A stretch of DNA of 64,000 nt, taken from assembly GCA_023663725.1 (NCBI GenBank), contig JAMPGX010000007.1:1-64000 (forward strand). The letters are read 5' to 3'. Both the position numbers and the translations under genes were made by a program. The first letter of the stretch is position 1, and each line of letters opens with the position of its first letter. The notes beneath the pieces were generated by a model. That model made no database searches. It was not told the DNA's origin and saw nothing but the letters and a program-made list of their open reading frames with translations. Below are positions 1-64,000 of the stretch, piece after piece. The DNA is from a bacterium. Its GTDB lineage: Bacteria; Bacillota; Clostridia; Lachnospirales; Lachnospiraceae.

Positions 1-2
1 CC

Positions 3-80
3 GCGGAACGTATCAGGAAGTATGGGTTTGCCTTCTGCGGGAAAGAGGTGCTGATCGGTACTGTATGCCAGCAAGCTTAG
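3..80 (+). CDS. C-terminal end of a gene entering from the left (unidentified)
   Basis: The third frame is open from the window edge to a TAG at 78-80 and encodes about 25 residues (begins AERIRKYGF, ends GTVCQQA). The other two forward frames do not give a more protein-like tail. I cannot assign a family from so little, and the frame could be chance. If real, the gene ends just before the hairpin repeat described next. Confidence 0.3.
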   Translation, partial: AERIRKYGFAFCGKEVLIGTVCQQA

Positions 81-275
81 GCGTTTGCGAAAGCCAGTTA
101 CTTTGTGAGTGTCATTGTGCACATTGTATATTCCAACGCGGACACGCTCTCGCTTCGTTCTCACTGTAGCGGTACTAAGCTCGTGCCGAATGAATTCGGC
201 AGACCTCGCTAAGTACCGACAGTTCGAAAGAGTCTGCTTATGGAATATACAATATGCACAATTCGGTACTGGCAA
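76..275. repeat. Long form of a dispersed hairpin repeat
   Basis: Positions 114-135 and 241-262 are a 22-nt inverted repeat with one mismatch (outer end ATTGTGC, inner end TATTCCA). The 105 nt between them fold back further into an imperfect stem with its apex at 184-201 (TGCCGAAT, GA, ATTCGGCA). The left flank 76-128 matches 54309-54361 on the other strand at roughly 83 percent. The right flank 261-275 matches 54293-54307 at 15 of 15. The copy at 54.3 kb therefore looks like the same element without the roughly 130-nt central hairpin. A related fragment sits at 5533-5557. No coding capacity; it resembles a modular non-autonomous palindromic repeat. Confidence 0.65.
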
Positions 276-303
276 GAAAATGTACTGAAGGGAGTACACG
301 GGT

Positions 304-2412
304 ATGAGAACAGGGTGGAGAAAGTGTCTTTTGTTGCTTGTGGGTTTATTGGTTTTGGCGGGGTGCGGCAGAGAGGAGGGCGCCCCGTCCCCTGTGGAAC
401 AGGAGATAACGGCAGGCGACGAAGGGGAAGAGCTGTTTATCAACGAAATCCTTACATTGCAATTTGGCGATCAGCATACAGAGGCTCAGGAAAAAACTTG
501 TTTTTATGACACATATGCAGACAAGCTCTATATATTGTGGGCGTATGACGGGGAGGAGGGCGCGCCGGAAGAGTACGCTCTCTATGCTTTTGACGGGGAG
601 ACCAAGGAGACGGAACAGCTGCCCTTTGCCATTCAGATTCCAGACAGGGAGGGCAGTTATATTCAGTCGATGGATGTGCGGGACGGCATACAGATTTCCT
701 TTCGGATGCGGGACAGCGCGGGGGATTTTCTGGTCATCACAGATATAGAAGGGAAGATCATCACTCAGGAGGAAACTTTTCCAGATCAGGAGGAGTATCC
801 GTGGAATGCGGAGATACAGCATCGGTTTGAGAACCGCGTATATGACACGGGAAAGGGTTCCATTATTCTCGGCTGCTGCAGGACGCAGGAGAATGTAACG
901 GAGCTTTTCCTGTATGACGCAAAGCAGGGAAGTAAGACGCCGCTGTCTGTCTTTGACGGGGAACTGGTCAGGGCGCTATGCACAGACGGCGAGGATACGA
1001 TCTATTATACCGCTCTGGGAAGTCTGAACAGATGGGATCGGAGGAGCAATACCCATACCAGGCTGTTGGAGCTGCATGAGAATGGGCTTGAATCTTCCCC
1101 TGTGTCCAATAATCTGTTGATAAACTCTCAGGGAGAGGTGCTTATCTGTGAGCTGGAGAGAGAGACCCCCTGTGTCTATGTCCTGTCCGGAGAAGAGAGC
1201 CCCAAGGAGGACGAGCTGCGGATTGCCTATCTCACTGCCATAGGCTCGGACAATCTGGCCAGACCCGCCAAGCTCTTTTTCCAGAGTTATCCAGAGCTTG
1301 CGTTGGTGCAGGAGCGGTGCGACAATGAATCGGACCGACCGGCTATCAGGGACCGCGTCTTCATGGAACTGACGGCGGGCAAGGGCCCGGAGCTGATGTG
1401 GGTGCTGGAGGAGGATATGTATGTCCTTCAGGAAAAGGGATTGCTGATGGATCTGTCCGAATTGATGCCGGAGGACGCACGGGAGCAGATAGTGCCTGCG
1501 GTGATTCAGTCGGGAACTGTGAACGATCAGTTGGTGGGCATTAAGCTGTATGTCCTGTTTGACATGATGATGGTATCCGACGCGCTGTGGGAGGGGGATT
1601 CCTGGACGCGGGAGGATATTTTGGAGATCATGGAGTCGCGGGAGGAGTGGAATCCGGTAATCAATGATGACGGATACGCGATCGACCCGTATGAACTGCT
1701 TAGCAGAGTGTTGTTAACGGATCTGGACGGTTCGGAATTCCTGGATGTGGAGCGGAGATATTGCAATTTTGACAGTCCGGAGTTTATCCGGCTGTTGGAG
1801 GTCTGCAAGAAATACGGGCGGCAACCGTCAGAGAAGTTGGACGGCGAGGAGTATGGAAGGCAGTTGGAGAATGGGGACAGCATAGCATGGACTGGAACGG
1901 TCCCCTTCCTTGATTTTTCATCCAAAATGAGCATGTACGGTGACAATGCGCATGTAGTGGGTTTTCCCGCCGGGGAGGGCGGTACAAACTACATCACGGC
2001 GGACAATACTTTTCTGGTGGTAAATGCCCAGGCGACACATTTGGATGAGATCAAGAGCCTGTTGGCATATCTTTTGAGTTATGATCAGCAGTTTAACGAC
2101 AGCGATGTGACGATCAGAAAGGATGTCATGAGAGACTGTGTGGTATATCATGAATTCCAGAAGAAATATGTGTTGAAAGTTTCCACTCAAAAAAGCGTCA
2201 TTATGAACATTGACCTTAAACCGGATGGAACAAGCTGGATCGAGGAGTATCTAGCTCTTGTCGAAACCTGCAAGCCGGCTCCGAACTGGCGTTATACCAT
2301 GGTGGGAACGATTCTGTCGGAGGAGCTGCAGCCGTATTTTGCGGGAGATAAGGGGGCAAAGGAAGTGGCGGAGATTATACAGAGCAGGATGCAGATCTAT
2401 TTGAATGAGTGA
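304..2412 (+). CDS. Lipoprotein with C-terminal extracellular solute-binding-type domain
   Basis: 702 residues. The N-terminus is a lipoprotein signal: basic start, leucine-rich core, lipobox LAGC with Cys21. Residues about 45-300 are rich in aspartate and aromatic residues with repeated short strands, suggesting a beta-propeller-like sensor region. From about residue 305 (DELRIAYLTAIGSDN onward) the sequence resembles family-1 sugar ABC-transporter binding proteins. A GGGAG site lies 9 nt before the ATG. No permease genes follow; the next genes are an ABC exporter. It may bind a sugar or peptide at the cell surface or act as a sensor. Two tandem lipoproteins at 28.9-31.3 kb resemble its N-terminal half. 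The family assignment is by pattern only. Confidence 0.65.
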   Translation: MRTGWRKCLLLLVGLLVLAGCGREEGAPSPVEQEITAGDEGEELFINEILTLQFGDQHTEAQEKTCFYDTYADKLYILWAYDGEEGAPEEYALYAFDGETKETEQLPFAIQIPDREGSYIQSMDVRDGIQISFRMRDSAGDFLVITDIEGKIITQEETFPDQEEYPWNAEIQHRFENRVYDTGKGSIILGCCRTQENVTELFLYDAKQGSKTPLSVFDGELVRALCTDGEDTIYYTALGSLNRWDRRSNTHTRLLELHENGLESSPVSNNLLINSQGEVLICELERETPCVYVLSGEESPKEDELRIAYLTAIGSDNLARPAKLFFQSYPELALVQERCDNESDRPAIRDRVFMELTAGKGPELMWVLEEDMYVLQEKGLLMDLSELMPEDAREQIVPAVIQSGTVNDQLVGIKLYVLFDMMMVSDALWEGDSWTREDILEIMESREEWNPVINDDGYAIDPYELLSRVLLTDLDGSEFLDVERRYCNFDSPEFIRLLEVCKKYGRQPSEKLDGEEYGRQLENGDSIAWTGTVPFLDFSSKMSMYGDNAHVVGFPAGEGGTNYITADNTFLVVNAQATHLDEIKSLLAYLLSYDQQFNDSDVTIRKDVMRDCVVYHEFQKKYVLKVSTQKSVIMNIDLKPDGTSWIEEYLALVETCKPAPNWRYTMVGTILSEELQPYFAGDKGAKEVAEIIQSRMQIYLNE

Positions 2413-2557
2413 ATCTTCACTTTACGATTTCTTTATACTTTCTAAATGACTTTTTTATAGGAAATGGGATATGATCAGATCATCACAGGCGAGGGTCAAT
2501 GGAACTCGAAGCAGTGAACTCTATTGAAAAACTCTATTGAAAAAAGGAGAGAGCAGG

Positions 2558-3478
2558 ATGACGGACGATGATATGATCATACAGACCCACCAGTTGACTA
2601 AGCAGTACGGCCAGGTCTTAGCCCTGGACCATGTGGATCTGTCCATTCCCAGAGGGAGTATCTATGGCCTGGTTGGTAACAATGGCGCAGGCAAAACCAC
2701 TTTACTGAAAATTTTATTGGGGCAGGTGTATGCCACCTCCGGCAGCTTTTCCCTGTGGGAAGCTCAGGATGAGGCGGGCTGGCGCAGGAACCGTAGGCGC
2801 TGTGGGGCTATCGTGGAAGCGCCGGGCTTCTACCCGGAGATGACGGCTCAGCAGAATCTGGAGTATTACCGGATACAGCGGGGAATACCGGGCAGAGAGA
2901 GGACATTGGAGAAGCTCAGGGAGGTGGGGCTGGCGGACGCCGCCCACAAGAAATTCCGGCAGATGTCCATGGGCATGAAACAGCGCCTGGGCCTGGCGCT
3001 GGCCCTGCTGGGTGAGCCGGAGCTGCTGCTTCTGGACGAGCCCATCAACGGGCTGGACCCCTCAGGCATCATTGAGATCCGCAGCTTCCTGCTGAAGCTG
3101 AACCGGGAGAAGCATACCACGATTCTCATCTCCAGCCATATTTTGGCGGAGCTGGAGAATATGGCCACGGACTACGCGTTTCTCAGCAAGGGAAAGGTGA
3201 TACAGCAGGTCAGCTCCAGGAAGCTGCACGAGCTCTGTGGCACCTATCTGGAGATCAGAGTGACAGAGCCCGAACGCTACTCGGCCCTGTTGGAAAAGGA
3301 ACTGCATCTGGCGGACTATCGAGTGCTGCCGGATGGAACCATCCATATTTCAGGGCAGGTGGAGGATGTGACGCCTTTTAGCAGATTGGCGGTGGAGCAG
3401 GGCATCGGGGTGTTGGCATTGGAGCGACGGGAAATGCATCTGGAGGATTACTATGTGCATCTGACATCCGAACAGTGA
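2558..3478 (+). CDS. ABC transporter ATP-binding protein (bacitracin/antimicrobial peptide type)
   Basis: About 306 residues from ATG 2558, which has AAGGAGAG 6 nt upstream; an in-frame TTG at 2537 is less likely. It contains Walker A (GNNGAGKTT), an ABC signature in the form MSMGMKQRLG, Walker B (LLLLDEP followed by INGLDPSG) and an H-loop (SSH). The C-terminal about 90 residues are the extension common in BcrA-like subunits. It pairs with the permease at 3561 and probably energises export or detachment of a peptide, lipid or antibiotic. A membrane histidine kinase follows, the usual context for antimicrobial-peptide resistance modules. Confidence 0.9.
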   Translation: MTDDDMIIQTHQLTKQYGQVLALDHVDLSIPRGSIYGLVGNNGAGKTTLLKILLGQVYATSGSFSLWEAQDEAGWRRNRRRCGAIVEAPGFYPEMTAQQNLEYYRIQRGIPGRERTLEKLREVGLADAAHKKFRQMSMGMKQRLGLALALLGEPELLLLDEPINGLDPSGIIEIRSFLLKLNREKHTTILISSHILAELENMATDYAFLSKGKVIQQVSSRKLHELCGTYLEIRVTEPERYSALLEKELHLADYRVLPDGTIHISGQVEDVTPFSRLAVEQGIGVLALERREMHLEDYYVHLTSEQ

Positions 3479-3560
3479 TGATTGCGCGAGAAATCAGGAA
3501 CTCTGTATTGGCATCCGGCGGATGCGATGCGGGACTGTATATTAAGGAGAGAGAAGAATA

Positions 3561-4331
3561 ATGTTAAACTGTATAAAGAGTGAACTTTATCATATTTTTC
3601 ATACCAAGTCAGTCTATATGCTGACAGGAGTATGCCTGCTGTTGATGCTGCTCTTCAGCGGAGGACTGTGGGCCATGGCCACGTTTACCGGAGATTTTCC
3701 CTGGGCAACTACCAAGTATGCCTTCAGTACCCTGGAGGCGGATATGCATATCCCCCTGTTTTTGTCGGCTATCATGGGCAGTGTGGTGGCTTCCGACGAT
3801 TTGAAGCACCGGACGGTCAACAATGCGGTGGCTTTTGGGCTTTCCAGGGAGCAGGTATTTCTGGCCAAGCTGGTGGTGGGAATCGTGGCGTCCGCTCTCT
3901 GTCTGCTGGTGACGGAGGCCGCGCTGATCGGAGGCGGTTATCTGCTGTTGGAGAACAGCGGTCCCCAGTATACGCTATCTCTGCTGAGGGGTACGGCTGC
4001 CTGTATTCCCGTGTGGATCGGGGGAATGATCGCTTATATCAGTCTGTATTATGTGACCGGCAGCACAAGCGCGGGAATCTGGAGCTGGCTGCTTGTCATG
4101 GTGGCAGTGCCCGTGGCGGTGAGCATATTGGGAATGAAATTTGAATGGTGTGCTCGGCTGACCTCATGGCTGTACTATTCCATGGTGTCCGCTGTCACGC
4201 CCACGGAGGAGTGGCTGGAATTCGCCTGGTCTACTCCGGCGGGATTTCTGAGATGTCAGGAGTCGGGTATTATCGGCATGGCGATTTTTGTCACAGTGGG
4301 CATCCTGGCCATACGTCGCAGGGAGCTTTGA
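3561..4331 (+). CDS. ABC-2 type transporter permease
   Basis: 256 residues with about six hydrophobic segments: one near residues 17-40, several in 95-200, and one at the C-terminus (GMAIFVTVGILAI). The early sequence (ELYHIFHTKSVY) followed by a large first loop and the motif DDLKHRTVNNAVAFGLSR is typical of ABC-2 permeases partnered with BcrA-like ATPases. AAGGAGAG precedes the ATG. It is the membrane half of the exporter with the gene at 2558; the 35-nt gap to the histidine kinase suggests one transcript. Confidence 0.85.
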   Translation: MLNCIKSELYHIFHTKSVYMLTGVCLLLMLLFSGGLWAMATFTGDFPWATTKYAFSTLEADMHIPLFLSAIMGSVVASDDLKHRTVNNAVAFGLSREQVFLAKLVVGIVASALCLLVTEAALIGGGYLLLENSGPQYTLSLLRGTAACIPVWIGGMIAYISLYYVTGSTSAGIWSWLLVMVAVPVAVSILGMKFEWCARLTSWLYYSMVSAVTPTEEWLEFAWSTPAGFLRCQESGIIGMAIFVTVGILAIRRREL

Positions 4332-4365
4332 GGCGGGCTGGCTTGTGATCTGAGAGGGTATTGAT

Positions 4366-5301
4366 ATGTGGATTGCTGTAGGGATCGGAGTGGTAATGGG
4401 CCTAGTGGCGCTTGTTTTTATCGTAAAATACAGCCTGTTGAAGAGCTGTGTAGAGCAGGCAGGGCAGGACATGGCGGAGATTCTGAAAAACCCTGAGGAA
4501 AACCGCATTTTGCTGGCTGCCTCCCCCTCGAGGGAGGCGGAGCGACTCCTGCGTCAGATCAACTGCTATATAGCATACCATCAGCGGGAACGGGTGCGGT
4601 GGCAACGGCAGGAGAGGCAGCTACAGGAGCAGGTTGAGAATATCAGCCATGATCTGCGGACGCCATTGACCTCTATACTAGGTTATCTGGAGCTGGTGGA
4701 CGTCGGCAGGCTATCCAGGGAGGACCAGGAGGCTCTGGCGGTGGTGGAGAGAAAGAGCCGCTATCTGCAGGGACTGATCGGCGATTTCTATGATCTGTCC
4801 AGGCTGGAGCGGGCGGACATCCGTCTGGAGCAAAAGCCGGTGGATGCCGCCCGTCTGATTCGCGAAGTAGTACTGTCCTATTATCCTGAGTTTGAAAAGC
4901 GTCATCTGGAGGTGGAGCTCGCCTTGCCGGATGGGGCTGTCATGGTGGAGGGAGACGGGAAAGCGATGGAGCGCATCTTGCACAATCTGGTTCAGAATGC
5001 ACTGCGCTATGCGCGCAGCCGTTTCCGGATATGTATCCACGAGACGGCTCCTGTCGGGGATGGGAAGGGCAGAATTGGTCTCGATTTCTGTAATGATACG
5101 GATACGCTTACGCAGGAGGATATCCGTTGCCTTTTTGACCGTTTCTACACTGCGGACCATGCTCGCTCCGGCACAGCTACAGGCCTGGGGCTGGCCATCA
5201 GCAGACTGCTGGCCCAGGCCATGAATGGCGAAGCGTCGGCCGTTCTGACTCCCTCTGGGGAGCTGCATTTGTTGTTTTCATTTTGCGCCGCCTCGGACTG
5301 A
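4366..5301 (+). CDS. Sensor histidine kinase, HisKA type
   Basis: 311 residues. One N-terminal membrane segment (about residues 3-24) is followed by a short helical linker, the dimerisation and phosphoacceptor motif ISHDLRTPLT with His95, and an HATPase domain (N box NLVQNALRYA, G box ATGLGLAISR). No extracellular sensor domain is visible, as in intramembrane-sensing kinases that take their signal from an ABC transporter. Unusually, no OmpR-type regulator lies beside it; the next regulator (5581) is LytTR type with its own kinase. The partner must be elsewhere or the kinase cross-talks. Confidence 0.9.
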   Translation: MWIAVGIGVVMGLVALVFIVKYSLLKSCVEQAGQDMAEILKNPEENRILLAASPSREAERLLRQINCYIAYHQRERVRWQRQERQLQEQVENISHDLRTPLTSILGYLELVDVGRLSREDQEALAVVERKSRYLQGLIGDFYDLSRLERADIRLEQKPVDAARLIREVVLSYYPEFEKRHLEVELALPDGAVMVEGDGKAMERILHNLVQNALRYARSRFRICIHETAPVGDGKGRIGLDFCNDTDTLTQEDIRCLFDRFYTADHARSGTATGLGLAISRLLAQAMNGEASAVLTPSGELHLLFSFCAASD

Positions 5302-5345
5302 CTACAGGGAGGAGCGCGGCATTTTCCATCGTTCACGGGCGGACG

Positions 5346-5371
5346 GAGCATCCCAGTTGGGGTGCTCTTTT
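5346..5371 (+). terminator. Intrinsic terminator after the ABC/kinase operon
   Basis: GAGCATCCC and GGGGTGCTC pair across an AGTT loop (5346-5367) and are followed by four T. It lies 45 nt after the kinase stop and separates it from the LytTR pair. Confidence 0.75.
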
Positions 5372-5433
5372 GACTAAATAGGCGAAATTATCACGATAAG
5401 GAGCAAAAATAACAGGAAAATTGGGATGAAATA

Positions 5434-5442
5434 TGATATAAT
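5434..5442 (+). promoter_or_regulatory. Probable extended -10 promoter for the LytTR/GHKL pair
   Basis: TGATATAAT is a perfect extended -10 element in AT-rich sequence after the terminator. No good -35 is visible, as is usual for extended -10 promoters. The leader to the GTG start is about 130 nt and carries a fragment of the dispersed repeat. Confidence 0.5.
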
Positions 5443-5532
5443 ATTCGTAGAGTGCGGAGCCAGGCGCCCGAAGAAACGGCTGCCGTGCTTGCACGAGCAG
5501 ATGATTATTTGGGGATTTGACGAGCGAAGCGA

Positions 5533-5557
5533 ACCGAATTATGTACAATATGCGCAA
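5533..5557. repeat. Fragment related to the dispersed hairpin repeat
   Basis: The sequence ACCGAAT, TAT, GTACAATATGCGCAA matches ACCGAAT, GTACAATGTGCACAA of the 54.3-kb copy except for a 3-nt insertion and two transitions. The short palindrome ATATGCGC-AAA-GCGTAT here also resembles the motif pair at 27922 and 58295. Confidence 0.4.
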
Positions 5558-5580
5558 AGCGTATGGAAAGGGAGAAGCCT

Positions 5581-6279
5581 GTGAAAATAGCAATATGCGA
5601 CGACTATCGGAAAGATGCCGAGCGCTTGAAGAGCTTTCTGCTGGGGCATAATGTGAGGACATACACAGACGGGGGAAAGCTGTTAGGGGATTTAGAAAAG
5701 TATCAGGTTCATTATGACCTCTATCTGCTGGACATATTTCTGGAGGATTCTCTGGATGGACTCGAGCTGGCTCGGCGCATCCGCGCACAGGACAGTGAGG
5801 CCGTGATCTGCTTTGTCTCCACCTCCGATGCTTTCTACAGGGATGCCTATGATCTCTATGCCGTGCAATATCTGATCAAGCCGGTGCAGGAGGATGAGGT
5901 GCGACAGCTCATGGAGCGGCTGGTTCGGCGCACGGAGCGGGAGAGGAGTCAGTGCCTGGTCTACAAATGGCGCGGTCAGGCGGGCAGTATTCCATATGGC
6001 AGGATTCTCTTTATTGACAGCAAAGAGCACACTCTGTTCATCCACTGCTCGGATGGGAGTGTGCAGGAGTGTAAGGGAAAGATGGATGACCTGGAGCTTC
6101 AGATCTGTGGGGAGGTGTTCTGCCGGTGCCATCAGAGCTTTATTGCCAATATGTATCATGTGGACAGGCTGAATGGGAACATGCTGATACTGGGAGAGCA
6201 TGGCGTCCCCATATCCAGACGGTATTATGCGAAGGTGAAAAACCGGTATCAGGAGATCTTGTTTGAGGAGGTGGATTGA
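5581..6279 (+). CDS. LytTR response regulator (AgrA-like)
   Basis: About 232 residues from GTG 5581, chosen because GGGAGA lies a few nt upstream and the protein then begins VKIAICDD like the family; an in-frame ATG at 5563 is possible. The receiver domain occupies residues 1-120 with acceptor Asp51 (LLDIFL) and a conserved Lys in QYLIKPVQ. The LytTR DNA-binding domain runs from about 135 to the end (CHQSFIANMYHV). It should act as the output of the kinase that overlaps its stop codon. Such pairs control quorum sensing, bacteriocins or surface functions. No agrB or agrD-like gene lies nearby. Confidence 0.9.
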   Translation: MKIAICDDYRKDAERLKSFLLGHNVRTYTDGGKLLGDLEKYQVHYDLYLLDIFLEDSLDGLELARRIRAQDSEAVICFVSTSDAFYRDAYDLYAVQYLIKPVQEDEVRQLMERLVRRTERERSQCLVYKWRGQAGSIPYGRILFIDSKEHTLFIHCSDGSVQECKGKMDDLELQICGEVFCRCHQSFIANMYHVDRLNGNMLILGEHGVPISRRYYAKVKNRYQEILFEEVD

Positions 6280-7574
6280 TGAAATTGCTGTTCCGAGATA
6301 TTTCCACATTCTGGGGAATGATCCACGTGATCCTGCTCTTTGTCATGCTGTTTCGCTCCCGTTACACTGCGAAAAAAACCATTGTGTTGGCCGGAATCGG
6401 AATGGGTACGCTGATGCTTTTGAATCTGGTGGGAGTCATGATACTGGGTTTTGAAGTCATGGGAAGACTATTTCTGTTCACTTGTTCAATTCCCAGCTTT
6501 ATCTTTTTCTACATTCTTTCCGCTGACAAAAAAGCCCGTTTTCTGCTCACCTTCTGTCTGGCGGATACGTCCTGTCTGTGGATTATAGCGGTAACGCTGT
6601 TGCTGGACATCTATATTGGAGGCGGGCAGTATGTACTGATGTTGGTCAGCAGACTGATTGCCTTTCCTCTGCTGGAATATCTGGCCTATCGCTATCTCCG
6701 CAGACCCTACATGGAGCTGCAGGATGCGGTGGACAAGGGCTGGGGGATCTTTGCGGGGATGACGCTGCTGTACTATCTCCTGCTCACAATGGTGATCTTC
6801 TACCCTACAAATATTGAGAATCGTCCGGAAGATGTATTTCTCTGTATCCTGATCCTAGTGCTGATGTTTTTCAATTATGCCACCATATTCACCGCGCTGT
6901 ATCGGCAGCATTTGCTCTACCGCAGGCAGCAGGGAGAGCGCGTCCTGCAGGAGCAGAAGAACGCGCTGGAGGCTCAGCTGGAAAACCAGCAGACAATCAG
7001 GCGGCTTAAGCATGACATGAAGGGCCATGCCGTAACGTTGTCGGGCCTGCTCGGGGCTGGGAGGACGCAGGAGGCTCTGGAGTATCTTAAGAAGCTGGTT
7101 GCCGATACGGATTTCCTGTGGGGACAGTTCTGCGCCAATCCCTATATGAATGCGGTATTCGGTTATTATGTGCGCAAGTTTCAGGAGCTTGACACGGAGC
7201 TGAAACTGGATATCCGGATCGGGGAGGAGGAGCTACCCTATATGGAGCTGTGCCAGATCCTCTCCAATGGTCTGGAAAACGCCTGCGATGCCCTGGAAGG
7301 ACTTGACGCGGACGAGCGGGAGGCGTCCGTGCAGATGAAGTACAGCAGGGATTATCTGATTATTCGCATTAAAAATCATTGTCGGGAGGACCTCCATGTC
7401 ATAAAGGGGACGCTTCCGGATACAGAAAAAAAGGAACATGGCCACGGCTTAGGACTGATTACGGTGCAGGAAGCGGCACAGCGGCTTGGCGGGGAGATGT
7501 TCTGTTATACGGAGAACGGGCACTTCGTGATGGATGTGATGGTCAGCCAGGTAGTGTGTCAGGGTTCAGTTTGA
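6279..7574 (+). CDS. GHKL sensor histidine kinase (AgrC-like)
   Basis: 431 residues from ATG 6279, which overlaps the regulator stop; GAGGAGGT lies just upstream. Six or so membrane helices fill residues 10-215. A helical linker leads to the phosphoacceptor motif RRLKHDMKGH with His245. The GHKL ATPase follows with N box GLENACDAL and G box HGHGLGLITV. This layout is that of peptide-sensing AgrC/ComD kinases. Its ligand cannot be inferred because no pheromone precursor gene is seen. Confidence 0.9.
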   Translation: MKLLFRDISTFWGMIHVILLFVMLFRSRYTAKKTIVLAGIGMGTLMLLNLVGVMILGFEVMGRLFLFTCSIPSFIFFYILSADKKARFLLTFCLADTSCLWIIAVTLLLDIYIGGGQYVLMLVSRLIAFPLLEYLAYRYLRRPYMELQDAVDKGWGIFAGMTLLYYLLLTMVIFYPTNIENRPEDVFLCILILVLMFFNYATIFTALYRQHLLYRRQQGERVLQEQKNALEAQLENQQTIRRLKHDMKGHAVTLSGLLGAGRTQEALEYLKKLVADTDFLWGQFCANPYMNAVFGYYVRKFQELDTELKLDIRIGEEELPYMELCQILSNGLENACDALEGLDADEREASVQMKYSRDYLIIRIKNHCREDLHVIKGTLPDTEKKEHGHGLGLITVQEAAQRLGGEMFCYTENGHFVMDVMVSQVVCQGSV

Positions 7575-7674
7575 ACTCCGGCAGGAGGACAAAGCTGACA
7601 GTAGAATATGCTTGGAGCTATACAACCATTGTGGTGTTAAATAATGGAAAAATGGAAATATCAAAACAGGAAAT

Positions 7675-7711
7675 ATGAGAATAGATCAATTATAGAATAG
7701 GATAAGTCATT
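7675..7711 (+). promoter_or_regulatory. Upstream element shared by the chemoreceptor and the first GH43 gene (copy 1)
   Basis: This 37-nt stretch and the one at 10029-10065 share ATGAGAA-AGATCAATTA, an 8-nt variable block and GATAAGTCATT, about 31 of 37 positions with identical spacing. Both lie about 95-145 nt upstream of a start codon. It could be a shared promoter or regulator site. The GATAAG block does not match the housekeeping -10 well and I cannot name the sigma factor. Confidence 0.45.
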
Positions 7712-7853
7712 GCCTAAAATGGGCTCAGAGACTATCATTAAAACGATACACTATGCATTCATACTAGGACTGTCCCATTGCCGGAGGTCGGTCGTGTTGC
7801 CGGACGCAGTGGCAGGCATGGAACTGTTAAACAAGGTGGAAGGAGAAAAATAA

Positions 7854-9896
7854 ATGAAAAACCTGAAGATGAGTACGGTGATTACCGCCATTGTAGCAGT
7901 GGTAGGCGCGGTATGCATTGCGCTGTTGTATCTGACAGCAAGCCGCAGCATGATGTCGACCATGCGGAACACGGCAGTGGACAATATGCAGACCTCCCTC
8001 GAGGACAGGGCGGCGATTATTGAAGAATATGTGGATAATGCGGAGAGGATGCTTGTCGCTTACAGCAAGGCGCCGGTTGTGGCCTCTTTGTTGAAGGCGC
8101 CCAAGGATGCCGGAGCAGTGAAGGTGGCTCAGACGTACACGGAGAATTTCTATGCCGGCCTGAATGGTTGGGAGGGCATCTATATCGGAGAGTGGAACAC
8201 GCATGTTCTGACTCACTCCAATCCCAATGTGGTAGGAATCACCACACGTGAGGGAGAGCCCCTCAAGCAGCTGCAGGATGCTATGACGGCGGCTGGCGGC
8301 ATCTATAATACGGGAATAATTATCTCTCCGGCTTCTCAGAAGCTGGCCCTGTCGTTATACTGTCCGGTGTATGACGCGGACGGCAAGACGATCCTGGGCT
8401 TTGTGGGGGGCGCGCAGTTCGCTGACAGCCTGAAGGCGGTGCTGGACGGACTGGGAGTCGGAGGCATGGAGAATGCCAAAAACTATATGATTAACACGGC
8501 GACCGGCGTACATATTTTTGATGAGGATGAGACCCGCATGGCTACGCCTATTGAGGACGCGATGCTGCTGTCTGTCATAGAAAAGATATCCGCGGGCGAT
8601 CTGAGCGGGAATACAGAATATGTATCCGAGGACGGCGTGAAGAGCATTGCCGTATATCAGGCCATGGAGGATAGAGGCTGGGCGGTTGTGCTCAGCGACA
8701 GCCAGAGCGAGATATACAGTGAGGCCTATGCCAGCAGAAATATGCTTCTGTTCCTCTGTATAGGCGCTTATGTCCTGATAGTGTTCCTCGCCTGGATCTC
8801 TGTCAAGCTCTGCGTCAAGCCCCTGGAGGTAGTAAAGAGGTCTATTATCAGCATGAAGAACCTGGAGTTGAAGGTTCCCGTCGACTTGGAGAAGCATGCG
8901 GGAGGTAAGAGTGAGACCAGCCAGATTGCTTCTGCCATGGACTCTCTGTACGACACGCTGCGAGGTATCGTATCCACGCTGCGGGGCTGTACGGAATCCC
9001 TGGAGGAATCAACGGGAACGATGGATGAAGCCACGAATCAGTTGATTGAGTACGTGGGCGACAATTCCGCCACCACCCAGCAGTTGGCAGCCAGCATTAT
9101 CACCACTCATGAGGCCATAGGCAATGTTGTCAATGAGATCGAGAAGATATTGGAGCTGGTGGGCTATGTGGTAGAGAAGGTGCGGGATGGCGATGAGAAG
9201 AGTAAGCAGTTGATTCGCACTGCCGATGATATGAAGGATATGGCAGGGAATGCCTTGCAGGAGTCGGAAGTAAAGATCCGCCAGAACAGGAGCAATATGG
9301 AGGCGGCGATGGTGAATCTGCAGTCTCTCACACGCATCAACGAGATGGCAAAGCAGATATTGGATATTGCCAGCCAAACCAATCTGCTGTCCCTGAATGC
9401 TTCCATTGAGGCGGCAAGGGCAGGGGAGCAGGGCAAGGGTTTTGCGGTGGTAGCGCAGGAGATCGGCAATCTGGCCTCCAATTCCTCGAACACTGCCAGA
9501 CAGATTTCAGATATCTGTGAGGAGATTAACAGCAATATTGCCAATGTGCAGGATTGTGTGGATGACATTATCAGCTTCATGGAGGGGGATGTCTCCAGGA
9601 GATTTAAAGAGTTTGCGGAGATTGCCAATGAATATAGGCAATCTGTTGCGGATATCCGCGGCGCCATTGGTGAGATTGAGGAGAGCTCCAATGGCTTCGC
9701 GCAATCTGTTGCCAGCATCAGAGATGGCATGGGCGTGATTCAGTCCGCCTCCAAGGAGAATGAGATCGGCGTGGACGAGATCGTGAACAAGATTGAACGC
9801 ACCAATGTGGCTGCCGAAGAATTGCAGAATGTAGTCAAAATAAACAGGAGTAACGCCAAGGAGATTAGCTCCGTGGCAGAGAAATTTACTCAGTGA
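7854..9896 (+). CDS. Methyl-accepting chemotaxis protein with dCache-like sensor
   Basis: 680 residues. Membrane segments lie at about residues 8-28 and 300-320, with a periplasmic-side sensor of about 270 residues between them that includes the Cache-like stretch [25 protein letters not shown] region and a cytoplasmic signalling coiled coil follow; the hairpin tip contains [27 protein letters not shown] precedes the ATG. The ligand is unknown; being next to the xylan locus and sharing an upstream element with its first gene, it may sense a sugar or acid released there (inference). Confidence 0.92.
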
Positions 9897-9964
9897 CAGA
9901 TGGCTATCGACTCAGATGCGGTGGCGTCTGCAGTGAGTTGGGCAAATAGCAGAGGGAATTGATG

Positions 9965-10007
9965 CCGCCGCTGTGACAGAATCATATTCTGTCACAGCGG
10001 CGGTTTT
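9965..10007 (+). terminator. Strong intrinsic terminator after the chemoreceptor
   Basis: A perfect 18-bp stem (9965-9982 with 9986-10003, core CTGTGACAGAAT) with a 3-nt CAT loop is followed by TTTT. Confidence 0.9.
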
Positions 10008-10028
10008 ATGTGAACACGCCAACAATAC

Positions 10029-10065
10029 ATGAGAAAAGATCAATTACTCTATATGATAAGTCATT
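10029..10065 (+). promoter_or_regulatory. Upstream element shared with the chemoreceptor gene (copy 2)
   Basis: Second copy of the 37-nt motif at 7675-7711 (see there). It begins about 20 nt after the terminator and ends 93 nt before the first GH43 start, so it is well placed to drive or control the xylan operon. Confidence 0.45.
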
Positions 10066-10158
10066 TTCATAGAAGCGCGAATGACGTATGATGAAGGAGA
10101 ATAGAGAACCTTACTATATTGGGTAGAGCAGATGAAAAAAATATGGAGGAGAAGCGAT

Positions 10159-11559
10159 ATGAGTAAGAAGCAGGCGTTGAACCCTTATCTGCCGTCCTGG
10201 GAGTATATTCCGGATGGCGAGCCCTATGTATTCGGTGACAGGGTATATGTATTCGGCTCCCATGACTATTATAACGGGTATGTATTCTGTATGGGAGATT
10301 ATGTGTGCTGGTCTGCGCCGGTCGACGATCTGGGCAACTGGCGGTATGAGGGCGTGATCTACGAGAAGACAGCGGATCCCCTCAACAGGGAAGGGAAAAT
10401 GTGTCTGTACGCGCCGGATGTGACAGTAGGGCCGGACGGCAGATATTATCTGTATTATGTGTTGGATAAGGTGTCCGTGGTATCTGTGGCGGTGTGTGAC
10501 AACCCTGCGGGAAAGTATGAGTTTTATGGTTATGTACATTATTCGGATGGAACGCTGCTGGGGGAGAGAGACGGAGACGAGCCTCAGTTTGATCCCGGCG
10601 TGCTGACGGAGGATGGCAGAACCTATCTGTATACCGGATTCTGCGGCAGAGGGGACCGCTCCAGGCATGGCGCCATGGTTACAGTGGTTGCGGAGGACAT
10701 GCTGACCATAGTGGATGCGCCCAGGATCATTGTGCCGGGCTGTGAGTACAGCGAGGGAACGCAGTATGAGGGCCATGCGTTTTTTGAAGCGCCGTCTATC
10801 CGCAAGAGGGGGGACATCTATTATTTTATCTACTCCTCCCAGGCGATGCATGAGTTGTGCTACGCCACCAGCAGTAAGCCTACAGGAGACTTTACCTACG
10901 GCGGAGTGCTGGTGAGCAACTGCGACATGCATATTGACAGCTATAAGCCGGCGGACCAGCCCACAGCCTACGGCGCGAACAATCACGGCAGCATGGTGGA
11001 GATTCAGGGGCAGCCGTACATCTTTTACCACCGTCAGACCAACGGCACCTGGTACAGCAGACAGGGATGTGCGGAGAGACTGAATATTCACGAAGATGGC
11101 CGCATTGATCAGGCTCAGTTGACCTCCTGCGGGTTAAACGGCGGTCCTTTGCGGGGAAAGGGATATTATCCGGCGTATCTGGCCTGCAATCTGTTTAACG
11201 ATACACCCTGCGCCTATGTGGGGGGAGCCGATCAACCCAGGGTGATGCAGGACGGTCGGGACGGGGATGAGAATGAAGGCTATATAGGCAATATCCATAA
11301 TACAGCTACGGCGGGCTTCAAATTCTTCGTGGGCAATGAAGCCAGGCAGATTGTGATCTGGGCCAGAGGCTATGCCAAGGGCGTATTTGAAGTGCGCACA
11401 AGTATAGGGGGAGACATACTGGCGGAGATTCCGGTGGAGTATACCAACGTGTGGGAGGAATATGCTTCGGACATTGCGCTTCCAGAGGGGGAATATGCTC
11501 TATACCTGACCTTCAGGGGACAGGGAGACGCGATGCTGAAAGGCTTTGAACTTAGATGA
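10159..11559 (+). CDS. Glycoside hydrolase family 43 enzyme (cytoplasmic)
   Basis: About 466 residues from ATG 10159, which has GGAGGAGA 8 nt before it; ATG 10132 is an alternative without a good site. The N-terminal five-bladed propeller begins with NPYLPSWEYIPDGEPY. Candidate catalytic carboxylates are the Asp of IPDGEP, the Asp of YAPDVTVGPDG and the Glu of FFEAPSI. The C-terminal about 120 residues look like a beta-sandwich, possibly a CBM6-type domain. There is no signal peptide, so it should act on imported arabinoxylo- or xylooligosaccharides. GH43 members include arabinofuranosidases and xylosidases; the exact activity is not decidable here. Confidence 0.85.
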   Translation: MSKKQALNPYLPSWEYIPDGEPYVFGDRVYVFGSHDYYNGYVFCMGDYVCWSAPVDDLGNWRYEGVIYEKTADPLNREGKMCLYAPDVTVGPDGRYYLYYVLDKVSVVSVAVCDNPAGKYEFYGYVHYSDGTLLGERDGDEPQFDPGVLTEDGRTYLYTGFCGRGDRSRHGAMVTVVAEDMLTIVDAPRIIVPGCEYSEGTQYEGHAFFEAPSIRKRGDIYYFIYSSQAMHELCYATSSKPTGDFTYGGVLVSNCDMHIDSYKPADQPTAYGANNHGSMVEIQGQPYIFYHRQTNGTWYSRQGCAERLNIHEDGRIDQAQLTSCGLNGGPLRGKGYYPAYLACNLFNDTPCAYVGGADQPRVMQDGRDGDENEGYIGNIHNTATAGFKFFVGNEARQIVIWARGYAKGVFEVRTSIGGDILAEIPVEYTNVWEEYASDIALPEGEYALYLTFRGQGDAMLKGFELR

Positions 11560-11589
11560 GACGTCCAGACGGGCAGACAGGAGACAGAG

Positions 11590-12978
11590 ATGGGGTACAT
11601 AAGGGTATATACAGGAGAGGTAAGTGAGCCGCACTACCCCTGGTCGTTGGCGGACAGCGTGCATATGTCGTATTTGGATGAAGATGGCAGAGAGTATCCT
11701 CTGAACCAGGGGTATGGTATTCTCTATGCGGAGGCGGAGATCAGGCCGGACAATACCATTGCGCCCAGAGGTGTTCGCTTCCCCAGAATATTGGAGCTGG
11801 AGAGGGGCTACGGCATACTGGCAAGACCGGTAAACTCTGACGGGGAGCCAGCGCTGGAGGATGAACTGATTCTGTGGAGAACAGAGGATTTTCTGCGCTT
11901 TTGGCAGGAGCCCGCAGGCAGGGAGGTCTGGCGGCAGAGGTATGATGACGCGGGAGACAAAGTAGCGTTGCCCAGGGAGCTGTGGGATAATATCCGGATA
12001 CGTTGGCGCATGCCGGACACAGAGCTCAAACCGGTAGAATTTCCTCTGGCGGTGGGCTGGGCGGACCCTGTGATCTTCTGCTGGCAGGGAAGCTGGTATT
12101 TTCTGGCGACCAACGACAACAATAACAATATAGGGCTGTTTATCAGGAAAGCGGAATCGGTGGCGGAGCTCTTTGCCCCGGACGTCGAACCCTGCTGTAT
12201 CCTGGATTACAATGAGGACAGAGGGCTGGTGCAGACCTTTTGGGCGCCGGAATTCCATGTGATCGGGGGAGAAGCCTACATTCTATTTGCGGTGAGCGGC
12301 CAGCAGTGGGGGCCGCAATGCCATATGCTGCGACTGAAGAAGGGAGGCTCTCTCACGGATCCTGCGGGGTGGGAGGCTCCCATAAGGGTGTGCAGACAGG
12401 ACGGCAGCTATCTGACTGAGTCGGGTATCTCTCTGGATATGACCTATTTTCAGGCGGGAGGCCGTTCCTATCTGGTATGGTCCTATCGCTATGGCATAGG
12501 TACGCCGCTGGATACCGGTTCCATGCTATATATTGCGACTGTGGATGAGAGCACGCCCTGGGTGCTTACCAGCGAGCTGGTGCTGTTGTCCAGACCCCTG
12601 TACGGCTGGGAGAATCAGCGGGGAACGATCAACAACGAGGGACCGTATGCACTGTTGCTGGAGGACAAGGTATATCTGGCCTACTCGGGCGGCGGAGCCT
12701 GTGACCCCACCTATGCGGTGGGCTATCTGGTGGCGGAGCAGGAGGCGGATCTGCTGGATGTGGACAATTGGTATAAGGAGCCGGCGGCTATGCTGCACAG
12801 AGGCTTGGTGGAGGGCATAGAAGGGCCGGGGCACAACTCCTTCTTCCGAGACGAGAAGGGAGAGCTGATGATCGCCTACCATGCCCAGGAGAGAGAGCAG
12901 TACCATAAGCGCTGTACCACCTTCCACCGCGTATATATCAATGAACAGGGAATGCCGCTTTTGCAGGCGCCACACTGA
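11590..12978 (+). CDS. Second glycoside hydrolase family 43-like enzyme (cytoplasmic)
   Basis: 462 residues, no signal peptide. Propeller blades are visible; candidate catalytic residues are the Asp of GWADPVIFCW, the Asp/Glu region around WAPEFHV and the Glu of NNEGPYALL, with a late conserved His in GPGHNSFF. It starts 30 nt after the previous stop with AGGAG 7 nt before ATG. The N-terminal about 150 residues are an unfamiliar domain preceding the propeller. Probably an exo-acting arabinofuranosidase or xylosidase working with its neighbours. Confidence 0.78.
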   Translation: MGYIRVYTGEVSEPHYPWSLADSVHMSYLDEDGREYPLNQGYGILYAEAEIRPDNTIAPRGVRFPRILELERGYGILARPVNSDGEPALEDELILWRTEDFLRFWQEPAGREVWRQRYDDAGDKVALPRELWDNIRIRWRMPDTELKPVEFPLAVGWADPVIFCWQGSWYFLATNDNNNNIGLFIRKAESVAELFAPDVEPCCILDYNEDRGLVQTFWAPEFHVIGGEAYILFAVSGQQWGPQCHMLRLKKGGSLTDPAGWEAPIRVCRQDGSYLTESGISLDMTYFQAGGRSYLVWSYRYGIGTPLDTGSMLYIATVDESTPWVLTSELVLLSRPLYGWENQRGTINNEGPYALLLEDKVYLAYSGGGACDPTYAVGYLVAEQEADLLDVDNWYKEPAAMLHRGLVEGIEGPGHNSFFRDEKGELMIAYHAQEREQYHKRCTTFHRVYINEQGMPLLQAPH

Positions 12979-13020
12979 GCAGTTGTCTATTAACTATGAA
13001 ATATAAAAGGAGAATGCGAT

Positions 13021-15018
13021 ATGGGAAAGATTCGGATTGAGGAGAAAAAGCTGGTGTTTCAGCGCAAGGATGAGCTGACGGTAATAGAACCCTATGGAAG
13101 AGACTGCCTGCGCTGTCGCAGTACCAAGAACGGGCGGATATCGGAGGAGAAATGGACCGTGTTGGAGCCTGTCACGGAGGACGCCTGTGTGATTAGCGGG
13201 GATGAGAAAAAAGCTACCATCACCAACGGTATGGTCAGCGCCACGATAGAGGCGGGAAATATCTGGTATGGAGGCATTATCACCTATTATCGCAAGGACA
13301 AACAGATTCTGCACACTAAGTTCGAGGGGGATTACACCAATCGCAATATGCATGTGGAGGGGGATCATTATCAGGTCAAGGTGATCTTTGACGCCAACGA
13401 GGGAGAGCATTTCTACGGGCTGGGTCAGGAGCAGGAGGATCTGTTTGACCGCAAGGGCAGCACCAGTCAGATCATCCATTATAACACAAAATCCACGCTG
13501 CCTGTGCTGTACTCCTCTCTGGGCTATGGATTCTTCTGGAACAACCCGTCTCCGGGACGCTGCGAGACCACCCGCAATCACACGATGTTTGTGGCGGACA
13601 GCGCTTATCAGGCGGATTACTTTATCTACGCGGGCGAGACGCCGGCTCAGACCATGGAGAGATACTGCGATCTCACCGGTTACGCGCCTAAGTTTCCCCG
13701 CTGGGCGGCGGGCTTCTGGCAGTGCAAGCTGCGCTATGAGAGCCAGGACGATCTGCTGGAGGTGGCCAGAGAGTACAAAAAGAGAGGGATACCCATAGAC
13801 GCTATTGTGATTGACTATTTCCATTGGACCGAGCAGGGAGAGTGGAAGTTTGATCCCAAGTATTGGCCGGATCCGGATGTCATGTGTCGGGAACTGGAGA
13901 AAATGGGCATTCATCCAGTGGTATCGATCTGGCCGACCATCAACCCTGCCAGTGAGAACTACTCTGAGATGAGCGAGGGCAATATGCTGGTGCGCACGGA
14001 GAACGGGCAGTTCGGAACCTTTGACTTCTATGGGCAGCAGACCTTTATCGATCCCATGAATCCGGAGACCAGAAGGTTCGTGTGGGGCAAGGCGAAGGAG
14101 AATTATTACCGTCACGGCATCAAGACCTTCTGGCTTGACGAGGCGGAGCCGGAGGTACATCCCCAGCAGCCCGGCCATCTGAAATACTATCTGGGCAACG
14201 GCGCGCAGGTGGCGCAGATGTACCCCTACTATTACGCCAAAACCTTCTATGACGGCCTGAAGGAGGAGGGCGAGGAGGAGATCGTGTCTCTGACCCGCGC
14301 CGCTTATCCCGGCAGCCAGAAATATGGGGCTATCGTGTGGAACGGAGACATTCCCTCCAGCTTCCACAACCTGAAGATGAGTATAGAGAGCGGGCTGTCT
14401 ATGGGCATGTGCGGTATCCCCTGGTGGAATTCGGATATCGGCGGATTCCTCTCAGGAGATATTGAGAGTGAATATTTCCGTGAGCTGATTGTCAGATGGT
14501 TCCAGTTTGGCGTATTCTGTCCGGTGATGCGGCTGCATGGCTCCCGCCTGCGTCCTTCCTGGTACAAGCAACGTCATCCTGGCGTCAAGGAGGCCAGCGG
14601 CGGCGACAATGAGATCTGGAGCTTTGGCGAGCGCAACTATCCGATTCTGAAGAAGCTGATTGAACTGAGGGAGCGCCTGAAAGATTACACCTGTTATTAC
14701 ATGGATGAGGCCAGCCGCACCGGAGCGCCGATCATGAGGCCCATGTTCTGGGAGTTCCCTGAGGACGAACAGTGTTACACTCTGGAAGATCAGTATTTTT
14801 ACGGTGCGGACATATTGGTGGCTCCCATCTATGAACAGGGCGCGGTGGAGCGTCGGGTGTATCTGCCCTGCGGGAAATGGGTGCTGACACAGGACGGCCA
14901 TATGGAAGAGGGAGGCAGATGGATTACCTGCCATGCGGAGCTGGACCAATTCATTGTGTTTGTCAGGGAAGGAGCCAGGGTTCTTGAATGCTTTGAGGAT
15001 GGGGAGCAGACGATATGA
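13021..15018 (+). CDS. Glycoside hydrolase family 31, alpha-xylosidase/alpha-glucosidase type
   Basis: 665 residues, no signal peptide. An N-terminal beta-sandwich precedes a TIM barrel with nucleophile Asp373 in FWLDEAEPE and acid/base Asp472 in WWNSDIGGF, both standard GH31 motifs, then a C-terminal beta domain (ILVAPIYEQGAVERRVYLP). The length and the EAEPE context fit YicI-like alpha-xylosidases. AAAGGAGA precedes the ATG. Its stop overlaps the ATG of the next gene by 4 nt, indicating coupled translation. In this locus it may remove alpha-linked substituents from hemicellulose oligosaccharides. Confidence 0.93.
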   Translation: MGKIRIEEKKLVFQRKDELTVIEPYGRDCLRCRSTKNGRISEEKWTVLEPVTEDACVISGDEKKATITNGMVSATIEAGNIWYGGIITYYRKDKQILHTKFEGDYTNRNMHVEGDHYQVKVIFDANEGEHFYGLGQEQEDLFDRKGSTSQIIHYNTKSTLPVLYSSLGYGFFWNNPSPGRCETTRNHTMFVADSAYQADYFIYAGETPAQTMERYCDLTGYAPKFPRWAAGFWQCKLRYESQDDLLEVAREYKKRGIPIDAIVIDYFHWTEQGEWKFDPKYWPDPDVMCRELEKMGIHPVVSIWPTINPASENYSEMSEGNMLVRTENGQFGTFDFYGQQTFIDPMNPETRRFVWGKAKENYYRHGIKTFWLDEAEPEVHPQQPGHLKYYLGNGAQVAQMYPYYYAKTFYDGLKEEGEEEIVSLTRAAYPGSQKYGAIVWNGDIPSSFHNLKMSIESGLSMGMCGIPWWNSDIGGFLSGDIESEYFRELIVRWFQFGVFCPVMRLHGSRLRPSWYKQRHPGVKEASGGDNEIWSFGERNYPILKKLIELRERLKDYTCYYMDEASRTGAPIMRPMFWEFPEDEQCYTLEDQYFYGADILVAPIYEQGAVERRVYLPCGKWVLTQDGHMEEGGRWITCHAELDQFIVFVREGARVLECFEDGEQTI

Positions 15019-17489
15019 GATCAAAAAAATGGTGTGTGATCCTGCTACTTTGCCTGCTTCTGGCGGGCTGCGGCGGGCAGGATGCTTCGACGTCTGTGGA
15101 GGATAGCGGAGAATCGGGGGAAGCTCAGACGGCGGAGAGCAGTGCTCAGGAGGAAAGCCGCCCTGAGGATGCTTCGGCGGAAAGCCGGCAGAATATGCAG
15201 GAGAGTGAGGAAATGGCGGAAATGAATTACGCGGATTATTTTCAGAATATGGAATTTACAGAGAGCTACAAGGGGATACTGGACACCAATCCGCTGATGA
15301 CACAGCGCTTTGGGGCGGATCCCTATGCGATGGAATACAGTGGGCGTGTGTATTTCTATATGACAGCCGATGCCTTTGAGTATGAGGGCGAGGATGTCAA
15401 GGAGAACACTTACAGCAAGATTCATCAGATCAATGTGATCTCCACGGCGGATATGGTGAATTTCACAGATCACGGCTCCATTGAAGCGGCGGGAAGTCAG
15501 GGCGCGGCAAAGTGGGCCAACAATTCCTGGGCTCCGGCGGCCGCGTGGAAGAATATCGACGGAGAGGATAAATTCTTCCTGTACTTTGCGGATGGCGGTG
15601 GCGGTATCGGTGTGCTGACAGCGGACAGTCCCACAGGACCCTTTACCGATCCGCTGGGACATGGTCTGGTGACCAGACAGACTCCCACCTGCGCGGAAGT
15701 GCTTTGGCTTTTTGATCCGGCGGTGCTGGTGGACGAGGACGGCAGGGCATACCTGTATTTTGGCGGAGGCGTTCCGGAGGGGAAGGTATCCGCGCCGGGC
15801 ACGGCCAGAGTGGTGGAGCTGGGCGAGGATATGATCAGCCTGAAGGGGGATCCCAAGCCTATCGACGTCCCATATCTGTTTGAGGATTCAGGGATTCATA
15901 AATATAATAATAAATATTATTATACCTACTGTACCAATTGGCAGGTGGACGCGGAGGGAACGGAGAAGTTTGGCTTCCACAATGCAGAGATCGCCAGCCT
16001 GGAGAGTTCCAGCCCCATGGGGCCTTTTACCTTTAAGGAGGTGATCCTGGAGAATCCCGGCAAGCTCAACGGTCTGTACGGCAACAATCATCACTGTGTC
16101 TTTTCCTTCAAGGGGAACTGGTATATTGCCTATCATGCCCGGACGCTGGAGAAGAAAATGGGAGTGGAGAAAGGGTATCGCTGCACCCACGTGGACAGCT
16201 TTACAATGGGTGAGGACGGAACCATCGGCAAGATTCATATGTCCATGGCGGGCAGGGAGCAGTTGGGCCATGTGGATCCGTATCAGAAGATCAATGCCGC
16301 CACCATCGCGGTGCAGGGAGGTCTGAACACTGTGGCCGTGGACGGCGGCGCAGGCACAATGGCGGTGGCAGGCATAGACAGCGGAGATTTTATCAAGGTG
16401 CAGGGCGTGGATTTTGGAGACAGCTCCCCAAAAACACTGTGGATGACAACCCGATTTGCGAAAGATACAGAGGGGCTGGTTCAGGTGAGGGTGGACAATC
16501 TTCGGGGCGATATCCTTGGCTATATGCCTGTGGGTAATCTGCAGGCTGGAACGGCGCCGGATGTCTGGAACAGCTGCGAGATAGAGCTGGAGGGCGAGGT
16601 AACGGGAGTGCATGATCTGTATTTCCTCTTTTACGGCAGTGGCTATGAGATCGCTGACTGGCAGTTCACCGTGGATAGTGAGCTTACAGTGGATTGTCCG
16701 GCGGAGGTGTACAAGAAGGTGGATGGAAGGGTCTACGGCAGCCCTCAGCATATCACCTATGACTCAAAGACGACGGGGCTTGAGCGGGGGGCCAATGTGC
16801 TGTTGCCTGCGGACTATGATCCGGAGAAGCAGTATGGCGTGTTGTATTTTCAGCACGGCATCTTCGGGGATGAATACTCTCTGATCAACGACGCGAACAA
16901 TGCCATCGCTGAGATTCTGGGGAATCTCAGCGCAGAGGGACTGGCCAGAGAGGTAATTGTGGTATTTCCGGATATGTACGCCACATCGGATCCGGAACTC
17001 AAGCCAGGGTTTACCGATGAGGCGGTGGCGCCCTATGACAACTTTATCAATGAGCTGGCGGACGATCTGATACCTTATATGGAAAGTCATTATCCCGTGC
17101 TGGCGGGCAGAGAAAACAGGGGTATTCTGGGATTCTCGATGGGGGGAAGAGAGACTCTTTATATCGGGCTCAAGAGGCCGGAGCTGTTCGGCTACATCGG
17201 CGCGATCTCACCGGCGCCGGGACTGACGCCGGCCAAGGATTGGGCCATGACTCACCCGGGACAGATGGAGGAGGAGGAACTGCGCTTTGCCGAGGGAGCA
17301 GAGCTGCCGGAACTGCTGATGGTCTGCTGTGGCACCAAGGACAGTGTGGTCGGACAGTTTCCGGAGAGCTATCATAAGATTCTCGAGCAGAACGGCGTGG
17401 AACATCTGTGGTACGAGGTGCCTGGGGCAGATCATGACAGCCAGGCCATCCGCAGCGGGTTGTACAACTATATGATCAGATGGAAGTAG
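15015..17489 (+). CDS. Surface lipoprotein fusing GH43, a CBM6-like domain and a CE1-like esterase
   Basis: 824 residues. Lipobox LLAGC with Cys19, then a Ser/Glu-rich linker to about residue 65. Residues about 75-400 form a GH43 propeller (DPYAMEYSGRVYFYM; WLFDPAVLVDEDG; EDSGIHKYNNKYYY). Residues about 415-560 look like a CBM6-type sandwich. Residues about 570-824 are an alpha/beta hydrolase of the Esterase D/CE1 family with GFSMGG (Ser708), a candidate Asp in CCGTKDSV and His807 in ADHDSQAI. It could remove arabinose and cut feruloyl or acetyl esters at the surface. It is the only exported enzyme of the main cluster. Its last 14 nt overlap the convergent AraC gene. Confidence 0.88.
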   Translation: MRSKKWCVILLLCLLLAGCGGQDASTSVEDSGESGEAQTAESSAQEESRPEDASAESRQNMQESEEMAEMNYADYFQNMEFTESYKGILDTNPLMTQRFGADPYAMEYSGRVYFYMTADAFEYEGEDVKENTYSKIHQINVISTADMVNFTDHGSIEAAGSQGAAKWANNSWAPAAAWKNIDGEDKFFLYFADGGGGIGVLTADSPTGPFTDPLGHGLVTRQTPTCAEVLWLFDPAVLVDEDGRAYLYFGGGVPEGKVSAPGTARVVELGEDMISLKGDPKPIDVPYLFEDSGIHKYNNKYYYTYCTNWQVDAEGTEKFGFHNAEIASLESSSPMGPFTFKEVILENPGKLNGLYGNNHHCVFSFKGNWYIAYHARTLEKKMGVEKGYRCTHVDSFTMGEDGTIGKIHMSMAGREQLGHVDPYQKINAATIAVQGGLNTVAVDGGAGTMAVAGIDSGDFIKVQGVDFGDSSPKTLWMTTRFAKDTEGLVQVRVDNLRGDILGYMPVGNLQAGTAPDVWNSCEIELEGEVTGVHDLYFLFYGSGYEIADWQFTVDSELTVDCPAEVYKKVDGRVYGSPQHITYDSKTTGLERGANVLLPADYDPEKQYGVLYFQHGIFGDEYSLINDANNAIAEILGNLSAEGLAREVIVVFPDMYATSDPELKPGFTDEAVAPYDNFINELADDLIPYMESHYPVLAGRENRGILGFSMGGRETLYIGLKRPELFGYIGAISPAPGLTPAKDWAMTHPGQMEEEELRFAEGAELPELLMVCCGTKDSVVGQFPESYHKILEQNGVEHLWYEVPGADHDSQAIRSGLYNYMIRWK

Positions 17490-18324
17490 GAGCGTCTTTT
17501 CCCGCTATGTTGGCGTGAGACTGGCTGGCGGCGGAAGCGGGCTGGGCTGAGATATCCCCAAGGATCAGGGCGCTGCGGCGGAAAGCGCCGGGAGTGGTGT
17601 TCGTCTGGCGGCGAAATTGGCGACAAAAATGCTCCACATTGTGATAGCCGCACAATTCGGCGATCTCCGCTATGGTCTTGTCTGTGTAGGTCAGCTGTTC
17701 CTTGGCAAGGCGAATTCGGCTGGCAATCACATCATCCATGCAGGAGATCCCAAACATTTTTTTATAAAGAATCTGCAGGTATCCGTTGCTCAAGTGGAGT
17801 TCGTTGGCCATCGTCTGTATGTTCCAGTTCAACTGCGGGCTGTTGTAGATGTCCTTGCGCAGATGGAGCAGAGCGGAGGCATGGGGATAGGATTCCTGAT
17901 GTGCGGTATCCTGCCGCAGACGTAAAAATAACACTTGTAATAAATGAGATATGACCACGTCGCTGTCAGTAGTGGCGAAGGAGGCCTCCCAGGTCAGCAG
18001 CTTGAACAGGTGATGCAGGTATTCCGGGTCGGAGACAGGAAACGGTATTCCGGCCATTGGAAACTGTGTAACCAGCGGATCGTTGGAGGAGAAGCGGATC
18101 CAGTCGTTCTCATAGGTTTCCGAACAGGCCCTATAGCAGATGGACTGTCCGGGGGCATAGAATATGGCTGTTCCAGCGGGGTATTCCGACCATTGACCGT
18201 CCAACAGGAACTGGGCCGGAGTACAGGTCAGCAGAAGGTTGTATTGGCCGGACGCACTGATCATATCAAAATGGAAGGTGGACGGGTGTGTGGCGCTATA
18301 GCCTACGAAATGGATGGTATTCAT
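17476..18324 (-). CDS. AraC-family transcriptional regulator
   Basis: 282 residues. The N-terminal half is a cupin-type sensor region (FHFDMISASGQYNLLL; AGTAIFYAPG). Residues about 175-275 are the double helix-turn-helix (MANELHLSNGYLQILYKKMFG and the signature around IAELCGYHNVEHFCRQFRR). AGAGG lies 6 nt before ATG. It lies convergent to the GH43-esterase gene and divergent from the GH8 gene, so it is the obvious candidate regulator of both halves of the xylan locus, likely activating in response to a xylo- or arabinooligosaccharide. An ATTGATCAAT palindrome at 18369-18378 lies in the divergent gap. Confidence 0.93.
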   Translation of the reverse strand: MNTIHFVGYSATHPSTFHFDMISASGQYNLLLTCTPAQFLLDGQWSEYPAGTAIFYAPGQSICYRACSETYENDWIRFSSNDPLVTQFPMAGIPFPVSDPEYLHHLFKLLTWEASFATTDSDVVISHLLQVLFLRLRQDTAHQESYPHASALLHLRKDIYNSPQLNWNIQTMANELHLSNGYLQILYKKMFGISCMDDVIASRIRLAKEQLTYTDKTIAEIAELCGYHNVEHFCRQFRRQTNTTPGAFRRSALILGDISAQPASAASQSHANIAGKDAPTSI

Positions 18325-18334
18325 GGTTGCCTCT

Positions 18335-18378
18335 TTCCCGCATATCGCAGGAAAACCTGCGGTATTGCATTGATCAAT
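18335..18378. promoter_or_regulatory. Palindromes in the araC/GH8 divergent intergenic region
   Basis: CGCAGG-AAAA-CCTGCG is a perfect short inverted repeat near 18346-18361, followed by the perfect palindrome ATTGATCAAT at 18369-18378. They lie just upstream of the regulator start and could be its operator or part of its leader. No clear promoter pair is visible for either gene: TTGACA at 18456 and TACAAT at 18470 are too close to work together. Confidence 0.35.
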
Positions 18379-18511
18379 ATTTCCCTATCAGTATATCTCA
18401 TAGTGGCTTCGGGGTCAATCAGAGAAGCAAAATGTTCAGCTTGATATAGATTTTTTTGACAATTTCTGCTACAATGGACAGTAAGATTATTGATGAACGG
18501 AGGATTTGGCA

Positions 18512-19654
18512 ATGAGTGGTATACAGGACAGAACCTACCGCAACATGTTTGCGGAGCTTGGTATTTCTCAGGAAGAAATAGACAGGAAGCTGGAGGCGGT
18601 CATACATACCTTTTTCTATGGCAGTGAGGAGGAGCGGATCTATCATCCTGTGGGGGAGGATATGGGCTATCTGATGGACACGGGCAATTTCGATGCGCGT
18701 ACCGAGGGCATGTCCTATGGGATGATGATGTGCGTCCAGCTGGATATGAAGGAGGAGTTTGATCGGATCTGGAAATGGTCTAAGACTTATATGTTTATGA
18801 CCGAGGGCTGGAGCGAGGGGTATTTTGCCTGGTCCTGCGGCACGGACGGCAAGAAGAACGCGGATGGAGCTGCCCCTGACGGCGAGGAGTTCTATGCCAT
18901 GGCGCTGTTTTTTGCCTCCCACAGATGGGGGGACGGGGAAGGAATCTTCAATTATTCTCAGCAGGCCAGAGAGATCCTGCGGGCCTGCCTGCATAAAGGG
19001 GAGAATGGCCGCGAGGGACATCCCATGTGGAACAGGGACAACCATCAGATTCTGTTTGTACCCGGCATCGATTACACGGATCCCTCCTATCATCTGCCTC
19101 ATTTCTATGAGCTGTTTGCGCTGTGGGCGGACGAGGAGGACAGGGCGTTCTGGAAGCAGGCGGCCATAACCAGCAGGGAATTTCTGGCCAAGGCCTGTCA
19201 TCCGGTGACGGGTCTGAACGCGGAGTACGCGGAGTTTGACGGCAGTCCGATGAGCCGCCCCATCCCCTGGACCAAGGACCGCCACGACTGGTTCTACAGC
19301 GATGCATACCGGACGGCGGCCAATATCGGTCTGGACTACGAGTGGTTTGGCATAGATGTGGGACAGAGGGCGGCGGCGGACCGGATACAGGCATTTCTGA
19401 TTGACGATTGCAGGAATGACAGCTATCACATCTATGAGGTGGACGGCAGCATTGCGGGGGAAAAGGCGTTGCATCCGTTCGCCATCACCGCCACCACAGC
19501 GCAGGCGTCTCTGGCGGCGGAGGGAGAGCTGGCTCGGGAGTGGGTGGAGCGCTTCTGGAATATGCCTCTGCGCACCGGAGAGAGAAGATACTATGATAAT
19601 TGTCTGTACATATTTGCATTTCTGGCCCTCAGCGGCAGATACAGGATTTGGTAA
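18512..19654 (+). CDS. GH8 reducing-end xylose-releasing exo-oligoxylanase (Rex-like)
   Basis: 380 residues from ATG 18512 (CGGAGGA upstream). The sequence has the GH8 (alpha/alpha)6-barrel hallmarks: TEGMSYGMM with the likely acid Glu, WSCGTDG, PDGEEFYAMALFFASHRWG with the likely base Asp, and DAYRTAANIGLDY. It lacks a signal peptide and is short, as in cytoplasmic Rex enzymes (EC 3.2.1.156) that cut xylose from the reducing end of xylooligosaccharides. It opens the second half of the xylan locus and should act on imported oligosaccharides once side groups are removed. Confidence 0.92.
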   Translation: MSGIQDRTYRNMFAELGISQEEIDRKLEAVIHTFFYGSEEERIYHPVGEDMGYLMDTGNFDARTEGMSYGMMMCVQLDMKEEFDRIWKWSKTYMFMTEGWSEGYFAWSCGTDGKKNADGAAPDGEEFYAMALFFASHRWGDGEGIFNYSQQAREILRACLHKGENGREGHPMWNRDNHQILFVPGIDYTDPSYHLPHFYELFALWADEEDRAFWKQAAITSREFLAKACHPVTGLNAEYAEFDGSPMSRPIPWTKDRHDWFYSDAYRTAANIGLDYEWFGIDVGQRAAADRIQAFLIDDCRNDSYHIYEVDGSIAGEKALHPFAITATTAQASLAAEGELAREWVERFWNMPLRTGERRYYDNCLYIFAFLALSGRYRIW

Positions 19655-19713
19655 TCAAACAGGTGACGATTGACACCGGCAAGGCCGCGAAGCGTAGAGG
19701 AGGAGTGATAGAG

Positions 19714-21417
19714 ATGGAAGGACCCAAAGCACCCAAGGACCCAACGAAAAAGAGGAAGAGCTTCTATATTATGAGAGGCAAGAGCATCGCAGGCTCACCC
19801 CAGGCGGATGGACACGGCACTCAGTTCCTGTATATGAATGACGGAAGGATGCTCAGCAGCGCCAGGCTGGTGGGCGGTATCACCGACGAGGAGATGCTGA
19901 GATTGATGGAGACCACAGAGGGCTTCCGCAAGCTGGTACACAGCATTGGCGTCACTGTGGAGGCGGAGGACCGGCAGCTGGTGACGGAGTTCTGCTTCCA
20001 GATGTACGGGCATCAGGACGCGTACGGCTCGGGAACTACGCTGCGTCTGCCGGTTCAGGCCAACGGCATGGAGCATATTCTGGAGCTGGAGAGCTGTGAA
20101 TGGTCGGAGGATGACAATATTCCCGGACAGATTCGCTTTGAATTTCCTCAGGCGGGAACATTGGCCACGGTAGCTGTGTGCTTCTATCTGCACGACGGCT
20201 TTGACGCGCCGGAGGTTGAGGACGAACAGCCGGTCGATTTTACCTCCCCGTATTATCAGAAGATGCTGGAGAAGTCCCTGATGCAGACCGGCAATAACGC
20301 CAGGCTGAAGAGGGCTATCGACAAAGCGCGCAGGGGAGAGGATGTGACGGTCGCCTTTATCGGCGGTTCCATAACTCAGGGCGCAGGGGCTATTCCCATC
20401 AATACCGAGTGTTATGCATATAAGACCTTCCGAGGCTTCTGTGAACTGACAGGCAGGGGCTTGGAGGAGAATGTACATTATATCAAGGCTGGGGTAGGGG
20501 GAACTCCCTCTGAGCTTGGCATGATCCGCTATGAAAAGGATGTGCTGCGCGACGGGAGCGTTACGCCGGATGTGGTAGTCGTAGAGTTTGCCGTCAATGA
20601 CGAGGGGGATGAGACCAAGGGCGAGTGCTATGACTCTCTGGTGCGGAAGATATTGAGTGCGAATAACCGTCCGGCGGTGATTCTGCTGTTTGCGGTATTT
20701 GCCAACGACTGGAATCTGCAGGAGCGTCTCGGTCCGGTGGGACGGGCCTATGACCTGCCTATGGTCAGCACGTTGGACGCCGTGGTGGAGCAGTTCTATC
20801 AAAAGCCCGGCAGTGGTAAGGTGATCAGCAAAAATCAGTTTTTCTATGATACCTTTCATCCCACCAACGCGGGACATACGGTGATGGCGGATGGCATCCT
20901 GCATCTGCTTGAGGTGGTGGACGGTCAGGAGGCGGATGAGGATGCGCTGGAGCTGGATGGCGTCACACCGCCGCTCGGCGGCGCCTTCGAGAAGGTGCAG
21001 CTGCTGGACCGCAGGCATCGTCAGGAGCTGGCAGTGATAGACTGCGGCGGCTTTGACCATACGGACGACGAACTGCAGGCGGTGGAGATGGATCTGAATC
21101 TGGCGGGGACTCCGGAGTTCGCGGACAACTGGATGTATCGGGGAGAGAATGGCGGCAAGCCGTTTTCCATGGATATCGTCTGTGAGAGCCTGCTGCTCGT
21201 GTACAAGGACAGCGCCTCCAACCAGGTGGGCTGTGCGGAGGTGTGGGTGGACGGCGAGAAGGTATTGTATGTGGACCCGCATATCAATGGCTGGACGCAC
21301 TGCAATCCGCTGATCTGCTTCAGGGAGCGGGAGAGGAAGAACTATCATGTGGAGGTGCGGATGGCGCCGGGGCAGGAGGATAAGGACTTTACGATACTGG
21401 GATTTGGAGTGATGTAG
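19714..21417 (+). CDS. SGNH/GDSL-family esterase, probable acetyl-xylan esterase
   Basis: About 567 residues from ATG 19714 (GAGGAGGAG upstream); the open frame starts earlier at 19600 but lacks a ribosome site and overlaps GH8. An N-terminal beta domain (to about residue 190) precedes the SGNH fold: block I FIGGSITQGAG with Ser219, block II Gly in AGVGGTPSELG, block III Asn in EFAVNDEGD, block V DTFHPTNAGH with Asp379 and His382. About 150 further residues look like a second beta domain. Cytoplasmic, so it probably deacetylates imported xylooligosaccharides. Confidence 0.85.
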   Translation: MEGPKAPKDPTKKRKSFYIMRGKSIAGSPQADGHGTQFLYMNDGRMLSSARLVGGITDEEMLRLMETTEGFRKLVHSIGVTVEAEDRQLVTEFCFQMYGHQDAYGSGTTLRLPVQANGMEHILELESCEWSEDDNIPGQIRFEFPQAGTLATVAVCFYLHDGFDAPEVEDEQPVDFTSPYYQKMLEKSLMQTGNNARLKRAIDKARRGEDVTVAFIGGSITQGAGAIPINTECYAYKTFRGFCELTGRGLEENVHYIKAGVGGTPSELGMIRYEKDVLRDGSVTPDVVVVEFAVNDEGDETKGECYDSLVRKILSANNRPAVILLFAVFANDWNLQERLGPVGRAYDLPMVSTLDAVVEQFYQKPGSGKVISKNQFFYDTFHPTNAGHTVMADGILHLLEVVDGQEADEDALELDGVTPPLGGAFEKVQLLDRRHRQELAVIDCGGFDHTDDELQAVEMDLNLAGTPEFADNWMYRGENGGKPFSMDIVCESLLLVYKDSASNQVGCAEVWVDGEKVLYVDPHINGWTHCNPLICFRERERKNYHVEVRMAPGQEDKDFTILGFGVM

Positions 21418-21428
21418 GAGGAGACGAG

Positions 21429-24314
21429 ATGCGTTTACAGTATGAGAATCAGGCAGTTCCCCTGCTGGTGGAGACCGGTGCGTTTGAAGGGGTAAAGAGG
21501 ATTGCCGTTACAGTGGCGGGAGATATTGGCAAGGTTACGGGAGTTAAGCCTCAGGTGATGCCGGAGGTGAGACCGCAGGCTGGCCAGACGAGGGCCATTC
21601 TGTGTGCGACTCTGGGGCATAGCTTTCTGGCCCAGGCTCTGGAGCAGGCGGGCCTGCTGGAGCTGTCTCTGGTAAGGGGCAAGAGAGAGGTATACTGCAT
21701 AAAAAAGCTGGCCGGAGAACAGCTTAGGCAGATAGAAGCCCTGTCCGGTCTGGAGGAGCTGCTGGTGATCTGCGGAAGCGACAAGAGGGGCACGATCTAT
21801 GGCATGTTTGCCCTGTCTGAATACATCGGTGTATCGCCCCTATGTATGTGGGGGGATGCCGAGCCGATGCAGCGTCCGGAGGTGGAGCTTGGCGACGATA
21901 TCCAGACGATATCCAGAGAGCCCAGTGTCCGTTACAGGGGATTCTTTATCAATGATGAATGGCCCTGCTTCGGCAACTGGAGCTTCGACCATTTTGGCGG
22001 CATCAATGCGAAGGTCTACGAGCAGGTCTTTGAGTTGCTGCTGCGGCTGAAGGGCAATTATCTGTGGCCCGCCATGTGGAGCTCATCTTTTCCGATAGAC
22101 GGTCCGGGCGGCGCCAATGAGGAGCTGGCGGACATCTACGGCGTAGTGATGGGATATTCTCACCACGAGCCCTGTCTGCGGGCCAGCGAGGAGTGGGACA
22201 AGGTGCGGGGGCCGGAGACAGAGTATGGCAATGAGTGGAACTTTTACACCAATGAGCAGGGTCTTTTGCGCTACTGGGAGGATGCGCTGAAGCGCAGCGG
22301 GAAATACGAGAATCTGATCACGATCGGAATGCGGGGCGAGCGGGACAGCTCCATGCTGGGCGACCAGGCCACAGTGGAGGAGAATGTGAATCTGCTGAAG
22401 GATATCATCCGCAAACAGAAGGCGTTGATCAGAGAGCATGTACATCGGGAGGAGGCGCCTATGCTGCTCGCGCTGTACAAGGAGGTGGAGGCCTACTTCT
22501 ACGGGGATGACCAGGTGAAGGGGCTCAAGGATTGGGATGAGCTGGATGATGTGATCTGTATGCTGTGCGAGGATAACTTCGGTCACATGCGCACTCTGCC
22601 AACACCCGAGGTCCGTAACCGCAAGGGCGGCTGGGGTATGTACTATCACTTCGACTATCACGGCGGTCCGATCTCCTATGAGTGGGTGGATTCCACGCCC
22701 ATGGCTAAGACCTGGGAACAGATGTGTATGGCCTATGAGTACGGCATCAGGGATGTCTGGATTGTCAATGTGGGCGATCTGAAATTCCACGAGGTGCCTC
22801 TGAGCTATTTCCTGGCGCTGGCCTATGACTATGATAAATGGGGCTATGACAACAAGGACAGCTATCGGGAGTACACCAGGCTGTGGGCGCGGAAGAATTT
22901 CCCCCAGGCCTCCGAGGAGCTGCGGGAGCAGATTGGCCATGTGTTGACGGAATATATTGATATCAATGCCCTGAGGCGGCCGGAGGCATTGAATGAGCGG
23001 ATCTATCATCCCTGTCATTACAGAGAGGCGGACAGGATGCTGGAGCGGGCCGAGGAGTTGGAGCGGCTGTCCTCGCAGGTGATGGAGCGGCTCTGCGACA
23101 GGGAGAAGGATGCCTACTACAGTATGGTGCATTTTTCCGCGTTGGCCAGTATGAACCTGTTGAAGATGCATCTGTACGCGGGTAAAAATATCCATTATGC
23201 CCGTCAGGGCAGGCCCATCGCCAACCTCTATGGCGACAGGGCGAAGGAGTGCGAGGACAGGGATATCGAACTGGCGCGGCAGATGGCAGCTTTCAAGGAT
23301 GGCAAGTGGAAGGGCATGGAGCTGGCGCAGCATATCGGCTTTACCAAGTGGAATGAAGATGGATACCGCTATCCGTTGATCGCCCAGGTGCGTCCGGTGC
23401 ACAGGCCCCGTATGAGCGTATCTCGTGCGGAACAGGAACAGATCGGCGTTAAGAATTACTGTGCGCCGCAGGTGATACGGGTGCCGGATTTTCGATATGC
23501 GGGAGCGGAGCCGGTACAGATCGAGATCGCGAACGACGGCGGCGGCAGCTTTGATTACCGCATCAGGGTGGAACAGCCCGTCACAGGCCTGCCTGCGTGG
23601 TTGCAGCTCTCCTCCATGGAGGGCACCTGCCAGGAACTGGAGAGAGTGACCTTGAGCTGTGATGAGTCTCAGTTGCCGCAGGAGGCGGAGACGGTGCGGC
23701 TGCTGGTGGACGACGGTGACGCGGTGGTGGCCGTGGAGGTGACAGGCCAGCGCCAGTCCATAGAGGGATTGCCGCAGGGAACTTATCTGGAGCGACAGGG
23801 CGTGATCGTCATGGACGCCGCCGGGTATGTAGAGAAGCGGGATACGCAGAAGGGCGCGTATCAGGTGATTCCTGGGTATGGCAAATATGGCAGCGGCGTC
23901 AAAGTGTTCCCCAGCACAGCGGTGTTTACCGAGAATGAGGAGAGGCCGTCTCTGACATGGCAGTTCCAGATTCCCGAGGCGGGGGAATACCAGGTCGATC
24001 TGCTGGTGGCTCCCACAAATTCCGTGGTGAGCAGACAGGGCGTCTATGTGTCGGTGAGAAATAACTGTGTGGAGCCGTGCAGGGCGGAGATTATTCCCCC
24101 TGATTTTCGGGCGGGAGAGAATGGCGATCCGCGATGGACTCAGGGCGTGTTGGACCAGATACGTGTCTGCACGGTCAGACTTCCCTTTGAGGCCGGTCTG
24201 CAGCAGCTCACGGTGGAAGCTCTGGAAGCCGGAGTCGTGCTGGAGCAGATCAGGATTCACAAGGCGCAGATACAGCCCTCCTATTTGGGACCGCAGGTGT
24301 CTGTGAGGGTGTAA
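21429..24314 (+). CDS. GH115 xylan alpha-1,2-glucuronidase
   Basis: 961 residues, in the usual GH115 range. Diagnostic stretches include NYLWPAMWSSSFPIDGPG, DIYGVVMGYSHHEPC, GMRGERDSSML, MYYHFDYHGGP and IRDVWIVNVGDLKFHE, followed by a helical region and a C-terminal all-beta extension. No signal peptide. The family removes (4-O-methyl-)glucuronic acid from xylan or xylooligosaccharides. It starts 11 nt after the esterase with GGAGGAGA before ATG, so the two are one transcript. A terminator follows the gene. Confidence 0.95.
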   Translation: MRLQYENQAVPLLVETGAFEGVKRIAVTVAGDIGKVTGVKPQVMPEVRPQAGQTRAILCATLGHSFLAQALEQAGLLELSLVRGKREVYCIKKLAGEQLRQIEALSGLEELLVICGSDKRGTIYGMFALSEYIGVSPLCMWGDAEPMQRPEVELGDDIQTISREPSVRYRGFFINDEWPCFGNWSFDHFGGINAKVYEQVFELLLRLKGNYLWPAMWSSSFPIDGPGGANEELADIYGVVMGYSHHEPCLRASEEWDKVRGPETEYGNEWNFYTNEQGLLRYWEDALKRSGKYENLITIGMRGERDSSMLGDQATVEENVNLLKDIIRKQKALIREHVHREEAPMLLALYKEVEAYFYGDDQVKGLKDWDELDDVICMLCEDNFGHMRTLPTPEVRNRKGGWGMYYHFDYHGGPISYEWVDSTPMAKTWEQMCMAYEYGIRDVWIVNVGDLKFHEVPLSYFLALAYDYDKWGYDNKDSYREYTRLWARKNFPQASEELREQIGHVLTEYIDINALRRPEALNERIYHPCHYREADRMLERAEELERLSSQVMERLCDREKDAYYSMVHFSALASMNLLKMHLYAGKNIHYARQGRPIANLYGDRAKECEDRDIELARQMAAFKDGKWKGMELAQHIGFTKWNEDGYRYPLIAQVRPVHRPRMSVSRAEQEQIGVKNYCAPQVIRVPDFRYAGAEPVQIEIANDGGGSFDYRIRVEQPVTGLPAWLQLSSMEGTCQELERVTLSCDESQLPQEAETVRLLVDDGDAVVAVEVTGQRQSIEGLPQGTYLERQGVIVMDAAGYVEKRDTQKGAYQVIPGYGKYGSGVKVFPSTAVFTENEERPSLTWQFQIPEAGEYQVDLLVAPTNSVVSRQGVYVSVRNNCVEPCRAEIIPPDFRAGENGDPRWTQGVLDQIRVCTVRLPFEAGLQQLTVEALEAGVVLEQIRIHKAQIQPSYLGPQVSVRV

Positions 24315-24330
24315 GAACAGGCAATATAAA

Positions 24331-24371
24331 GAGGCAATTACTCTAAAAAAACGGGTAATTGCCTCTTTTTT
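24331..24371 (+). terminator. Intrinsic terminator at the end of the xylan locus
   Basis: GAGGCAATTAC (24331-24341) pairs with GTAATTGCCTC (24355-24365) and is followed by six T. Confidence 0.92.
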
Positions 24372-24558
24372 CAATAGTTTTGGCAAGAGATGTTTCTGTA
24401 GGACAGAGTCTTTAGATGAATTGGACAGTAGTGATGTCGACTTCGGTTATAAATAAATGTTATAAATTAATCGTGTGGGACCTCTTGCCAAATTATCAAG
24501 TATATCTTATAATAAATTTAAATGGACCATAAACATATGATGGATGGGGGGCAGGAAA

Positions 24559-24909
24559 ATGACAAAAGCGGAAGCTTTGAAAAAAGAAATCTTGAAGCAG
24601 TATCGCAGTGTGCGTCAATTTGCTTTGGATATGAATATTCCGTACAGCACGCTGGTCACAGCGTTGGAGCGGGGCATTGATGGAATGGCCTATGGCACTG
24701 TGATCAAAATATGTGACAAGCTGAGCCTGAATCCTGTGGATTTCTCTTCATTGGAAAGAGATGCCTCTCTGGGCGCGCAATTGCTGGAGAATCGGGTGAT
24801 GCAGTATTATATGAAGCTGAATCAGACCGGGCGGGATAAGGTGCTGGAGCTGATGGACGATCTTGTGCAGATTGAAAAGTACAGGCAGAAGAGCCGGAAA
24901 AAGGCTTAA
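24559..24909 (+). CDS. Small XRE-like helix-turn-helix regulator
   Basis: 116 residues from ATG 24559 (MTKAEALKKE); an in-frame ATG at 24544 lies in the G-rich run that probably serves as the ribosome site. Residues 1-65 form a Cro/CI-type helix-turn-helix (FALDMNIPYSTLVTALERG, then YGTVIKICDKLSLNPVDFSS). The rest is helical with a basic tail (QIEKYRQKSRKKA). It stands alone between the xylan locus and a convergent gene; its target is unknown. Confidence 0.75.
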   Translation: MTKAEALKKEILKQYRSVRQFALDMNIPYSTLVTALERGIDGMAYGTVIKICDKLSLNPVDFSSLERDASLGAQLLENRVMQYYMKLNQTGRDKVLELMDDLVQIEKYRQKSRKKA

Positions 24910-24965
24910 TAATATATTTAAGAACATAAAAGGGCAGGTGATATACTTCTTGTAGATCACCTGCC

Positions 24966-26261
24966 TTAACAATATCCGTTAAACAGCATACCGCTGTATG
25001 CGCTGGAGACATATGGATTGGCATAGTTATGTCCGGGGTTCTTGTACGCTACTATCGTCTGATCCACATACTGCATCGGGTTGAGAGAGACCTGAGTACT
25101 CTTGCGCAACAGGGAATTGGAGAAATCGCGCAGCGTATGGAAGGTATCACTCACGTCCTCCGAGCGGACAACCGCTTTTCCGAGTCTGTTCCGATCTACT
25201 TCCAATGTGCCGTCCTGCCGGCTGGTCACACCCATGGCATTCAGGGAGTCCCGATACAGGGAAACAATCTGACTCATCTCTCGGACCACATGACGGGTTC
25301 GAGGCTGTGAATCGAGATAACCAGAGGTTCCAGTCAGGAAACGATTGTAGCCATCTGTGAGATGCGTTACATTATCCATCAGAGATTCCACATTGGTTTT
25401 CAGACCGATTGTAACGGGCTTGCCCTCCGGAGTAGGCCCCTTTATCTGCACATCGAATTTCTTCTCGATAGTGAAAGCGTTGGAAGCGGTCGCATAGGGT
25501 TTCCCATCAACGGTCAGACGAGAATTGGATGCAGGCCTGCTGATATAATCAATTCCCAGATATTCTACCGCGCCTCGTGCCTTGCTGGTGTGGTCGTCGC
25601 TGATGCGGAAGAGCTCCGTTTTATCTCCGGTCAGACCGGTAGCTTCTGATTCCAGCACCAGAGCGCTGCGACCGGACGCCTCCTGCACTCTTGCCCTGAT
25701 GCCTATATCAGAATTGTTGATGAGACGAACCAGTCTGTTCTGCACGTCACGGTTAGTCTCATTCTCCCCCAGGGAGAACTGGAATTCGTAGTTCATGTCA
25801 TTGATGTTGACATCGAAGGAGTAAGTGTCCGGAGGCAGATCAACTTTGCCGCCGGGTAAAAAGTGTCCCATGTTCTCCTGTGTGGAGGCTAGCTTATATA
25901 TCTCCAGAGCATACGAGGGCGTATCCTCACCAGGTGTATAGTTGCCGACAAAGGAGGAGGTAACCACGTCGGGATCTGAAGAATAGGCAGTCTTCTTGCT
26001 GAGCAGATCGGCTTCCTCCAGCCCTCCCAGGGAAGCGATGGTATTGTGTAGATCTCTTGCGCTTTCTTTGAGTTCGACGGCAAAACGCTGTACATCCGCA
26101 TTTTTGATCGGAAGATACCACGGAGACTCTTTGTTCAGTTTGACAATGGAATTGTATACTGCGCGAAGCTCACTTTTCTTATGCGCGTCATAGCGGGTTA
26201 GCTTCGACGGCGTATAAGTAGTCAGATAATTATTGTATAAGGTATTCAGAATCGCACTCAC
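24966..26261 (-). CDS. FliD-like flagellar hook-associated protein (orphan)
   Basis: 431 residues from GTG 26261 with GGAGG 8 nt upstream. The C-terminal half carries the FliD-type pattern: GRSALVLESEATGLTGDK, LTVDGKPYATASNAFTIEKK and a helical end with LMDNVTHLTDGYNRF. The N-terminus is not the usual FliD start, and the coiled ends are short. No other flagellar gene is in the window. It may be a divergent capping protein, a paralogue with another secreted role, or a conserved family of unknown function. Confidence 0.6.
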   Translation of the reverse strand: MSAILNTLYNNYLTTYTPSKLTRYDAHKKSELRAVYNSIVKLNKESPWYLPIKNADVQRFAVELKESARDLHNTIASLGGLEEADLLSKKTAYSSDPDVVTSSFVGNYTPGEDTPSYALEIYKLASTQENMGHFLPGGKVDLPPDTYSFDVNINDMNYEFQFSLGENETNRDVQNRLVRLINNSDIGIRARVQEASGRSALVLESEATGLTGDKTELFRISDDHTSKARGAVEYLGIDYISRPASNSRLTVDGKPYATASNAFTIEKKFDVQIKGPTPEGKPVTIGLKTNVESLMDNVTHLTDGYNRFLTGTSGYLDSQPRTRHVVREMSQIVSLYRDSLNAMGVTSRQDGTLEVDRNRLGKAVVRSEDVSDTFHTLRDFSNSLLRKSTQVSLNPMQYVDQTIVAYKNPGHNYANPYVSSAYSGMLFNGYC

Positions 26262-26452
26262 TGCCCTGCCTCCTTTCTTCCGTGAAATTAGCCAGACGAT
26301 TGGTCATTCGGGGATGAAACGGTATCCTCAATAAATCCGTTTATTGCTATAGATACAATCATCCACTTTTTATGTGTATAGTTTATCATATGAAAAATAA
26401 GTGCGCAAGTGTTTTTTTTCATAAATTTTCCTAAAAAAATGCCTGGAAATTC

Positions 26453-26481
26453 TTGTATAGACGGCAATTTTCTGCTATAGT
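26453..26481 (+). promoter_or_regulatory. Promoter for phosphofructokinase
   Basis: -35 TTGTAT (26453-26458) and -10 TATAGT (26476-26481) are separated by 17 nt; the start codon is 59 nt further. Confidence 0.75.
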
Positions 26482-26540
26482 GGGTATGGTAAAACTGTAG
26501 CGTTGCTGCATGTGACAATAAACAAGTTGGAGGAAGGAAT

Positions 26541-27785
26541 ATGGCAAAGAAACGCAATATCATCGTTGGGCAGTCGGGCGGTCCCACTGCCGTAATCAAT
26601 TCCAGTCTGGCTGGTGTCTATAAGACAGCCAAGGAGAGGGGATTTAACAAGGTATATGGAATGCTCCACGGAGTTCAGGGTCTGCTGGACGAGCAGTATG
26701 TGGATCTGTCTACCCAGATTCATTCGGATATGGATATCGAGCTGCTCAAGAGGACTCCCTCGGCGTTCCTGGGCTCCTGCCGTTTTAAGATGCCGGACAT
26801 CCACGAGGGCGCTGAGATCTATGAGAAGATATTCAAGATACTGGACAAGCTGGAGATCGAGGCTTTCATGTATATCGGCGGCAATGATTCCATGGACACC
26901 ATCAAGAAGCTGTCCGACTATGCGATCATTCACGGCCACAGCCAGAAGTTCCTGGGCGTGCCCAAGACCATTGACAACGATCTGGCAGTGACAGACCATA
27001 CGCCTGGATACGGAAGTGCGGCGAAGTATATCGCAGCCTCCACCAAGGAGATCATCCGCGATACCCAGGCCCTGACTTATAATGACAGACCCACGATCAC
27101 AATCCTGGAGATCATGGGGCGTAACGCGGGATGGTTGACCGGCGCTACCGCTTTGGCCAAGACGGAGGACTGCGACGGTCCTGACCTGATCTATCTGCCG
27201 GAGATCACTTTTGATCTGGATAAGTTCCGCAGTGTCAACGAGAACCTGCTCAAGAAGAAGAAATCCGTGGTGGTCGCGGTGTCCGAGGGCATCAAGATCG
27301 CAGATGGCAGATATGTGTGCGAGCTGTCCGGCGGCGCGGACTATGTGGATCCGTTTGGGCATAAGCAGCTTCAGGGAACAGCCGCTTATCTGGCGAGCTA
27401 CCTGGGAGCGGAGCTGGGCTGCAAGACGCGCAGCATCGAGTTCTCCACACTGCAGAGAAGTGCATCTCACATGACATCCCGTGTGGATGTGGATGAGGCA
27501 TTCATGGTGGGTGGCGCTGCGGTAAAGGCTGCCGCTGAGGGCGATACCGGCAAGATGGTGACAATCGAGCGTGTTGCAGATGATCCATATATGAGCTCTG
27601 CAAGTCTGTTTGATGTGCACCGGATTGCCAACGCGGAGAAGGTGGTTCCCCGCAATTGGATGAACAAGGAAGGCAATTATGTGACAGATGAGTTTATTGC
27701 CTATGCCAGGCCGTTGATTCTGGGAGATTATCAGCCGTTTATGGTCAATGGTCTGCCTCAGCATCTGGTACTCAAGAAGAAATAA
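26541..27785 (+). CDS. 6-phosphofructokinase, probably pyrophosphate-dependent
   Basis: 414 residues. The N-terminal GQSGGPTAVINSSLAG loop binds the phosphoryl donor. The donor-specificity positions read GGNDS (Asn115, Asp116) and PKTIDNDL. ATP enzymes normally have GGDGS and PGTIDND, so both the Asp at the second position and the Lys point to PPi as donor (EC 2.7.1.90). The length and the MGRNAGW catalytic segment also fit. It is single-gene with its own promoter and terminator. First Asp of GGDD is Asn here, a variant worth testing. Confidence 0.9.
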   Translation: MAKKRNIIVGQSGGPTAVINSSLAGVYKTAKERGFNKVYGMLHGVQGLLDEQYVDLSTQIHSDMDIELLKRTPSAFLGSCRFKMPDIHEGAEIYEKIFKILDKLEIEAFMYIGGNDSMDTIKKLSDYAIIHGHSQKFLGVPKTIDNDLAVTDHTPGYGSAAKYIAASTKEIIRDTQALTYNDRPTITILEIMGRNAGWLTGATALAKTEDCDGPDLIYLPEITFDLDKFRSVNENLLKKKKSVVVAVSEGIKIADGRYVCELSGGADYVDPFGHKQLQGTAAYLASYLGAELGCKTRSIEFSTLQRSASHMTSRVDVDEAFMVGGAAVKAAAEGDTGKMVTIERVADDPYMSSASLFDVHRIANAEKVVPRNWMNKEGNYVTDEFIAYARPLILGDYQPFMVNGLPQHLVLKKK

Positions 27786-27808
27786 AAGAGACAAATATGG
27801 AAAAAGAG

Positions 27809-27846
27809 AAGGGCGGGGCGCTCGTGTGCTCCGTCCTTTTCTTTTT
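27809..27846 (+). terminator. Terminator after phosphofructokinase
   Basis: AAGGGCGGGGC (27809-27819) pairs with GCTCCGTCCTT (27828-27838) through two G-U wobbles, then TTCTTTTT. Confidence 0.8.
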
Positions 27847-27921
27847 CTATTTGTAGACTTTCATACTGTAAAAACACCTTTTCAAAATTGGTTTCAGTTC
27901 GCATTTAATTTTATTGATTGA

Positions 27922-27958
27922 AATATGCGCTAAATCGCATGGGAACATGGCATAATAT
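27922..27958. repeat. 37-nt palindromic motif, copy B
   Basis: AATATGCGC-TAAA-TCGCAT followed by GGGAACATGGCATAATAT. It matches copy A at 58295-58331 at about 29 of 37 positions. The outer stem pair is A-T here and G-C in the other copy, one compensatory change. CATAAT near its end could be a -10. Confidence 0.45.
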
Positions 27959-28372
27959 TCGAAAATCAGTAAAGAAGTTCAATGCATTTGAATAATGTAA
28001 AAAATACGTCAATTCCTTGACTGGGCATTGACACAACTGAATGATATATATAATAAAAGGTGAAAGAAGCGAGTAAACAAAACCTTACACAACAACATAG
28101 GATTTGTGGTCAGTTTTTAAGTATATTAGAGTCTGTATGTATCTGAAATAGCAAATAGTCAATAAGAAGGGAGAGGAAACCAATGGAGTAGAAATAAGGA
28201 AGTAATGAATAAGGTATATAGATCCGGTTAATGAGAGAATGAGAGAACATAGAAGTATATAAATTGACTATTTACTATGAAGATGGTTAGTTTTTCAGAC
28301 AGAGGAAAAGTAGATGTAATAATTATGGGTTTGAAAGAGGCTAAATGAAAACAGGAAAGTGAGGAAAAAGGA

Positions 28373-28690
28373 ATGATGAAAAAAATGAAGAAGAATTTAG
28401 CCAAAACATTTGTGCTTATTATTGCCACCACGATTTTGTTGACTCCGCTGGTAGCATATGCGGGCTTTACTCAGAAAACTTTAGTAAACGGAGATGGTGT
28501 GCGATTAAGAAAGACACCAGGTCAAACAGGGATTATACTGGAATTAATGTACATGGGTGAACCAATAACTTTATCCGATGATGTTATGCCGCCGTCGGAT
28601 TTATCTGCCTGGGTTTATTTGAGGAGAGAAAAGACTGGTACAGTGGGCTGGATGGAAGGATCTTATTATCTTCACGATTATGAGCCTTAA
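28373..28690 (+). CDS. Small secreted SH3-like protein
   Basis: 105 residues. A signal peptide (basic MMKKMKKNLAK, hydrophobic core, probable cleavage after VAYA) is followed by about 70 residues with the bacterial SH3 pattern: GDGVRLRKTPGQTG, a middle strand, and GWMEGSYYL. There is no catalytic domain, so it may bind wall or other surface polymer, or inhibit something. It precedes two lipoproteins by about 215 nt in low-GC DNA. Confidence 0.7.
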   Translation: MMKKMKKNLAKTFVLIIATTILLTPLVAYAGFTQKTLVNGDGVRLRKTPGQTGIILELMYMGEPITLSDDVMPPSDLSAWVYLRREKTGTVGWMEGSYYLHDYEP

Positions 28691-28906
28691 TGTTCATGGC
28701 GAGCTACGGGGTATAAAATCTGTGAAGTAATTAATTTGTTCTGCTTTGTGCGCCCCGATATATCAGGGGTGCACAAAGTAAGCAAATACATGATAATAAA
28801 ATTTTTAAAATACAATTGGTATATAATAATGAAACATAGAAGAAAGGTTTGTGAATACGAAGAGAAAGCTTCTATCATATTTGTTTGTCGGATGAGGAGG
28901 GACGGA

Positions 28907-30034
28907 ATGCGTATAAAGTCGCTTATTGGCGGAAGGAGAGTATTGATTTTACTGCTCATTAGCTTGCTTGCGTTATCTGGCTGTGGGCATAATGCTGATT
29001 TGCCGCCAGAGACAGATGTCAATGATTTGAGAGAAGATATCCATACAAATAATATGGAAACGGAGGAGCAGGCAGAAACGGAAGGCAGCGAAATGGGGGA
29101 GACAGCGAAAACGGAAAGCAGTGAAACACCAGAATCATCCGAGAGTTTGCCAGAACCAATACAGATTCCTGTAAGTACCGAAATGGAGGATATTCTGTAT
29201 CACAGTGTGGACGGCATTGATCTGGGGTTATCTCTGCATCGCTGTAAATCTGATGGGAAAAATATATATCTTGTCTATGGAACGGCTGGAGAACCGGATT
29301 TATATGTCATGTCCATGGGCTCAGATGAACAGGGGCAAGCGCATATCGATAATCCGGACGAAATGGTTGTTTGCCATGTTGCTGTTGATATCTATGGGAG
29401 AGTGCACTTAATCGTGGCAGGGAACGATTTTAACGAGTGGTTTATCTGGCAGCTCAATGAAAGCTATCAGGTGGAGAAGGTGATTGATATTTCCTCTTAT
29501 TTTGAGGTAAAGCAAATGCCAAATTGGTTTCTGGTAGATAAGGACGGCACATATTATCTCCAATGGCTTCTCAGCAGAGACGGAGTAATTCTTGACAGTG
29601 AGGGCGATCTGATACATAGGATTTTCCTGAAGTCATTTGCAACCAGGTGGACCTATGAGGCCGCTGTCGGGAAGAACGGTCATATCTATATTGTTTACAG
29701 AGACGGGGACGAGGGAATACGGATCGGCGAATTTGACACGGAAAGCGGTACCATAAAGAAGGAAGAGTCGAAGCTCTGCTTTTCACGCGATGAGCTCTTC
29801 AGTGAGATGGCCAGCGGCACGGATACCAATCTGTTATTGTTTAGTCCGATAAGCGGCGTCTGGGCATTTGATGATGAAAAAGACATTCTTGAGAACAGGG
29901 TAAAGCTATCTGATGTTGATCTTTCCGGAGGAAAGGAGTTCTGGCCGCTCACGTTTTTGCCTGACGGAAGGTTGTTTTTGCTGGAGAAAAGAGGGAAGGA
30001 CAAATATCTGAGATATATTCCAGCAGGCAAATAA
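28907..30034 (+). CDS. Lipoprotein of unknown function, tandem copy 1
   Basis: 375 residues from ATG 28907, chosen because GAGGAGGG lies just upstream and the protein then begins with a lipoprotein signal (LLALSGC). A Glu/Thr/Ser-rich linker leads to about 250 residues of short beta repeats (VYRDGDEGIRIGEFDTESG; FLPDGRLFLLEKR) suggestive of a propeller. It resembles the N-terminal half of the 702-residue lipoprotein at 304 but lacks its solute-binding domain (inference). Probably surface-exposed; no enzymatic motif seen. Confidence 0.7.
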   Translation: MRIKSLIGGRRVLILLLISLLALSGCGHNADLPPETDVNDLREDIHTNNMETEEQAETEGSEMGETAKTESSETPESSESLPEPIQIPVSTEMEDILYHSVDGIDLGLSLHRCKSDGKNIYLVYGTAGEPDLYVMSMGSDEQGQAHIDNPDEMVVCHVAVDIYGRVHLIVAGNDFNEWFIWQLNESYQVEKVIDISSYFEVKQMPNWFLVDKDGTYYLQWLLSRDGVILDSEGDLIHRIFLKSFATRWTYEAAVGKNGHIYIVYRDGDEGIRIGEFDTESGTIKKEESKLCFSRDELFSEMASGTDTNLLLFSPISGVWAFDDEKDILENRVKLSDVDLSGGKEFWPLTFLPDGRLFLLEKRGKDKYLRYIPAGK

Positions 30035-30105
30035 GGGAATTGCGGGTATTGAAGAGTACAGAGCTTCTTTTATGTATTTTCGTATGTCGGATGGAGAGAG
30101 ATAAG

Positions 30106-31257
30106 ATGTGTACAAAGTTATTTATTGGCGGAGGAAAAGCAGGGATTCTACTGTTAATTGGCCTGCTTGCTTTATCTGGTTGTGAGCATAATGATAATTT
30201 ATCGCCTGACACTGCTCCCAATTATGTGAAGGAAGAAACCAATACAAGCGATACGGAAACGGTAGCGCAGGTAGAAACGGAAAGCAGCGACACAGGAGAG
30301 ACAGTGGAAGCGGAGAGCGGTGAAACGGAAGAGACAGCGAAAACGGAAAGCAGTGATGTGCCAGAGCCATCCGAGAACTTGCCGGAACCGATACAGATTC
30401 CCGAAAGTACTGAAATGGAGGAGTTTCTTTATCCCAGTGAGGATGCCCTTTGGCGGGGGCAATCCCTGCACCGCAACAAATCTTATGGGGAAAATATATA
30501 TTTTGCCTATGGGGAACCCTATCTGGGTGTCATGTCCATAGGCTCAGATAAAGCGGAGCAAGCAGATATAGACAATCCAGAGGGAATGGTCATTTGCCAT
30601 GTTGCTGTCGATGCCTATGGGAGAGTGCACTTAATTGTGACGAACAATGATTCTGCTGAGTGGTTTATCTGGCAGCTCAATGAAAGTTATCAGGTGGAGA
30701 AAGTGATTGATATTTCCGGCTATTTTGAGGTAAACCAAGTGCCATACTGGTTTCTGATCGATAAGGACGGCACATATTATCTCCAATGGCTTCTCAGCAG
30801 AGACGGAGTAATTCTTGACAGTGAGGGCGATCTGATACATAGGATTTTCCTGAAGTCATTTGCAACCAGGTGGACCTATGAGGCCGCTGTCGGGAAGAAC
30901 GGTCGGATTTATCTTGTTTACAGAGACGGGGACGAGGGAATACGGATCGGCGAGTTTGATACGGAAAGCGGTACCATAAAAAAGGAAGAGTCGAAGCTCT
31001 GTTTTTCACGCGATGAGCTCTTCAGCGAGATGGCCAGCGGCACGGACACCAATCTGTTACTGTATAGTCCGACAAGCGGCGTCTGGGCATTTGATGAGGA
31101 GAAAGACATTCTTGAGAACAGGGTAAAGCTATCTGATGTTGATCTTTCTGGAGGAAAAGAGTTCTGGCCGGTCACGTTTTTGTCTGACGGACGGTTGCTT
31201 TTGCAGGAGAAAAGAGGGAAGGACAAATATCTGAGATATATTCCAGCAGGTAAATAA
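30106..31257 (+). CDS. Lipoprotein of unknown function, tandem copy 2
   Basis: 383 residues from ATG 30106 (GGAGAGAG upstream), lipobox LALSGC. Same layout as copy 1: the linker is longer with extra TES/GE-type repeats, residues about 60-200 have diverged, and the last about 165 residues are nearly identical. The frame extends upstream to 30040, but the shared upstream motif and ribosome site support the later start. The gene follows copy 1 by 71 nt, so they may be co-transcribed. Confidence 0.7.
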   Translation: MCTKLFIGGGKAGILLLIGLLALSGCEHNDNLSPDTAPNYVKEETNTSDTETVAQVETESSDTGETVEAESGETEETAKTESSDVPEPSENLPEPIQIPESTEMEEFLYPSEDALWRGQSLHRNKSYGENIYFAYGEPYLGVMSIGSDKAEQADIDNPEGMVICHVAVDAYGRVHLIVTNNDSAEWFIWQLNESYQVEKVIDISGYFEVNQVPYWFLIDKDGTYYLQWLLSRDGVILDSEGDLIHRIFLKSFATRWTYEAAVGKNGRIYLVYRDGDEGIRIGEFDTESGTIKKEESKLCFSRDELFSEMASGTDTNLLLYSPTSGVWAFDEEKDILENRVKLSDVDLSGGKEFWPVTFLSDGRLLLQEKRGKDKYLRYIPAGK

Positions 31258-31384
31258 GGGAATTGGCGGGCCCTGAAAGCAATGAAAAAAGAATATTAAA
31301 ATCACTTGCATTATCCGAGCAGATATGCTATATTTGTATCGAACAGATGTTCTGATATAGCGATATGAAGGTGAGAGAAGAGCG

Positions 31385-32833
31385 ATGGCATTGCAGCAAG
31401 TGATGGAGAAGGCATATATAGATGCGGCGAGGGAGAGAGAGGCGTGTCCGGCGGAGGCGGAGCAGGTGCAGATACAGGCTCCGGGAGCGGTGAGGGATAA
31501 CAGTCCGATGAGTCTGATGGAGAAATTGGGCATCTTGACGGACAGCGCCAAGTATGACGTGGCCTGCACCAGCAGCGGCGTGGAGCGTCGGGGCAACGGG
31601 CGAGATCTGGGCAACTGCGTCAAGGCGGGCATCTGCCACAGCTTTTCCAGTGATGGCAGGTGCATCTCGCTGCTGAAGATATTGATGACCAATGAGTGCA
31701 TCTACGACTGCAAGTATTGCATCAACAGGAAGTCCAATGATGTGCCGAGGGCGGCATTTACGCCAGATGAGATCTGCAGGCTGACGATAGAGTTCTATCG
31801 ACGCAATTATATTGAAGGTCTGTTTCTGAGCTCAGGGATACTGGAAAGCCCTGCCCGAACGATGGAATTGATCTATCAAACCCTCTTTTTGTTGCGCAAT
31901 CAGTACAGTTTTAACGGTTATGTGCATGTGAAAGCGATCCCCGGCGCTCCGCCGGAGCTGATTCAGATGACGGGTTATCTGGCGGACCGCATGAGCGTGA
32001 ATCTGGAGCTGCCCACGGCGGAGGGGCTCAGGGAGTTGGCTCCCAACAAGCACCGCCGCAATATTCTGACACCCATGCGCCAGATTCAGAATGGCATCCA
32101 GGCCAACCGACATGATCTGGTGCTATATCGGGACGCGCCCAAATTTGTGGCGGGAGGGCAGTCCACGCAGATGATCATCGGGGCCACGGGAGAGAGTGAT
32201 TATCAAATCCTAAATGTAGCGGAGAGCCTGTATCAGAAGTTTGAGTTAAAGCGCGTGTTCTATTCTGCTTTTGTGAGGGTCAATGAGGACAAGGCTCTGC
32301 CTGCGCTGCCCGGCGGACCGCCATTGAAGCGGGAACACCGACTGTATCAGGCTGACTGGCTGCTGCGCTTCTACGGCTTCAAGGCGGAGGAGCTGCTGGA
32401 TGAGAAGAGGCCATTTTTCAATGTGATGCTGGACCCCAAGGAGGACTGGGCGGTGAGGCATCTGGAGCAGTTTCCAGTAGAGGTCAACAGAGACTCCTAT
32501 GAGAGACTGCTGCGTGTTCCTGGGATCGGTGTGCGCAGTGCCAGGAGGATTGTGGCGGCTCGGCGGAGCGCCAGGCTACGGTTTGAGGATCTTCGACGTA
32601 TCGGAGTGGTGATGAAGAGAGCTGTGTATTTCATTACCTGCGGCGGTCGAATGATGTATCCCACCAAGCTGGAGGAGGATTATATCGTGCGCAACCTGAC
32701 CAGCGGAGCAGACAGGGTACAGTTTGGCAGTGACGGCATGAGCTATCAGCAGATGAGCCTGTTTGACGATGGGCAGTACAGTCTGCAGCCAGATGCGGGG
32801 GATGTGTACCGAGCAGTGCTGGGACAGCTATAA
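31385..32833 (+). CDS. Radical SAM protein, putative DNA modification/repair type (TIGR03916-like)
   Basis: 482 residues. The radical SAM cluster is C105xxxC109xxC112 (CIYDCKYC), spacing seen in this family, followed by INRKSNDVPRAAFTPDEICRL. The C-terminal part has a helix-hairpin-helix (LLRVPGIGVRSARRIVAAR), supporting DNA contact. The next gene is of the family usually found with it. The family is annotated as putative DNA repair/modification, but its reaction is not known to me. Confidence 0.88.
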   Translation: MALQQVMEKAYIDAAREREACPAEAEQVQIQAPGAVRDNSPMSLMEKLGILTDSAKYDVACTSSGVERRGNGRDLGNCVKAGICHSFSSDGRCISLLKILMTNECIYDCKYCINRKSNDVPRAAFTPDEICRLTIEFYRRNYIEGLFLSSGILESPARTMELIYQTLFLLRNQYSFNGYVHVKAIPGAPPELIQMTGYLADRMSVNLELPTAEGLRELAPNKHRRNILTPMRQIQNGIQANRHDLVLYRDAPKFVAGGQSTQMIIGATGESDYQILNVAESLYQKFELKRVFYSAFVRVNEDKALPALPGGPPLKREHRLYQADWLLRFYGFKAEELLDEKRPFFNVMLDPKEDWAVRHLEQFPVEVNRDSYERLLRVPGIGVRSARRIVAARRSARLRFEDLRRIGVVMKRAVYFITCGGRMMYPTKLEEDYIVRNLTSGADRVQFGSDGMSYQQMSLFDDGQYSLQPDAGDVYRAVLGQL

Positions 32834-32907
32834 TCGATGGACCGACTGGACGGTAGGCTCTCTCTAATAGAAGGTAGTGCGAAGTGAACGGGATAGGGGA
32901 ATACAAT

Positions 32908-33687
32908 ATGCAAGTATATCAGTGTGAAGACACTCTGGAGGGGGTATGCAGCGCCATTTTTCGGGCATATGAGGAGCATGCAGATCCGCAGGATACCTGG
33001 ATCAGAGTGGATCAGGAGTTAATGCTCTTCGGGGAATATATCCCTGTGGAGACGAACTCGGAGCGTGCGGAGAAGGTGCTGCGAACGCTTCGCAGGCGCT
33101 TTGGACAGGAGGATTATGAAAGCCTGTGTATGGCGCTGGCCACGCCGGAGGCGGACAAGGCTCAGGCGGTATATCAGACAGTCGCATATGGTCTGCGGGC
33201 TGCTCCGCCGCCAGGACATCTGCTGGATCATCAGACCGATCTGTATGTGCTACGGACCTATAAGCTGGCTAAAAAAGCGGGCAGAGAGTTCTCACAGCTG
33301 CGGGAATTTCTGCGTTTCAGGGAGCTGGAACGGGGAATACTATATGCGGAGAACCAGATGAACAACCAGGTATTACCGTATCTGATGGTACATTTTGCCG
33401 ACCGCTTTCCTCAGGAAGATTTTGCCATCAGAGATATTGGGCGGGGGGTGCTGGGCGTGCATCCAGCGGGCGGAGAGTGGTATCTGACGGACAGTCAGGG
33501 GTTGCTGGAGGCTCTGAGCAGCAGTGGCTACAGTGCCTGTGAGATGGCGTATGAGGAACTTTTTTGCTATTTTTGTCATAAGATAGCTATCAAAGAGCGG
33601 AGAAATATAGGACTTCAGAACCAGATGATGCCCAAGCGCTTCCAAAAATATACAATAGAATTTGCTAAAAACCTAGAAAATTGTTGA
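32908..33687 (+). CDS. TIGR03915-like DNA metabolism protein, partner of the radical SAM enzyme
   Basis: 259 residues from ATG 32908 (AGGGGAA upstream; begins MQVYQCEDTLEGVCSAIFRAYE); an in-frame GTG at 32884 is possible. No catalytic motif is obvious; conserved stretches are YELAKKAGRE-like helices and DIGRGVLGVHPAGGEWYLTDS near residue 185. Families of this pattern are consistently coupled to the radical SAM gene just upstream (75 nt), suggesting a two-protein DNA repair or modification system. Confidence 0.82.
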   Translation: MQVYQCEDTLEGVCSAIFRAYEEHADPQDTWIRVDQELMLFGEYIPVETNSERAEKVLRTLRRRFGQEDYESLCMALATPEADKAQAVYQTVAYGLRAAPPPGHLLDHQTDLYVLRTYKLAKKAGREFSQLREFLRFRELERGILYAENQMNNQVLPYLMVHFADRFPQEDFAIRDIGRGVLGVHPAGGEWYLTDSQGLLEALSSSGYSACEMAYEELFCYFCHKIAIKERRNIGLQNQMMPKRFQKYTIEFAKNLENC

Positions 33688-33733
33688 AAACGACAGTTTA
33701 CTTCTGGAATGCTTTATAGTATGGTATATCCAA

Positions 33734-33760
33734 CATGAAAACGATTTCCGTTTTTTCATG
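33734..33760 (+). terminator. Hairpin after the radical SAM pair (weak terminator candidate)
   Basis: CATGAAAACG pairs with CGTTTTTTCATG through a 2-nt bulge. The T run lies inside the 3' arm rather than after it, so termination is uncertain. Confidence 0.35.
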
Positions 33761-33815
33761 AACGCAGTATGGTAGGCATTGACAATGGGTTTATATGAGA
33801 AAGGAAGGATGCAAT

Positions 33816-34040
33816 ATGGTAAGGCATATCAGGCTTACACAGGATCAGGTACAGAAGTTTGTCGGTGTGACATCCAAGTGCGATTTTGATATTGACATCT
33901 GCTATAATCGGTATATCGTGGATGCCAAATCTTTCTTGGGAGTGTATGGGTTGGATTTTTCCAAGGCGCTGGAGGTGTCTTATGAGGGATATAATCAGGA
34001 ATTGGAGGAGCTGCTGGGACATCTGGCAGTGGCCTGCTAG
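33816..34040 (+). CDS. HPr-like protein without the phosphoacceptor histidine
   Basis: 74 residues from ATG 33816 (AAGGAAGGA upstream). The C-terminal half follows the HPr pattern (VDAKSFLGVYGLDFSKALEVSYEG, then ELEELLGHL), but where HPr has the GIHARP segment with His15 this protein reads VTSKCDFDIDICY with no His. It cannot be a normal PTS phosphocarrier. It could be a regulator or a remnant. Stand-alone, followed by a terminator. Confidence 0.65.
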   Translation: MVRHIRLTQDQVQKFVGVTSKCDFDIDICYNRYIVDAKSFLGVYGLDFSKALEVSYEGYNQELEELLGHLAVAC

Positions 34041-34120
34041 TGTACTGATTAATGTGAATTATTTTGATCTTGGATTTTCAAGTCTCGTTTTTCATCTATC
34101 ATGATATGGTTTAAATTATC

Positions 34121-34158
34121 AAAAATCAAGCGCCCTTTTCAGCCGCGCTTGATTTTTT
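34121..34158 (+). terminator. Intrinsic terminator after the HPr-like gene
   Basis: AAAAATCAAGCGC (34121-34133) pairs with GCGCTTGATTTTT (34145-34157), T-rich at the 3' end. It could act on both strands. Confidence 0.85.
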
Positions 34159-34336
34159 GGTATAGTAGAGCATTCCCCAAGTACAGATGTCTTTTGGAAA
34201 GATATGTTATAGGGTGAAGGTATCCTTTTACGGGTTGCATGTATAAAAGTGAATAAAAACAGGTTTACTTGTAATGAGCATGGAAGTATACTGAATTCAG
34301 GACTCAGATGGTCAGATGACGGGAGGCGTTGAATAA

Positions 34337-37000
34337 GTGGAGAAGCATGTGGCAAATAGACAGGAGGCTGCAAATCAGGAGATCATGGAGGAGGTTCACA
34401 TCTCAGTTCGGGAGCTGGTGGAGTTCCTACTGCGCAGCGGTGATATCGACAATCGGCATCATGCCTCGCCAGATCAGGCCATGCAGGAGGGGAGCCGTAT
34501 CCATCGGATGATACAGCGGCGAATGGGCAGTGAGTATCAGGCTGAAGTGTCTCTGCGTTACACTCACCCCACGGAGGAGTACCGACTGGTGCTGGAGGGC
34601 AGAGCGGACGGCATCATCGACAGGCCGGAGGGAGTGACTATTGATGAGATCAAGGGGACTTATCGGGAGCTGGCTTATATGAAAGAGCCCGTGCCTGCGC
34701 ATCTGGCCCAGGCGAAATGCTATGCCGCCATGTTTCTGCATCGTTACCCTGACAGGGAGCTGCAGGAGATCCATGTGCAGATGACCTACTGCCATATGGA
34801 GACCGAAGAGATCCGTTATTTTACTTACAGTTTTACACTTCGGGAGATTCAGGAATGGTTTGGCGGACTGATCCGCTCGTATTTAAAGTGGGCGGACTAC
34901 CAGTTTCAATGGAAGCAAAGGAGGGACGTCTCTATCCGTACGCTGGAGTTCCCTTTTACCTATCGGGATGGGCAAAAGGAGTTGGTTACCTATGTGTATC
35001 AGACGATTTACCATCAGAAAAAGCTATTTCTGGAGGCCCCCACTGGCGTGGGCAAGACTATCGCTACCGTGTTTCCTGCGGTGAAGGCCATGGAGCGGGG
35101 GATGGGGGACAAGCTATTCTATCTGACGGCCAAGACCATCACCCGCACGGTGGCGGAGAATACTTTTTCCCTGTTGCGGGAGAGAGGATTAAATTTCAAG
35201 AGTGTGATCCTGACAGCCAAGGAGAAGACCTGCTTCATGGAGGAGACGGAGTGCAATCCGGAGTATTGTCCCTATGCCAGAGGACATTATGACCGGATCA
35301 ATGATGCGATTTATGATCTGCTGACTCACGAGGAGAGCTTTTGCCGGGAGACGGTAGAGGCTTATGCGGAAAAGCATCAGGTCTGTCCCTTTGAGATGTG
35401 CCTGGATATGAGTCTGTTTGCCGACGGCATTATCTGCGACTACAATTATCTCTTTGACCCTCACGTGTATCTGAAGCGCTTTTTTGCCGGAGAGACCAGG
35501 GGAAATTATCTGTTTCTCATCGACGAGGCTCACAATCTGCTGGAAAGGGGCAGGGAGATGTACAGCGCAGCGCTGGTCAAGGAGGATATTCTGGCGCTGA
35601 AAAATGCATTGCAGAAGCTCCAGGAGCGGGAGGGAGGAAAGAGACGGAGGAGGAAGCTTGTGGCGCTGGACAGGGAAGGGGAGACTGTGGTTGGGGAAGA
35701 AACAGAACGCGATGAAGTGAAACCGTCTGACGAGAGCCTTGTGACGGACGAGAACGCGCCTGACAAGGGGCAAGGGGGGAGCGCGTCCAGCAGGGGGCAG
35801 AGGAGCGTGCTGGTCTCCCGCGGCTTTGCTGCACGGCTGATTCGCCAGTTGGAGAACTGCAACAAGGAGATGCTGGCGTTGAAGCGGGAGTGCGAGAGCT
35901 GCCGCATTGTGGAGCAGATTGATTCTCTGATGGGACTGCTCCTGCATCTCCAGAGCACGGTGGAGGCATATCTGGAGGAACAGGAGGAGACGGAGGTGCC
36001 GGAGCGGGAGGAATTACTGGATTTCTATTTCAATCTGGCGCATTTTCTGGAGATATATGAGCTTGTGAATGAGAAATACGTGAAGTACACCCAGCTGCGA
36101 GAGGATGGTTCGTTCCTACTCAAGCTCTTCTGTGTAGACCCGTCGGACAATCTGAAGGAATGCATGAAGCGGGGAAGGAGCGCGATCCTGTTTTCCGCCA
36201 CATTCCTGCCGATTCAGTATTACAAGGGGCTGCTTGGGGGCGAGGAATCGGACTATGAAGTCTATGCCAGCTCGGTATTTAATCCTGAAAAACGGGCGTT
36301 ATTTATTGCGGAGGACGTAACCAGCAAGTATACGCGGCGTTCCGACGCGGAATTTTATAATATTGCCAGGTATATTGATGAGATCGTGAAGAACAGACAT
36401 GGCAACTATATGGTATTCTGCCCGTCTTACGCTTTTATGCATGAGATTTATGACAGATATGTGGAGCATTTTGCAGACGCGCAGAGGGAGTGTATCCTGC
36501 AGACGGACTATATGAGCGAAGCAGACAGGGAGGCATTCCTGGCCAGGTTCGAGGGCAATGAGGATTGCGACCTGGAGTCCTCCATCTGTATGGATATCGA
36601 GATGGAGGAGGAGAAGATACTGATCGGCTTCTGCGTTTTAGGGGGGATTTTCAGCGAGGGCATTGACCTCAAGGATGATAGCCTGATCGGGGCTATCATC
36701 GTGGGGACCGGCCTTCCTCAGGTCTGCTATGAGCGGGAGCTTCTGAAACAATATTTTGACGGGAACGGGCAGAGCGGTTTTGATTATGCCTACCGCTATC
36801 CGGGTATGAACAAGGTGCTGCAGGCGGCGGGGCGCGTGATCCGCACCGCGGACGATATCGGCATCGTGGCCCTGCTGGACGAGCGCTTCCTGCAATTTGC
36901 CTATCTGCGCATGTTTCCCAGAGAATGGGCCGGCTACGAGCGCGTGAACAGCGACAATATCGCCAGGAGAGTGGAACGCTTCTGGGATTCCTGGCTGTGA
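34337..37000 (+). CDS. Cas4-like nuclease fused to an iron-sulfur helicase (XPD/DinG superfamily)
   Basis: 887 residues from GTG 34337 with GGGAGG 10 nt upstream. Residues 1-190 look like a PD-(D/E)XK nuclease: EGRADGII, then VTIDEIKGTY and an AQAKCYA helix. The helicase follows: Walker A APTGVGKT with Lys240, an Fe-S cysteine set (C299, C306, C311 and Cys in VCPFEMC), DEAH box with Asp396, and C-terminal motifs around GIDLKDDSLIGAIIVGTGLP and QAAGRVIRTADD. A charged insert near residues 430-490 is low complexity. It is an SF2 5'-3' helicase-nuclease, probably for DNA repair or recombination. Confidence 0.9.
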   Translation: MEKHVANRQEAANQEIMEEVHISVRELVEFLLRSGDIDNRHHASPDQAMQEGSRIHRMIQRRMGSEYQAEVSLRYTHPTEEYRLVLEGRADGIIDRPEGVTIDEIKGTYRELAYMKEPVPAHLAQAKCYAAMFLHRYPDRELQEIHVQMTYCHMETEEIRYFTYSFTLREIQEWFGGLIRSYLKWADYQFQWKQRRDVSIRTLEFPFTYRDGQKELVTYVYQTIYHQKKLFLEAPTGVGKTIATVFPAVKAMERGMGDKLFYLTAKTITRTVAENTFSLLRERGLNFKSVILTAKEKTCFMEETECNPEYCPYARGHYDRINDAIYDLLTHEESFCRETVEAYAEKHQVCPFEMCLDMSLFADGIICDYNYLFDPHVYLKRFFAGETRGNYLFLIDEAHNLLERGREMYSAALVKEDILALKNALQKLQEREGGKRRRRKLVALDREGETVVGEETERDEVKPSDESLVTDENAPDKGQGGSASSRGQRSVLVSRGFAARLIRQLENCNKEMLALKRECESCRIVEQIDSLMGLLLHLQSTVEAYLEEQEETEVPEREELLDFYFNLAHFLEIYELVNEKYVKYTQLREDGSFLLKLFCVDPSDNLKECMKRGRSAILFSATFLPIQYYKGLLGGEESDYEVYASSVFNPEKRALFIAEDVTSKYTRRSDAEFYNIARYIDEIVKNRHGNYMVFCPSYAFMHEIYDRYVEHFADAQRECILQTDYMSEADREAFLARFEGNEDCDLESSICMDIEMEEEKILIGFCVLGGIFSEGIDLKDDSLIGAIIVGTGLPQVCYERELLKQYFDGNGQSGFDYAYRYPGMNKVLQAAGRVIRTADDIGIVALLDERFLQFAYLRMFPREWAGYERVNSDNIARRVERFWDSWL

Positions 37001-37711
37001 TGTCATGCTGCAGAACGTCTAAACCATGTAGTGTAAGCTGTAATAAATCTAAATAGGGAAAGAGTTGTCTCACTAAGCAATTTTGGGGGACAACTCTCTT
37101 TTTTTACTTTTATACATTGCAGCTTATGGTGTGGTTTTTCGCTGCAATTAATTAATCGAGCAACCACATTATGTAAACCAAATATATGTTTGGAAACGGA
37201 AAATCAGTAAAATATGACAGGTATTTTTTGCAATTTTGACGCCTATATGTAGAGAATATGACATACATGTATGTGGATAACCCTGTGGAATTGGTGGATA
37301 ATTTTGATCAAATTCCCAAAATACGACATTTTTTTCATATTTTGAGTCAAACCGCCATTTTGCATATAAAATTGCAAAAATGGGAATATAGACCATTGTA
37401 GTCAATATCTTTATGTATCCAAAATGCCGTCACTATTTTACGGTCTTGCATTTTTATGGAAAACGTGATACTTTAATGATGCATACTTACCTTATTCCCG
37501 CATATCGCAAGCCGTGTCCGCAGAGCTGCGTCGATCAGTGATGGAAGCTTGCGCTTCAAGACATACGTTTATCTGTTTATTGTTGACGGAGAATCGTGAT
37601 ATTGTGTCGAACAATAACGGATGTGTAGCATACATATATATTTATCGTCACGCTTGGATAGCTCGCCGTGTTGCGGCAGCGGTATGACTGGCGTGGGTTC
37701 GGAGGTATACG
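37001..37711. other. 711-bp intergenic region, AT-rich, with two DnaA-box-like sites
   Basis: After the terminator the region is strongly AT-rich. TGTGGATAA at 37272-37280 is a perfect DnaA box on the minus strand and GGTGGATAA at 37293-37301 is one mismatch off, 21 nt away in the same orientation. Other structure: CCAAA-TATATG-TTTGG near 37178, an AAAATG/CCGT hairpin near 37420-37457, and TTATTGTT/AACAATAA arms at 37577-37584 and 37610-37617. No good promoter pair was found for the following gene and no reading frame is convincing. Confidence 0.45.
37061..37105 (+). terminator. Intrinsic terminator after the helicase
   Basis: AGAGTTGTC (37061-37069) pairs with GACAACTCT (37089-37097), then a run of T. 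Confidence 0.8.
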
Positions 37712-38848
37712 ATGAAGGTTCTGATTCTGTCCACAGGTACAGGCGAGGGACATAACTCAGCAGGCAAGGCTATCATGGAACAGTTTCATAAGAGGGACAT
37801 TGTCTGCGATATGGAGGACGTGCTGGCTTTTGCATCTGAGAGAGCCGCCAGTTACGGCAGGAGGATATATGTGTGGAGCACTGTCAAGGCGACAGGTGTT
37901 TTCAAGGGCGCATATAAGGCAGGGAGAGCCATTACGTCCTCGAGACGGAAATCGCCGGTGTATTATGCCAATGCTCTTTACGCCAGAAGGCTTTACGACT
38001 ATATTGTTGACAATGGATACGACACAGTCGTCATGCCTCATCTTTTCCCAGCGGAAGCGCTGACTTATATGCTGCGGAAGCATGAGTGTCGGCCGGATAT
38101 TCATACTTATTTTGTGGGAACGGATTATACCTGTATTCCTTTCACGGAGGAGACGGAGGCGGACTACTATTTTATTGCCCATGAGGAACTGTTGGAGGAA
38201 TATGTCAGGAAGGGAATACCCAGAGAGAAATTGGTCCCTACAGGAATTCCCGTGTCGGACCGCTTTCGCTGTCTGCCCAAGAAGGATATGGCCAGACAAT
38301 CATTGGGAATAGACGCGGCAGGCCATTGCATTCTGATTATGACTGGCAGCATGGGCTATGGCAAGATAGAGAGCCTGGTACAGGCATTGGCGCGGCGAAT
38401 AGGAGCGCTGGATAGGATCTATATTCTGGGAGGCTCCAATGAGAAGTTGAAGTCCAGGCTCAGGGAGACCTACAGAGAAGATATGCGTATCAAAGTGTTG
38501 GATTTCACAGACAGGACGGCGGAATATCTGGCAGCAGCGGATATCCTGTTTACCAAGCCGGGGGGACTCACCTCCACTGAGGCTGCGGTGGCGGGGATTC
38601 CGCTGGCTCATACCAGACCCATACCAGGCTGTGAAGACTGTAATCAGGCATTTTACAATGGACATGGTATCTCTATCAGTGCTTCGTCTGAGGAGAGACT
38701 GGTGGAGTTGGCTGTGGAATTGCTGGCGCATCCGGGCGCCTGCCGCCGGATGGTGGAGAGACAACATCAGGTAATTAATCGGGAGGCAGCGGGAGATATC
38801 TGTGAATTCATTATGCAGAGAGACAGGGAGGCCGGCAGACAGCAGTGA
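37712..38848 (+). CDS. Glycolipid glycosyltransferase (MGDG synthase/UgtP family)
   Basis: 378 residues. The N-terminus MKVLILSTGTGEGHNSAG is the GT28 donor/acceptor loop of MGDG-synthase-like enzymes. The C-terminal domain has TGSMGYGKIE and KPGGLTSTEAAVAGIPL, the nucleotide-sugar binding signature. Homologues transfer a hexose to diacylglycerol at the cytoplasmic face of the membrane to make glycolipids or lipoteichoic acid anchors. It sits directly upstream of plsY (13 nt gap), consistent with a role in membrane lipid synthesis. Confidence 0.88.
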   Translation: MKVLILSTGTGEGHNSAGKAIMEQFHKRDIVCDMEDVLAFASERAASYGRRIYVWSTVKATGVFKGAYKAGRAITSSRRKSPVYYANALYARRLYDYIVDNGYDTVVMPHLFPAEALTYMLRKHECRPDIHTYFVGTDYTCIPFTEETEADYYFIAHEELLEEYVRKGIPREKLVPTGIPVSDRFRCLPKKDMARQSLGIDAAGHCILIMTGSMGYGKIESLVQALARRIGALDRIYILGGSNEKLKSRLRETYREDMRIKVLDFTDRTAEYLAAADILFTKPGGLTSTEAAVAGIPLAHTRPIPGCEDCNQAFYNGHGISISASSEERLVELAVELLAHPGACRRMVERQHQVINREAAGDICEFIMQRDREAGRQQ

Positions 38849-38861
38849 TGAGGAGGACAAG

Positions 38862-39524
38862 ATGGGGAGTCAGATCGCAATGATAGCGGTGGGTGTATTG
38901 AGTGGCAGCATTCTATTTAGCAGGTATCTGCCAGGGATGCTGAAAAAGGTGGACGTTGTGGCTCTCAGCCGTGACCATAATCCGGGGACGGCCAATGCAT
39001 TTCAATATGCGGGGGTTCCGGTGGGGATTCTGTGTCTGCTTGGAGATCTGTTCAAGGGTGTTCTTCCGGTACACATTGCTCTGAGGTTGGGGCTGGAAAA
39101 TGGCTGTCTCTTTTCTCTGATTATGGCGGCTCCGGTGCTGGGACATGCTTATTCTCTGTTTCACAGGGGAAAGGGTGGAAAGGCAATCGCCGTATCTTTC
39201 GGGGTATTGATCGGCCTTATGCCGATTCATACGGAGCCGATATTTGCGCTTTGTGTCATCTATCTCTTTTTCTCCCTGGTGGTGAGGATCAGACCTCATA
39301 CACGGAGAACGAGAATTACCTACATATTGTTGGCGCTGAGCTCGCTGTATATGGAATATGTCCGCTGGATTCCCTGGCAGGTCTGTGGCGGCATACTGTT
39401 GCTCTGCTGTATTGTGGTGCATAAAAACAATCTGCGTCAGCAGGCGTTGGAGGAGCGGCGGACGGCGGGACAGGAAAAAGAGGTCGCCAGTGTTTCCGTA
39501 GCCTGTCCAGAGCAATGTCGGTGA
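38862..39524 (+). CDS. plsY: Glycerol-3-phosphate acyltransferase PlsY-like
   Basis: 220 residues from ATG 38862 (GAGGAGGAC upstream; the longer frame overlaps the previous gene). Five or so membrane segments. PlsY-type motifs are visible: SGSILFSRYLP, then RDHNPGTANAFQYAG, FKGVLPVHIA, and LGHAYSLFHRGKGGKAIAVSFG. It would acylate glycerol-3-phosphate using acyl phosphate, first step of phosphatidate synthesis. The motif 1 Ser-Gly-Asn region is less canonical than in housekeeping PlsY, so it may be a second copy. Confidence 0.85.
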   Translation: MGSQIAMIAVGVLSGSILFSRYLPGMLKKVDVVALSRDHNPGTANAFQYAGVPVGILCLLGDLFKGVLPVHIALRLGLENGCLFSLIMAAPVLGHAYSLFHRGKGGKAIAVSFGVLIGLMPIHTEPIFALCVIYLFFSLVVRIRPHTRRTRITYILLALSSLYMEYVRWIPWQVCGGILLLCCIVVHKNNLRQQALEERRTAGQEKEVASVSVACPEQCR

Positions 39525-39581
39525 GCGGCGCAGTGCCGCTCGCTGGAGCAGACACTGTCTATGTAGGAGTGAGTGTTTATC

Positions 39582-39634
39582 GCCTGAAGCTGATTTTTGC
39601 GGAATCAAAAATCAGCTCCAGGCATTTATTTTTT
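39582..39634 (+). terminator. Intrinsic terminator after plsY
   Basis: An 18-nt stem, GCCTGAAGCTGATTTTTG (39582-39599) with CAAAAATCAGCTCCAGGC (39606-39623), one mismatch, then ATTTATTTTTT. Confidence 0.9.
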
Positions 39635-39653
39635 CTAAAGAACAAAATAGGGA

Positions 39654-39716
39654 TTGACAAAGCATATTATATGACGTATAGTATGCTCATAAATAATATT
39701 ATACGCCATATAATAT
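39654..39716 (+). promoter_or_regulatory. Promoter and probable PadR operator
   Basis: -35 TTGACA (39654-39659), 17-nt spacer, -10 TATAGT (39677-39682). Overlapping the spacer and -10 is the left arm ATATTATATGACGTATA (39664-39680) of a 17-nt inverted repeat whose right arm TATACGCCATATAATAT lies at 39700-39716, one mismatch. The placement is that of an autorepressed promoter controlled by the PadR protein encoded next. Confidence 0.8.
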
Positions 39717-39814
39717 ATGGGATAGTTGAGCAGATTCCTGTGTGACAGAGAGTAGTCAGTGTATCGCAGGCGTCTCTAAATTGTCTTGATGGTGGGAGAC
39801 AGAAAGGAAAGAGC

Positions 39815-40132
39815 ATGGTATTTAATACAGGTGCCGCTCTGTTGGATGCTATAGTGCTGGCCGTGGTATCCAAGGAGCCAGAGGGAACATATGGGTATAA
39901 GATCACCCAGGATGTACGGCAGGTAATAGACCTGTCGGAGTCCACATTGTATCCTGTGCTGCGCCGTCTGCAGAAAGACGACTGCCTGGAGGTATACGAC
40001 AGGGAATGCGCAGGACGTAACAGACGTTATTATAAAACGACCAGCAGAGGATGGGCTCAGCTGCGACTGTATGAAAGCGAATGGCGCAGCTATGCAGACA
40101 AGGTTACTTCACTTTTTGAGGGGAAGCGGTAA
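39815..40132 (+). CDS. PadR-family transcriptional repressor
   Basis: 105 residues. The winged-helix pattern is clear: LDAIVLAVVSKEPEGTYGYKI, DLSESTLYPVLRRLQKDDCL, then RRYYKTTSRGWAQL. GAAAGGAAAGA precedes the ATG. Short C-terminal helix for dimerisation, as in subfamily 2. It opens a PadR-DUF1700-DUF4097 cassette; PadR proteins in such cassettes usually repress their own operon. Confidence 0.92.
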   Translation: MVFNTGAALLDAIVLAVVSKEPEGTYGYKITQDVRQVIDLSESTLYPVLRRLQKDDCLEVYDRECAGRNRRYYKTTSRGWAQLRLYESEWRSYADKVTSLFEGKR

Positions 40133-40147
40133 GGAGGTAAGCGATAT

Positions 40148-40999
40148 ATGAACAAGATAGAGTTTATGAGGCAGCTGGAGAGTCTGCTGCAGAACATATC
40201 CGAGCAGGAGAGGCAGGAGGCTCTGCACTACTATGATGATTACTTCGATGATGCGGGTCCGGAGAACGAGCAGGCAGTGTTGGAGGCGCTCGGCAATCCG
40301 GCAAGAGTAGCGGAGAATATCAGGCGGGATCTGTATGGCGCAGGCTATGGAGACGGCTATGTGGCCCGCAAGCCAGTCACAGGCAGGGAATTGACGGAGT
40401 ATGGAACTGTCGCGGAGGAGGAGCAGCGGCAGGAGGATGCCGGACACAGGACGGCGATGCGGGGAGTCGCAGGCATGGCAGGAGAGAGGGAGACACCCCG
40501 CGCCGGCGCGACAACGGCGGGCACATGGCAGGCCAACACGCAGCCGCGGCCATTTGAGTACGGTTCCGGCCAGGGAGAGCAGGGCAATTCCGGCAAGGCG
40601 GCCAAGAAACCCCTCCCTGCGTGGCTCATTGTGCTGATCGTCTTTCTGGGTATTTTTCTCCTGCCAGTTGCCGGTGGAATTGTCGCTGGAATCCTTGGTA
40701 TCCTTGCCGGGGTACTGGGAGTAGTCCTGAGTCTTTTTGCCGCCTGGTTTGTGATGATTCTGGGATTTGGCATTGCCGCTCTGATATGTCTGGCCGTAGG
40801 GCTCTTTATCAGTGTGATCGGCATAGTCAGCGTTGGCTTGCATCCTCTGGCGGGTCTGGGATTGATCGGAGGCGGTTTCATCACAGTTGGAATAGGCGTA
40901 TTGTTTATGATGCTAACCGTTGCTATGGCCGGATGTGTCACTCCTGCAATATTTCGGGGAATTGGTCGTCTGTTTTCCGGCAGGAAAAAAAGGGCGTGA
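40148..40999 (+). CDS. DUF1700 (HAAS-type) membrane protein
   Basis: 283 residues. The N-terminal about 75 residues are the HAAS helical domain (MNKIEFMRQLESLLQNISEQERQEALHYYDDYF; ENEQAVLEALGNPARVAENIRRDL). A low-complexity Gly/Ala/Thr linker (80-155) precedes four hydrophobic segments rich in Gly, Val and Ile. AAGGAGGT lies 8 nt before ATG, 15 nt after padR. Probably a membrane signalling partner for the PadR regulator. Confidence 0.88.
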   Translation: MNKIEFMRQLESLLQNISEQERQEALHYYDDYFDDAGPENEQAVLEALGNPARVAENIRRDLYGAGYGDGYVARKPVTGRELTEYGTVAEEEQRQEDAGHRTAMRGVAGMAGERETPRAGATTAGTWQANTQPRPFEYGSGQGEQGNSGKAAKKPLPAWLIVLIVFLGIFLLPVAGGIVAGILGILAGVLGVVLSLFAAWFVMILGFGIAALICLAVGLFISVIGIVSVGLHPLAGLGLIGGGFITVGIGVLFMMLTVAMAGCVTPAIFRGIGRLFSGRKKRA

Positions 41000-41080
41000 C
41001 TTATGCCAGAGAAGTACGTTTGGGACGGATTTAAATGAGGGGAAGAAACTCAGGACAGTGGAGAGAAAGGCTGGGAGATT

Positions 41081-42025
41081 ATGAAAAAATTTATGAAGTT
41101 TTGTTTTATCATGGCAATGGTACTGATATTTATCGGTGGAGCCCTCTATTTGATGGGAATACAAAATGGGGGCAGGAAGAGTATGGATGAGCTGCTGTCC
41201 AATGTCGGCGTGAGTCTGCCAGGGAAGGAGTATGTCTCTGAGATGGCTGATATAATTGACCTTGGGTCTGAGAGCTACGACATCAATGACGCGTCCATAT
41301 TCCGCGGAGAATACGAGATCTGGAGCGGCAATGTATCAAGGCGACAGATCAGCCAGGGGCCGATGGATGTGTTGAATCTGGAGCTGGAGATTGGCGGCAG
41401 CATGGTGGAGCTGGAGGAATCCGATGACGGAAACATATATATCGAAGGCGAGAGCGTGGGTAAGCTGCAGGCGTACATGGAAGGGAGCGTGCTGTATGTG
41501 AGATCGGTGCGGCCCGCCAATCTGATGGATGAGATTAAGAACAGCACAATCACACTGTACCTGCCTGAGGATTGCTTCCTACAAAACGTGGAAGTATCTC
41601 TGGGGGCAGGACAGTTGAAGCTGGAGCACTTGGCTGTACAGGATATGACAGCTTCTATCGGCGCGGGACAGCTATTGATGGAGGATATGGATCTGGGCAT
41701 TCTGGATGTGTCTCTGGGAGCAGGGGAGCTGCGGACAGAGGATGTGACGGTGGAGACTTTGTCGGCTTCTATCGGTATGGGTAATATGGAATTCGCAGGC
41801 GATATTACAGGGAGTGCAGATATTTCCTGCAATATGGGCAATGTCAGCATGGAGCTGGACGGGATAAAAGAGGATTTCAACTATCAGCTGAACTGTGTGG
41901 CAGGCAATATGGAGCTCGACGGGGACAGCTTTTCCGGAGCTGCGGTGGACCGCTTTATTGACTATGGGGCGCAAAAGAATATAGAGATCAACTGCTCTAT
42001 GGGCAATGTAGAGGTGGATTTCTGA
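41081..42025 (+). CDS. DUF4097-type beta-helix-like envelope protein
   Basis: 314 residues. One N-terminal membrane segment (about 5-25), no lipobox, then a repeated motif: VSLGAGQLKLEHL, ASIGAGQLLMEDM, VSLGAGELRTEDV, ASIGMGNMEFAGD, CNMGNVSMELDG, CSMGNVEVDF. These are the strands of a DUF4097 (putative adhesin) beta-solenoid. It completes the PadR cassette and may sense or respond to envelope stress (inference). Confidence 0.88.
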   Translation: MKKFMKFCFIMAMVLIFIGGALYLMGIQNGGRKSMDELLSNVGVSLPGKEYVSEMADIIDLGSESYDINDASIFRGEYEIWSGNVSRRQISQGPMDVLNLELEIGGSMVELEESDDGNIYIEGESVGKLQAYMEGSVLYVRSVRPANLMDEIKNSTITLYLPEDCFLQNVEVSLGAGQLKLEHLAVQDMTASIGAGQLLMEDMDLGILDVSLGAGELRTEDVTVETLSASIGMGNMEFAGDITGSADISCNMGNVSMELDGIKEDFNYQLNCVAGNMELDGDSFSGAAVDRFIDYGAQKNIEINCSMGNVEVDF

Positions 42026-42043
42026 TAAAATAATTGGGATGTT

Positions 42044-42082
42044 ACAGGCCCCGAAGGAATTTCCCGTCGGGGCCTGTTGCAT
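42044..42082 (+). terminator. Bidirectional terminator between convergent genes
   Basis: ACAGGCCCCGA (42044-42054) pairs with TCGGGGCCTGT (42067-42077); a T-rich stretch follows. It serves both the DUF4097 gene and the opposite ECF gene. Confidence 0.85.
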
Positions 42083-42097
42083 TTTATATATGTCCTG

Positions 42098-43027
42098 TCA
42101 GTTCATATCTTCCTTCTCAGGCGTCACCTGGATGAACAGATTTGCCTTGCGCAGGGCGGGTCGGAGCGCCAGATAGAAGATGCTGGCGGCAATGATGGCA
42201 ACGATCGCATTGACGGCGGTGGTGACGGTGGCCATCTTAGCCAGGGCTGCGGACAGCTCCTGGGGAACGCCCAGCAGATACATCTTGTAAAAATATCCCA
42301 CCAGCGGATCAGCTACCATATTAAAGCCCATGCCGCAGACACAGGCCAGTATAGTAACACCTGTTATATATTTCTTGGAGTGGGTGCGGCTCAGTTTAAA
42401 GATATTGTGGGCCACCAGACCCACGATCAGTCCGATACATAGCTTTAGCAGGAAGGTCTTGGGAGCGCTGGTCACATAGGCTGTGGTCAGATCGCCTATC
42501 GTCATGCCGATGGCTCCCGCCAGGCCGCCCCAGAAACCGCCCAACAGCAGAGCCGCCAATACACAGAAGACATTGCCAAAATGGAAAGCCGTCTTGCCCG
42601 GCCCCACGGGAATATCTATTTTGAAAACGGCAAATCCGATATAGCACAGCGCTGCCATCAGGCCAGCCAAGGCCAGTCGCTTAATGTTTTCCTGACTTCT
42701 CTCTGTGCCAATCACCGCGTTGTACAGTCCCTTCGCAGCCAGCAGCAGAGACAAGAACAGCATGGTCAGCCCGTAGGAATAAGGGCGCTCCTGGCTGAGC
42801 TTTAGGTCGGAGAGCTCGGCCTGCCTGATTTTCAGCGCCTCGACATCGCCGGTGGCCTCGCCCGCCTCAATCTCCTTTAATAAGCCTTTCACATCAGACA
42901 ATTCCGTGCCGGTTACGATGGAATCAGCGTAGCTGTGACCGTGGGCGTATATCGTAAATATCAGGCTTGCCGCCAGCAGCACTGCGCCGATGATCAGCAG
43001 TGTATAACTCTTTTTTCTAGTTTCCAT
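42098..43027 (-). CDS. ECF transporter substrate-binding (S) component with N-terminal extension
   Basis: 309 residues. The C-terminal about 200 residues are typical ECF S-component: LALAGLMAALCYIGFAVFKI, HFGNVFCVLAALLLGG, GGLAGAIGMTIGDLTTAYV and further helices. The first 95 residues add a membrane segment, an acidic helical stretch (about residues 35-70) and another helix, which is not usual. No energising EcfA/EcfT genes are here, so it would use a shared module. The vitamin or metabolite is unknown. GAGGAAG is about 9 nt before ATG. Confidence 0.82.
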   Translation of the reverse strand: METRKKSYTLLIIGAVLLAASLIFTIYAHGHSYADSIVTGTELSDVKGLLKEIEAGEATGDVEALKIRQAELSDLKLSQERPYSYGLTMLFLSLLLAAKGLYNAVIGTERSQENIKRLALAGLMAALCYIGFAVFKIDIPVGPGKTAFHFGNVFCVLAALLLGGFWGGLAGAIGMTIGDLTTAYVTSAPKTFLLKLCIGLIVGLVAHNIFKLSRTHSKKYITGVTILACVCGMGFNMVADPLVGYFYKMYLLGVPQELSAALAKMATVTTAVNAIVAIIAASIFYLALRPALRKANLFIQVTPEKEDMN

Positions 43028-43205
43028 AGGTAAGCTTCCTCACAATCTGCCGCAGAGCGGCGTTATTCCCCTGATCAAGTGGATTGTTTTTATTTTACAC
43101 AAAAGTGGATATTCTAAAAGTGCCAAAATGAAACTTTTTTACCAGTCCAGTTTATGGCAGATCGAAAGTCTGGAGGCTTTTTCAAAACAATTTCGAGATG
43201 CAACA

Positions 43206-43234
43206 TTGATTAGGATACAATTCTATGGTAAAAT
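43206..43234 (+). promoter_or_regulatory. Promoter for the small membrane protein
   Basis: TTGATT (43206-43211), 17 nt, TAAAAT (43229-43234). Confidence 0.65.
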
Positions 43235-43293
43235 AAATATTATACAAGGAAAATTTAGGGGAAGTCGTAGTGGTCGATCGAGGAGGAATGCCG

Positions 43294-43641
43294 ATGAAAC
43301 AGAAATTGGATATATTAAAAAGAGGGATTTCTAAGTATCGGAAAATTGTGAACAGATCGTTGATCACCGCATTTGGAGTGTCGTTTGCTATCGCTGTGCA
43401 ATCTGCAGTCTATAGAATGAATAGTCTTAAACTCGGAGAGTATCCTGAGGAACCGGCTGAAATCATTCAGGCAAGGATATTAGAGATGCAGCCAATCATC
43501 ATCAGGGATGCGATAATATGTTTTTTCCTGCTTCTGATTCTATTTTTTGTTATCTATTTGGCTTATTGGTTAAATAAAGATTACAATATTAGCTTGATAC
43601 ACGCATTCCGAACGGAATTTCTCAAAAAGGAGCAGTCTTGA
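43294..43641 (+). CDS. Small two-helix membrane protein, unknown
   Basis: 115 residues from ATG 43294 (AGGAGG 7 nt upstream). Two hydrophobic segments (about residues 25-42 and 75-97) flank a charged loop of about 30 residues; the C-terminus is basic. I recognise no family. It has its own promoter and ends 31 nt before the promoter of the valS T-box, so it is not part of that operon. Confidence 0.55.
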   Translation: MKQKLDILKRGISKYRKIVNRSLITAFGVSFAIAVQSAVYRMNSLKLGEYPEEPAEIIQARILEMQPIIIRDAIICFFLLLILFFVIYLAYWLNKDYNISLIHAFRTEFLKKEQS

Positions 43642-43671
43642 ATCAAGCAGTCTTGAATCAGGAAAAAACTC

Positions 43672-43701
43672 TTGACAAAGTCCGCGCCGTTGATTTATAC
43701 T
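43672..43701 (+). promoter_or_regulatory. Promoter for T-box-valS
   Basis: TTGACA (43672-43677), 18 nt, TATACT (43696-43701). Confidence 0.8.
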
Positions 43702-43707
43702 GACTAG

Positions 43708-44004
43708 CGTTAAGATAATACGCAGATAAAGGCGATGACAAAGAGGAGTAGGGATGACCCCTTGCCAGAGAGGGCGGCTGTACGCTGGGAGGCCGCTTCA
43801 GGGAAGGCATCTTGAAGGTAGCTTTTGAGCCGGTTCCTGAACCGTGGCAGCATCTCTGGCGCAGTAGGGAATCACGGTTTATCCCCGTTAGCGGATAGGA
43901 CTTTGAAGGAAGTTACAGAGGCAGCCGCCGCAAGGCGTCTGTGAACAAAGGTGGTAACGTGCGACAGCGCCCTTTGCATATCGGAAGGTATGCGAAGGGC
44001 TTTT
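43708..44004 (+). ncRNA. T-box riboswitch controlling valS
   Basis: The leader has the T-box organisation: a long structured stem I with AGTA near 43756, a possible valine specifier GTA at 43818-43820, the T-box sequence AAAGGTGGTAACGTG at 43947-43961 and a terminator (43969-43980 with 43989-44000, then TTTT). TGGT can pair with an ACCA tRNA end, as in tRNA-Val. Uncharged tRNA-Val would stabilise the antiterminator and allow valS transcription. The T-box sequence departs slightly from the commonest form. The specifier call is tentative. Confidence 0.9.
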
Positions 44005-44027
44005 AATTTTGAAAGGAGAAAATAGAG

Positions 44028-46688
44028 ATGAGCAGAGAATTGGCCAAGACCTATGACCCCAAGGGCATAGAGGACAGACTGTATGAGAAGTGGCTGGAAA
44101 AGAAATACTTTCACGCGGAGGTGGATCACAGCAAAACCCCGTTTACGATTGTGATTCCGCCCCCAAATATCACGGGGCAGCTCCACATGGGCCACGCTCT
44201 GGACAACACGATGCAGGATATCCTGATCCGCTTTAAGAGGATGCAGGGTTATAACGCGCTGTGGCAGCCGGGGACGGATCACGCCTCCATCGCCACGGAG
44301 GTCAAGATCACCGAGACGCTCAGGGAGCAGGGTATCGACAAGCACGATCTGGGTCGGGAAAAATTTCTGGAGCGGGCCTGGGAGTGGAAGAAAGAGTACG
44401 GCGGGCGCATTATCTCGCAGCTCAAGAAGATGGGTTCCTCCTGCGATTGGGACAGAGAGCGCTTTACGATGGACGAGGGCTGCAACAAGGCTGTCACCGA
44501 AGTGTTTGTGAAGATGCATGAGAAAGGCTATATCTATAAGGGAGCCCGCATCATCAACTGGTGTCCGGTGTGCAATACCTCCATCTCCGATGCAGAGGTG
44601 TTGTACGAGGAGCAGGCGGGACATCTCTGGCATATCAAGTATCCGGTCATGAACGAGGATGGAACTCCCAGCGACACGGAGTTTCTGACCTTCGCCACCA
44701 CCCGCCCTGAGACCATGCTGGGCGATACCGCGGTGGCCATCCACCCCGAGGATGAGCGCTACAGCCATCTGATCGGCAGGAGCGTGATGCTGCCGATCAT
44801 GAATCGGGTGATCCCCGTGGTCACGGACACCTATGTGGATCGGGAGTTTGGAACCGGCGTGGTGAAGATCACTCCGGCCCATGACCCGAACGATTTCGAG
44901 GTGGGCAAGCGCCACGAGCTGCCCGTCATCAATGTGATGAACGACGACGCCACGATCAATGAAAACGGCGGCCCTTATGCCGGCATGGATCGCTACGAGG
45001 CCAGAAAAGCTATTGTGGCGGAGCTGGAGAAGCAGGGTCTGCTGGTGAAGATCGAGGACTATTCTCACAATGTAGGCACGCATGACCGCTGCAAGACCAC
45101 GATAGAGCCCTTGGTAAAGGAGCAGTGGTTTGTCAAGATGGACGAACTGATCAAGCCCGCAGTGGAGGCTGTAAAAAAGGGCGAGATCAAGCTGATTCCA
45201 GAGCGCATGGAGAAGACCTACTATAACTGGACTGACAATATCCGCGACTGGTGCATCAGCCGCCAGCTCTGGTGGGGGCATCGGATTCCGGCCTACACCT
45301 GCGATAAATGTGGAGAGCTGGTGGTGGCGAGGGAGAAGCCGGAGCACTGTCCGAAGTGCGGCCATGATCATCTGACGCAGGACCCGGATACGCTGGACAC
45401 CTGGTTTTCCTCCGCACTGTGGCCCTTTGAGACGCTGGGCTGGCCGGAGCAGACGGAGGAGCTCAAGTATTTTTACCCCACGGATGTGCTGGTGACGGGA
45501 TATGACATTATCTTTTTCTGGGTCATCCGCATGATCTTCTCCGGCTATGAGCAGATGGGGGAGAAGCCCTTTAAGACGGTGCTGTTCCACGGACTCGTGC
45601 GGGACGGTCAGGGCCGCAAGATGAGCAAATCTCTGGGCAACGGCATCGACCCGCTGGAGATCATCGAGCAGTACGGCGCCGATGCGCTGCGCCTGACGCT
45701 GATCACCGGCAACGCACCCGGCAACGATATGCGCTTCTATTATGAAAAGGTGGAGAACAGCCGCAACTTTGCCAACAAGGTGTGGAACGCCTCCCGCTTT
45801 ATCCTGATGAATATGGAGAACAAAGAGGTGACGGAGCCTGGCGCGGCAGAGCTGGAGCCCGCCGACCGGTGGATTCTGTCCAAATTGAATACGCTGATCA
45901 AAGATGTGACCGACAATATGGAGAGCTTTGAGCTGGGAATAGCCGTGCAGAAGGTGTACGACTTTATCTGGGATGAGTTCTGCGACTGGTATATCGAGAT
46001 GGTTAAGCCCCGTCTGTACAGTACGGATGACGCTGCCAGTCAGAATGCGGCCCTGTGGACGCTGAAGACCGTGTTGATCGACGCGTTAAAGCTCCTGCAC
46101 CCCTATATGCCCTTTATCACGGAGGAGATCTTCTGCAGCCTCCAAAATGAGGAAGAGTCCATCATGATCAGCAGTTGGCCTGTATACAGAGAGGAGCGCT
46201 GCTACGCCGCCCAGGAGAGAGCCATCGAGACGATCAAGGAGGCGGTGCGGGGCATCAGAGGCGTGCGCAATGAGATGAATGTCCCTCCCAGCCGCAAGGC
46301 CGGTGTGTTTGTGGTCAGTGAGGATCAGAGTATCCTCGATATCTTCACGGAGGGAAAACTGTTCTTTGCCTCCCTTGCCTACGCGGGCGAGGTGTCTATG
46401 CAGCGTGACAAGACGGGCATCCCGCAGGATGCGGTATCGGTAGTGATCGCCGGCGCGACGCTCTATATCCCGTTTGCGGAGCTGGTGGATATCGCGCAGG
46501 AGATCGAGCGTCTGCAAAAGGAGGAGAAGCGCTTGCAGGGCGAGCTGTCCCGTGTAAACGGTATGCTGTCCAACGAGAAGTTCCTCTCCAAAGCTCCCGA
46601 GGCCAAGATACGGGAGGAGAAGGAAAAGCAGGCGAAGTATACGCAGATGATGGAGCAGGTGCGGGAGCGCCTGGGGCAGCTTGGGTAG
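44028..46688 (+). CDS. valS: Valine--tRNA ligase
   Basis: 886 residues. HIGH motif [13 protein letters not shown] (His53-Met-Gly-His56), editing domain in the middle ([13 protein letters not shown]), zinc-like cysteines around [10 protein letters not shown] and [13 protein letters not shown] motif [11 protein letters not shown] (Lys531), anticodon-binding helices, and a C-terminal coiled coil. AAAGGAGA precedes ATG. Charges tRNA-Val in the cytoplasm. Regulated by the T-box directly upstream. Followed 24 nt later by folC. Confidence 0.98.
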
Positions 46689-46712
46689 CTTGCGATATTC
46701 GGAGAGGGAAAT

Positions 46713-48068
46713 ATGACGAAGAGGCAGATCACCACCTATGACCAGGCGGTGGATTATATCATGAATATTCCCAGATTCACCACCAAGAATACGATGGAGG
46801 ATACGCGGGGATTCCTGCATCGTCTGGGAGATCCGGACGAGGGCCTGCATATCCTTCATGTGGCGGGAACCAACGGTAAGGGTTCGGTCTGCGCCTACAT
46901 GCGCAGTGTGCTGGCGGCGGCGGGCAGGAGGGTTGCTGTGTTCACATCTCCCCATCTGGTAGATATCAGGGAGCGCTTCTGCATTGACGGGAATATCATC
47001 AGTCGGGAAGCTTTCCTGGAGGCGTTTTGCGAGGTCTATGAGAAGCTGGACTGGCAGGCGCTGGAGAACGGGGAGGGCTATCATCCCACTTTTTTTGAAT
47101 ATCTTTTCTTCATGGCCATGCTGTTGTTTGCCAAGGCCTGTCCGGATTACTGTATCCTGGAGACGGGACTTGGCGGCAGGCTGGACGCCACCAATGCCGT
47201 GGCTCATAAAGAGATCGCTGTGATTACTCATATCAGTTTGGACCATGTGGAGTATCTGGGGCATACGCTGGGGGCTATCGCCGGAGAGAAAGCGGGAATC
47301 ATCCGGGCGGGAACGCCGGTTATCTATGCGGATACCTGTCAGGAAGTGGAACAGGTAATCAGGGAGCGGGCACATCTTTTGTCGGCGACCGCATACCCTG
47401 TGTCGAGGATTGACTATAGTTTCTTAAAAAATAATAATAAAAACATTGATTTTTCTTATATTTCCCGTTATTATGGAAGTGTCAGCTTAGAAATTTCCAC
47501 ATTTGCCAGATACCAGATGGAGAATTGCAGTCTGGCAATGCGGGCATTGGAGGTGTTGGCGGAGCGGGAACGGACATCTGGAGTGGGCGCTCCTCTGCAG
47601 CTTACGTCAAGTATTATGCAGAGAGGAGTTTCCGCCTGCTTTTGGCCGGCGCGCATGGAAGAGGTGTTGCCAGGGGTCTATGTGGACGGGGCGCACAATG
47701 TGGACGGCATGCGTGCGTTTCTGGAATCGGTGGCGGCGGATGGGCATCAGGGCAGCAGGCATTTGCTGTTTGGTGCGGTGCGGGACAAGGATTACTCCGG
47801 CATGATGCGTCTGATTATTACAAGCGGCCTGTTCAACCGCTTGAGCATCGTACAGCTGAACAGCGCAAGGGGCGTATCCCTGGACAGCCTGTGGCGGGAG
47901 TTGAGCTCTTATCCGAATATCACAGCGGCGCAGTATCCGTCAGCTTCGGAGGCATTGCGGGATATACTAACGGCCGCGGAGACGGAAGCTGTTCCAGAGA
48001 GAATCTACATCGCCGGCTCTCTTTATCTGGCAGGCGAGGTGAAGGCATTATTACAGCATAGAGAGTAA
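46713..48068 (+). CDS. folC: Folylpolyglutamate/dihydrofolate synthase
   Basis: 451 residues. P-loop GTNGKGSVCAYM near residue 52, then FTSPHLVDIRERF (substrate loop), LETGLGGRLDATNAV, ITHISLDHVEYLGHT and GEKAGIIR, all FolC/Mur-ligase family signatures. It adds glutamate to folates. The valS-folC order is common in Firmicutes. GGAGAGGG precedes ATG. Confidence 0.95.
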   Translation: MTKRQITTYDQAVDYIMNIPRFTTKNTMEDTRGFLHRLGDPDEGLHILHVAGTNGKGSVCAYMRSVLAAAGRRVAVFTSPHLVDIRERFCIDGNIISREAFLEAFCEVYEKLDWQALENGEGYHPTFFEYLFFMAMLLFAKACPDYCILETGLGGRLDATNAVAHKEIAVITHISLDHVEYLGHTLGAIAGEKAGIIRAGTPVIYADTCQEVEQVIRERAHLLSATAYPVSRIDYSFLKNNNKNIDFSYISRYYGSVSLEISTFARYQMENCSLAMRALEVLAERERTSGVGAPLQLTSSIMQRGVSACFWPARMEEVLPGVYVDGAHNVDGMRAFLESVAADGHQGSRHLLFGAVRDKDYSGMMRLIITSGLFNRLSIVQLNSARGVSLDSLWRELSSYPNITAAQYPSASEALRDILTAAETEAVPERIYIAGSLYLAGEVKALLQHRE

Positions 48069-48211
48069 ACGGCATCTGTCTCTAAGCGGCGTCAGGACAT
48101 GTTCTGGATGAAAATGACGCAAGGGTTTTCCCTGTATGCGGAGGCGCCGGAGCAGAGGCGGTATTGGTAGCGAGGGATTGATGTTCCCCATGGATAGAAA
48201 GGCATGAAAAT

Positions 48212-48361
48212 ATGATTAATTTTGAAGAAGAACTGAAGAAATTCCATCCCAGCCTGGAGATAGAGGACGCAGAGGAATCCATTTACAATCAGGATCTGAC
48301 TGATATGGCGGATTTGTTGGTACGAATGATTCAGGAATCACAGATGACTGATGAACAGTAA
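48212..48361 (+). CDS. Small acidic protein (49 residues)
   Basis: ATG at 48212 opens a 49-residue frame (begins MINFEEELKKFHPSLE, ends SQMTDEQ, stop 48359-48361). It is strongly acidic and helical, with a GAAAGG-like site upstream. It sits just before the TPR gene (14 nt), and its codon use is like its neighbours, so a co-transcribed small protein is likely. No known function. Confidence 0.6.
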   Translation: MINFEEELKKFHPSLEIEDAEESIYNQDLTDMADLLVRMIQESQMTDEQ

Positions 48362-48375
48362 GCAGGAGGAAAGGC

Positions 48376-49815
48376 ATGTTTTGTTATAACTGTGGCTGCC
48401 ACTTGTCAGAGCATGACTATTGTACCTCATGTGGAGTGGATGTGTCTTTATATAAACGGATTATGGCTTTGTCTAATGTGTATTACAATGAGGGCCTGGC
48501 AAGGGCCGGACTGAGAGATCTCACCGGCGCCGTCACCAGTCTGAGGCAGAGCCTGAAGTTCAATAAAAACAATATTGAGGCCCGTAATCTGTTGGGCCTG
48601 GTATACTTTGAGATGGGTGAGACGGTGACTGCTCTCAGCGAGTGGGTCATCAGCAAGAATACACGGCCGGACAAAAATATTGCGGACGATTATATCAATA
48701 TGATTCAGGCCAGCGCCTCCCGTCTGGATGCAATCAATCAGACAATCAAGAAATACAATCAGGCGCTTGTCTACTGTAAGCAGGACAGCAAGGATCTGGC
48801 AGTGATCCAGCTGCGCAAGGTGTTGTCGCTGAATCCGAAGTTTATACGGGCTCATCAGCTGTTGGCGCTGCTGCATATGGAGAATGAGCAGTGGGACAAG
48901 GCGAAGCGCGAGCTGGTCAAATGCGCGGAGATGGACCGCAACAATATTCAGACGCTCACCTATATGAGGGAAGTCGATCAGATGCTTGCTCCGGACGATG
49001 CCGGCAAGATTAGTCGGCGCAAGGACAAAGAGGAGTCAGTGCGGTTCCAGACGGACAATGAGGTATTGATTCAGCCGGTGGGGGTCAAGGAGCCCCGCCG
49101 CAGCGGAGTGGGTACGCTGTTGAATATCGTGCTGGGCTTGGTGATTGGCGTTGCAGTCATGTATTTTCTGGTGGTTCCCTCAGTGCGGACCAATATAAAC
49201 AATGAGACCAACCAGAAGATTCTGCAGTTTTCCAACCAGATTACCGCCAAGGAGAATGAGATAGCGGACCTGGAGAGCCAGATGGAGCAAATCAGGCAGG
49301 AGAAGGAGGGGCTGCAGGAGGAGCTGAACGTATATGCGGGAACAGACGGCACCTTGCGGGCCATGGAACAGCTGTTGTCAGCCGCCACCGAGTATCTCAT
49401 CTCATTGCAGCAGCCGGAAAACAGCGCGGAGAGGGGCCAGCATTACCAGCAGACCGCAGATATTCTGGAGCAGGTGAAGAACAATGTGGTGTTAGAGGAG
49501 GCTTCCGAGTCTTTCCGGAGCTTGTATGAGCAGCTGTTTGCCGCCATAGGGCCTTATATGAGTCAGCTGTATTACCAGAACGGCTATGACGCTTACAATG
49601 CCGGCAACTATGCGGATGCGATTGACGTTCTGGAGAAATCCATCGCCTACAATCCGGAGAATGGAGATCCCTACTACATTGCGGGCCATTGCTACCGTCT
49701 GACGGACAATAAGACGCAGGCCATTGCCGCTTACCAGAAGTTCGTGGAATTGATGCCCCTGAGAGATCGGGCAGTCACGGCGAGGCGGTATATTAACGAA
49801 TTATCCGCCCAGTAA
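48376..49815 (+). CDS. Zinc-ribbon, membrane-anchored TPR protein
   Basis: 479 residues. N-terminal zinc ribbon (CYNCGCHLSEHDYCTSCG), two or more TPRs around residues 30-200 (YNEGLARAGLRDLTGAVTSLRQ; AVIQLRKVLSLNPKFIRAH), a membrane segment at about 250-270, a coiled coil 285-320, and further TPRs at the C-terminus (AYNAGNYADAIDVLEKS). AGGAGG precedes ATG. A scaffold of unknown role; zinc ribbon and first TPRs should be cytoplasmic with the coiled coil and last TPRs outside. Confidence 0.8.
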   Translation: MFCYNCGCHLSEHDYCTSCGVDVSLYKRIMALSNVYYNEGLARAGLRDLTGAVTSLRQSLKFNKNNIEARNLLGLVYFEMGETVTALSEWVISKNTRPDKNIADDYINMIQASASRLDAINQTIKKYNQALVYCKQDSKDLAVIQLRKVLSLNPKFIRAHQLLALLHMENEQWDKAKRELVKCAEMDRNNIQTLTYMREVDQMLAPDDAGKISRRKDKEESVRFQTDNEVLIQPVGVKEPRRSGVGTLLNIVLGLVIGVAVMYFLVVPSVRTNINNETNQKILQFSNQITAKENEIADLESQMEQIRQEKEGLQEELNVYAGTDGTLRAMEQLLSAATEYLISLQQPENSAERGQHYQQTADILEQVKNNVVLEEASESFRSLYEQLFAAIGPYMSQLYYQNGYDAYNAGNYADAIDVLEKSIAYNPENGDPYYIAGHCYRLTDNKTQAIAAYQKFVELMPLRDRAVTARRYINELSAQ

Positions 49816-49853
49816 ATTACGAATTGAAAATTGGCATAAGCTACCAAGGACGA

Positions 49854-49885
49854 GAGAACATATCGGAAGGATGTGTTCTCTTTTT
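49854..49885 (+). terminator. Terminator after the TPR gene
   Basis: GAGAACATAT (49854-49863) pairs with ATGTGTTCTC (49871-49880), then TTTTT. Confidence 0.78.
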
Positions 49886-49895
49886 GCATGAATCA
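49866..49895 (+). promoter_or_regulatory. Probable sigma-H promoter of the spoIIA operon
   Basis: GAAGGATGT (49866-49874) fits the sigma-H -35 (RNAGGAWWW) at 8 of 9 positions. CATGAATCA (49887-49895) carries the GAAT core of the -10, 12 nt away. In Bacillus and clostridia spoIIA is a sigma-H target. The promoter overlaps the 3' arm of the upstream terminator. Confidence 0.5.
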
Positions 49896-49927
49896 GATGT
49901 CTGGCGCGTATATCAAGGAGGGAAACA

Positions 49928-50233
49928 ATGGAGGATTTTCAAGTTATCGACAATTGCCTGATGATAAAACTGCCGGAGGAGGTCGATCATCACAAATCGT
50001 CCTATATCTGCGAGAAGGCAGACAGCTTCATCCTGCAAGAGGAGGTGGAGAATGTGGTATTTGATTTCGAGGAGACCCGTTTCATGGACTCCTCAGGGAT
50101 TGGAATCATCATGGGAAGATACAAAAAGATTATCTGTTTCGGAGGTAAGGTCTACGCGATTCATGCAGATCCGCAGATCCGCAGGATACTGTGTGTGTCC
50201 GGACTCAACCGGCTGATTGAAATCATGGACTAA
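49928..50233 (+). CDS. spoIIAA: Anti-sigma F factor antagonist
   Basis: 101 residues, STAS domain. The phosphorylation segment is RFMDSSGIGIIMGRY; Ser56 corresponds to the phosphorylated Ser of Bacillus SpoIIAA. AAGGAGGG precedes ATG. When dephosphorylated it binds SpoIIAB and frees sigma-F in the forespore. Confidence 0.96.
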   Translation: MEDFQVIDNCLMIKLPEEVDHHKSSYICEKADSFILQEEVENVVFDFEETRFMDSSGIGIIMGRYKKIICFGGKVYAIHADPQIRRILCVSGLNRLIEIMD

Positions 50234-50262
50234 AAATAGATAACAGAAAAAGGAGCAGACGT

Positions 50263-50802
50263 ATGAGAGCGGAAAAACAGTTACAGCAGGGAGGCGTGAC
50301 ACAGAAGATTCCCTGGAAAAATGAGATGAGCATGGAGTTTGATGCGGTCTCTCTCAATGAGAGCTTTGCCAGGGTAGCGGTGGCGGCCTTTGTAGCGCAT
50401 CTGAATCCCACGCTGGAGGAGATCGCGGATATCAAGACCGCAGTGTCCGAGGCGGTGACCAATGCGATTATCCATGGCTACGACAATGTGTATGGCTATG
50501 GGCGGCATGGCGACAGCCAGCCGGCCTATCTGATCATCCATCCGGGCAAGGTACAGCTGCGCTGTAGCCTGGAGCGGGATGTGCTGCGGATTGAGGTGGA
50601 GGATCATGGCAAGGGAATCGACAATGTGGAACAGGCAATGGAGCCGTTGTACACCACCAAGCCGGAATATGATCGCTCCGGCATGGGATTCGCCTTTATG
50701 GAGGCCTTTATGGATGATCTGGAGGTACATAGCAGGCCAGGGCAGGGCACGTTGGTGCGCATGATCAAGAAGCTGGGCACTTATCCCCTGATTGAAGACT
50801 AA
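50263..50802 (+). CDS. spoIIAB: Anti-sigma F factor / SpoIIAA kinase
   Basis: 179 residues, longer than the usual about 146 because of an extra N-terminal about 20 residues and an insert around residues 78-92 (YGRHGDSQPAYL). HATPase motifs: EAVTNAIIHGYDN and EDHGKGIDN, then DRSGMGFAFME. AAAAAGGAG precedes the chosen ATG; a later ATG near 50323 lacks a comparable site. It binds sigma-F and phosphorylates SpoIIAA. Confidence 0.95.
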   Translation: MRAEKQLQQGGVTQKIPWKNEMSMEFDAVSLNESFARVAVAAFVAHLNPTLEEIADIKTAVSEAVTNAIIHGYDNVYGYGRHGDSQPAYLIIHPGKVQLRCSLERDVLRIEVEDHGKGIDNVEQAMEPLYTTKPEYDRSGMGFAFMEAFMDDLEVHSRPGQGTLVRMIKKLGTYPLIED

Positions 50803-50846
50803 CGCAAGGCGGCAGAATATGCACGGTAAAATAAAGGGGATTGTAT

Positions 50847-51602
50847 ATGGAAGATTTGTCAGTGCTGATAGCGAGATCACAGGCAGGTGATAAAGAGGCG
50901 AGAGAGGTACTGATAGAGAAAAATCTGGGCTTGGTACATACCATTGTGCGGCGTTTCCTGGGACGGGGGGTGGAGCCGGAGGATCTGTTTCAGATCGGTA
51001 CCATCGGTCTGATGAAGGCTGTGGACAAGTTCGACTTGTCCTATGATGTGAAATTTTCCACCTATGCGGTTCCGATGATCACCGGAGAGATCAAGCGCTT
51101 TTTGCGGGATGATGGGCCCGTCAAGGTGTCCAGGACGCTGAAAGAGCGTGCGCTCAAGGCGCGGACGGCCGCGGCCAGGCTGCGGGGAGAGTTGGGCAGA
51201 GAGCCAAAGCTGGAGGAGATCGCGGAGGAGACAGGTATCGAGCCTGAGGATATCATACTGGCCATGGAGTCGGAGACCCGGGTGGAATCCATCTATTCAT
51301 CCGTATATCAGGACGATGGCAGCGAGGTTTATCTGGTGGACAAGGTGGCGGCGGGAAGAGACGGCTGTGGCAGCGTCTGCGCGGGTGGAAGCCAGGACCC
51401 GGAGAAGGAACAACTGATCAACCATCTGCTGTTGCAGCAGCTCCTGGCGACCTTGAAGGATCAGGAGAGGCAGCTGATTGTGCTGCGCTACTACCGCAAC
51501 CGGACCCAGACGGAGGTGGCCTCCATTCTGGGCATCAGCCAGGTGCAGGTCAGCCGTTTGGAGAAGAAAATACTGACACATATGCGACAATTGGCAGAAT
51601 AA
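50847..51602 (+). CDS. sigF: RNA polymerase sigma-F factor
   Basis: 251 residues from ATG 50847 (AAAGGGGA upstream; TTG 50841 is an alternative). Sigma-70 region 2 (NLGLVHTIVRRFLGRGVEPEDLFQIGTIGLMKAVDKFD, -10 recognition around FSTYAVPMITGEIKRFLRDD), region 3, and region 4 (TQTEVASILGISQVQVSRLEKKIL). A glycine/charged insert (residues about 165-180, DKVAAGRDGCGS) is not in the Bacillus protein. First forespore sigma factor. Confidence 0.96.
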   Translation: MEDLSVLIARSQAGDKEAREVLIEKNLGLVHTIVRRFLGRGVEPEDLFQIGTIGLMKAVDKFDLSYDVKFSTYAVPMITGEIKRFLRDDGPVKVSRTLKERALKARTAAARLRGELGREPKLEEIAEETGIEPEDIILAMESETRVESIYSSVYQDDGSEVYLVDKVAAGRDGCGSVCAGGSQDPEKEQLINHLLLQQLLATLKDQERQLIVLRYYRNRTQTEVASILGISQVQVSRLEKKILTHMRQLAE

Positions 51603-51640
51603 GGCTTCCTTAAAAATTAATTAATTTTATGTCTTCTCTC

Positions 51641-51669
51641 TTCCCATTCATCATAAATTCGATTATAGT
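51641..51669 (+). promoter_or_regulatory. Weak promoter candidate before the GH25 gene
   Basis: TTCCCA (51641-51646), 17 nt, TATAGT (51664-51669). Confidence 0.4.
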
Positions 51670-51709
51670 AGAAGTGTAGCAGATGTACACAGATGAATGG
51701 GAGTAATAG

Positions 51710-52879
51710 ATGAGCGAAGAGAATAAGAGCAGACAGGTGGAAACATCACAGAATCCTTATGATGAGGCGAGCAGGCTGCGCAGGAAGCGTCTGCGCAGGA
51801 GGACGACGATCTCCTGCATTGCGGGTGTGGCGGCGGTCATTGTCGGACTGTTTTTGGTCGTGGTCCTGACGATTGCTGTGTATTCCCGAGTGATCAGGGA
51901 CAGGGACGGGGAAGATCCCAAGCTTCAGGAGACCATGGGCGGCGCGCAGGTCGCGGATGGCCTCCTCTACACACAGGCGGATTTGGATAAGAGGATTGCG
52001 GAGGCGATGGCACAGGCGCAGGCGGAGATAGATTCCGCGGTCAGCATGGGACAGGAGGAGGTTCTGGAGCAGCTCAAGGGGGAGCTGCTGGAGGGGCAGT
52101 CCGCGCTGGAGGCGCTGCGTCCCCTGTATCCCGACGATATCGTGTTGATCAGCGGCGGCAAGTACCACTTTGTGCCGATCCGTGAGGATATGGCCATGCA
52201 CGGCCGCCTGCAGGAGAATCTGCAGGTGTTGGAAAATGGCCGTTATCAATATGTGGAGAACGACCAGGTGGTGTCCCATATGGGGATAGACGTCTCCAAG
52301 TACCAGGGAAAGATCAATTGGGAAAAGGTGGCGGCAGACGGTGTGGAATTCGTGTTTTTGCGGCTGGGTCTGCGGGGCTATGAGAGCGGCAAGCTGGTGG
52401 AGGACGAGACCTTCCAGGCCAATATCAAGGGTGCGCTGGACCATGGCATCAAGGTGGGCGTCTACTTTTTCTCCCAGGCCATCACACCGGAGGAAGCTGT
52501 CGAGGAGGCCAATTTTGTGCTGGAGAGAATCGCGCCCTATCAGATCGAATGTCCGGTTGTGTTCGATGTGGAGAGGGTGAACAGCAGCACAGCTAGAATG
52601 AATGCGCTGACGCCTCAGGAGCGCACGGATGTGACAATCGCTTTCCTGGATACCATCGAGGCGGCGGGTTATCAGTCCATGTTCTATCACAATATGGAGA
52701 CTGCGCTGCTGCTTCTGGAGCTGGAGCGGCTGCATGACTATGACAGGTGGTTCGCCTACTATGGAGAAGATATGTATTATCCCTACGACTATGGAGTGTG
52801 GCAGTATTCGGAGAAAGGTCGCATAGCGGGAATCACCGGGGACGTGGACATGAATATTGGATTTAATCTGTGGGAATAA
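51710..52879 (+). CDS. Membrane-anchored GH25 lysozyme-like protein
   Basis: 389 residues. A basic cytoplasmic N-terminus, one membrane segment at about 35-60, a charged helical region (75-140), then a GH25 catalytic domain from about 185: MGIDVSKYQGKINWEKVAADG (Asp), YFFSQAITPEEAVEEA, CPVVFDVE (catalytic Asp/Glu) and DVDMNIGF. It should hydrolyse peptidoglycan on the outside. It lies between spoIIA and spoVA, so a role in engulfment or spore cortex is plausible but not shown. Confidence 0.88.
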   Translation: MSEENKSRQVETSQNPYDEASRLRRKRLRRRTTISCIAGVAAVIVGLFLVVVLTIAVYSRVIRDRDGEDPKLQETMGGAQVADGLLYTQADLDKRIAEAMAQAQAEIDSAVSMGQEEVLEQLKGELLEGQSALEALRPLYPDDIVLISGGKYHFVPIREDMAMHGRLQENLQVLENGRYQYVENDQVVSHMGIDVSKYQGKINWEKVAADGVEFVFLRLGLRGYESGKLVEDETFQANIKGALDHGIKVGVYFFSQAITPEEAVEEANFVLERIAPYQIECPVVFDVERVNSSTARMNALTPQERTDVTIAFLDTIEAAGYQSMFYHNMETALLLLELERLHDYDRWFAYYGEDMYYPYDYGVWQYSEKGRIAGITGDVDMNIGFNLWE

Positions 52880-52895
52880 TTCAAAAAATGTGTAA

Positions 52896-52931
52896 AGCCA
52901 TTTGCCAATTGCAGGCAGATGGCTTTTTTTG
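52896..52931 (+). terminator. Terminator after the GH25 gene
   Basis: AGCCATTTGCC (52896-52906) pairs with GGCAGATGGCT (52914-52924), one wobble, then six T. Confidence 0.85.
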
Positions 52932-53041
52932 ATGGAAATTTTCTGTCTGCATAAAATAACGAAATTCTGGACATGAATAATCAAAACCTTAGACAACTGC
53001 CCAGATATGCGGAGCAGCTGCCGGAAAGGGCGGAGGAAATC

Positions 53042-53725
53042 ATGTCGAACGCAACCGTATATCTGAAATGCGACCGCAATGTGGAATGTCAGAATGAGGA
53101 TGTCTTTCTAAAGGACATTGCTTCTCTGCAGTGTGCGGACGCGCAGGTGTTGGCCAAATGCAAGGCTATCAAGGTGCATCATTTCAGGGATGAGGAGCAG
53201 GCGCAGGGCGGAAAATCCGGCGATAATAAGATCCCATGGACAGGAGGAGCTCATCAGCAGCGCTGTGTGATAAGTGTATTGAAGGTCATCGCCATGGTGG
53301 AGGAGGCCTGCCCGGGAATCTCCGTGCAGTCTGTGGGAGAGGCCGATGTGGTTTTGGAGAGGGTCCAGGCGCCCAAATACAAAGGGCCCAAGCTGTGGTG
53401 CAAGGTGGCGCTGGTATGTCTGGTCAGCTTTTTTGGCACCGGCTTTACCATCATCGCCTTCCACAATGATGTGGGAATCAACGATGTGTTCACAGAGATT
53501 TACCGCATCGCCATGGGGCGGGAGCCAGAAGGGGTGAATGTATTGGAGGTGTTCTACAGCCTGGGTCTTGCCTTGGGTATTATCGTATTTTTCAACCATA
53601 TCGGAGGCAGGCGCATCACGAAGGACCCCACGCCCATCGAGGTGTCCATGCGCAACTATGAGGAGGATGTGAACAAGGCGCTGGTGGATACCGCCGGACG
53701 GGAGGGCAAGGAGGTGGATGCCTGA
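53042..53725 (+). CDS. spoVAA: Stage V sporulation protein AA
   Basis: 227 residues from ATG 53042, which has GGAGG 5 nt upstream and gives the expected start MSNATVYLKCDRN; ATG 52973 has no ribosome site. A cytoplasmic N-terminal domain is followed by a membrane helix (VALVCLVSFFGTGFTIIAF) and a second (VFYSLGLALGIIVFF). Part of the SpoVA channel complex that moves dipicolinic acid into the forespore. Its stop overlaps the next start. Confidence 0.9.
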   Translation: MSNATVYLKCDRNVECQNEDVFLKDIASLQCADAQVLAKCKAIKVHHFRDEEQAQGGKSGDNKIPWTGGAHQQRCVISVLKVIAMVEEACPGISVQSVGEADVVLERVQAPKYKGPKLWCKVALVCLVSFFGTGFTIIAFHNDVGINDVFTEIYRIAMGREPEGVNVLEVFYSLGLALGIIVFFNHIGGRRITKDPTPIEVSMRNYEEDVNKALVDTAGREGKEVDA

Positions 53726-54213
53726 TGCAGACGATTACCTGGTGCATATTGGCGCTGGCCGGCCTGAGCTTCGGTATGCTGGCTGCGGCAGGAGTGTTCA
53801 CTGTGCTGAGCGCGGTTGGCCTGATTCCCCGCTTCGCCGGCAAGACCCATTCCGCCAAGGAGGTATGGCTCTATGAGGACATGGTGATGGCGGGAACTAT
53901 CGTGGGCTGTGTGAGCAGTATTTTTCACCGGTATCTGCACATCGGCTCCTGGCTCAAGGAAGCGCTGCCTGGCCTTGGCCGGCTGTGGGAGGCGTTGGGG
54001 CAGGGGTTTCTGGGGATATCAGGGCTGTTTTACGGGATGTTCGTGGGCTGCCTGGCCCTGGCCATAGCGGAGATGCTGGACAGCATCCCCATTCTCACCC
54101 GCCGGATATCCTTCCGGCACGGCCTGGGCTGCGTGGTGCTGGCCATGGCTGTGGGGAAGCTCTGCGGTTCCCTGCTCTATTTCTGGCAGGAGCTGCACAG
54201 GACGGTCGGCTGA
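53725..54213 (+). CDS. spoVAB: Stage V sporulation protein AB
   Basis: 162 residues, four membrane segments; ATG shares one base with the spoVAA stop. The pattern AAAGVFTVLSAVGLIPRFAGKTHSA and the LAIAEMLDSIPILTRR loop fit SpoVAB. Membrane partner of SpoVAA. Confidence 0.9.
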   Translation: MQTITWCILALAGLSFGMLAAAGVFTVLSAVGLIPRFAGKTHSAKEVWLYEDMVMAGTIVGCVSSIFHRYLHIGSWLKEALPGLGRLWEALGQGFLGISGLFYGMFVGCLALAIAEMLDSIPILTRRISFRHGLGCVVLAMAVGKLCGSLLYFWQELHRTVG

Positions 54214-54292
54214 CCATAGCGGACGCCGACAGTCTGACAAAGTGGAAATATGATAGCGGAAAAAAGATAGTAGACAATTGTAAAACCCTTTA

Positions 54293-54361
54293 TTGCCAGT
54301 ACCGAATGTACAATGTGCACAATGACACTCGCAGAGTAACCGAGTTTCGCAATGGCCTAGG
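54293..54361. repeat. Short form of the dispersed repeat, inside the spoVA operon
   Basis: 54293-54307 is identical to the reverse complement of 261-275, and 54309-54361 matches the reverse complement of 76-128 at about 83 percent, including 22 identical nt at its start. The central hairpin of the long form (about 130 nt) is absent. It occupies part of the 174-nt gap between spoVAB and spoVAC, where these genes are normally close. Confidence 0.65.
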
Positions 54362-54387
54362 AAAAAGATGGTTTGGAAAGGAGGTAG

Positions 54388-54846
54388 ATGATGGACGAAC
54401 AACAAAAACAAGATTATGAAAAATATGTCAAGCAAGTGACGCCCACCCACAATCTGGGATTGCAGATGCTGAAAGCATTCATAACAGGTGGTATTATATG
54501 CTGTATCGGACAGTTTATCCTGAATTATTGTGAGCAGCTGGGCCTGGACAAGCAGACCGCGGGAAGCTGGTGTTCTCTGCTCCTGGTGCTCTGTTCCGTG
54601 GTGCTGACAGGGTTTAACCTGTATCCCAAGCTTGTGAAATGGGGCGGCGCAGGAGCGCTGGTGCCAATTACCGGTTTTGCCAACTCCGTGGCGGCTCCCG
54701 CAATCGAATACAAGAAGGAAGGACAGGTATTCGGTGTGGGCTGTAAGATCTTCACGATTGCCGGACCGGTGATTCTATTTGGTATCTTTGCCAGCTGGGT
54801 GCTGGGTCTGGGGTATTGGATCTTGAAGCTCCTGGGAATCTGCTGA
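54388..54846 (+). CDS. spoVAC: Stage V sporulation protein AC
   Basis: 152 residues; AAGGAGGT lies just before ATG ATG. Four to five membrane segments, with the SpoVAC core (HNLGLQMLKAFITGGIICCIGQ; WGGAGALVPITGFANSVAAPAIEYKKEG). SpoVAC is thought to be the mechanosensitive DPA channel. No spoVAD or spoVAE follows on this strand: a hairpin and an opposite-strand gene do. Confidence 0.92.
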   Translation: MMDEQQKQDYEKYVKQVTPTHNLGLQMLKAFITGGIICCIGQFILNYCEQLGLDKQTAGSWCSLLLVLCSVVLTGFNLYPKLVKWGGAGALVPITGFANSVAAPAIEYKKEGQVFGVGCKIFTIAGPVILFGIFASWVLGLGYWILKLLGIC

Positions 54847-54851
54847 TAGAT

Positions 54852-54893
54852 CGGGGCCCCTCTGTCAAGCCTGTGCGAGACAGAGGGGCCCCG
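54852..54893. terminator. Very strong hairpin between spoVAC and the C25 gene
   Basis: CGGGGCCCCTCTGTC (54852-54866) pairs perfectly over 15 nt with GACAGAGGGGCCCCG (54879-54893), 12-nt loop. No T run follows on either strand, so it may rather stabilise the two converging mRNAs or act as a Rho-type end. Confidence 0.55.
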
Positions 54894-54908
54894 ACGTTGC
54901 CTGAGGAA

Positions 54909-57900
54909 TTATTCTACCAGGATAGCAAAGGACTTCTGATAGGAGTAGGGATAATGGGTGTGGGGGTTGATTCCCTCGACGGTACACTCCGCCGTGTAGA
55001 TTCCATTGCCGGACTCAGCGCTGTCGCACTGACTGAGCATGTCCAGCTCGCCCAGTGCACACTCATAGATGCCGTCGGCATTGGCCTGCAGGAAGGCAAA
55101 GGTCTGTACCGGCTTGAATATGTCTTCCCCGGTAACCTGCAGATGCTTGGCACGAAGTGTGTCAAGCAGTTGGTATGTTTCGGCCTCTGTACCAGCGGCT
55201 TCACCGGCGATATCCAGCGCATCGATTTGATCGGCATATTTTTTCAGCAGGCTTTCCGCACAGCAGGCCGCCTTGCTGATCTTGGCCGTCACCTTGGCGT
55301 CTGTCACAGGTGAGCCGGACTGGTCCCTGATTGCGAGACGCACAGCGGCGGACGACAGAGAATCCACATGTGTCGCGCAGGCGGATGTAATCTGGACCAC
55401 AGGGTGCCTCTCGAAGCCGCCCACTGTGCCGCCCATTCTCTCGCTGGTGCTGTACTGCAGCAGGACCGTCCACTCGCCGGGTTTGGCATTGTCAATATCG
55501 AAAATGCAATATCCGTCGCCGCTGACAGTGGGTCTCACATTCTGCTTTTGATTGTTGGGATCGTATAAGATGACGTTAATCCCATTGTTCTCCGGATAGC
55601 CGTCTGTGTAATGGTATTTCTTGTCCGTCCAGACCACTCCCAGCTGATATTGGCTGTCATATTGGGAGAGCTTGAACTTGCGGATGAGGGAGCCGCTTCC
55701 CATCTGGTATTCCTCGCCCTGATTGATCAGGAGGCCGCAGGAGGTGGATGCATTACGGATATCATTGAACATAAGCATCATCCCGTAGGCATCCGGCTGA
55801 TAGTACAGCTTGCTCTTGGGATTCTTCTGCAGCATGCTCTTATAATAGGATTCTGTGAAATAAGGCCCCATACCGGCGACATACAGGGGTGGCTCACTGC
55901 CGAGCACTGCATCAGGCGTGCTGCCTCCGGTATTATGCGCACCATCGCTCAGCAGGACAAAGGCTTTGACGTCCGTGTTAAGATTGGCGTGCATGGCATT
56001 GCCCAGCGTGATCGCGTCACTGATATTGGTCATGGGACTGTAATTGGGAATGCTGTAGGTGGCCTCAATGCTGTTTGACGCATTTTCGGTCTCATGCAGA
56101 TCGGCTGAGACAGTGGTCGGCGTTGTACCCTGTGGACAGATCCATTTTGCCTTGTTGGAGAACATATTCACTCCGAATTGATCGCCCGGCAGAGAGTACT
56201 GGACAAACGCCTTGGCATTGATTTTGACGAGGTTCTGGGCGTCGTACATCGTACCGGACGCATCCAGCATCAACACATATCCCACGGTCTTGTCAATGTC
56301 CTGATAATTGGCTGAGGGATCTCCCAGCAGCAGGTATTCCTGTATATTTGTCTTCGTAAGATCATCTCCTTTTCTGTTTTTGTATAATGTGGTGGTAGCC
56401 CACATATAGATATCGGATATATCGGTCAACTTCTGAGTTTTCAGCGCCTCCCATATGTATTTGTCGAAGTCATGGTTGACAACGGTATAGGAGGGAGCCG
56501 AAGCGCCCAAGAAGGTGATGGCCTTATTCTTTTTCAGCCATTCGACCCCAAAGCAGTTACTTTTACGCATATCGTTGTTGTTACAGCAGATGCTGAATAC
56601 ATGCGGGAGGCAGCCGCTGTCCTTCAATTTACCTACATCCGATGTGTTCAAGCCGTTGGAGGACTGCCAGCAATCGTAATCACCATGACCTCTGTAATTG
56701 ATGAAGGTTTTTCCCTTGTTGATCTCGTCGATCAGAGCCTGCTTGGTACATTTGCCATCGTAGCATTTGACCATGGGGAAAGTGCTTCCGGCACTGCTGT
56801 AGATGTCCTCCTTGCAGCTTTCGTAATCGCTTCTATCGTAGGTGGTGAGCACAGTGTTACCGGATGACTTGGAGGACAGAGTCATATAGCTGGCGGCATT
56901 GTCGCACATGTTTTTCAGCTCATCTCTACTGGAGGCCGGGAAGCGGGACAGTCCGAACAGGGGCAGGTATTCTCCCTTCTTTGCGCTGTAATAGCTGTCG
57001 CTCACAAAAGTGCCGACACCTGGATCTGTGACGGTCAGAGCAGGTATGGTGTTGAGATCGCCGGCCAGCAGCACATATTTCAGAGAAGATTTGTTGTGCT
57101 CGGCCAAAATATAGCTCTGTATGGCGTCTACCTGACTGCAGGACGGGTATTGGCTATATATGTCGTCAAGGACTGCCACATCGGTGTGAAAAGCCTTGCT
57201 TTTGTGTAAAATATACTGTTCCAGAGCAGGTTTGAAATCGGTGGTCGTCACGATCAACATCCTGGGCAGGGAATCCGTCGCGCTGTCCGTGCCCGGATTG
57301 TATCCCAGTACCATGGCGGAAAGTCCCGGACGGGAGCTGACGCGGCAGTCTGTCTGGGCGTCCGTGCGGTTATCAAGAGTATACTGAACGGCAAATTCCA
57401 GGTGCTCTACGATGCTGATCCGTCTGTCCCTGGGAAGATATTTCATGGGATAGACCATGACATGCACGCATTTTACTCCGTAAACCTCCCTTGTGTCCAC
57501 ATATTCGACGGTCACAGCAGGATATACCCCGCTGCTCTCATAGATGCTCTCATCGCGGATATATTCCGGCGTCTCCGTCTCCAGAACCGGCTTGGGAACA
57601 GGCTGTATATCCGCATCTCCGTCCAGCTTCCTCTCCGTGCAGGTCAGAATGCTGATGCCTGTAAAGCTTGCGTTTTGCGGGATAGCCACGAAGAGTCCCT
57701 CGCTGACCAGCATCGGCGCGCCCGGAGTGAGGATATGGCCGCCCTCCGGCAGATCGACAAAGCTTTCTCCCTCCCTTTCGGAAAAGGAATCACCTTGCCA
57801 GAATCCCTGTATGTCATAGCGAACAATTGTGGAACTCGGACCGCCGGCATCTGTCTGTCCACTGTGAACAACCTGCTTGACGGCGGCTGCTCCCTCAGTC

Positions 57901-57944
57901 GCAGCGTCCGTATCTTGGATAGATATCCATTTTCTGTTATCCAT
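54909..57944 (-). CDS. Gingipain-like (C25) cysteine protease with vWA domain, no signal peptide
   Basis: 1011 residues. AGGAGGT lies 8 nt before ATG. Residues about 40-200 resemble the C25 propeptide domain (EGLFVAIPQNASFTGISILT). Residues about 215-530 are the caspase-fold protease: NYRGHGDYD (His420) and FSICCNNND (Cys453/Cys454). His420 to Cys453 is 33 residues, as in RgpB, and the following Cys464-Phe matches its PCF segment spacing. Residues about 553-745 are a von Willebrand A domain with MIDAS DASGT (Asp561) and LLSDGAHNTGG. The last about 250 residues look like beta sandwiches. No signal peptide, membrane segment, LPXTG or C-terminal sorting domain, so it seems intracellular. Confidence 0.85.
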   Translation of the reverse strand: MDNRKWISIQDTDAATEGAAAVKQVVHSGQTDAGGPSSTIVRYDIQGFWQGDSFSEREGESFVDLPEGGHILTPGAPMLVSEGLFVAIPQNASFTGISILTCTERKLDGDADIQPVPKPVLETETPEYIRDESIYESSGVYPAVTVEYVDTREVYGVKCVHVMVYPMKYLPRDRRISIVEHLEFAVQYTLDNRTDAQTDCRVSSRPGLSAMVLGYNPGTDSATDSLPRMLIVTTTDFKPALEQYILHKSKAFHTDVAVLDDIYSQYPSCSQVDAIQSYILAEHNKSSLKYVLLAGDLNTIPALTVTDPGVGTFVSDSYYSAKKGEYLPLFGLSRFPASSRDELKNMCDNAASYMTLSSKSSGNTVLTTYDRSDYESCKEDIYSSAGSTFPMVKCYDGKCTKQALIDEINKGKTFINYRGHGDYDCWQSSNGLNTSDVGKLKDSGCLPHVFSICCNNNDMRKSNCFGVEWLKKNKAITFLGASAPSYTVVNHDFDKYIWEALKTQKLTDISDIYMWATTTLYKNRKGDDLTKTNIQEYLLLGDPSANYQDIDKTVGYVLMLDASGTMYDAQNLVKINAKAFVQYSLPGDQFGVNMFSNKAKWICPQGTTPTTVSADLHETENASNSIEATYSIPNYSPMTNISDAITLGNAMHANLNTDVKAFVLLSDGAHNTGGSTPDAVLGSEPPLYVAGMGPYFTESYYKSMLQKNPKSKLYYQPDAYGMMLMFNDIRNASTSCGLLINQGEEYQMGSGSLIRKFKLSQYDSQYQLGVVWTDKKYHYTDGYPENNGINVILYDPNNQKQNVRPTVSGDGYCIFDIDNAKPGEWTVLLQYSTSERMGGTVGGFERHPVVQITSACATHVDSLSSAAVRLAIRDQSGSPVTDAKVTAKISKAACCAESLLKKYADQIDALDIAGEAAGTEAETYQLLDTLRAKHLQVTGEDIFKPVQTFAFLQANADGIYECALGELDMLSQCDSAESGNGIYTAECTVEGINPHTHYPYSYQKSFAILVE

Positions 57945-57970
57945 GCGTAGTTACCTCCTGTCTTGTGCTG

Positions 57971-57992
57971 CATTTGCCCTGTCAGGCAAATG
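57971..57992 (-). promoter_or_regulatory. Hairpin in the leader of the C25 gene
   Basis: CATTTGCC (57971-57978) and GGCAAATG (57985-57992) form a perfect 8-bp stem with a 6-nt loop, about 20 nt upstream of the C25 ribosome site on the minus strand. It could attenuate or modulate translation. Confidence 0.45.
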
Positions 57993-58057
57993 TCCTCTTT
58001 TGAAAGTTACACGGTGGAAATGGTACACTTAACCCAAAAACAATGGAATCACCTCCT
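57982..58057 (-). promoter_or_regulatory. Leader with a perfect ribosome site but no ATG
   Basis: On the minus strand AGGAGGTGAT (58057-58048) is a full complement of the 16S end, yet no ATG follows at the right distance. ATT at 58044 would open a 20-codon frame ending inside the hairpin (TGA near 57983); TTG at 58043 gives only four codons. A leader peptide with an unusual start is possible, or the site acts without translation. Confidence 0.35.
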
Positions 58058-58114
58058 GCATATTAAAACCAAATTTTTTAAAAAATACATTATTAGGCAA
58101 TGTATTATAGATAA

Positions 58115-58143
58115 AGAATATAATATAAATTATTCCTTGTCAA
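58115..58143 (-). promoter_or_regulatory. Promoter of the C25 gene
   Basis: On the minus strand TTGACA (58143-58138), 17 nt, TATTCT (58120-58115). Transcription would start near 58108, giving a leader of about 165 nt. Confidence 0.75.
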
Positions 58144-58294
58144 TATATCATTGGAATTATCGGTATGGGAATCGTAAAATCACTTCTACCCATAGTTGAA
58201 TTGGCCAGGAAAATTCTTCTGCCCTGTTATTGTGAAATGGGGCGGGCGGATGGTATAATGAGTAAAACGCTCAGCGTTTAACTCTGCTGAACAG

Positions 58295-58331
58295 AATGTG
58301 CGCTAAAGCGCACGAGATCACGGTATGATAT
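58295..58331. repeat. 37-nt palindromic motif, copy A
   Basis: AAT, GTGCGC-TAAA-GCGCAC (perfect 6-bp stem), then GAGATCACGGTATGATAT. It matches 27922-27958 at about 29 of 37 positions. It ends 87 nt before the HTH-PurM start and may contain its promoter (TATGAT) and an operator. Confidence 0.5.
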
Positions 58332-58417
58332 ACTCATGGGCAGAAAATTAACATTCCTAAAAGCGGATTGGCATGACATCACAGGTAGGAGCTGTGAGGT
58401 GCGGAAAAGAGGGAGAT

Positions 58418-59668
58418 ATGCTTGACAGTATGAAAATGGGGAATTTTATAGCGTCCAGAAGAAAGCAGCTCGGTCTGACACAGCAGCAGTTGGCGGATAA
58501 GCTGAGAGTCAGCTTTCAGGCTGTATCAAAATGGGAGAACGGCACCGCCTATCCCAATGTGGAAGTCCTGTATGATCTGGGCACAGTTCTTGGGGTGACG
58601 GTGGACGAGATTCTCTCCGGCAATGAGAAGACGGCGGAGGGGCTGTCCTACAGCAAGGCGGGGATTGATATTTCCTATACGGACTCGATCAAGAGGGAGA
58701 TGGGGGAGTATTTTCACTCTCAAGATAGGAGAGTGCTGAACGGCCTTGGCCCCTTTGCGTCTCTGTATGATTTCCGTTTTCAACAGATTCCCAATCCGGT
58801 GCTGGTTCTGAAATCGGAGGAGCCGGGCTCCAAACAGAAGCTGGCCATGGAGTATGGGTACACGGAATCGATCTGTCATGACATGATCAATCATCTGGTA
58901 AACGATATTATCGTAATGGGAGCAAGGCCGCTGGCAGTGTTGGATACGATCGTGTGCGGCAACGCGGAGAAGGACACGATCAAAACTCTGGTAAAAGGTA
59001 TTGCCGAGGCCTGCAGGAATAATGAGTGTTCACTGGTAGGAGGAGAGACCTCCATACAGCCGTCTGTCATCGAGGCGGGAACATACATTCTCACCTCCAG
59101 CATCGCGGGGATTGTTGACAGAGACAGGGTGGTGGACGGCTCAGCGATCCGGGAAGGGGACGCCGTCCTCGCAATCGCTTCCAATGGGCTACATACAAAC
59201 GGCTATTCTCTGGTCAGATTATTGATGGATAGGATGCCACAGGTCAAGCTGGACAAAATACAAGGTATTACCTTTATCGAACAGATTATGAAGCCTCATA
59301 CACCTTATTACAGGGCTGTCAAAGGGCTGTTTGAGACAGATTGTCTGCACGGGATGGCGCATATCACCGGAGGGGGAATCGAGGGGAACCTGTGCCGCAT
59401 CATACCGGACGGCCTCAGTGCGGCAATCCGCGGAGAGAACATCAGGATTCTCCCTGTCTTCTCCTACATCAAGGCACAGGGAAGGATCAGCGACGAGGAG
59501 ATGCGCAGGACCTTTAACCTGGGTGTGGGCTTTGTTCTGGTTGTGCCACAGAACAAAAAAGACAGGGTGATAGAGAGCGTCTCGGCATTCTATGACTGCT
59601 ATGAGATTGGCAGGATAGAGCGAGGCAGCAAAAAGACGGATATATCCGGTCGCTTGAACTGGATTTGA
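58418..59668 (+). CDS. XRE helix-turn-helix fused to a PurM-like domain
   Basis: 416 residues from ATG 58418 (GAGGGAGA upstream). Residues about 4-70 are a Cro/CI helix-turn-helix (ASRRKQLGLTQQQLADKL, VSFQAVSKWENGTAYPN). Residues about 80-416 follow PurM (AIR synthase) order: KAGIDISYTDSIK, NHLVNDIIVMGARPLAVLD, ECSLVGGETSIQPSV, VLAIASNGLHTNGYSLVR, HGMAHITGGGIEGN and a C-terminal FNLGVGFVLVV. Sequence suggests a complete PurM fold, so it could be a nucleotide-sensing regulator or a bifunctional enzyme. No other purine gene is nearby. Confidence 0.85.
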   Translation: MLDSMKMGNFIASRRKQLGLTQQQLADKLRVSFQAVSKWENGTAYPNVEVLYDLGTVLGVTVDEILSGNEKTAEGLSYSKAGIDISYTDSIKREMGEYFHSQDRRVLNGLGPFASLYDFRFQQIPNPVLVLKSEEPGSKQKLAMEYGYTESICHDMINHLVNDIIVMGARPLAVLDTIVCGNAEKDTIKTLVKGIAEACRNNECSLVGGETSIQPSVIEAGTYILTSSIAGIVDRDRVVDGSAIREGDAVLAIASNGLHTNGYSLVRLLMDRMPQVKLDKIQGITFIEQIMKPHTPYYRAVKGLFETDCLHGMAHITGGGIEGNLCRIIPDGLSAAIRGENIRILPVFSYIKAQGRISDEEMRRTFNLGVGFVLVVPQNKKDRVIESVSAFYDCYEIGRIERGSKKTDISGRLNWI

Positions 59669-59811
59669 CAACTCTATTTCATCTGACCAGTCTTGCAGAC
59701 AGCGCGGGGAATGTAGTATACTATTCATACAAGTTGATGAACCGCCTGAAACGGATATCAGGAGACTTATATGTAATCGCAAGCAGGCTTGCAATATGCG
59801 GGGATATAAAT

Positions 59812-60255
59812 ATGGAAAAGGATAAAACTCTCACAGTAAAATCATGGCTATATGATTATACCGAGGACGAAGTTCAGGCTTCTATCGCTAAAACAGAAGA
59901 CCCAGAAATCTTATATCTTTATGCATACAATTATAATTGGGATGATGGATTTACGATACCACAATTCATTCTTGATCATAAAAATTGTAATTTAAGTATT
60001 GCACTGCTAATCTTTTATAGGGCTGACGGAGTTAGTTATCTATTTCATAAGTCCGACTATAAAAATGTACCTCAAGGAGCATTTATTAAAAAATTATATG
60101 ATTCCATCGTTGAAGGCAAGTATCAGGAGGCGGATATAGAATTTAAAGCACCGTTGTCGAAGGTTCAATACTATAAATTGAAAAAATTATTAACAGAACG
60201 GGAATATGTTTTTATAGAAAATATCAGTGGAAAGAATTTGGATATTGATCTGTGA
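59812..60255 (+). CDS. DUF4274 protein
   Basis: 147 residues from ATG 59812 (GGGGAT upstream; the longer frame from 59665 overlaps the previous gene). The DUF4274 signature is visible: DPEILYLYAYNYNWDDGFTIP, then DHKNCNLSIALLIFYRADG. DUF4274 domains are frequent among immunity-like genes of polymorphic toxin systems, but no toxin is next to it. Codon usage is AT-richer than the neighbouring genes, a sign of transfer. Confidence 0.75.
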   Translation: MEKDKTLTVKSWLYDYTEDEVQASIAKTEDPEILYLYAYNYNWDDGFTIPQFILDHKNCNLSIALLIFYRADGVSYLFHKSDYKNVPQGAFIKKLYDSIVEGKYQEADIEFKAPLSKVQYYKLKKLLTEREYVFIENISGKNLDIDL

Positions 60256-60296
60256 CAGGATAATAAAAATTTAAAGCAGTATGGAAGGGCGCGATA

Positions 60297-60746
60297 ATGA
60301 GGACTTTACCTATAACAGCCAGCAAGGAAGAGATTAAGGAACTGGTTATTGAGTGGAATGAGCTTTTGGCACAAGAAAAATATGAAGAAGCCTTCGAGAT
60401 GTTTCTTGCCGAAAATGATGAACTGGACTGGACACCGGAATTATTAGAATCAGCGGTATATACTTATGGCTGCCCAGGTTATACACGGGAAGAGGCGGAA
60501 GAAGAATTTGGCTCCTCTGATTATAAAGTAACTTCAATACTGCAAAATCCTAATAGGGACCAAATTATAGAAAGTATCGATATCTCATCAGATTATGGCT
60601 GGATGGGCAAAAATGATATTGCGGTAATCCATTATGGAAACGTCCCTCTCAACGGAATGATGAGTGATCTGACAGCCATATTTTTTGTTCGCAGGGTTAA
60701 CGATGATCAGATTACTTTATCCTTCGTTGATTTACATGTAATGTGA
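60297..60746 (+). CDS. Uncharacterised acidic protein (149 residues)
   Basis: 149 residues, very acidic (EELLAQEKYEEAFEMFL; EEAEEEFGSSDY), no signal or membrane segment, last half with a beta-strand pattern (IAVIHYGNVPLNGMMSDLTAIFFVRR). I recognise no family. It follows the DUF4274 gene by 41 nt in the same AT-rich segment, and the two look like a pair of orphan immunity-type genes (inference). Confidence 0.6.
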   Translation: MRTLPITASKEEIKELVIEWNELLAQEKYEEAFEMFLAENDELDWTPELLESAVYTYGCPGYTREEAEEEFGSSDYKVTSILQNPNRDQIIESIDISSDYGWMGKNDIAVIHYGNVPLNGMMSDLTAIFFVRRVNDDQITLSFVDLHVM

Positions 60747-60855
60747 TACCATTCGTAGGTCCTAAGCAATCAAAAATCCATTGACTGTTAATATCATGTT
60801 TCATATACTTGTTGTGTAGTAAAGGGAACGTGGGCTTTTGCGGGGAAAGGAGAGA

Positions 60856-62196
60856 ATGATGAAAAGAAGGATACTGGCGGTGCTGTTGTGCTGCACATTG
60901 ACAGCGGGTGTTCTGGCGGGCTGCGGCTTGCGGCATGGTGAGAGCGCGGATATTCAGGAAAGCACAGAGAGTACGGATGCTTCCGACAGCGGCACGGACG
61001 GCATGATTGACACGGAGGATGCAGACCGTGCTGAGAGTGCGAATGCAGTGGGGGATGCAGACCGTGCCGACAATGCGGACGAGACGGAGGATACCGGCAA
61101 TAACGTGAATGAGGAGGATGCGGAGAATATGGGAAATGCTTCTGCGGAAAAGACACCGACAATACCAGATATTGAGATCACAATGCAGGATATTTCGCCG
61201 ATGGATCTGGTCGGGGAGATGAAGATCGGCTGGAATCTGGGCAATACGCTGGATGCCGTCAGCAGTCAGAAAGGGCCGGAGACGGAGACGGCCTGGGGCA
61301 ATCCAGTCACGACGCAGGAGATGATCGATGCCGTGATCGACCAGGGCTTCAATGTGATTCGCATACCCATAACCTGGGAAAGTCATATGGGGGACGCGCC
61401 GGACTATGAAGTCTGGCCCGCCTGGATGGACAGAGTGCAGGAGGTGGTGGATTACGCCTATGGACGGGGCGTCTATGTGATCATCAATATCCACCATGAG
61501 GAGTGGCACTTCCCCTCCGAGGAGAACAAGGATGCCGCTTCCAGTCAGCTCAAGGCGCTGTGGACGGCTATTGCCGAACGGTTTCGCGACTATGACGAGC
61601 ATCTGCTCTTTGAGGGTATGAATGAACCCCGCAAAAAGGGAACCAGCGTGGAGTGGAACGGCGGTGATAAAGAGGGGCAGGATGTGGTCAACTATTATAA
61701 TCAGGTCTTTGTGGATGCCGTGAGAGCGACCGGCGGAAACAATACAATCCGCAATCTGATGGTGCCAGGCTATGCGGCCTCCGCTGACGATGGCGCGCTT
61801 CGGGCCATTGTGCTGCCGGAGGATGAGCACCTGATCGTATCCGTGCACGCTTACACTCCCTATGACTTTGCCCTTAACACAGCGGGCAAATCCACTTGGG
61901 ACAATGACACGGCAGGGATTGCTCATTTGTTGGCGTTGGTGAACGAACTCTTTATACGCAAGGGGGTGCCTGTCATCATCGGAGAATTTGGCGCCATGAA
62001 TAAGGACAATGAGGAGGAGCGCGTGCAGTGGGCCGAATACTATGTGAGCAAGGCCAGGGAGTACGGTGTCCCCTGTATCTGGTGGGACAACAATGCCTTT
62101 GACGGGGACGGGGAGACCTTTGGTCTGTTTGACCGCCGCAAGCTGACTTTTCCCTATCCGGATTTGTTGAGGGCATTGCTCGAGAGCGCGGAATAG
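60856..62196 (+). CDS. Lipoprotein GH5 endoglucanase-like enzyme
   Basis: 446 residues from ATG 60856 (AAAGGAGA upstream). Lipobox LAGC with Cys23, then an Asp/Glu-rich linker to about residue 110. The GH5 barrel has GWNLGNTLDAV, NVIRIPITWESHM, NIHHEEWHF, acid/base Glu257 in GMNEPRK, His/Tyr in SVHAYTPYDFA, and nucleophile Glu377 in IIGEFGAMN. Cell-surface beta-glucanase (cellulase, mannanase or xyloglucanase cannot be told apart). It extends the fibre-degrading repertoire of the 10-24 kb locus. Confidence 0.93.
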   Translation: MMKRRILAVLLCCTLTAGVLAGCGLRHGESADIQESTESTDASDSGTDGMIDTEDADRAESANAVGDADRADNADETEDTGNNVNEEDAENMGNASAEKTPTIPDIEITMQDISPMDLVGEMKIGWNLGNTLDAVSSQKGPETETAWGNPVTTQEMIDAVIDQGFNVIRIPITWESHMGDAPDYEVWPAWMDRVQEVVDYAYGRGVYVIINIHHEEWHFPSEENKDAASSQLKALWTAIAERFRDYDEHLLFEGMNEPRKKGTSVEWNGGDKEGQDVVNYYNQVFVDAVRATGGNNTIRNLMVPGYAASADDGALRAIVLPEDEHLIVSVHAYTPYDFALNTAGKSTWDNDTAGIAHLLALVNELFIRKGVPVIIGEFGAMNKDNEEERVQWAEYYVSKAREYGVPCIWWDNNAFDGDGETFGLFDRRKLTFPYPDLLRALLESAE

Positions 62197-62227
62197 AGGC
62201 GCAGTCAGAATAGGCAGGGAACGCTTT

Positions 62228-63121
62228 TCATCCCGCTCGACGGGACAGGCGGGAGATCAATTGGTATCCAGCAATGGCAGCCAACGGTGCGAAGAGCATG
62301 TTCCAGCCTGTGGGTAGGCCGGGGTACAGCTCTCCCAGAGAGCCCAGCACAAATCCCAGAATCAGCAGATATGTGGGCTGAGGGCGGCGTTCCATGGCCT
62401 TGCCCAGCAGACGGGTGACTAGCAGTGTGCAGAGCACGGCGCCCAGTCCCAGAGGAATCAGGGCGGTAAAATGCAGACTGCTCACCGCCGTCATAACCGG
62501 CTCATACAGTCCCAGCATCAATAGCATCTGGGACACGCTGATGCCGGGAAGGATCAGCGCGACAGCCAGGATGCAGCCTCCCAGAAATTGGAACAGCAGA
62601 AAACGCAGGGACATAATAGTTGGAGTGAGAGTCGCTTCGGCAAGACCGGCGGCAAACAGTCCCTCCGGCAGCGCAGCCAGTCCATAGACAATGAATACCC
62701 CCAGCAGGGGCCAAAACAGCGCTCGCCAGGTTGTATCTTTTAACTGTGCCTGTCTGCAGATCAGAGGAATCCCTCCGGCAACCGCGCCCAGAAAGAAGTA
62801 GCTGACTGCCATGGGGTGACAGTACAGTAGCGATAACACGGCCCTTGCGAGTAATGCCATGCCCGCCAGAGCGCCAGCACAAAACAGCGCCAGAAATCGC
62901 AGGGTAGTCCACAGGCGACAGCGCTCCGGAGCGGGAGAGCTATGTCTGCGGCGCAGGTATTTGCCGATCAGCTCGGGCAGGCTTCCCACCGCTTCAACCA
63001 ATTCCTCGTAGATTCCCAGGATCATGGCCATGGTTCCGCCGCTGGCTCCCGGCACTGTCATCGTACCTCCTATTGTCATGGCTTTGACCAGAATATGCCA
63101 CCAGCTCTGTTTGTTATCCAT
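62228..63121 (-). CDS. DUF368 membrane protein, possible undecaprenyl-phosphate translocase (PopT family)
   Basis: 297 residues from ATG 63121 (minus strand; GAGGAGG upstream), ending at 62228. The family motif GGTMTVPGASGGTMAMILGIYEEL sits near residue 20, followed by eight or so membrane helices and LILPGISVSQMLLMLGLYEP. DUF368 proteins of the PopT type recycle C55-P to the cytoplasmic face. The loop GKYLRRRHSSPAPERC is basic. No obvious operon partner. Confidence 0.9.
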   Translation of the reverse strand: MDNKQSWWHILVKAMTIGGTMTVPGASGGTMAMILGIYEELVEAVGSLPELIGKYLRRRHSSPAPERCRLWTTLRFLALFCAGALAGMALLARAVLSLLYCHPMAVSYFFLGAVAGGIPLICRQAQLKDTTWRALFWPLLGVFIVYGLAALPEGLFAAGLAEATLTPTIMSLRFLLFQFLGGCILAVALILPGISVSQMLLMLGLYEPVMTAVSSLHFTALIPLGLGAVLCTLLVTRLLGKAMERRPQPTYLLILGFVLGSLGELYPGLPTGWNMLFAPLAAIAGYQLISRLSRRAG

Positions 63122-63242
63122 AAAACAAATTCCTCCTCTCCGGTCCGGCTGTTTCAATATATCCGGTGGAGAGGAGGAACATTCCAAAATATAATAGGAA
63201 ATTCATATCTATGTATGTCTGCTTTTTACGTAGAGAGTGACT

Positions 63243-64000
63243 TTATCCCATTGCAAGCTGTGATATCTTTTCCAGATCTGCGATCAGTCCCGTGGAATAC
63301 TGCGCCGCCTCGTTGCACAGCTGCTCCGCAAGAGCATACTGCTGATTGCTGATGGCTGCAATTACATCGGCGCCATACTGGTGGAAACGTCTGTGCTTTT
63401 CGCCGAGAGCGTTCCAGATCGGCAGCACTTCCGGAATCCGAGGGGTCATGGCATAATAGAAATGCCCAAAGCCACATTTACCAGAGTCGAGCTGCAGCGG
63501 CAGCACAGTACGTTTGCTCACCATATTCTGCAGATTGCCCAGCCAAGTGCGATGTGCGGAGATGGCATTTTTCACATATTGAGCAAACTCCTGATTCTCC
63601 AGATGGTAGAAAGCATCCTCCGCCATATTGCCCATCTGTTTCACCGTGTCGTCCAAGGTTTTCTCTATTTCAACCACCGGCTTGACAGCCTGAATCAAAT
63701 CCTGGCTGACAGTACTCATAAACTCTGTGCTGTCACACAGTTGATTCTCCATCTCAGTCATGGAACTGCTGATCTCCTCGCTGACTGCGGCGATGGAGCG
63801 GATCGTATCGCTGAGACTGGAGATTTCCTCCTGATTCTCACTGTTCAATGTCCAAACATTGCTGATTTTCTCCGTCATATTGCTGAGAATGTCTATGGTG
63901 CTTTGGGTGCTGCTGACACTCTTGTGGGAGGCATCCTTGATGTTGTCCACAAATTCTCCCATATTCTTGGTGAGCTGCTGGGTCTGTCCTGCCAGCTCGC
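63243..64000 (-). CDS. Chemoreceptor C-terminal part with CZB zinc-binding domain (truncated by the window)
   Basis: The frame runs from the right edge (no stop upstream to 64000; ATG 63962 is internal) to the stop at 63243, about 252 residues visible. The first half is the MCP-like coiled coil (STIDILSNMTEKISNVW, SDTIRSIAAVSEEISSS). The second half is a CZB domain: AISAHRTWLGNLQNMV, KCGFGHFYYAM and RRFHQYG supply the zinc ligands. Such receptors sense zinc or hypochlorite through CZB. N-terminal sensor lies outside the window. Confidence 0.88.
   Translation of the reverse strand, partial: ELAGQTQQLTKNMGEFVDNIKDASHKSVSSTQSTIDILSNMTEKISNVWTLNSENQEEISSLSDTIRSIAAVSEEISSSMTEMENQLCDSTEFMSTVSQDLIQAVKPVVEIEKTLDDTVKQMGNMAEDAFYHLENQEFAQYVKNAISAHRTWLGNLQNMVSKRTVLPLQLDSGKCGFGHFYYAMTPRIPEVLPIWNALGEKHRRFHQYGADVIAAISNQQYALAEQLCNEAAQYSTGLIADLEKISQLAMG

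What the first reader, a model, noticed from the sequence alone, without database searches (positions are those of the whole stretch)
54909..58143. Apparently intracellular gingipain-like (C25) protease fused to a vWA domain with a structured leader
Propeptide-like, C25 caspase-fold and vWA domains are all recognisable, with His420/Cys453 at the same 33-residue spacing as RgpB. Known gingipains are secreted with signal peptides and sorting domains; this protein begins MDNRKWISIQD and has no export signal or anchor. The promoter, long leader, perfect but unassigned ribosome site and hairpin suggest tight control. It could be a self-contained caspase-like effector or a processing enzyme with vWA-mediated assembly. 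That role is inference.
Basis: partly seen in the sequence, partly recalled or inferred. Interest (0 to 1): 0.75.

Follow-up and report, generated by a model that had tools for sequence, protein, structure and literature searches.

The report
Signal-less gingipain-like protease with vWA domain
A gut-type bacterium carries a protease related to the secreted gingipains that has no export signal and is fused to a binding domain; it belongs to a small group of such signal-less proteases that probably mature, or are delivered with, other proteins.

Summary
The 1011-aa ORF (54909-57944, minus) is real: C25 profile 1.7e-48, retained C25 prodomain, a weak vWA confirmed through relatives, then about 340 uncharacterised residues. 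The missing signal peptide is also real, and shared: all seven intact members (the window's included) start 3-15 codons after an in-frame stop without a hydrophobic leader. With one degenerate copy they form one branch (98/99), so this is a distinct leaderless C25 clade. The conserved nucleophile is Cys454, not Cys453. The vWA half is a separate adjacent gene in two relatives: the window protein is a fused two-gene module. One relative lies in a Nif11-like precursor / radical-SAM operon, two beside an unknown 210-aa protein. Three of eight carrier genomes, the window's included, also encode a contractile injection system marker (background 14 of 390). None of 36 same-genus genomes searched has the gene; one shows an empty site. 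Special leader control is unsupported (fold z -0.75); no defence context was found at the window gene. Best reading: cytosolic processing protease with a vWA recruiting module (0.4). Main rival: effector released by injection or lysis (0.27). No structure could be predicted; activity, location and substrate are untested.

The parts
54909..57944 (-). whole gene, 1011 aa, leaderless: C25 prodomain + C25 peptidase + vWA + C-terminal region
57756..57944 (-). N-terminal extension aa 1-63, polar, no signal peptide; variable among members
57357..57755 (-). Propeptide_C25 domain aa 64-196 (gingipain prodomain-like)
   Evidence: PF08126 5e-9; the clade profile A3 matches the RgpB prodomain 4ief_A at 1e-5
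56310..57260 (-). Peptidase_C25 catalytic domain aa 229-545
56685..56687 (-). His420 codon, invariant in 7 of 7 (NYRGHG motif)
56583..56585 (-). Cys454 codon, invariant in 7 of 7, aligned with RgpB Cys244
55941..56276 (-). vWA domain aa 557-668, MIDAS residues D561, S563, T565, T639, D667
54912..55940 (-). C-terminal region aa 669-1011, conserved in the separate vWA partner genes of two relatives and, more distantly, on a Rhizobium plasmid
58115..58143 (-). sigma-70-like promoter TTGACA-17-TATTCT
   Evidence: consensus match only
58051..58057 (-). AGGAGGT ribosome-site-like sequence without an assigned gene; heads only TTG frames of up to four codons
57970..57993 (-). 9-bp-stem inverted repeat upstream of the gene's own ribosome site
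   Evidence: leader fold not exceptional
57954..57959 (-). AGGAGG ribosome site of the gene
54823..58399 (.). stretch not present at the syntenic site of same-genus genome G021 (280 bp there)

Best explanation
The gene encodes a member of a small leaderless clade of C25 (gingipain-fold) cysteine peptidases that work in the cytosol as dedicated processing enzymes. The peptidase is kept in check by its retained prodomain and uses the His420/Cys454 dyad to cut a particular partner protein or peptide. In this lineage the vWA plus C-terminal module, a separate gene in two relatives, is fused on as a metal-dependent recruiting or assembly module that brings substrate and protease together. Shown: family, dyad residues, prodomain, absence of a signal peptide across the clade, fusion/fission with the vWA partner, and the empty site in a same-genus genome. 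Inferred: location, activity, inhibition by the prodomain, substrate, the role of the vWA. The substrate in the window genome is not identified.
For: C25 and prodomain profiles. Dyad residues invariant in 7 of 7. No signal peptide in 7 of 7 intact members, against hydrophobic leaders in 9 of 10 other C25 hits measured, the tenth being cut by a contig end. Leaderless members form one branch, 98/99. In L032 the C25 gene follows a 96-aa precursor with a weak Nif11-like leader (TIGR03798 7e-4, PF07862 4e-3, both below cut-off) and a radical SAM/SPASM enzyme (PF04055 2e-21), with gaps of 16 and 21 bp: the arrangement expected of a cytosolic peptide-maturation protease. In G147 the C25 gene follows, on the same strand, an HTH gene and a 55-aa small ORF that by eye looks amphipathic; an ABC transporter gene and a double HTH/RNPP regulator lie nearby on the other strand. 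C25 and vWA are adjacent genes in two relatives and fused here. PADLOC gives no hit for the window protein.
Against: No precursor peptide, modifying enzyme or 210-aa partner lies next to the window gene. The peptide-operon evidence comes from one clear relative (L032) and one suggestive one (G147) of eight carriers. Five of eight carriers lack the vWA module, so it is not needed by the clade. The residue aligned with RgpB Asp163 is not conserved (E, E, R, D, I, N, T), so no common specificity can be read. Cysteine content does not separate the leaderless C25 proteins (1.1-2.3%) from signal-bearing ones (0.7-1.8%). The same leaderless anatomy fits a delivered effector.
Confidence: 0.4

Rival explanations
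1. A leaderless effector: the protease-vWA protein leaves the cell without Sec, loaded in an extracellular contractile injection system (eCIS) or freed by lysis (for example of the sporulation mother cell), and acts on a neighbour's or host's proteins; the vWA binds the target and the prodomain protects the producer.
For: The window genome encodes an eCIS cluster on another contig (sheath, tube, CIS_tube, spike base, gp25, Pvc16_N, eCIS_core, AAA). Pvc16_N occurs in 3 of 8 carrier genomes against 14 of 390 other sampled Clostridia: Fisher p 0.003; 0.028 without the window genome; 0.021 with sister genomes collapsed. Geller 2021 (PMC8213781, passages seen) names vWA PF00092 among eCIS-associated domains that seem to target eukaryotes. 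The distant vWA homologue on a Rhizobium plasmid lies two genes from a 536-aa protein without a Pfam assignment that by recall resembles phospholipase C.
Against: The C25 gene is not in the eCIS locus (contig 47 against contig 3). Pvc16_N was not found in 5 of 8 carrier genomes. The eCIS test was chosen after looking at the data. The sheath search in plasmids named two Rhizobium records, neither of them the two that carry the vWA and 210-aa relatives (chromosomes not searched). The L032 operon context fits processing better. No packaging signal could be tested.
Confidence: 0.27
2. A self-contained caspase-like death or defence effector: a signal sensed by the vWA half releases the peptidase, which digests the cell's own proteins.
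For: Clan CD fold (the relation of gingipains and caspases is established knowledge); leaderless; retained prodomain; rare and probably horizontally acquired. vWA modules and caspase-like peptidases both occur in bacterial conflict systems (PMC8195603, passages seen).
Against: No PADLOC hit for the window protein. The window neighbours are sporulation genes (SpoVAA, SpoVAB, SpoVAC) and an HTH-AIRS gene, none of them a MoxR ATPase. Among the neighbours scanned, only the Ancillula-bin pair has a defence gene, Cas3, close by.
Confidence: 0.1
3. A decaying or opportunistic remnant of a formerly secreted C25 protein that lost its signal peptide and has no specific role.
For: Rare, patchy; one relative (L028) is degenerate.
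Against: The dyad residues and several neighbours are invariant in 7 of 7; a single leaderless branch spans Lachnospiraceae, Oscillospiraceae and an Actinomycetota bin; the 1011-aa frame is intact and joined in frame to a conserved partner.
Confidence: 0.08
4. A spore-associated protein made in the mother cell, where coat proteins also lack signal peptides (recalled), suggested by its place beside the sigma-factor and spoVA block.
For: Neighbouring sporulation genes; leaderless.
Against: It is convergent with, not part of, the spoVA genes; it is not at the same site in G021 nor in 36 same-genus genomes searched; the promoter match is sigma-70-like; no sporulation neighbours were noticed by eye beside the other carriers' genes.
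Confidence: 0.05

Closest known systems
Gingipains RgpB and Kgp (peptidase family C25)
   Same: prodomain plus C25 catalytic domain, His/Cys dyad, NYxGHG and xCxN surroundings
   Different: no signal peptide; no T9SS sorting domain detected; vWA and a different C-terminal region; His-Cys spacing 34, not 33; the loop around RgpB Glu152 (a residue recalled as catalytic) has no counterpart in the alignment
Signal-bearing C25 proteins of Lachnospiraceae (L018, L019, L020)
   Same: C25 domain, same bacterial family; genome G207 has both kinds
   Different: hydrophobic leaders, 915-1018 aa, C25 match in two pieces with an insertion between, separate branch
PorU, the T9SS C25 sortase
   Same: C25 domain matched (NF033707, 55.9 bits)
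   Different: far below the 420-bit cut-off
RiPP leader-peptide proteases (such as C39)
   Same: leaderless protease encoded with a Nif11-like precursor and a radical SAM enzyme in L032
   Different: a 2023 review of these proteases has no occurrence of C25, clostripain, caspase, C11 or clan CD in its main text (PMC10885120, term search only); the window gene has no such neighbours
MoxR-vWA ternary conflict systems (PMC8195603, passages)
   Same: vWA module with an effector-type enzyme
   Different: no MoxR ATPase beside the gene

Membership tests
Peptidase family C25 | C25 catalytic domain above the curated cut-off | tested here: met
   166.2 bits against 23
Peptidase family C25 | His and Cys of the catalytic dyad | tested here: met
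   His420 and Cys454 align with RgpB His211 and Cys244 and are invariant in 7 of 7
Peptidase family C25 | proteolytic activity | not testable with these tools
   no assay; residue at the RgpB Asp163 position varies
Gingipain (secreted, T9SS-sorted) | signal peptide | tested here: not met
   in-frame stop three codons upstream; best 12-residue hydropathy in the first 70 residues 0.65, against 2.4-3.2 in four signal-bearing proteins; SignalP itself not run
Gingipain (secreted, T9SS-sorted) | C-terminal sorting domain | tested here: not met
   no such family in Pfam or NCBIfam scans at E up to 10
Gingipain (secreted, T9SS-sorted) | prodomain before the catalytic domain | tested here: met
   PF08126 5e-9; prodomain structures 4ief_A and 5mun_A matched by the clade profile
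vWA domain | profile match above the curated cut-off | tested here: inconclusive
   22.1 against 27 bits in the window protein, above the cut-off in two close relatives
vWA domain | MIDAS residues | tested here: met
   kept in 3 of 3, T for S at one position in the window protein
PorU sortase | NCBIfam equivalog score | tested here: not met
   55.9 bits against 420
RiPP maturation protease | precursor and modifying enzyme in the same operon | tested here: not met
   not met at the window gene; met for relative L032, with a precursor match below cut-off
eCIS-associated cargo | gene within the eCIS locus | tested here: not met
   eCIS on contig 3, gene on contig 47
eCIS-associated cargo | found inside particles | not testable with these tools
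   needs proteomics
MoxR-vWA ternary conflict system | adjacent MoxR-type AAA ATPase | tested here: not met
   adjacent genes are SpoVAC and HTH-AIRS
Caspase/metacaspase (C14) or clostripain (C11) | profile match | tested here: not met
   no C14 or C11 family among the three Pfam hits at E up to 10

The most novel reading that the evidence does not exclude
A cytosolic branch of the gingipain fold exists as a class of dedicated maturation or effector proteases that do not use the secretory path at all; with a radical-SAM peptide operon in one relative and contractile injection systems in three carrier genomes, it may be a new protease class for ribosomal peptides or a new kind of injected protease, with a vWA module that can be fused on or supplied as a separate gene.
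Probability: 0.3. Interest if true: 0.72.

Novelty: new variant of a known kind. Interest (0 to 1): 0.5.

Why it matters
C25 peptidases are known mainly as secreted enzymes of Bacteroidota (established knowledge). A leaderless clade in gut Firmicutes with prodomain and dyad residues kept gives a new, testable setting for the fold: a protease that must be active, or kept inactive, in the producing cytosol. If it matures peptides it adds a protease class to peptide natural-product pathways; if it is injected it adds a cargo class. The vWA fusion/fission gives a ready-made hypothesis for how it finds its partner.

Tried and rejected
Defence island: PADLOC gave no hit for five of six proteins, the window's among them, and only AbiEii at 0.0038 for the rumen relative P0002; rejected for the window. 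Known leader RNA: no Rfam match in the window at the gathering threshold; leader fold z -0.75. Hidden upstream start or signal peptide: excluded by an in-frame stop. Phage or plasmid origin: no match in phages for the whole protein; in plasmids one distant match to the vWA half; viral contigs gave no relatives for either half, by pattern scans. Cysteine content as a location test: the ranges overlap. Solved-structure searches: nothing usable for the 210-aa family; for the vWA partner only weak vWA matches (best 0.0057) and nothing for its C-terminal region. Literature: searches for C25 with Lachnospiraceae, radical SAM, Nif11 or biosynthetic gene cluster returned no paper; of the other listings I looked into five papers by term search only (one of them, PMC8213781, named by DOI), one of which (PMC10266427) was irrelevant. 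Not done: structure model, fold search, SignalP. Stretch L055 (G010) was fetched and not analysed.
Full report
WHAT IS THERE. The minus-strand ORF 54909-57944 encodes 1011 aa without interruption. Pfam gives Peptidase_C25 over aa 229-545 (E 1.7e-48), Propeptide_C25 over aa 64-196 (E 5e-9) and a sub-threshold vWA over aa 557-668 (22.1 bits, cut-off 27). Solved relatives by sequence are RgpB-type gingipain R (4.5e-19) and Kgp (1e-8); a profile of seven members also reaches PorU and the gingipain prodomains. The third acid of RgpB (Glu152, named from recall) falls in a loop missing from the alignment, and the specificity position Asp163 (recalled) aligns with E here but varies in the clade, so specificity cannot be read.

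NO SIGNAL PEPTIDE, AND NOT ONLY HERE. An in-frame stop lies three codons before the ATG and the first 70 residues have no hydrophobic core. The same was checked in all seven intact members: stops 3 to 15 codons upstream in 7 of 7, best 12-residue hydropathy 0.1-1.6. Ten other C25 hits served as yardstick: 9 of 10 have a hydrophobic leader (2.2-3.2); the tenth, L022, is cut by a contig end. SignalP was not available.

RELATIVES. The own genome has one C25 gene. The protein has no match in the other 60 genomes of a 61-genome set, 36 of them same-genus, of mixed completeness. Over the bacterial family, PF01364 rings in 9 of 397 genomes, 7 over the cut-off, and in 0 of 14 controls. Three of the nine carry a leaderless protein (own, G147, G207); G207 also has a signal-bearing copy, as do G226 and G328; G087, G175, G272 and G387 have weaker hits, with leaders except for the cut G272 copy. 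A scan of 84,980 species genomes by degenerate patterns gave nine loci: seven at 33-40% identity and two Zixibacteria at 26% (sensitivity is limited by the patterns). Two of the seven are G207 and G147 under their names. So there are eight carriers: the window genome, a roe-deer-rumen Lachnospiraceae (L026), two Lachnospiraceae bins that are sisters in the tree, L027 and L028 (the second copy degenerate), two Oscillospiraceae bins of one sample series (L029, L031), a Candidatus Ancillula bin (L030) and an uncultured Clostridia (L032). That some bin names point to termite guts is recalled, not looked up. A class sample gave the own genome and one signal-bearing protein, 2 of 391; relatives of G207 and of L032's genome gave 3 of 195 each, with no new leaderless member: the one further hit, the same in both, has a leader. 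In a tree the eight leaderless rows are one branch, 98/99, in 98% of bootstrap trees, against four signal-bearing rows and one Zixibacteria row whose N-terminus is unknown; two outgroup rows are long, and forks inside the leaderless branch are mostly unresolved.

THE vWA HALF IS A MODULE. In L026 the C25 gene (561 aa) is followed after 3 bp by a 452-aa vWA gene, and in L030 (554 aa) after 22 bp by a 417-aa vWA gene, 39% and 37% identical to window aa 550-1011. In the genomes of the other five carriers no such vWA was found (3 of 8 positive; completeness of those bins not told). The window protein is thus a fusion of a two-gene module, or the pairs are its fission. A distant homologue (24%, 4e-15) lies on a Rhizobium leguminosarum plasmid with a leaderless 536-aa protein and a 65-aa protein with weak Ig-like matches upstream; the 536-aa protein shows no C25 similarity, and its resemblance to phospholipase C is from recall.

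NEIGHBOURS OF RELATIVES. L032: a 96-aa precursor (Nif11-like matches below cut-off), radical SAM/SPASM, then C25, with gaps of 16 and 21 bp. L029 and L031: a protein of about 210 aa upstream on the same strand (62 and 133 bp away), 51% identical to each other, with no Pfam family; relatives occur on a Rhizobium and an Alicyclobacillus plasmid and beside a trypsin-like protease that by eye lacks a leader in G130. This family was not found in the window genome and in 1 of 150 family genomes. G147: small ORFs of 55 and 96-111 aa and an HTH gene on the C25 strand, an ABC transporter gene and a double HTH/RNPP regulator on the other. The window gene has none of these: its neighbours are SpoVAA, SpoVAB and SpoVAC on one side and an HTH-AIRS fusion on the other.

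PROBABLY ACQUIRED. In same-genus genome G021 the same block (77-81% DNA identity) runs from the spoVA genes to the HTH-AIRS gene with 280 bp in place of the window's 3577 bp (54823-58399). With 0 of 36 same-genus genomes positive, gain in the window lineage is likelier than repeated loss. Gene GC (0.523) matches the window (0.5175); the leader is AT-rich (GC 0.381).

LEADER. The promoter-like site is a 10 of 12 consensus match; the scanned region has more such matches (15) than shuffles (5.0, sd 2.0). The 184-nt leader does not fold better than chance (z -0.75). With no close orthologue, covariation could not be tested.

eCIS. Pvc16_N was found in 3 of 8 carrier genomes (the window's, L029's and L031's) and in 15 of 391 class genomes including the window's; 0 of 14 controls. 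Fisher p is 0.003 for 3/8 against 14/390, 0.028 without the window genome, 0.021 with sisters collapsed. The window genome's cluster has sheath, tube, CIS_tube, spike base, gp25, Pvc16_N, DUF4280, eCIS_core and AAA genes. The C25 gene is not in that cluster. The test was chosen after seeing the data and carriers are few, so this is a lead, not a result.

INTERPRETATION. I rank a cytosolic processing protease first (0.4), because the carrier with the clearest operon couples the enzyme to a precursor and a radical SAM enzyme, and because all intact members keep dyad residues and leaderlessness, and the three scanned singly keep the prodomain match. The effector route is the main rival (0.27): leaderless plus prodomain plus vWA plus an eCIS in the same genome would fit. 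Death or defence effector (0.1), remnant (0.08) and spore protein (0.05) are less likely. Shown: family, dyad residues, leaderless clade, fusion or fission, empty site. Inferred: location, activity, substrate, vWA role. The structure tool was off, so there is no fold evidence.

NOVELTY. C25 is a known family; a leaderless, prodomain-bearing branch with a separable vWA partner is a new variant by the evidence here. Searches for C25 with Lachnospiraceae, radical SAM, Nif11 or biosynthetic gene clusters were empty. Term searches in two eCIS papers found neither C25 nor gingipain, and one in a review of RiPP leader proteases found no C25, clostripain, caspase, C11 or clan CD; passages only, not whole papers.

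Against the calls I corrected the L032 gaps (16 and 21 bp), the vWA start (aa 550), the G021 identity range, the tree's outgroup description and the scope of the review search, and I measured the leaders of six further C25 hits.

Noticed in passing
window 58373-59668 (+): Fusion of a Cro/C1-type HTH with an AIR-synthase-like (PurM/SelD-type) enzyme; close orthologues at 77% and 71% in two same-genus genomes and remote ones spanning the HTH in two more.
   Followed up: partly
window 59665-60746 (+): A gene pair (GC 0.34 for the first, DUF4274; the second without a Pfam family) with no room for it at the syntenic place in G021; perhaps orphan immunity-type genes, which is a guess.
   Followed up: no
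L086/L087 (window genome, contig 3, about 28-46 kb): An extracellular contractile injection system cluster with an eCIS_core protein in a Lachnospiraceae-like genome; same-genus G082 also has Pvc16_N.
   Followed up: partly
L032 6284-9620: Nif11-like precursor, radical SAM/SPASM enzyme and leaderless C25 protease in one tight operon: possible new peptide natural-product pathway.
   Followed up: partly
L029 4860-5483, L031 7205-7819, L042, L043, L041: A family of about 210 aa without a Pfam model, next to proteases (C25 or trypsin-like) or on plasmids of Rhizobium and Alicyclobacillus; fold unknown.
   Followed up: partly
L037 7156-10380: Rhizobium leguminosarum conjugative plasmid with a leaderless 536-aa protein, a 65-aa protein with weak Ig-like matches and a vWA protein related to the window's C-terminal half.
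   Followed up: partly
L030 11602-14640 (-): Cas3 gene close to the C25-vWA gene pair in the Candidatus Ancillula bin.
   Followed up: no
L028 7905-9629: Degenerate copy of the leaderless C25 gene in a bin close to L027, its first part joined to what looks like the start of the upstream HTH gene.
   Followed up: no
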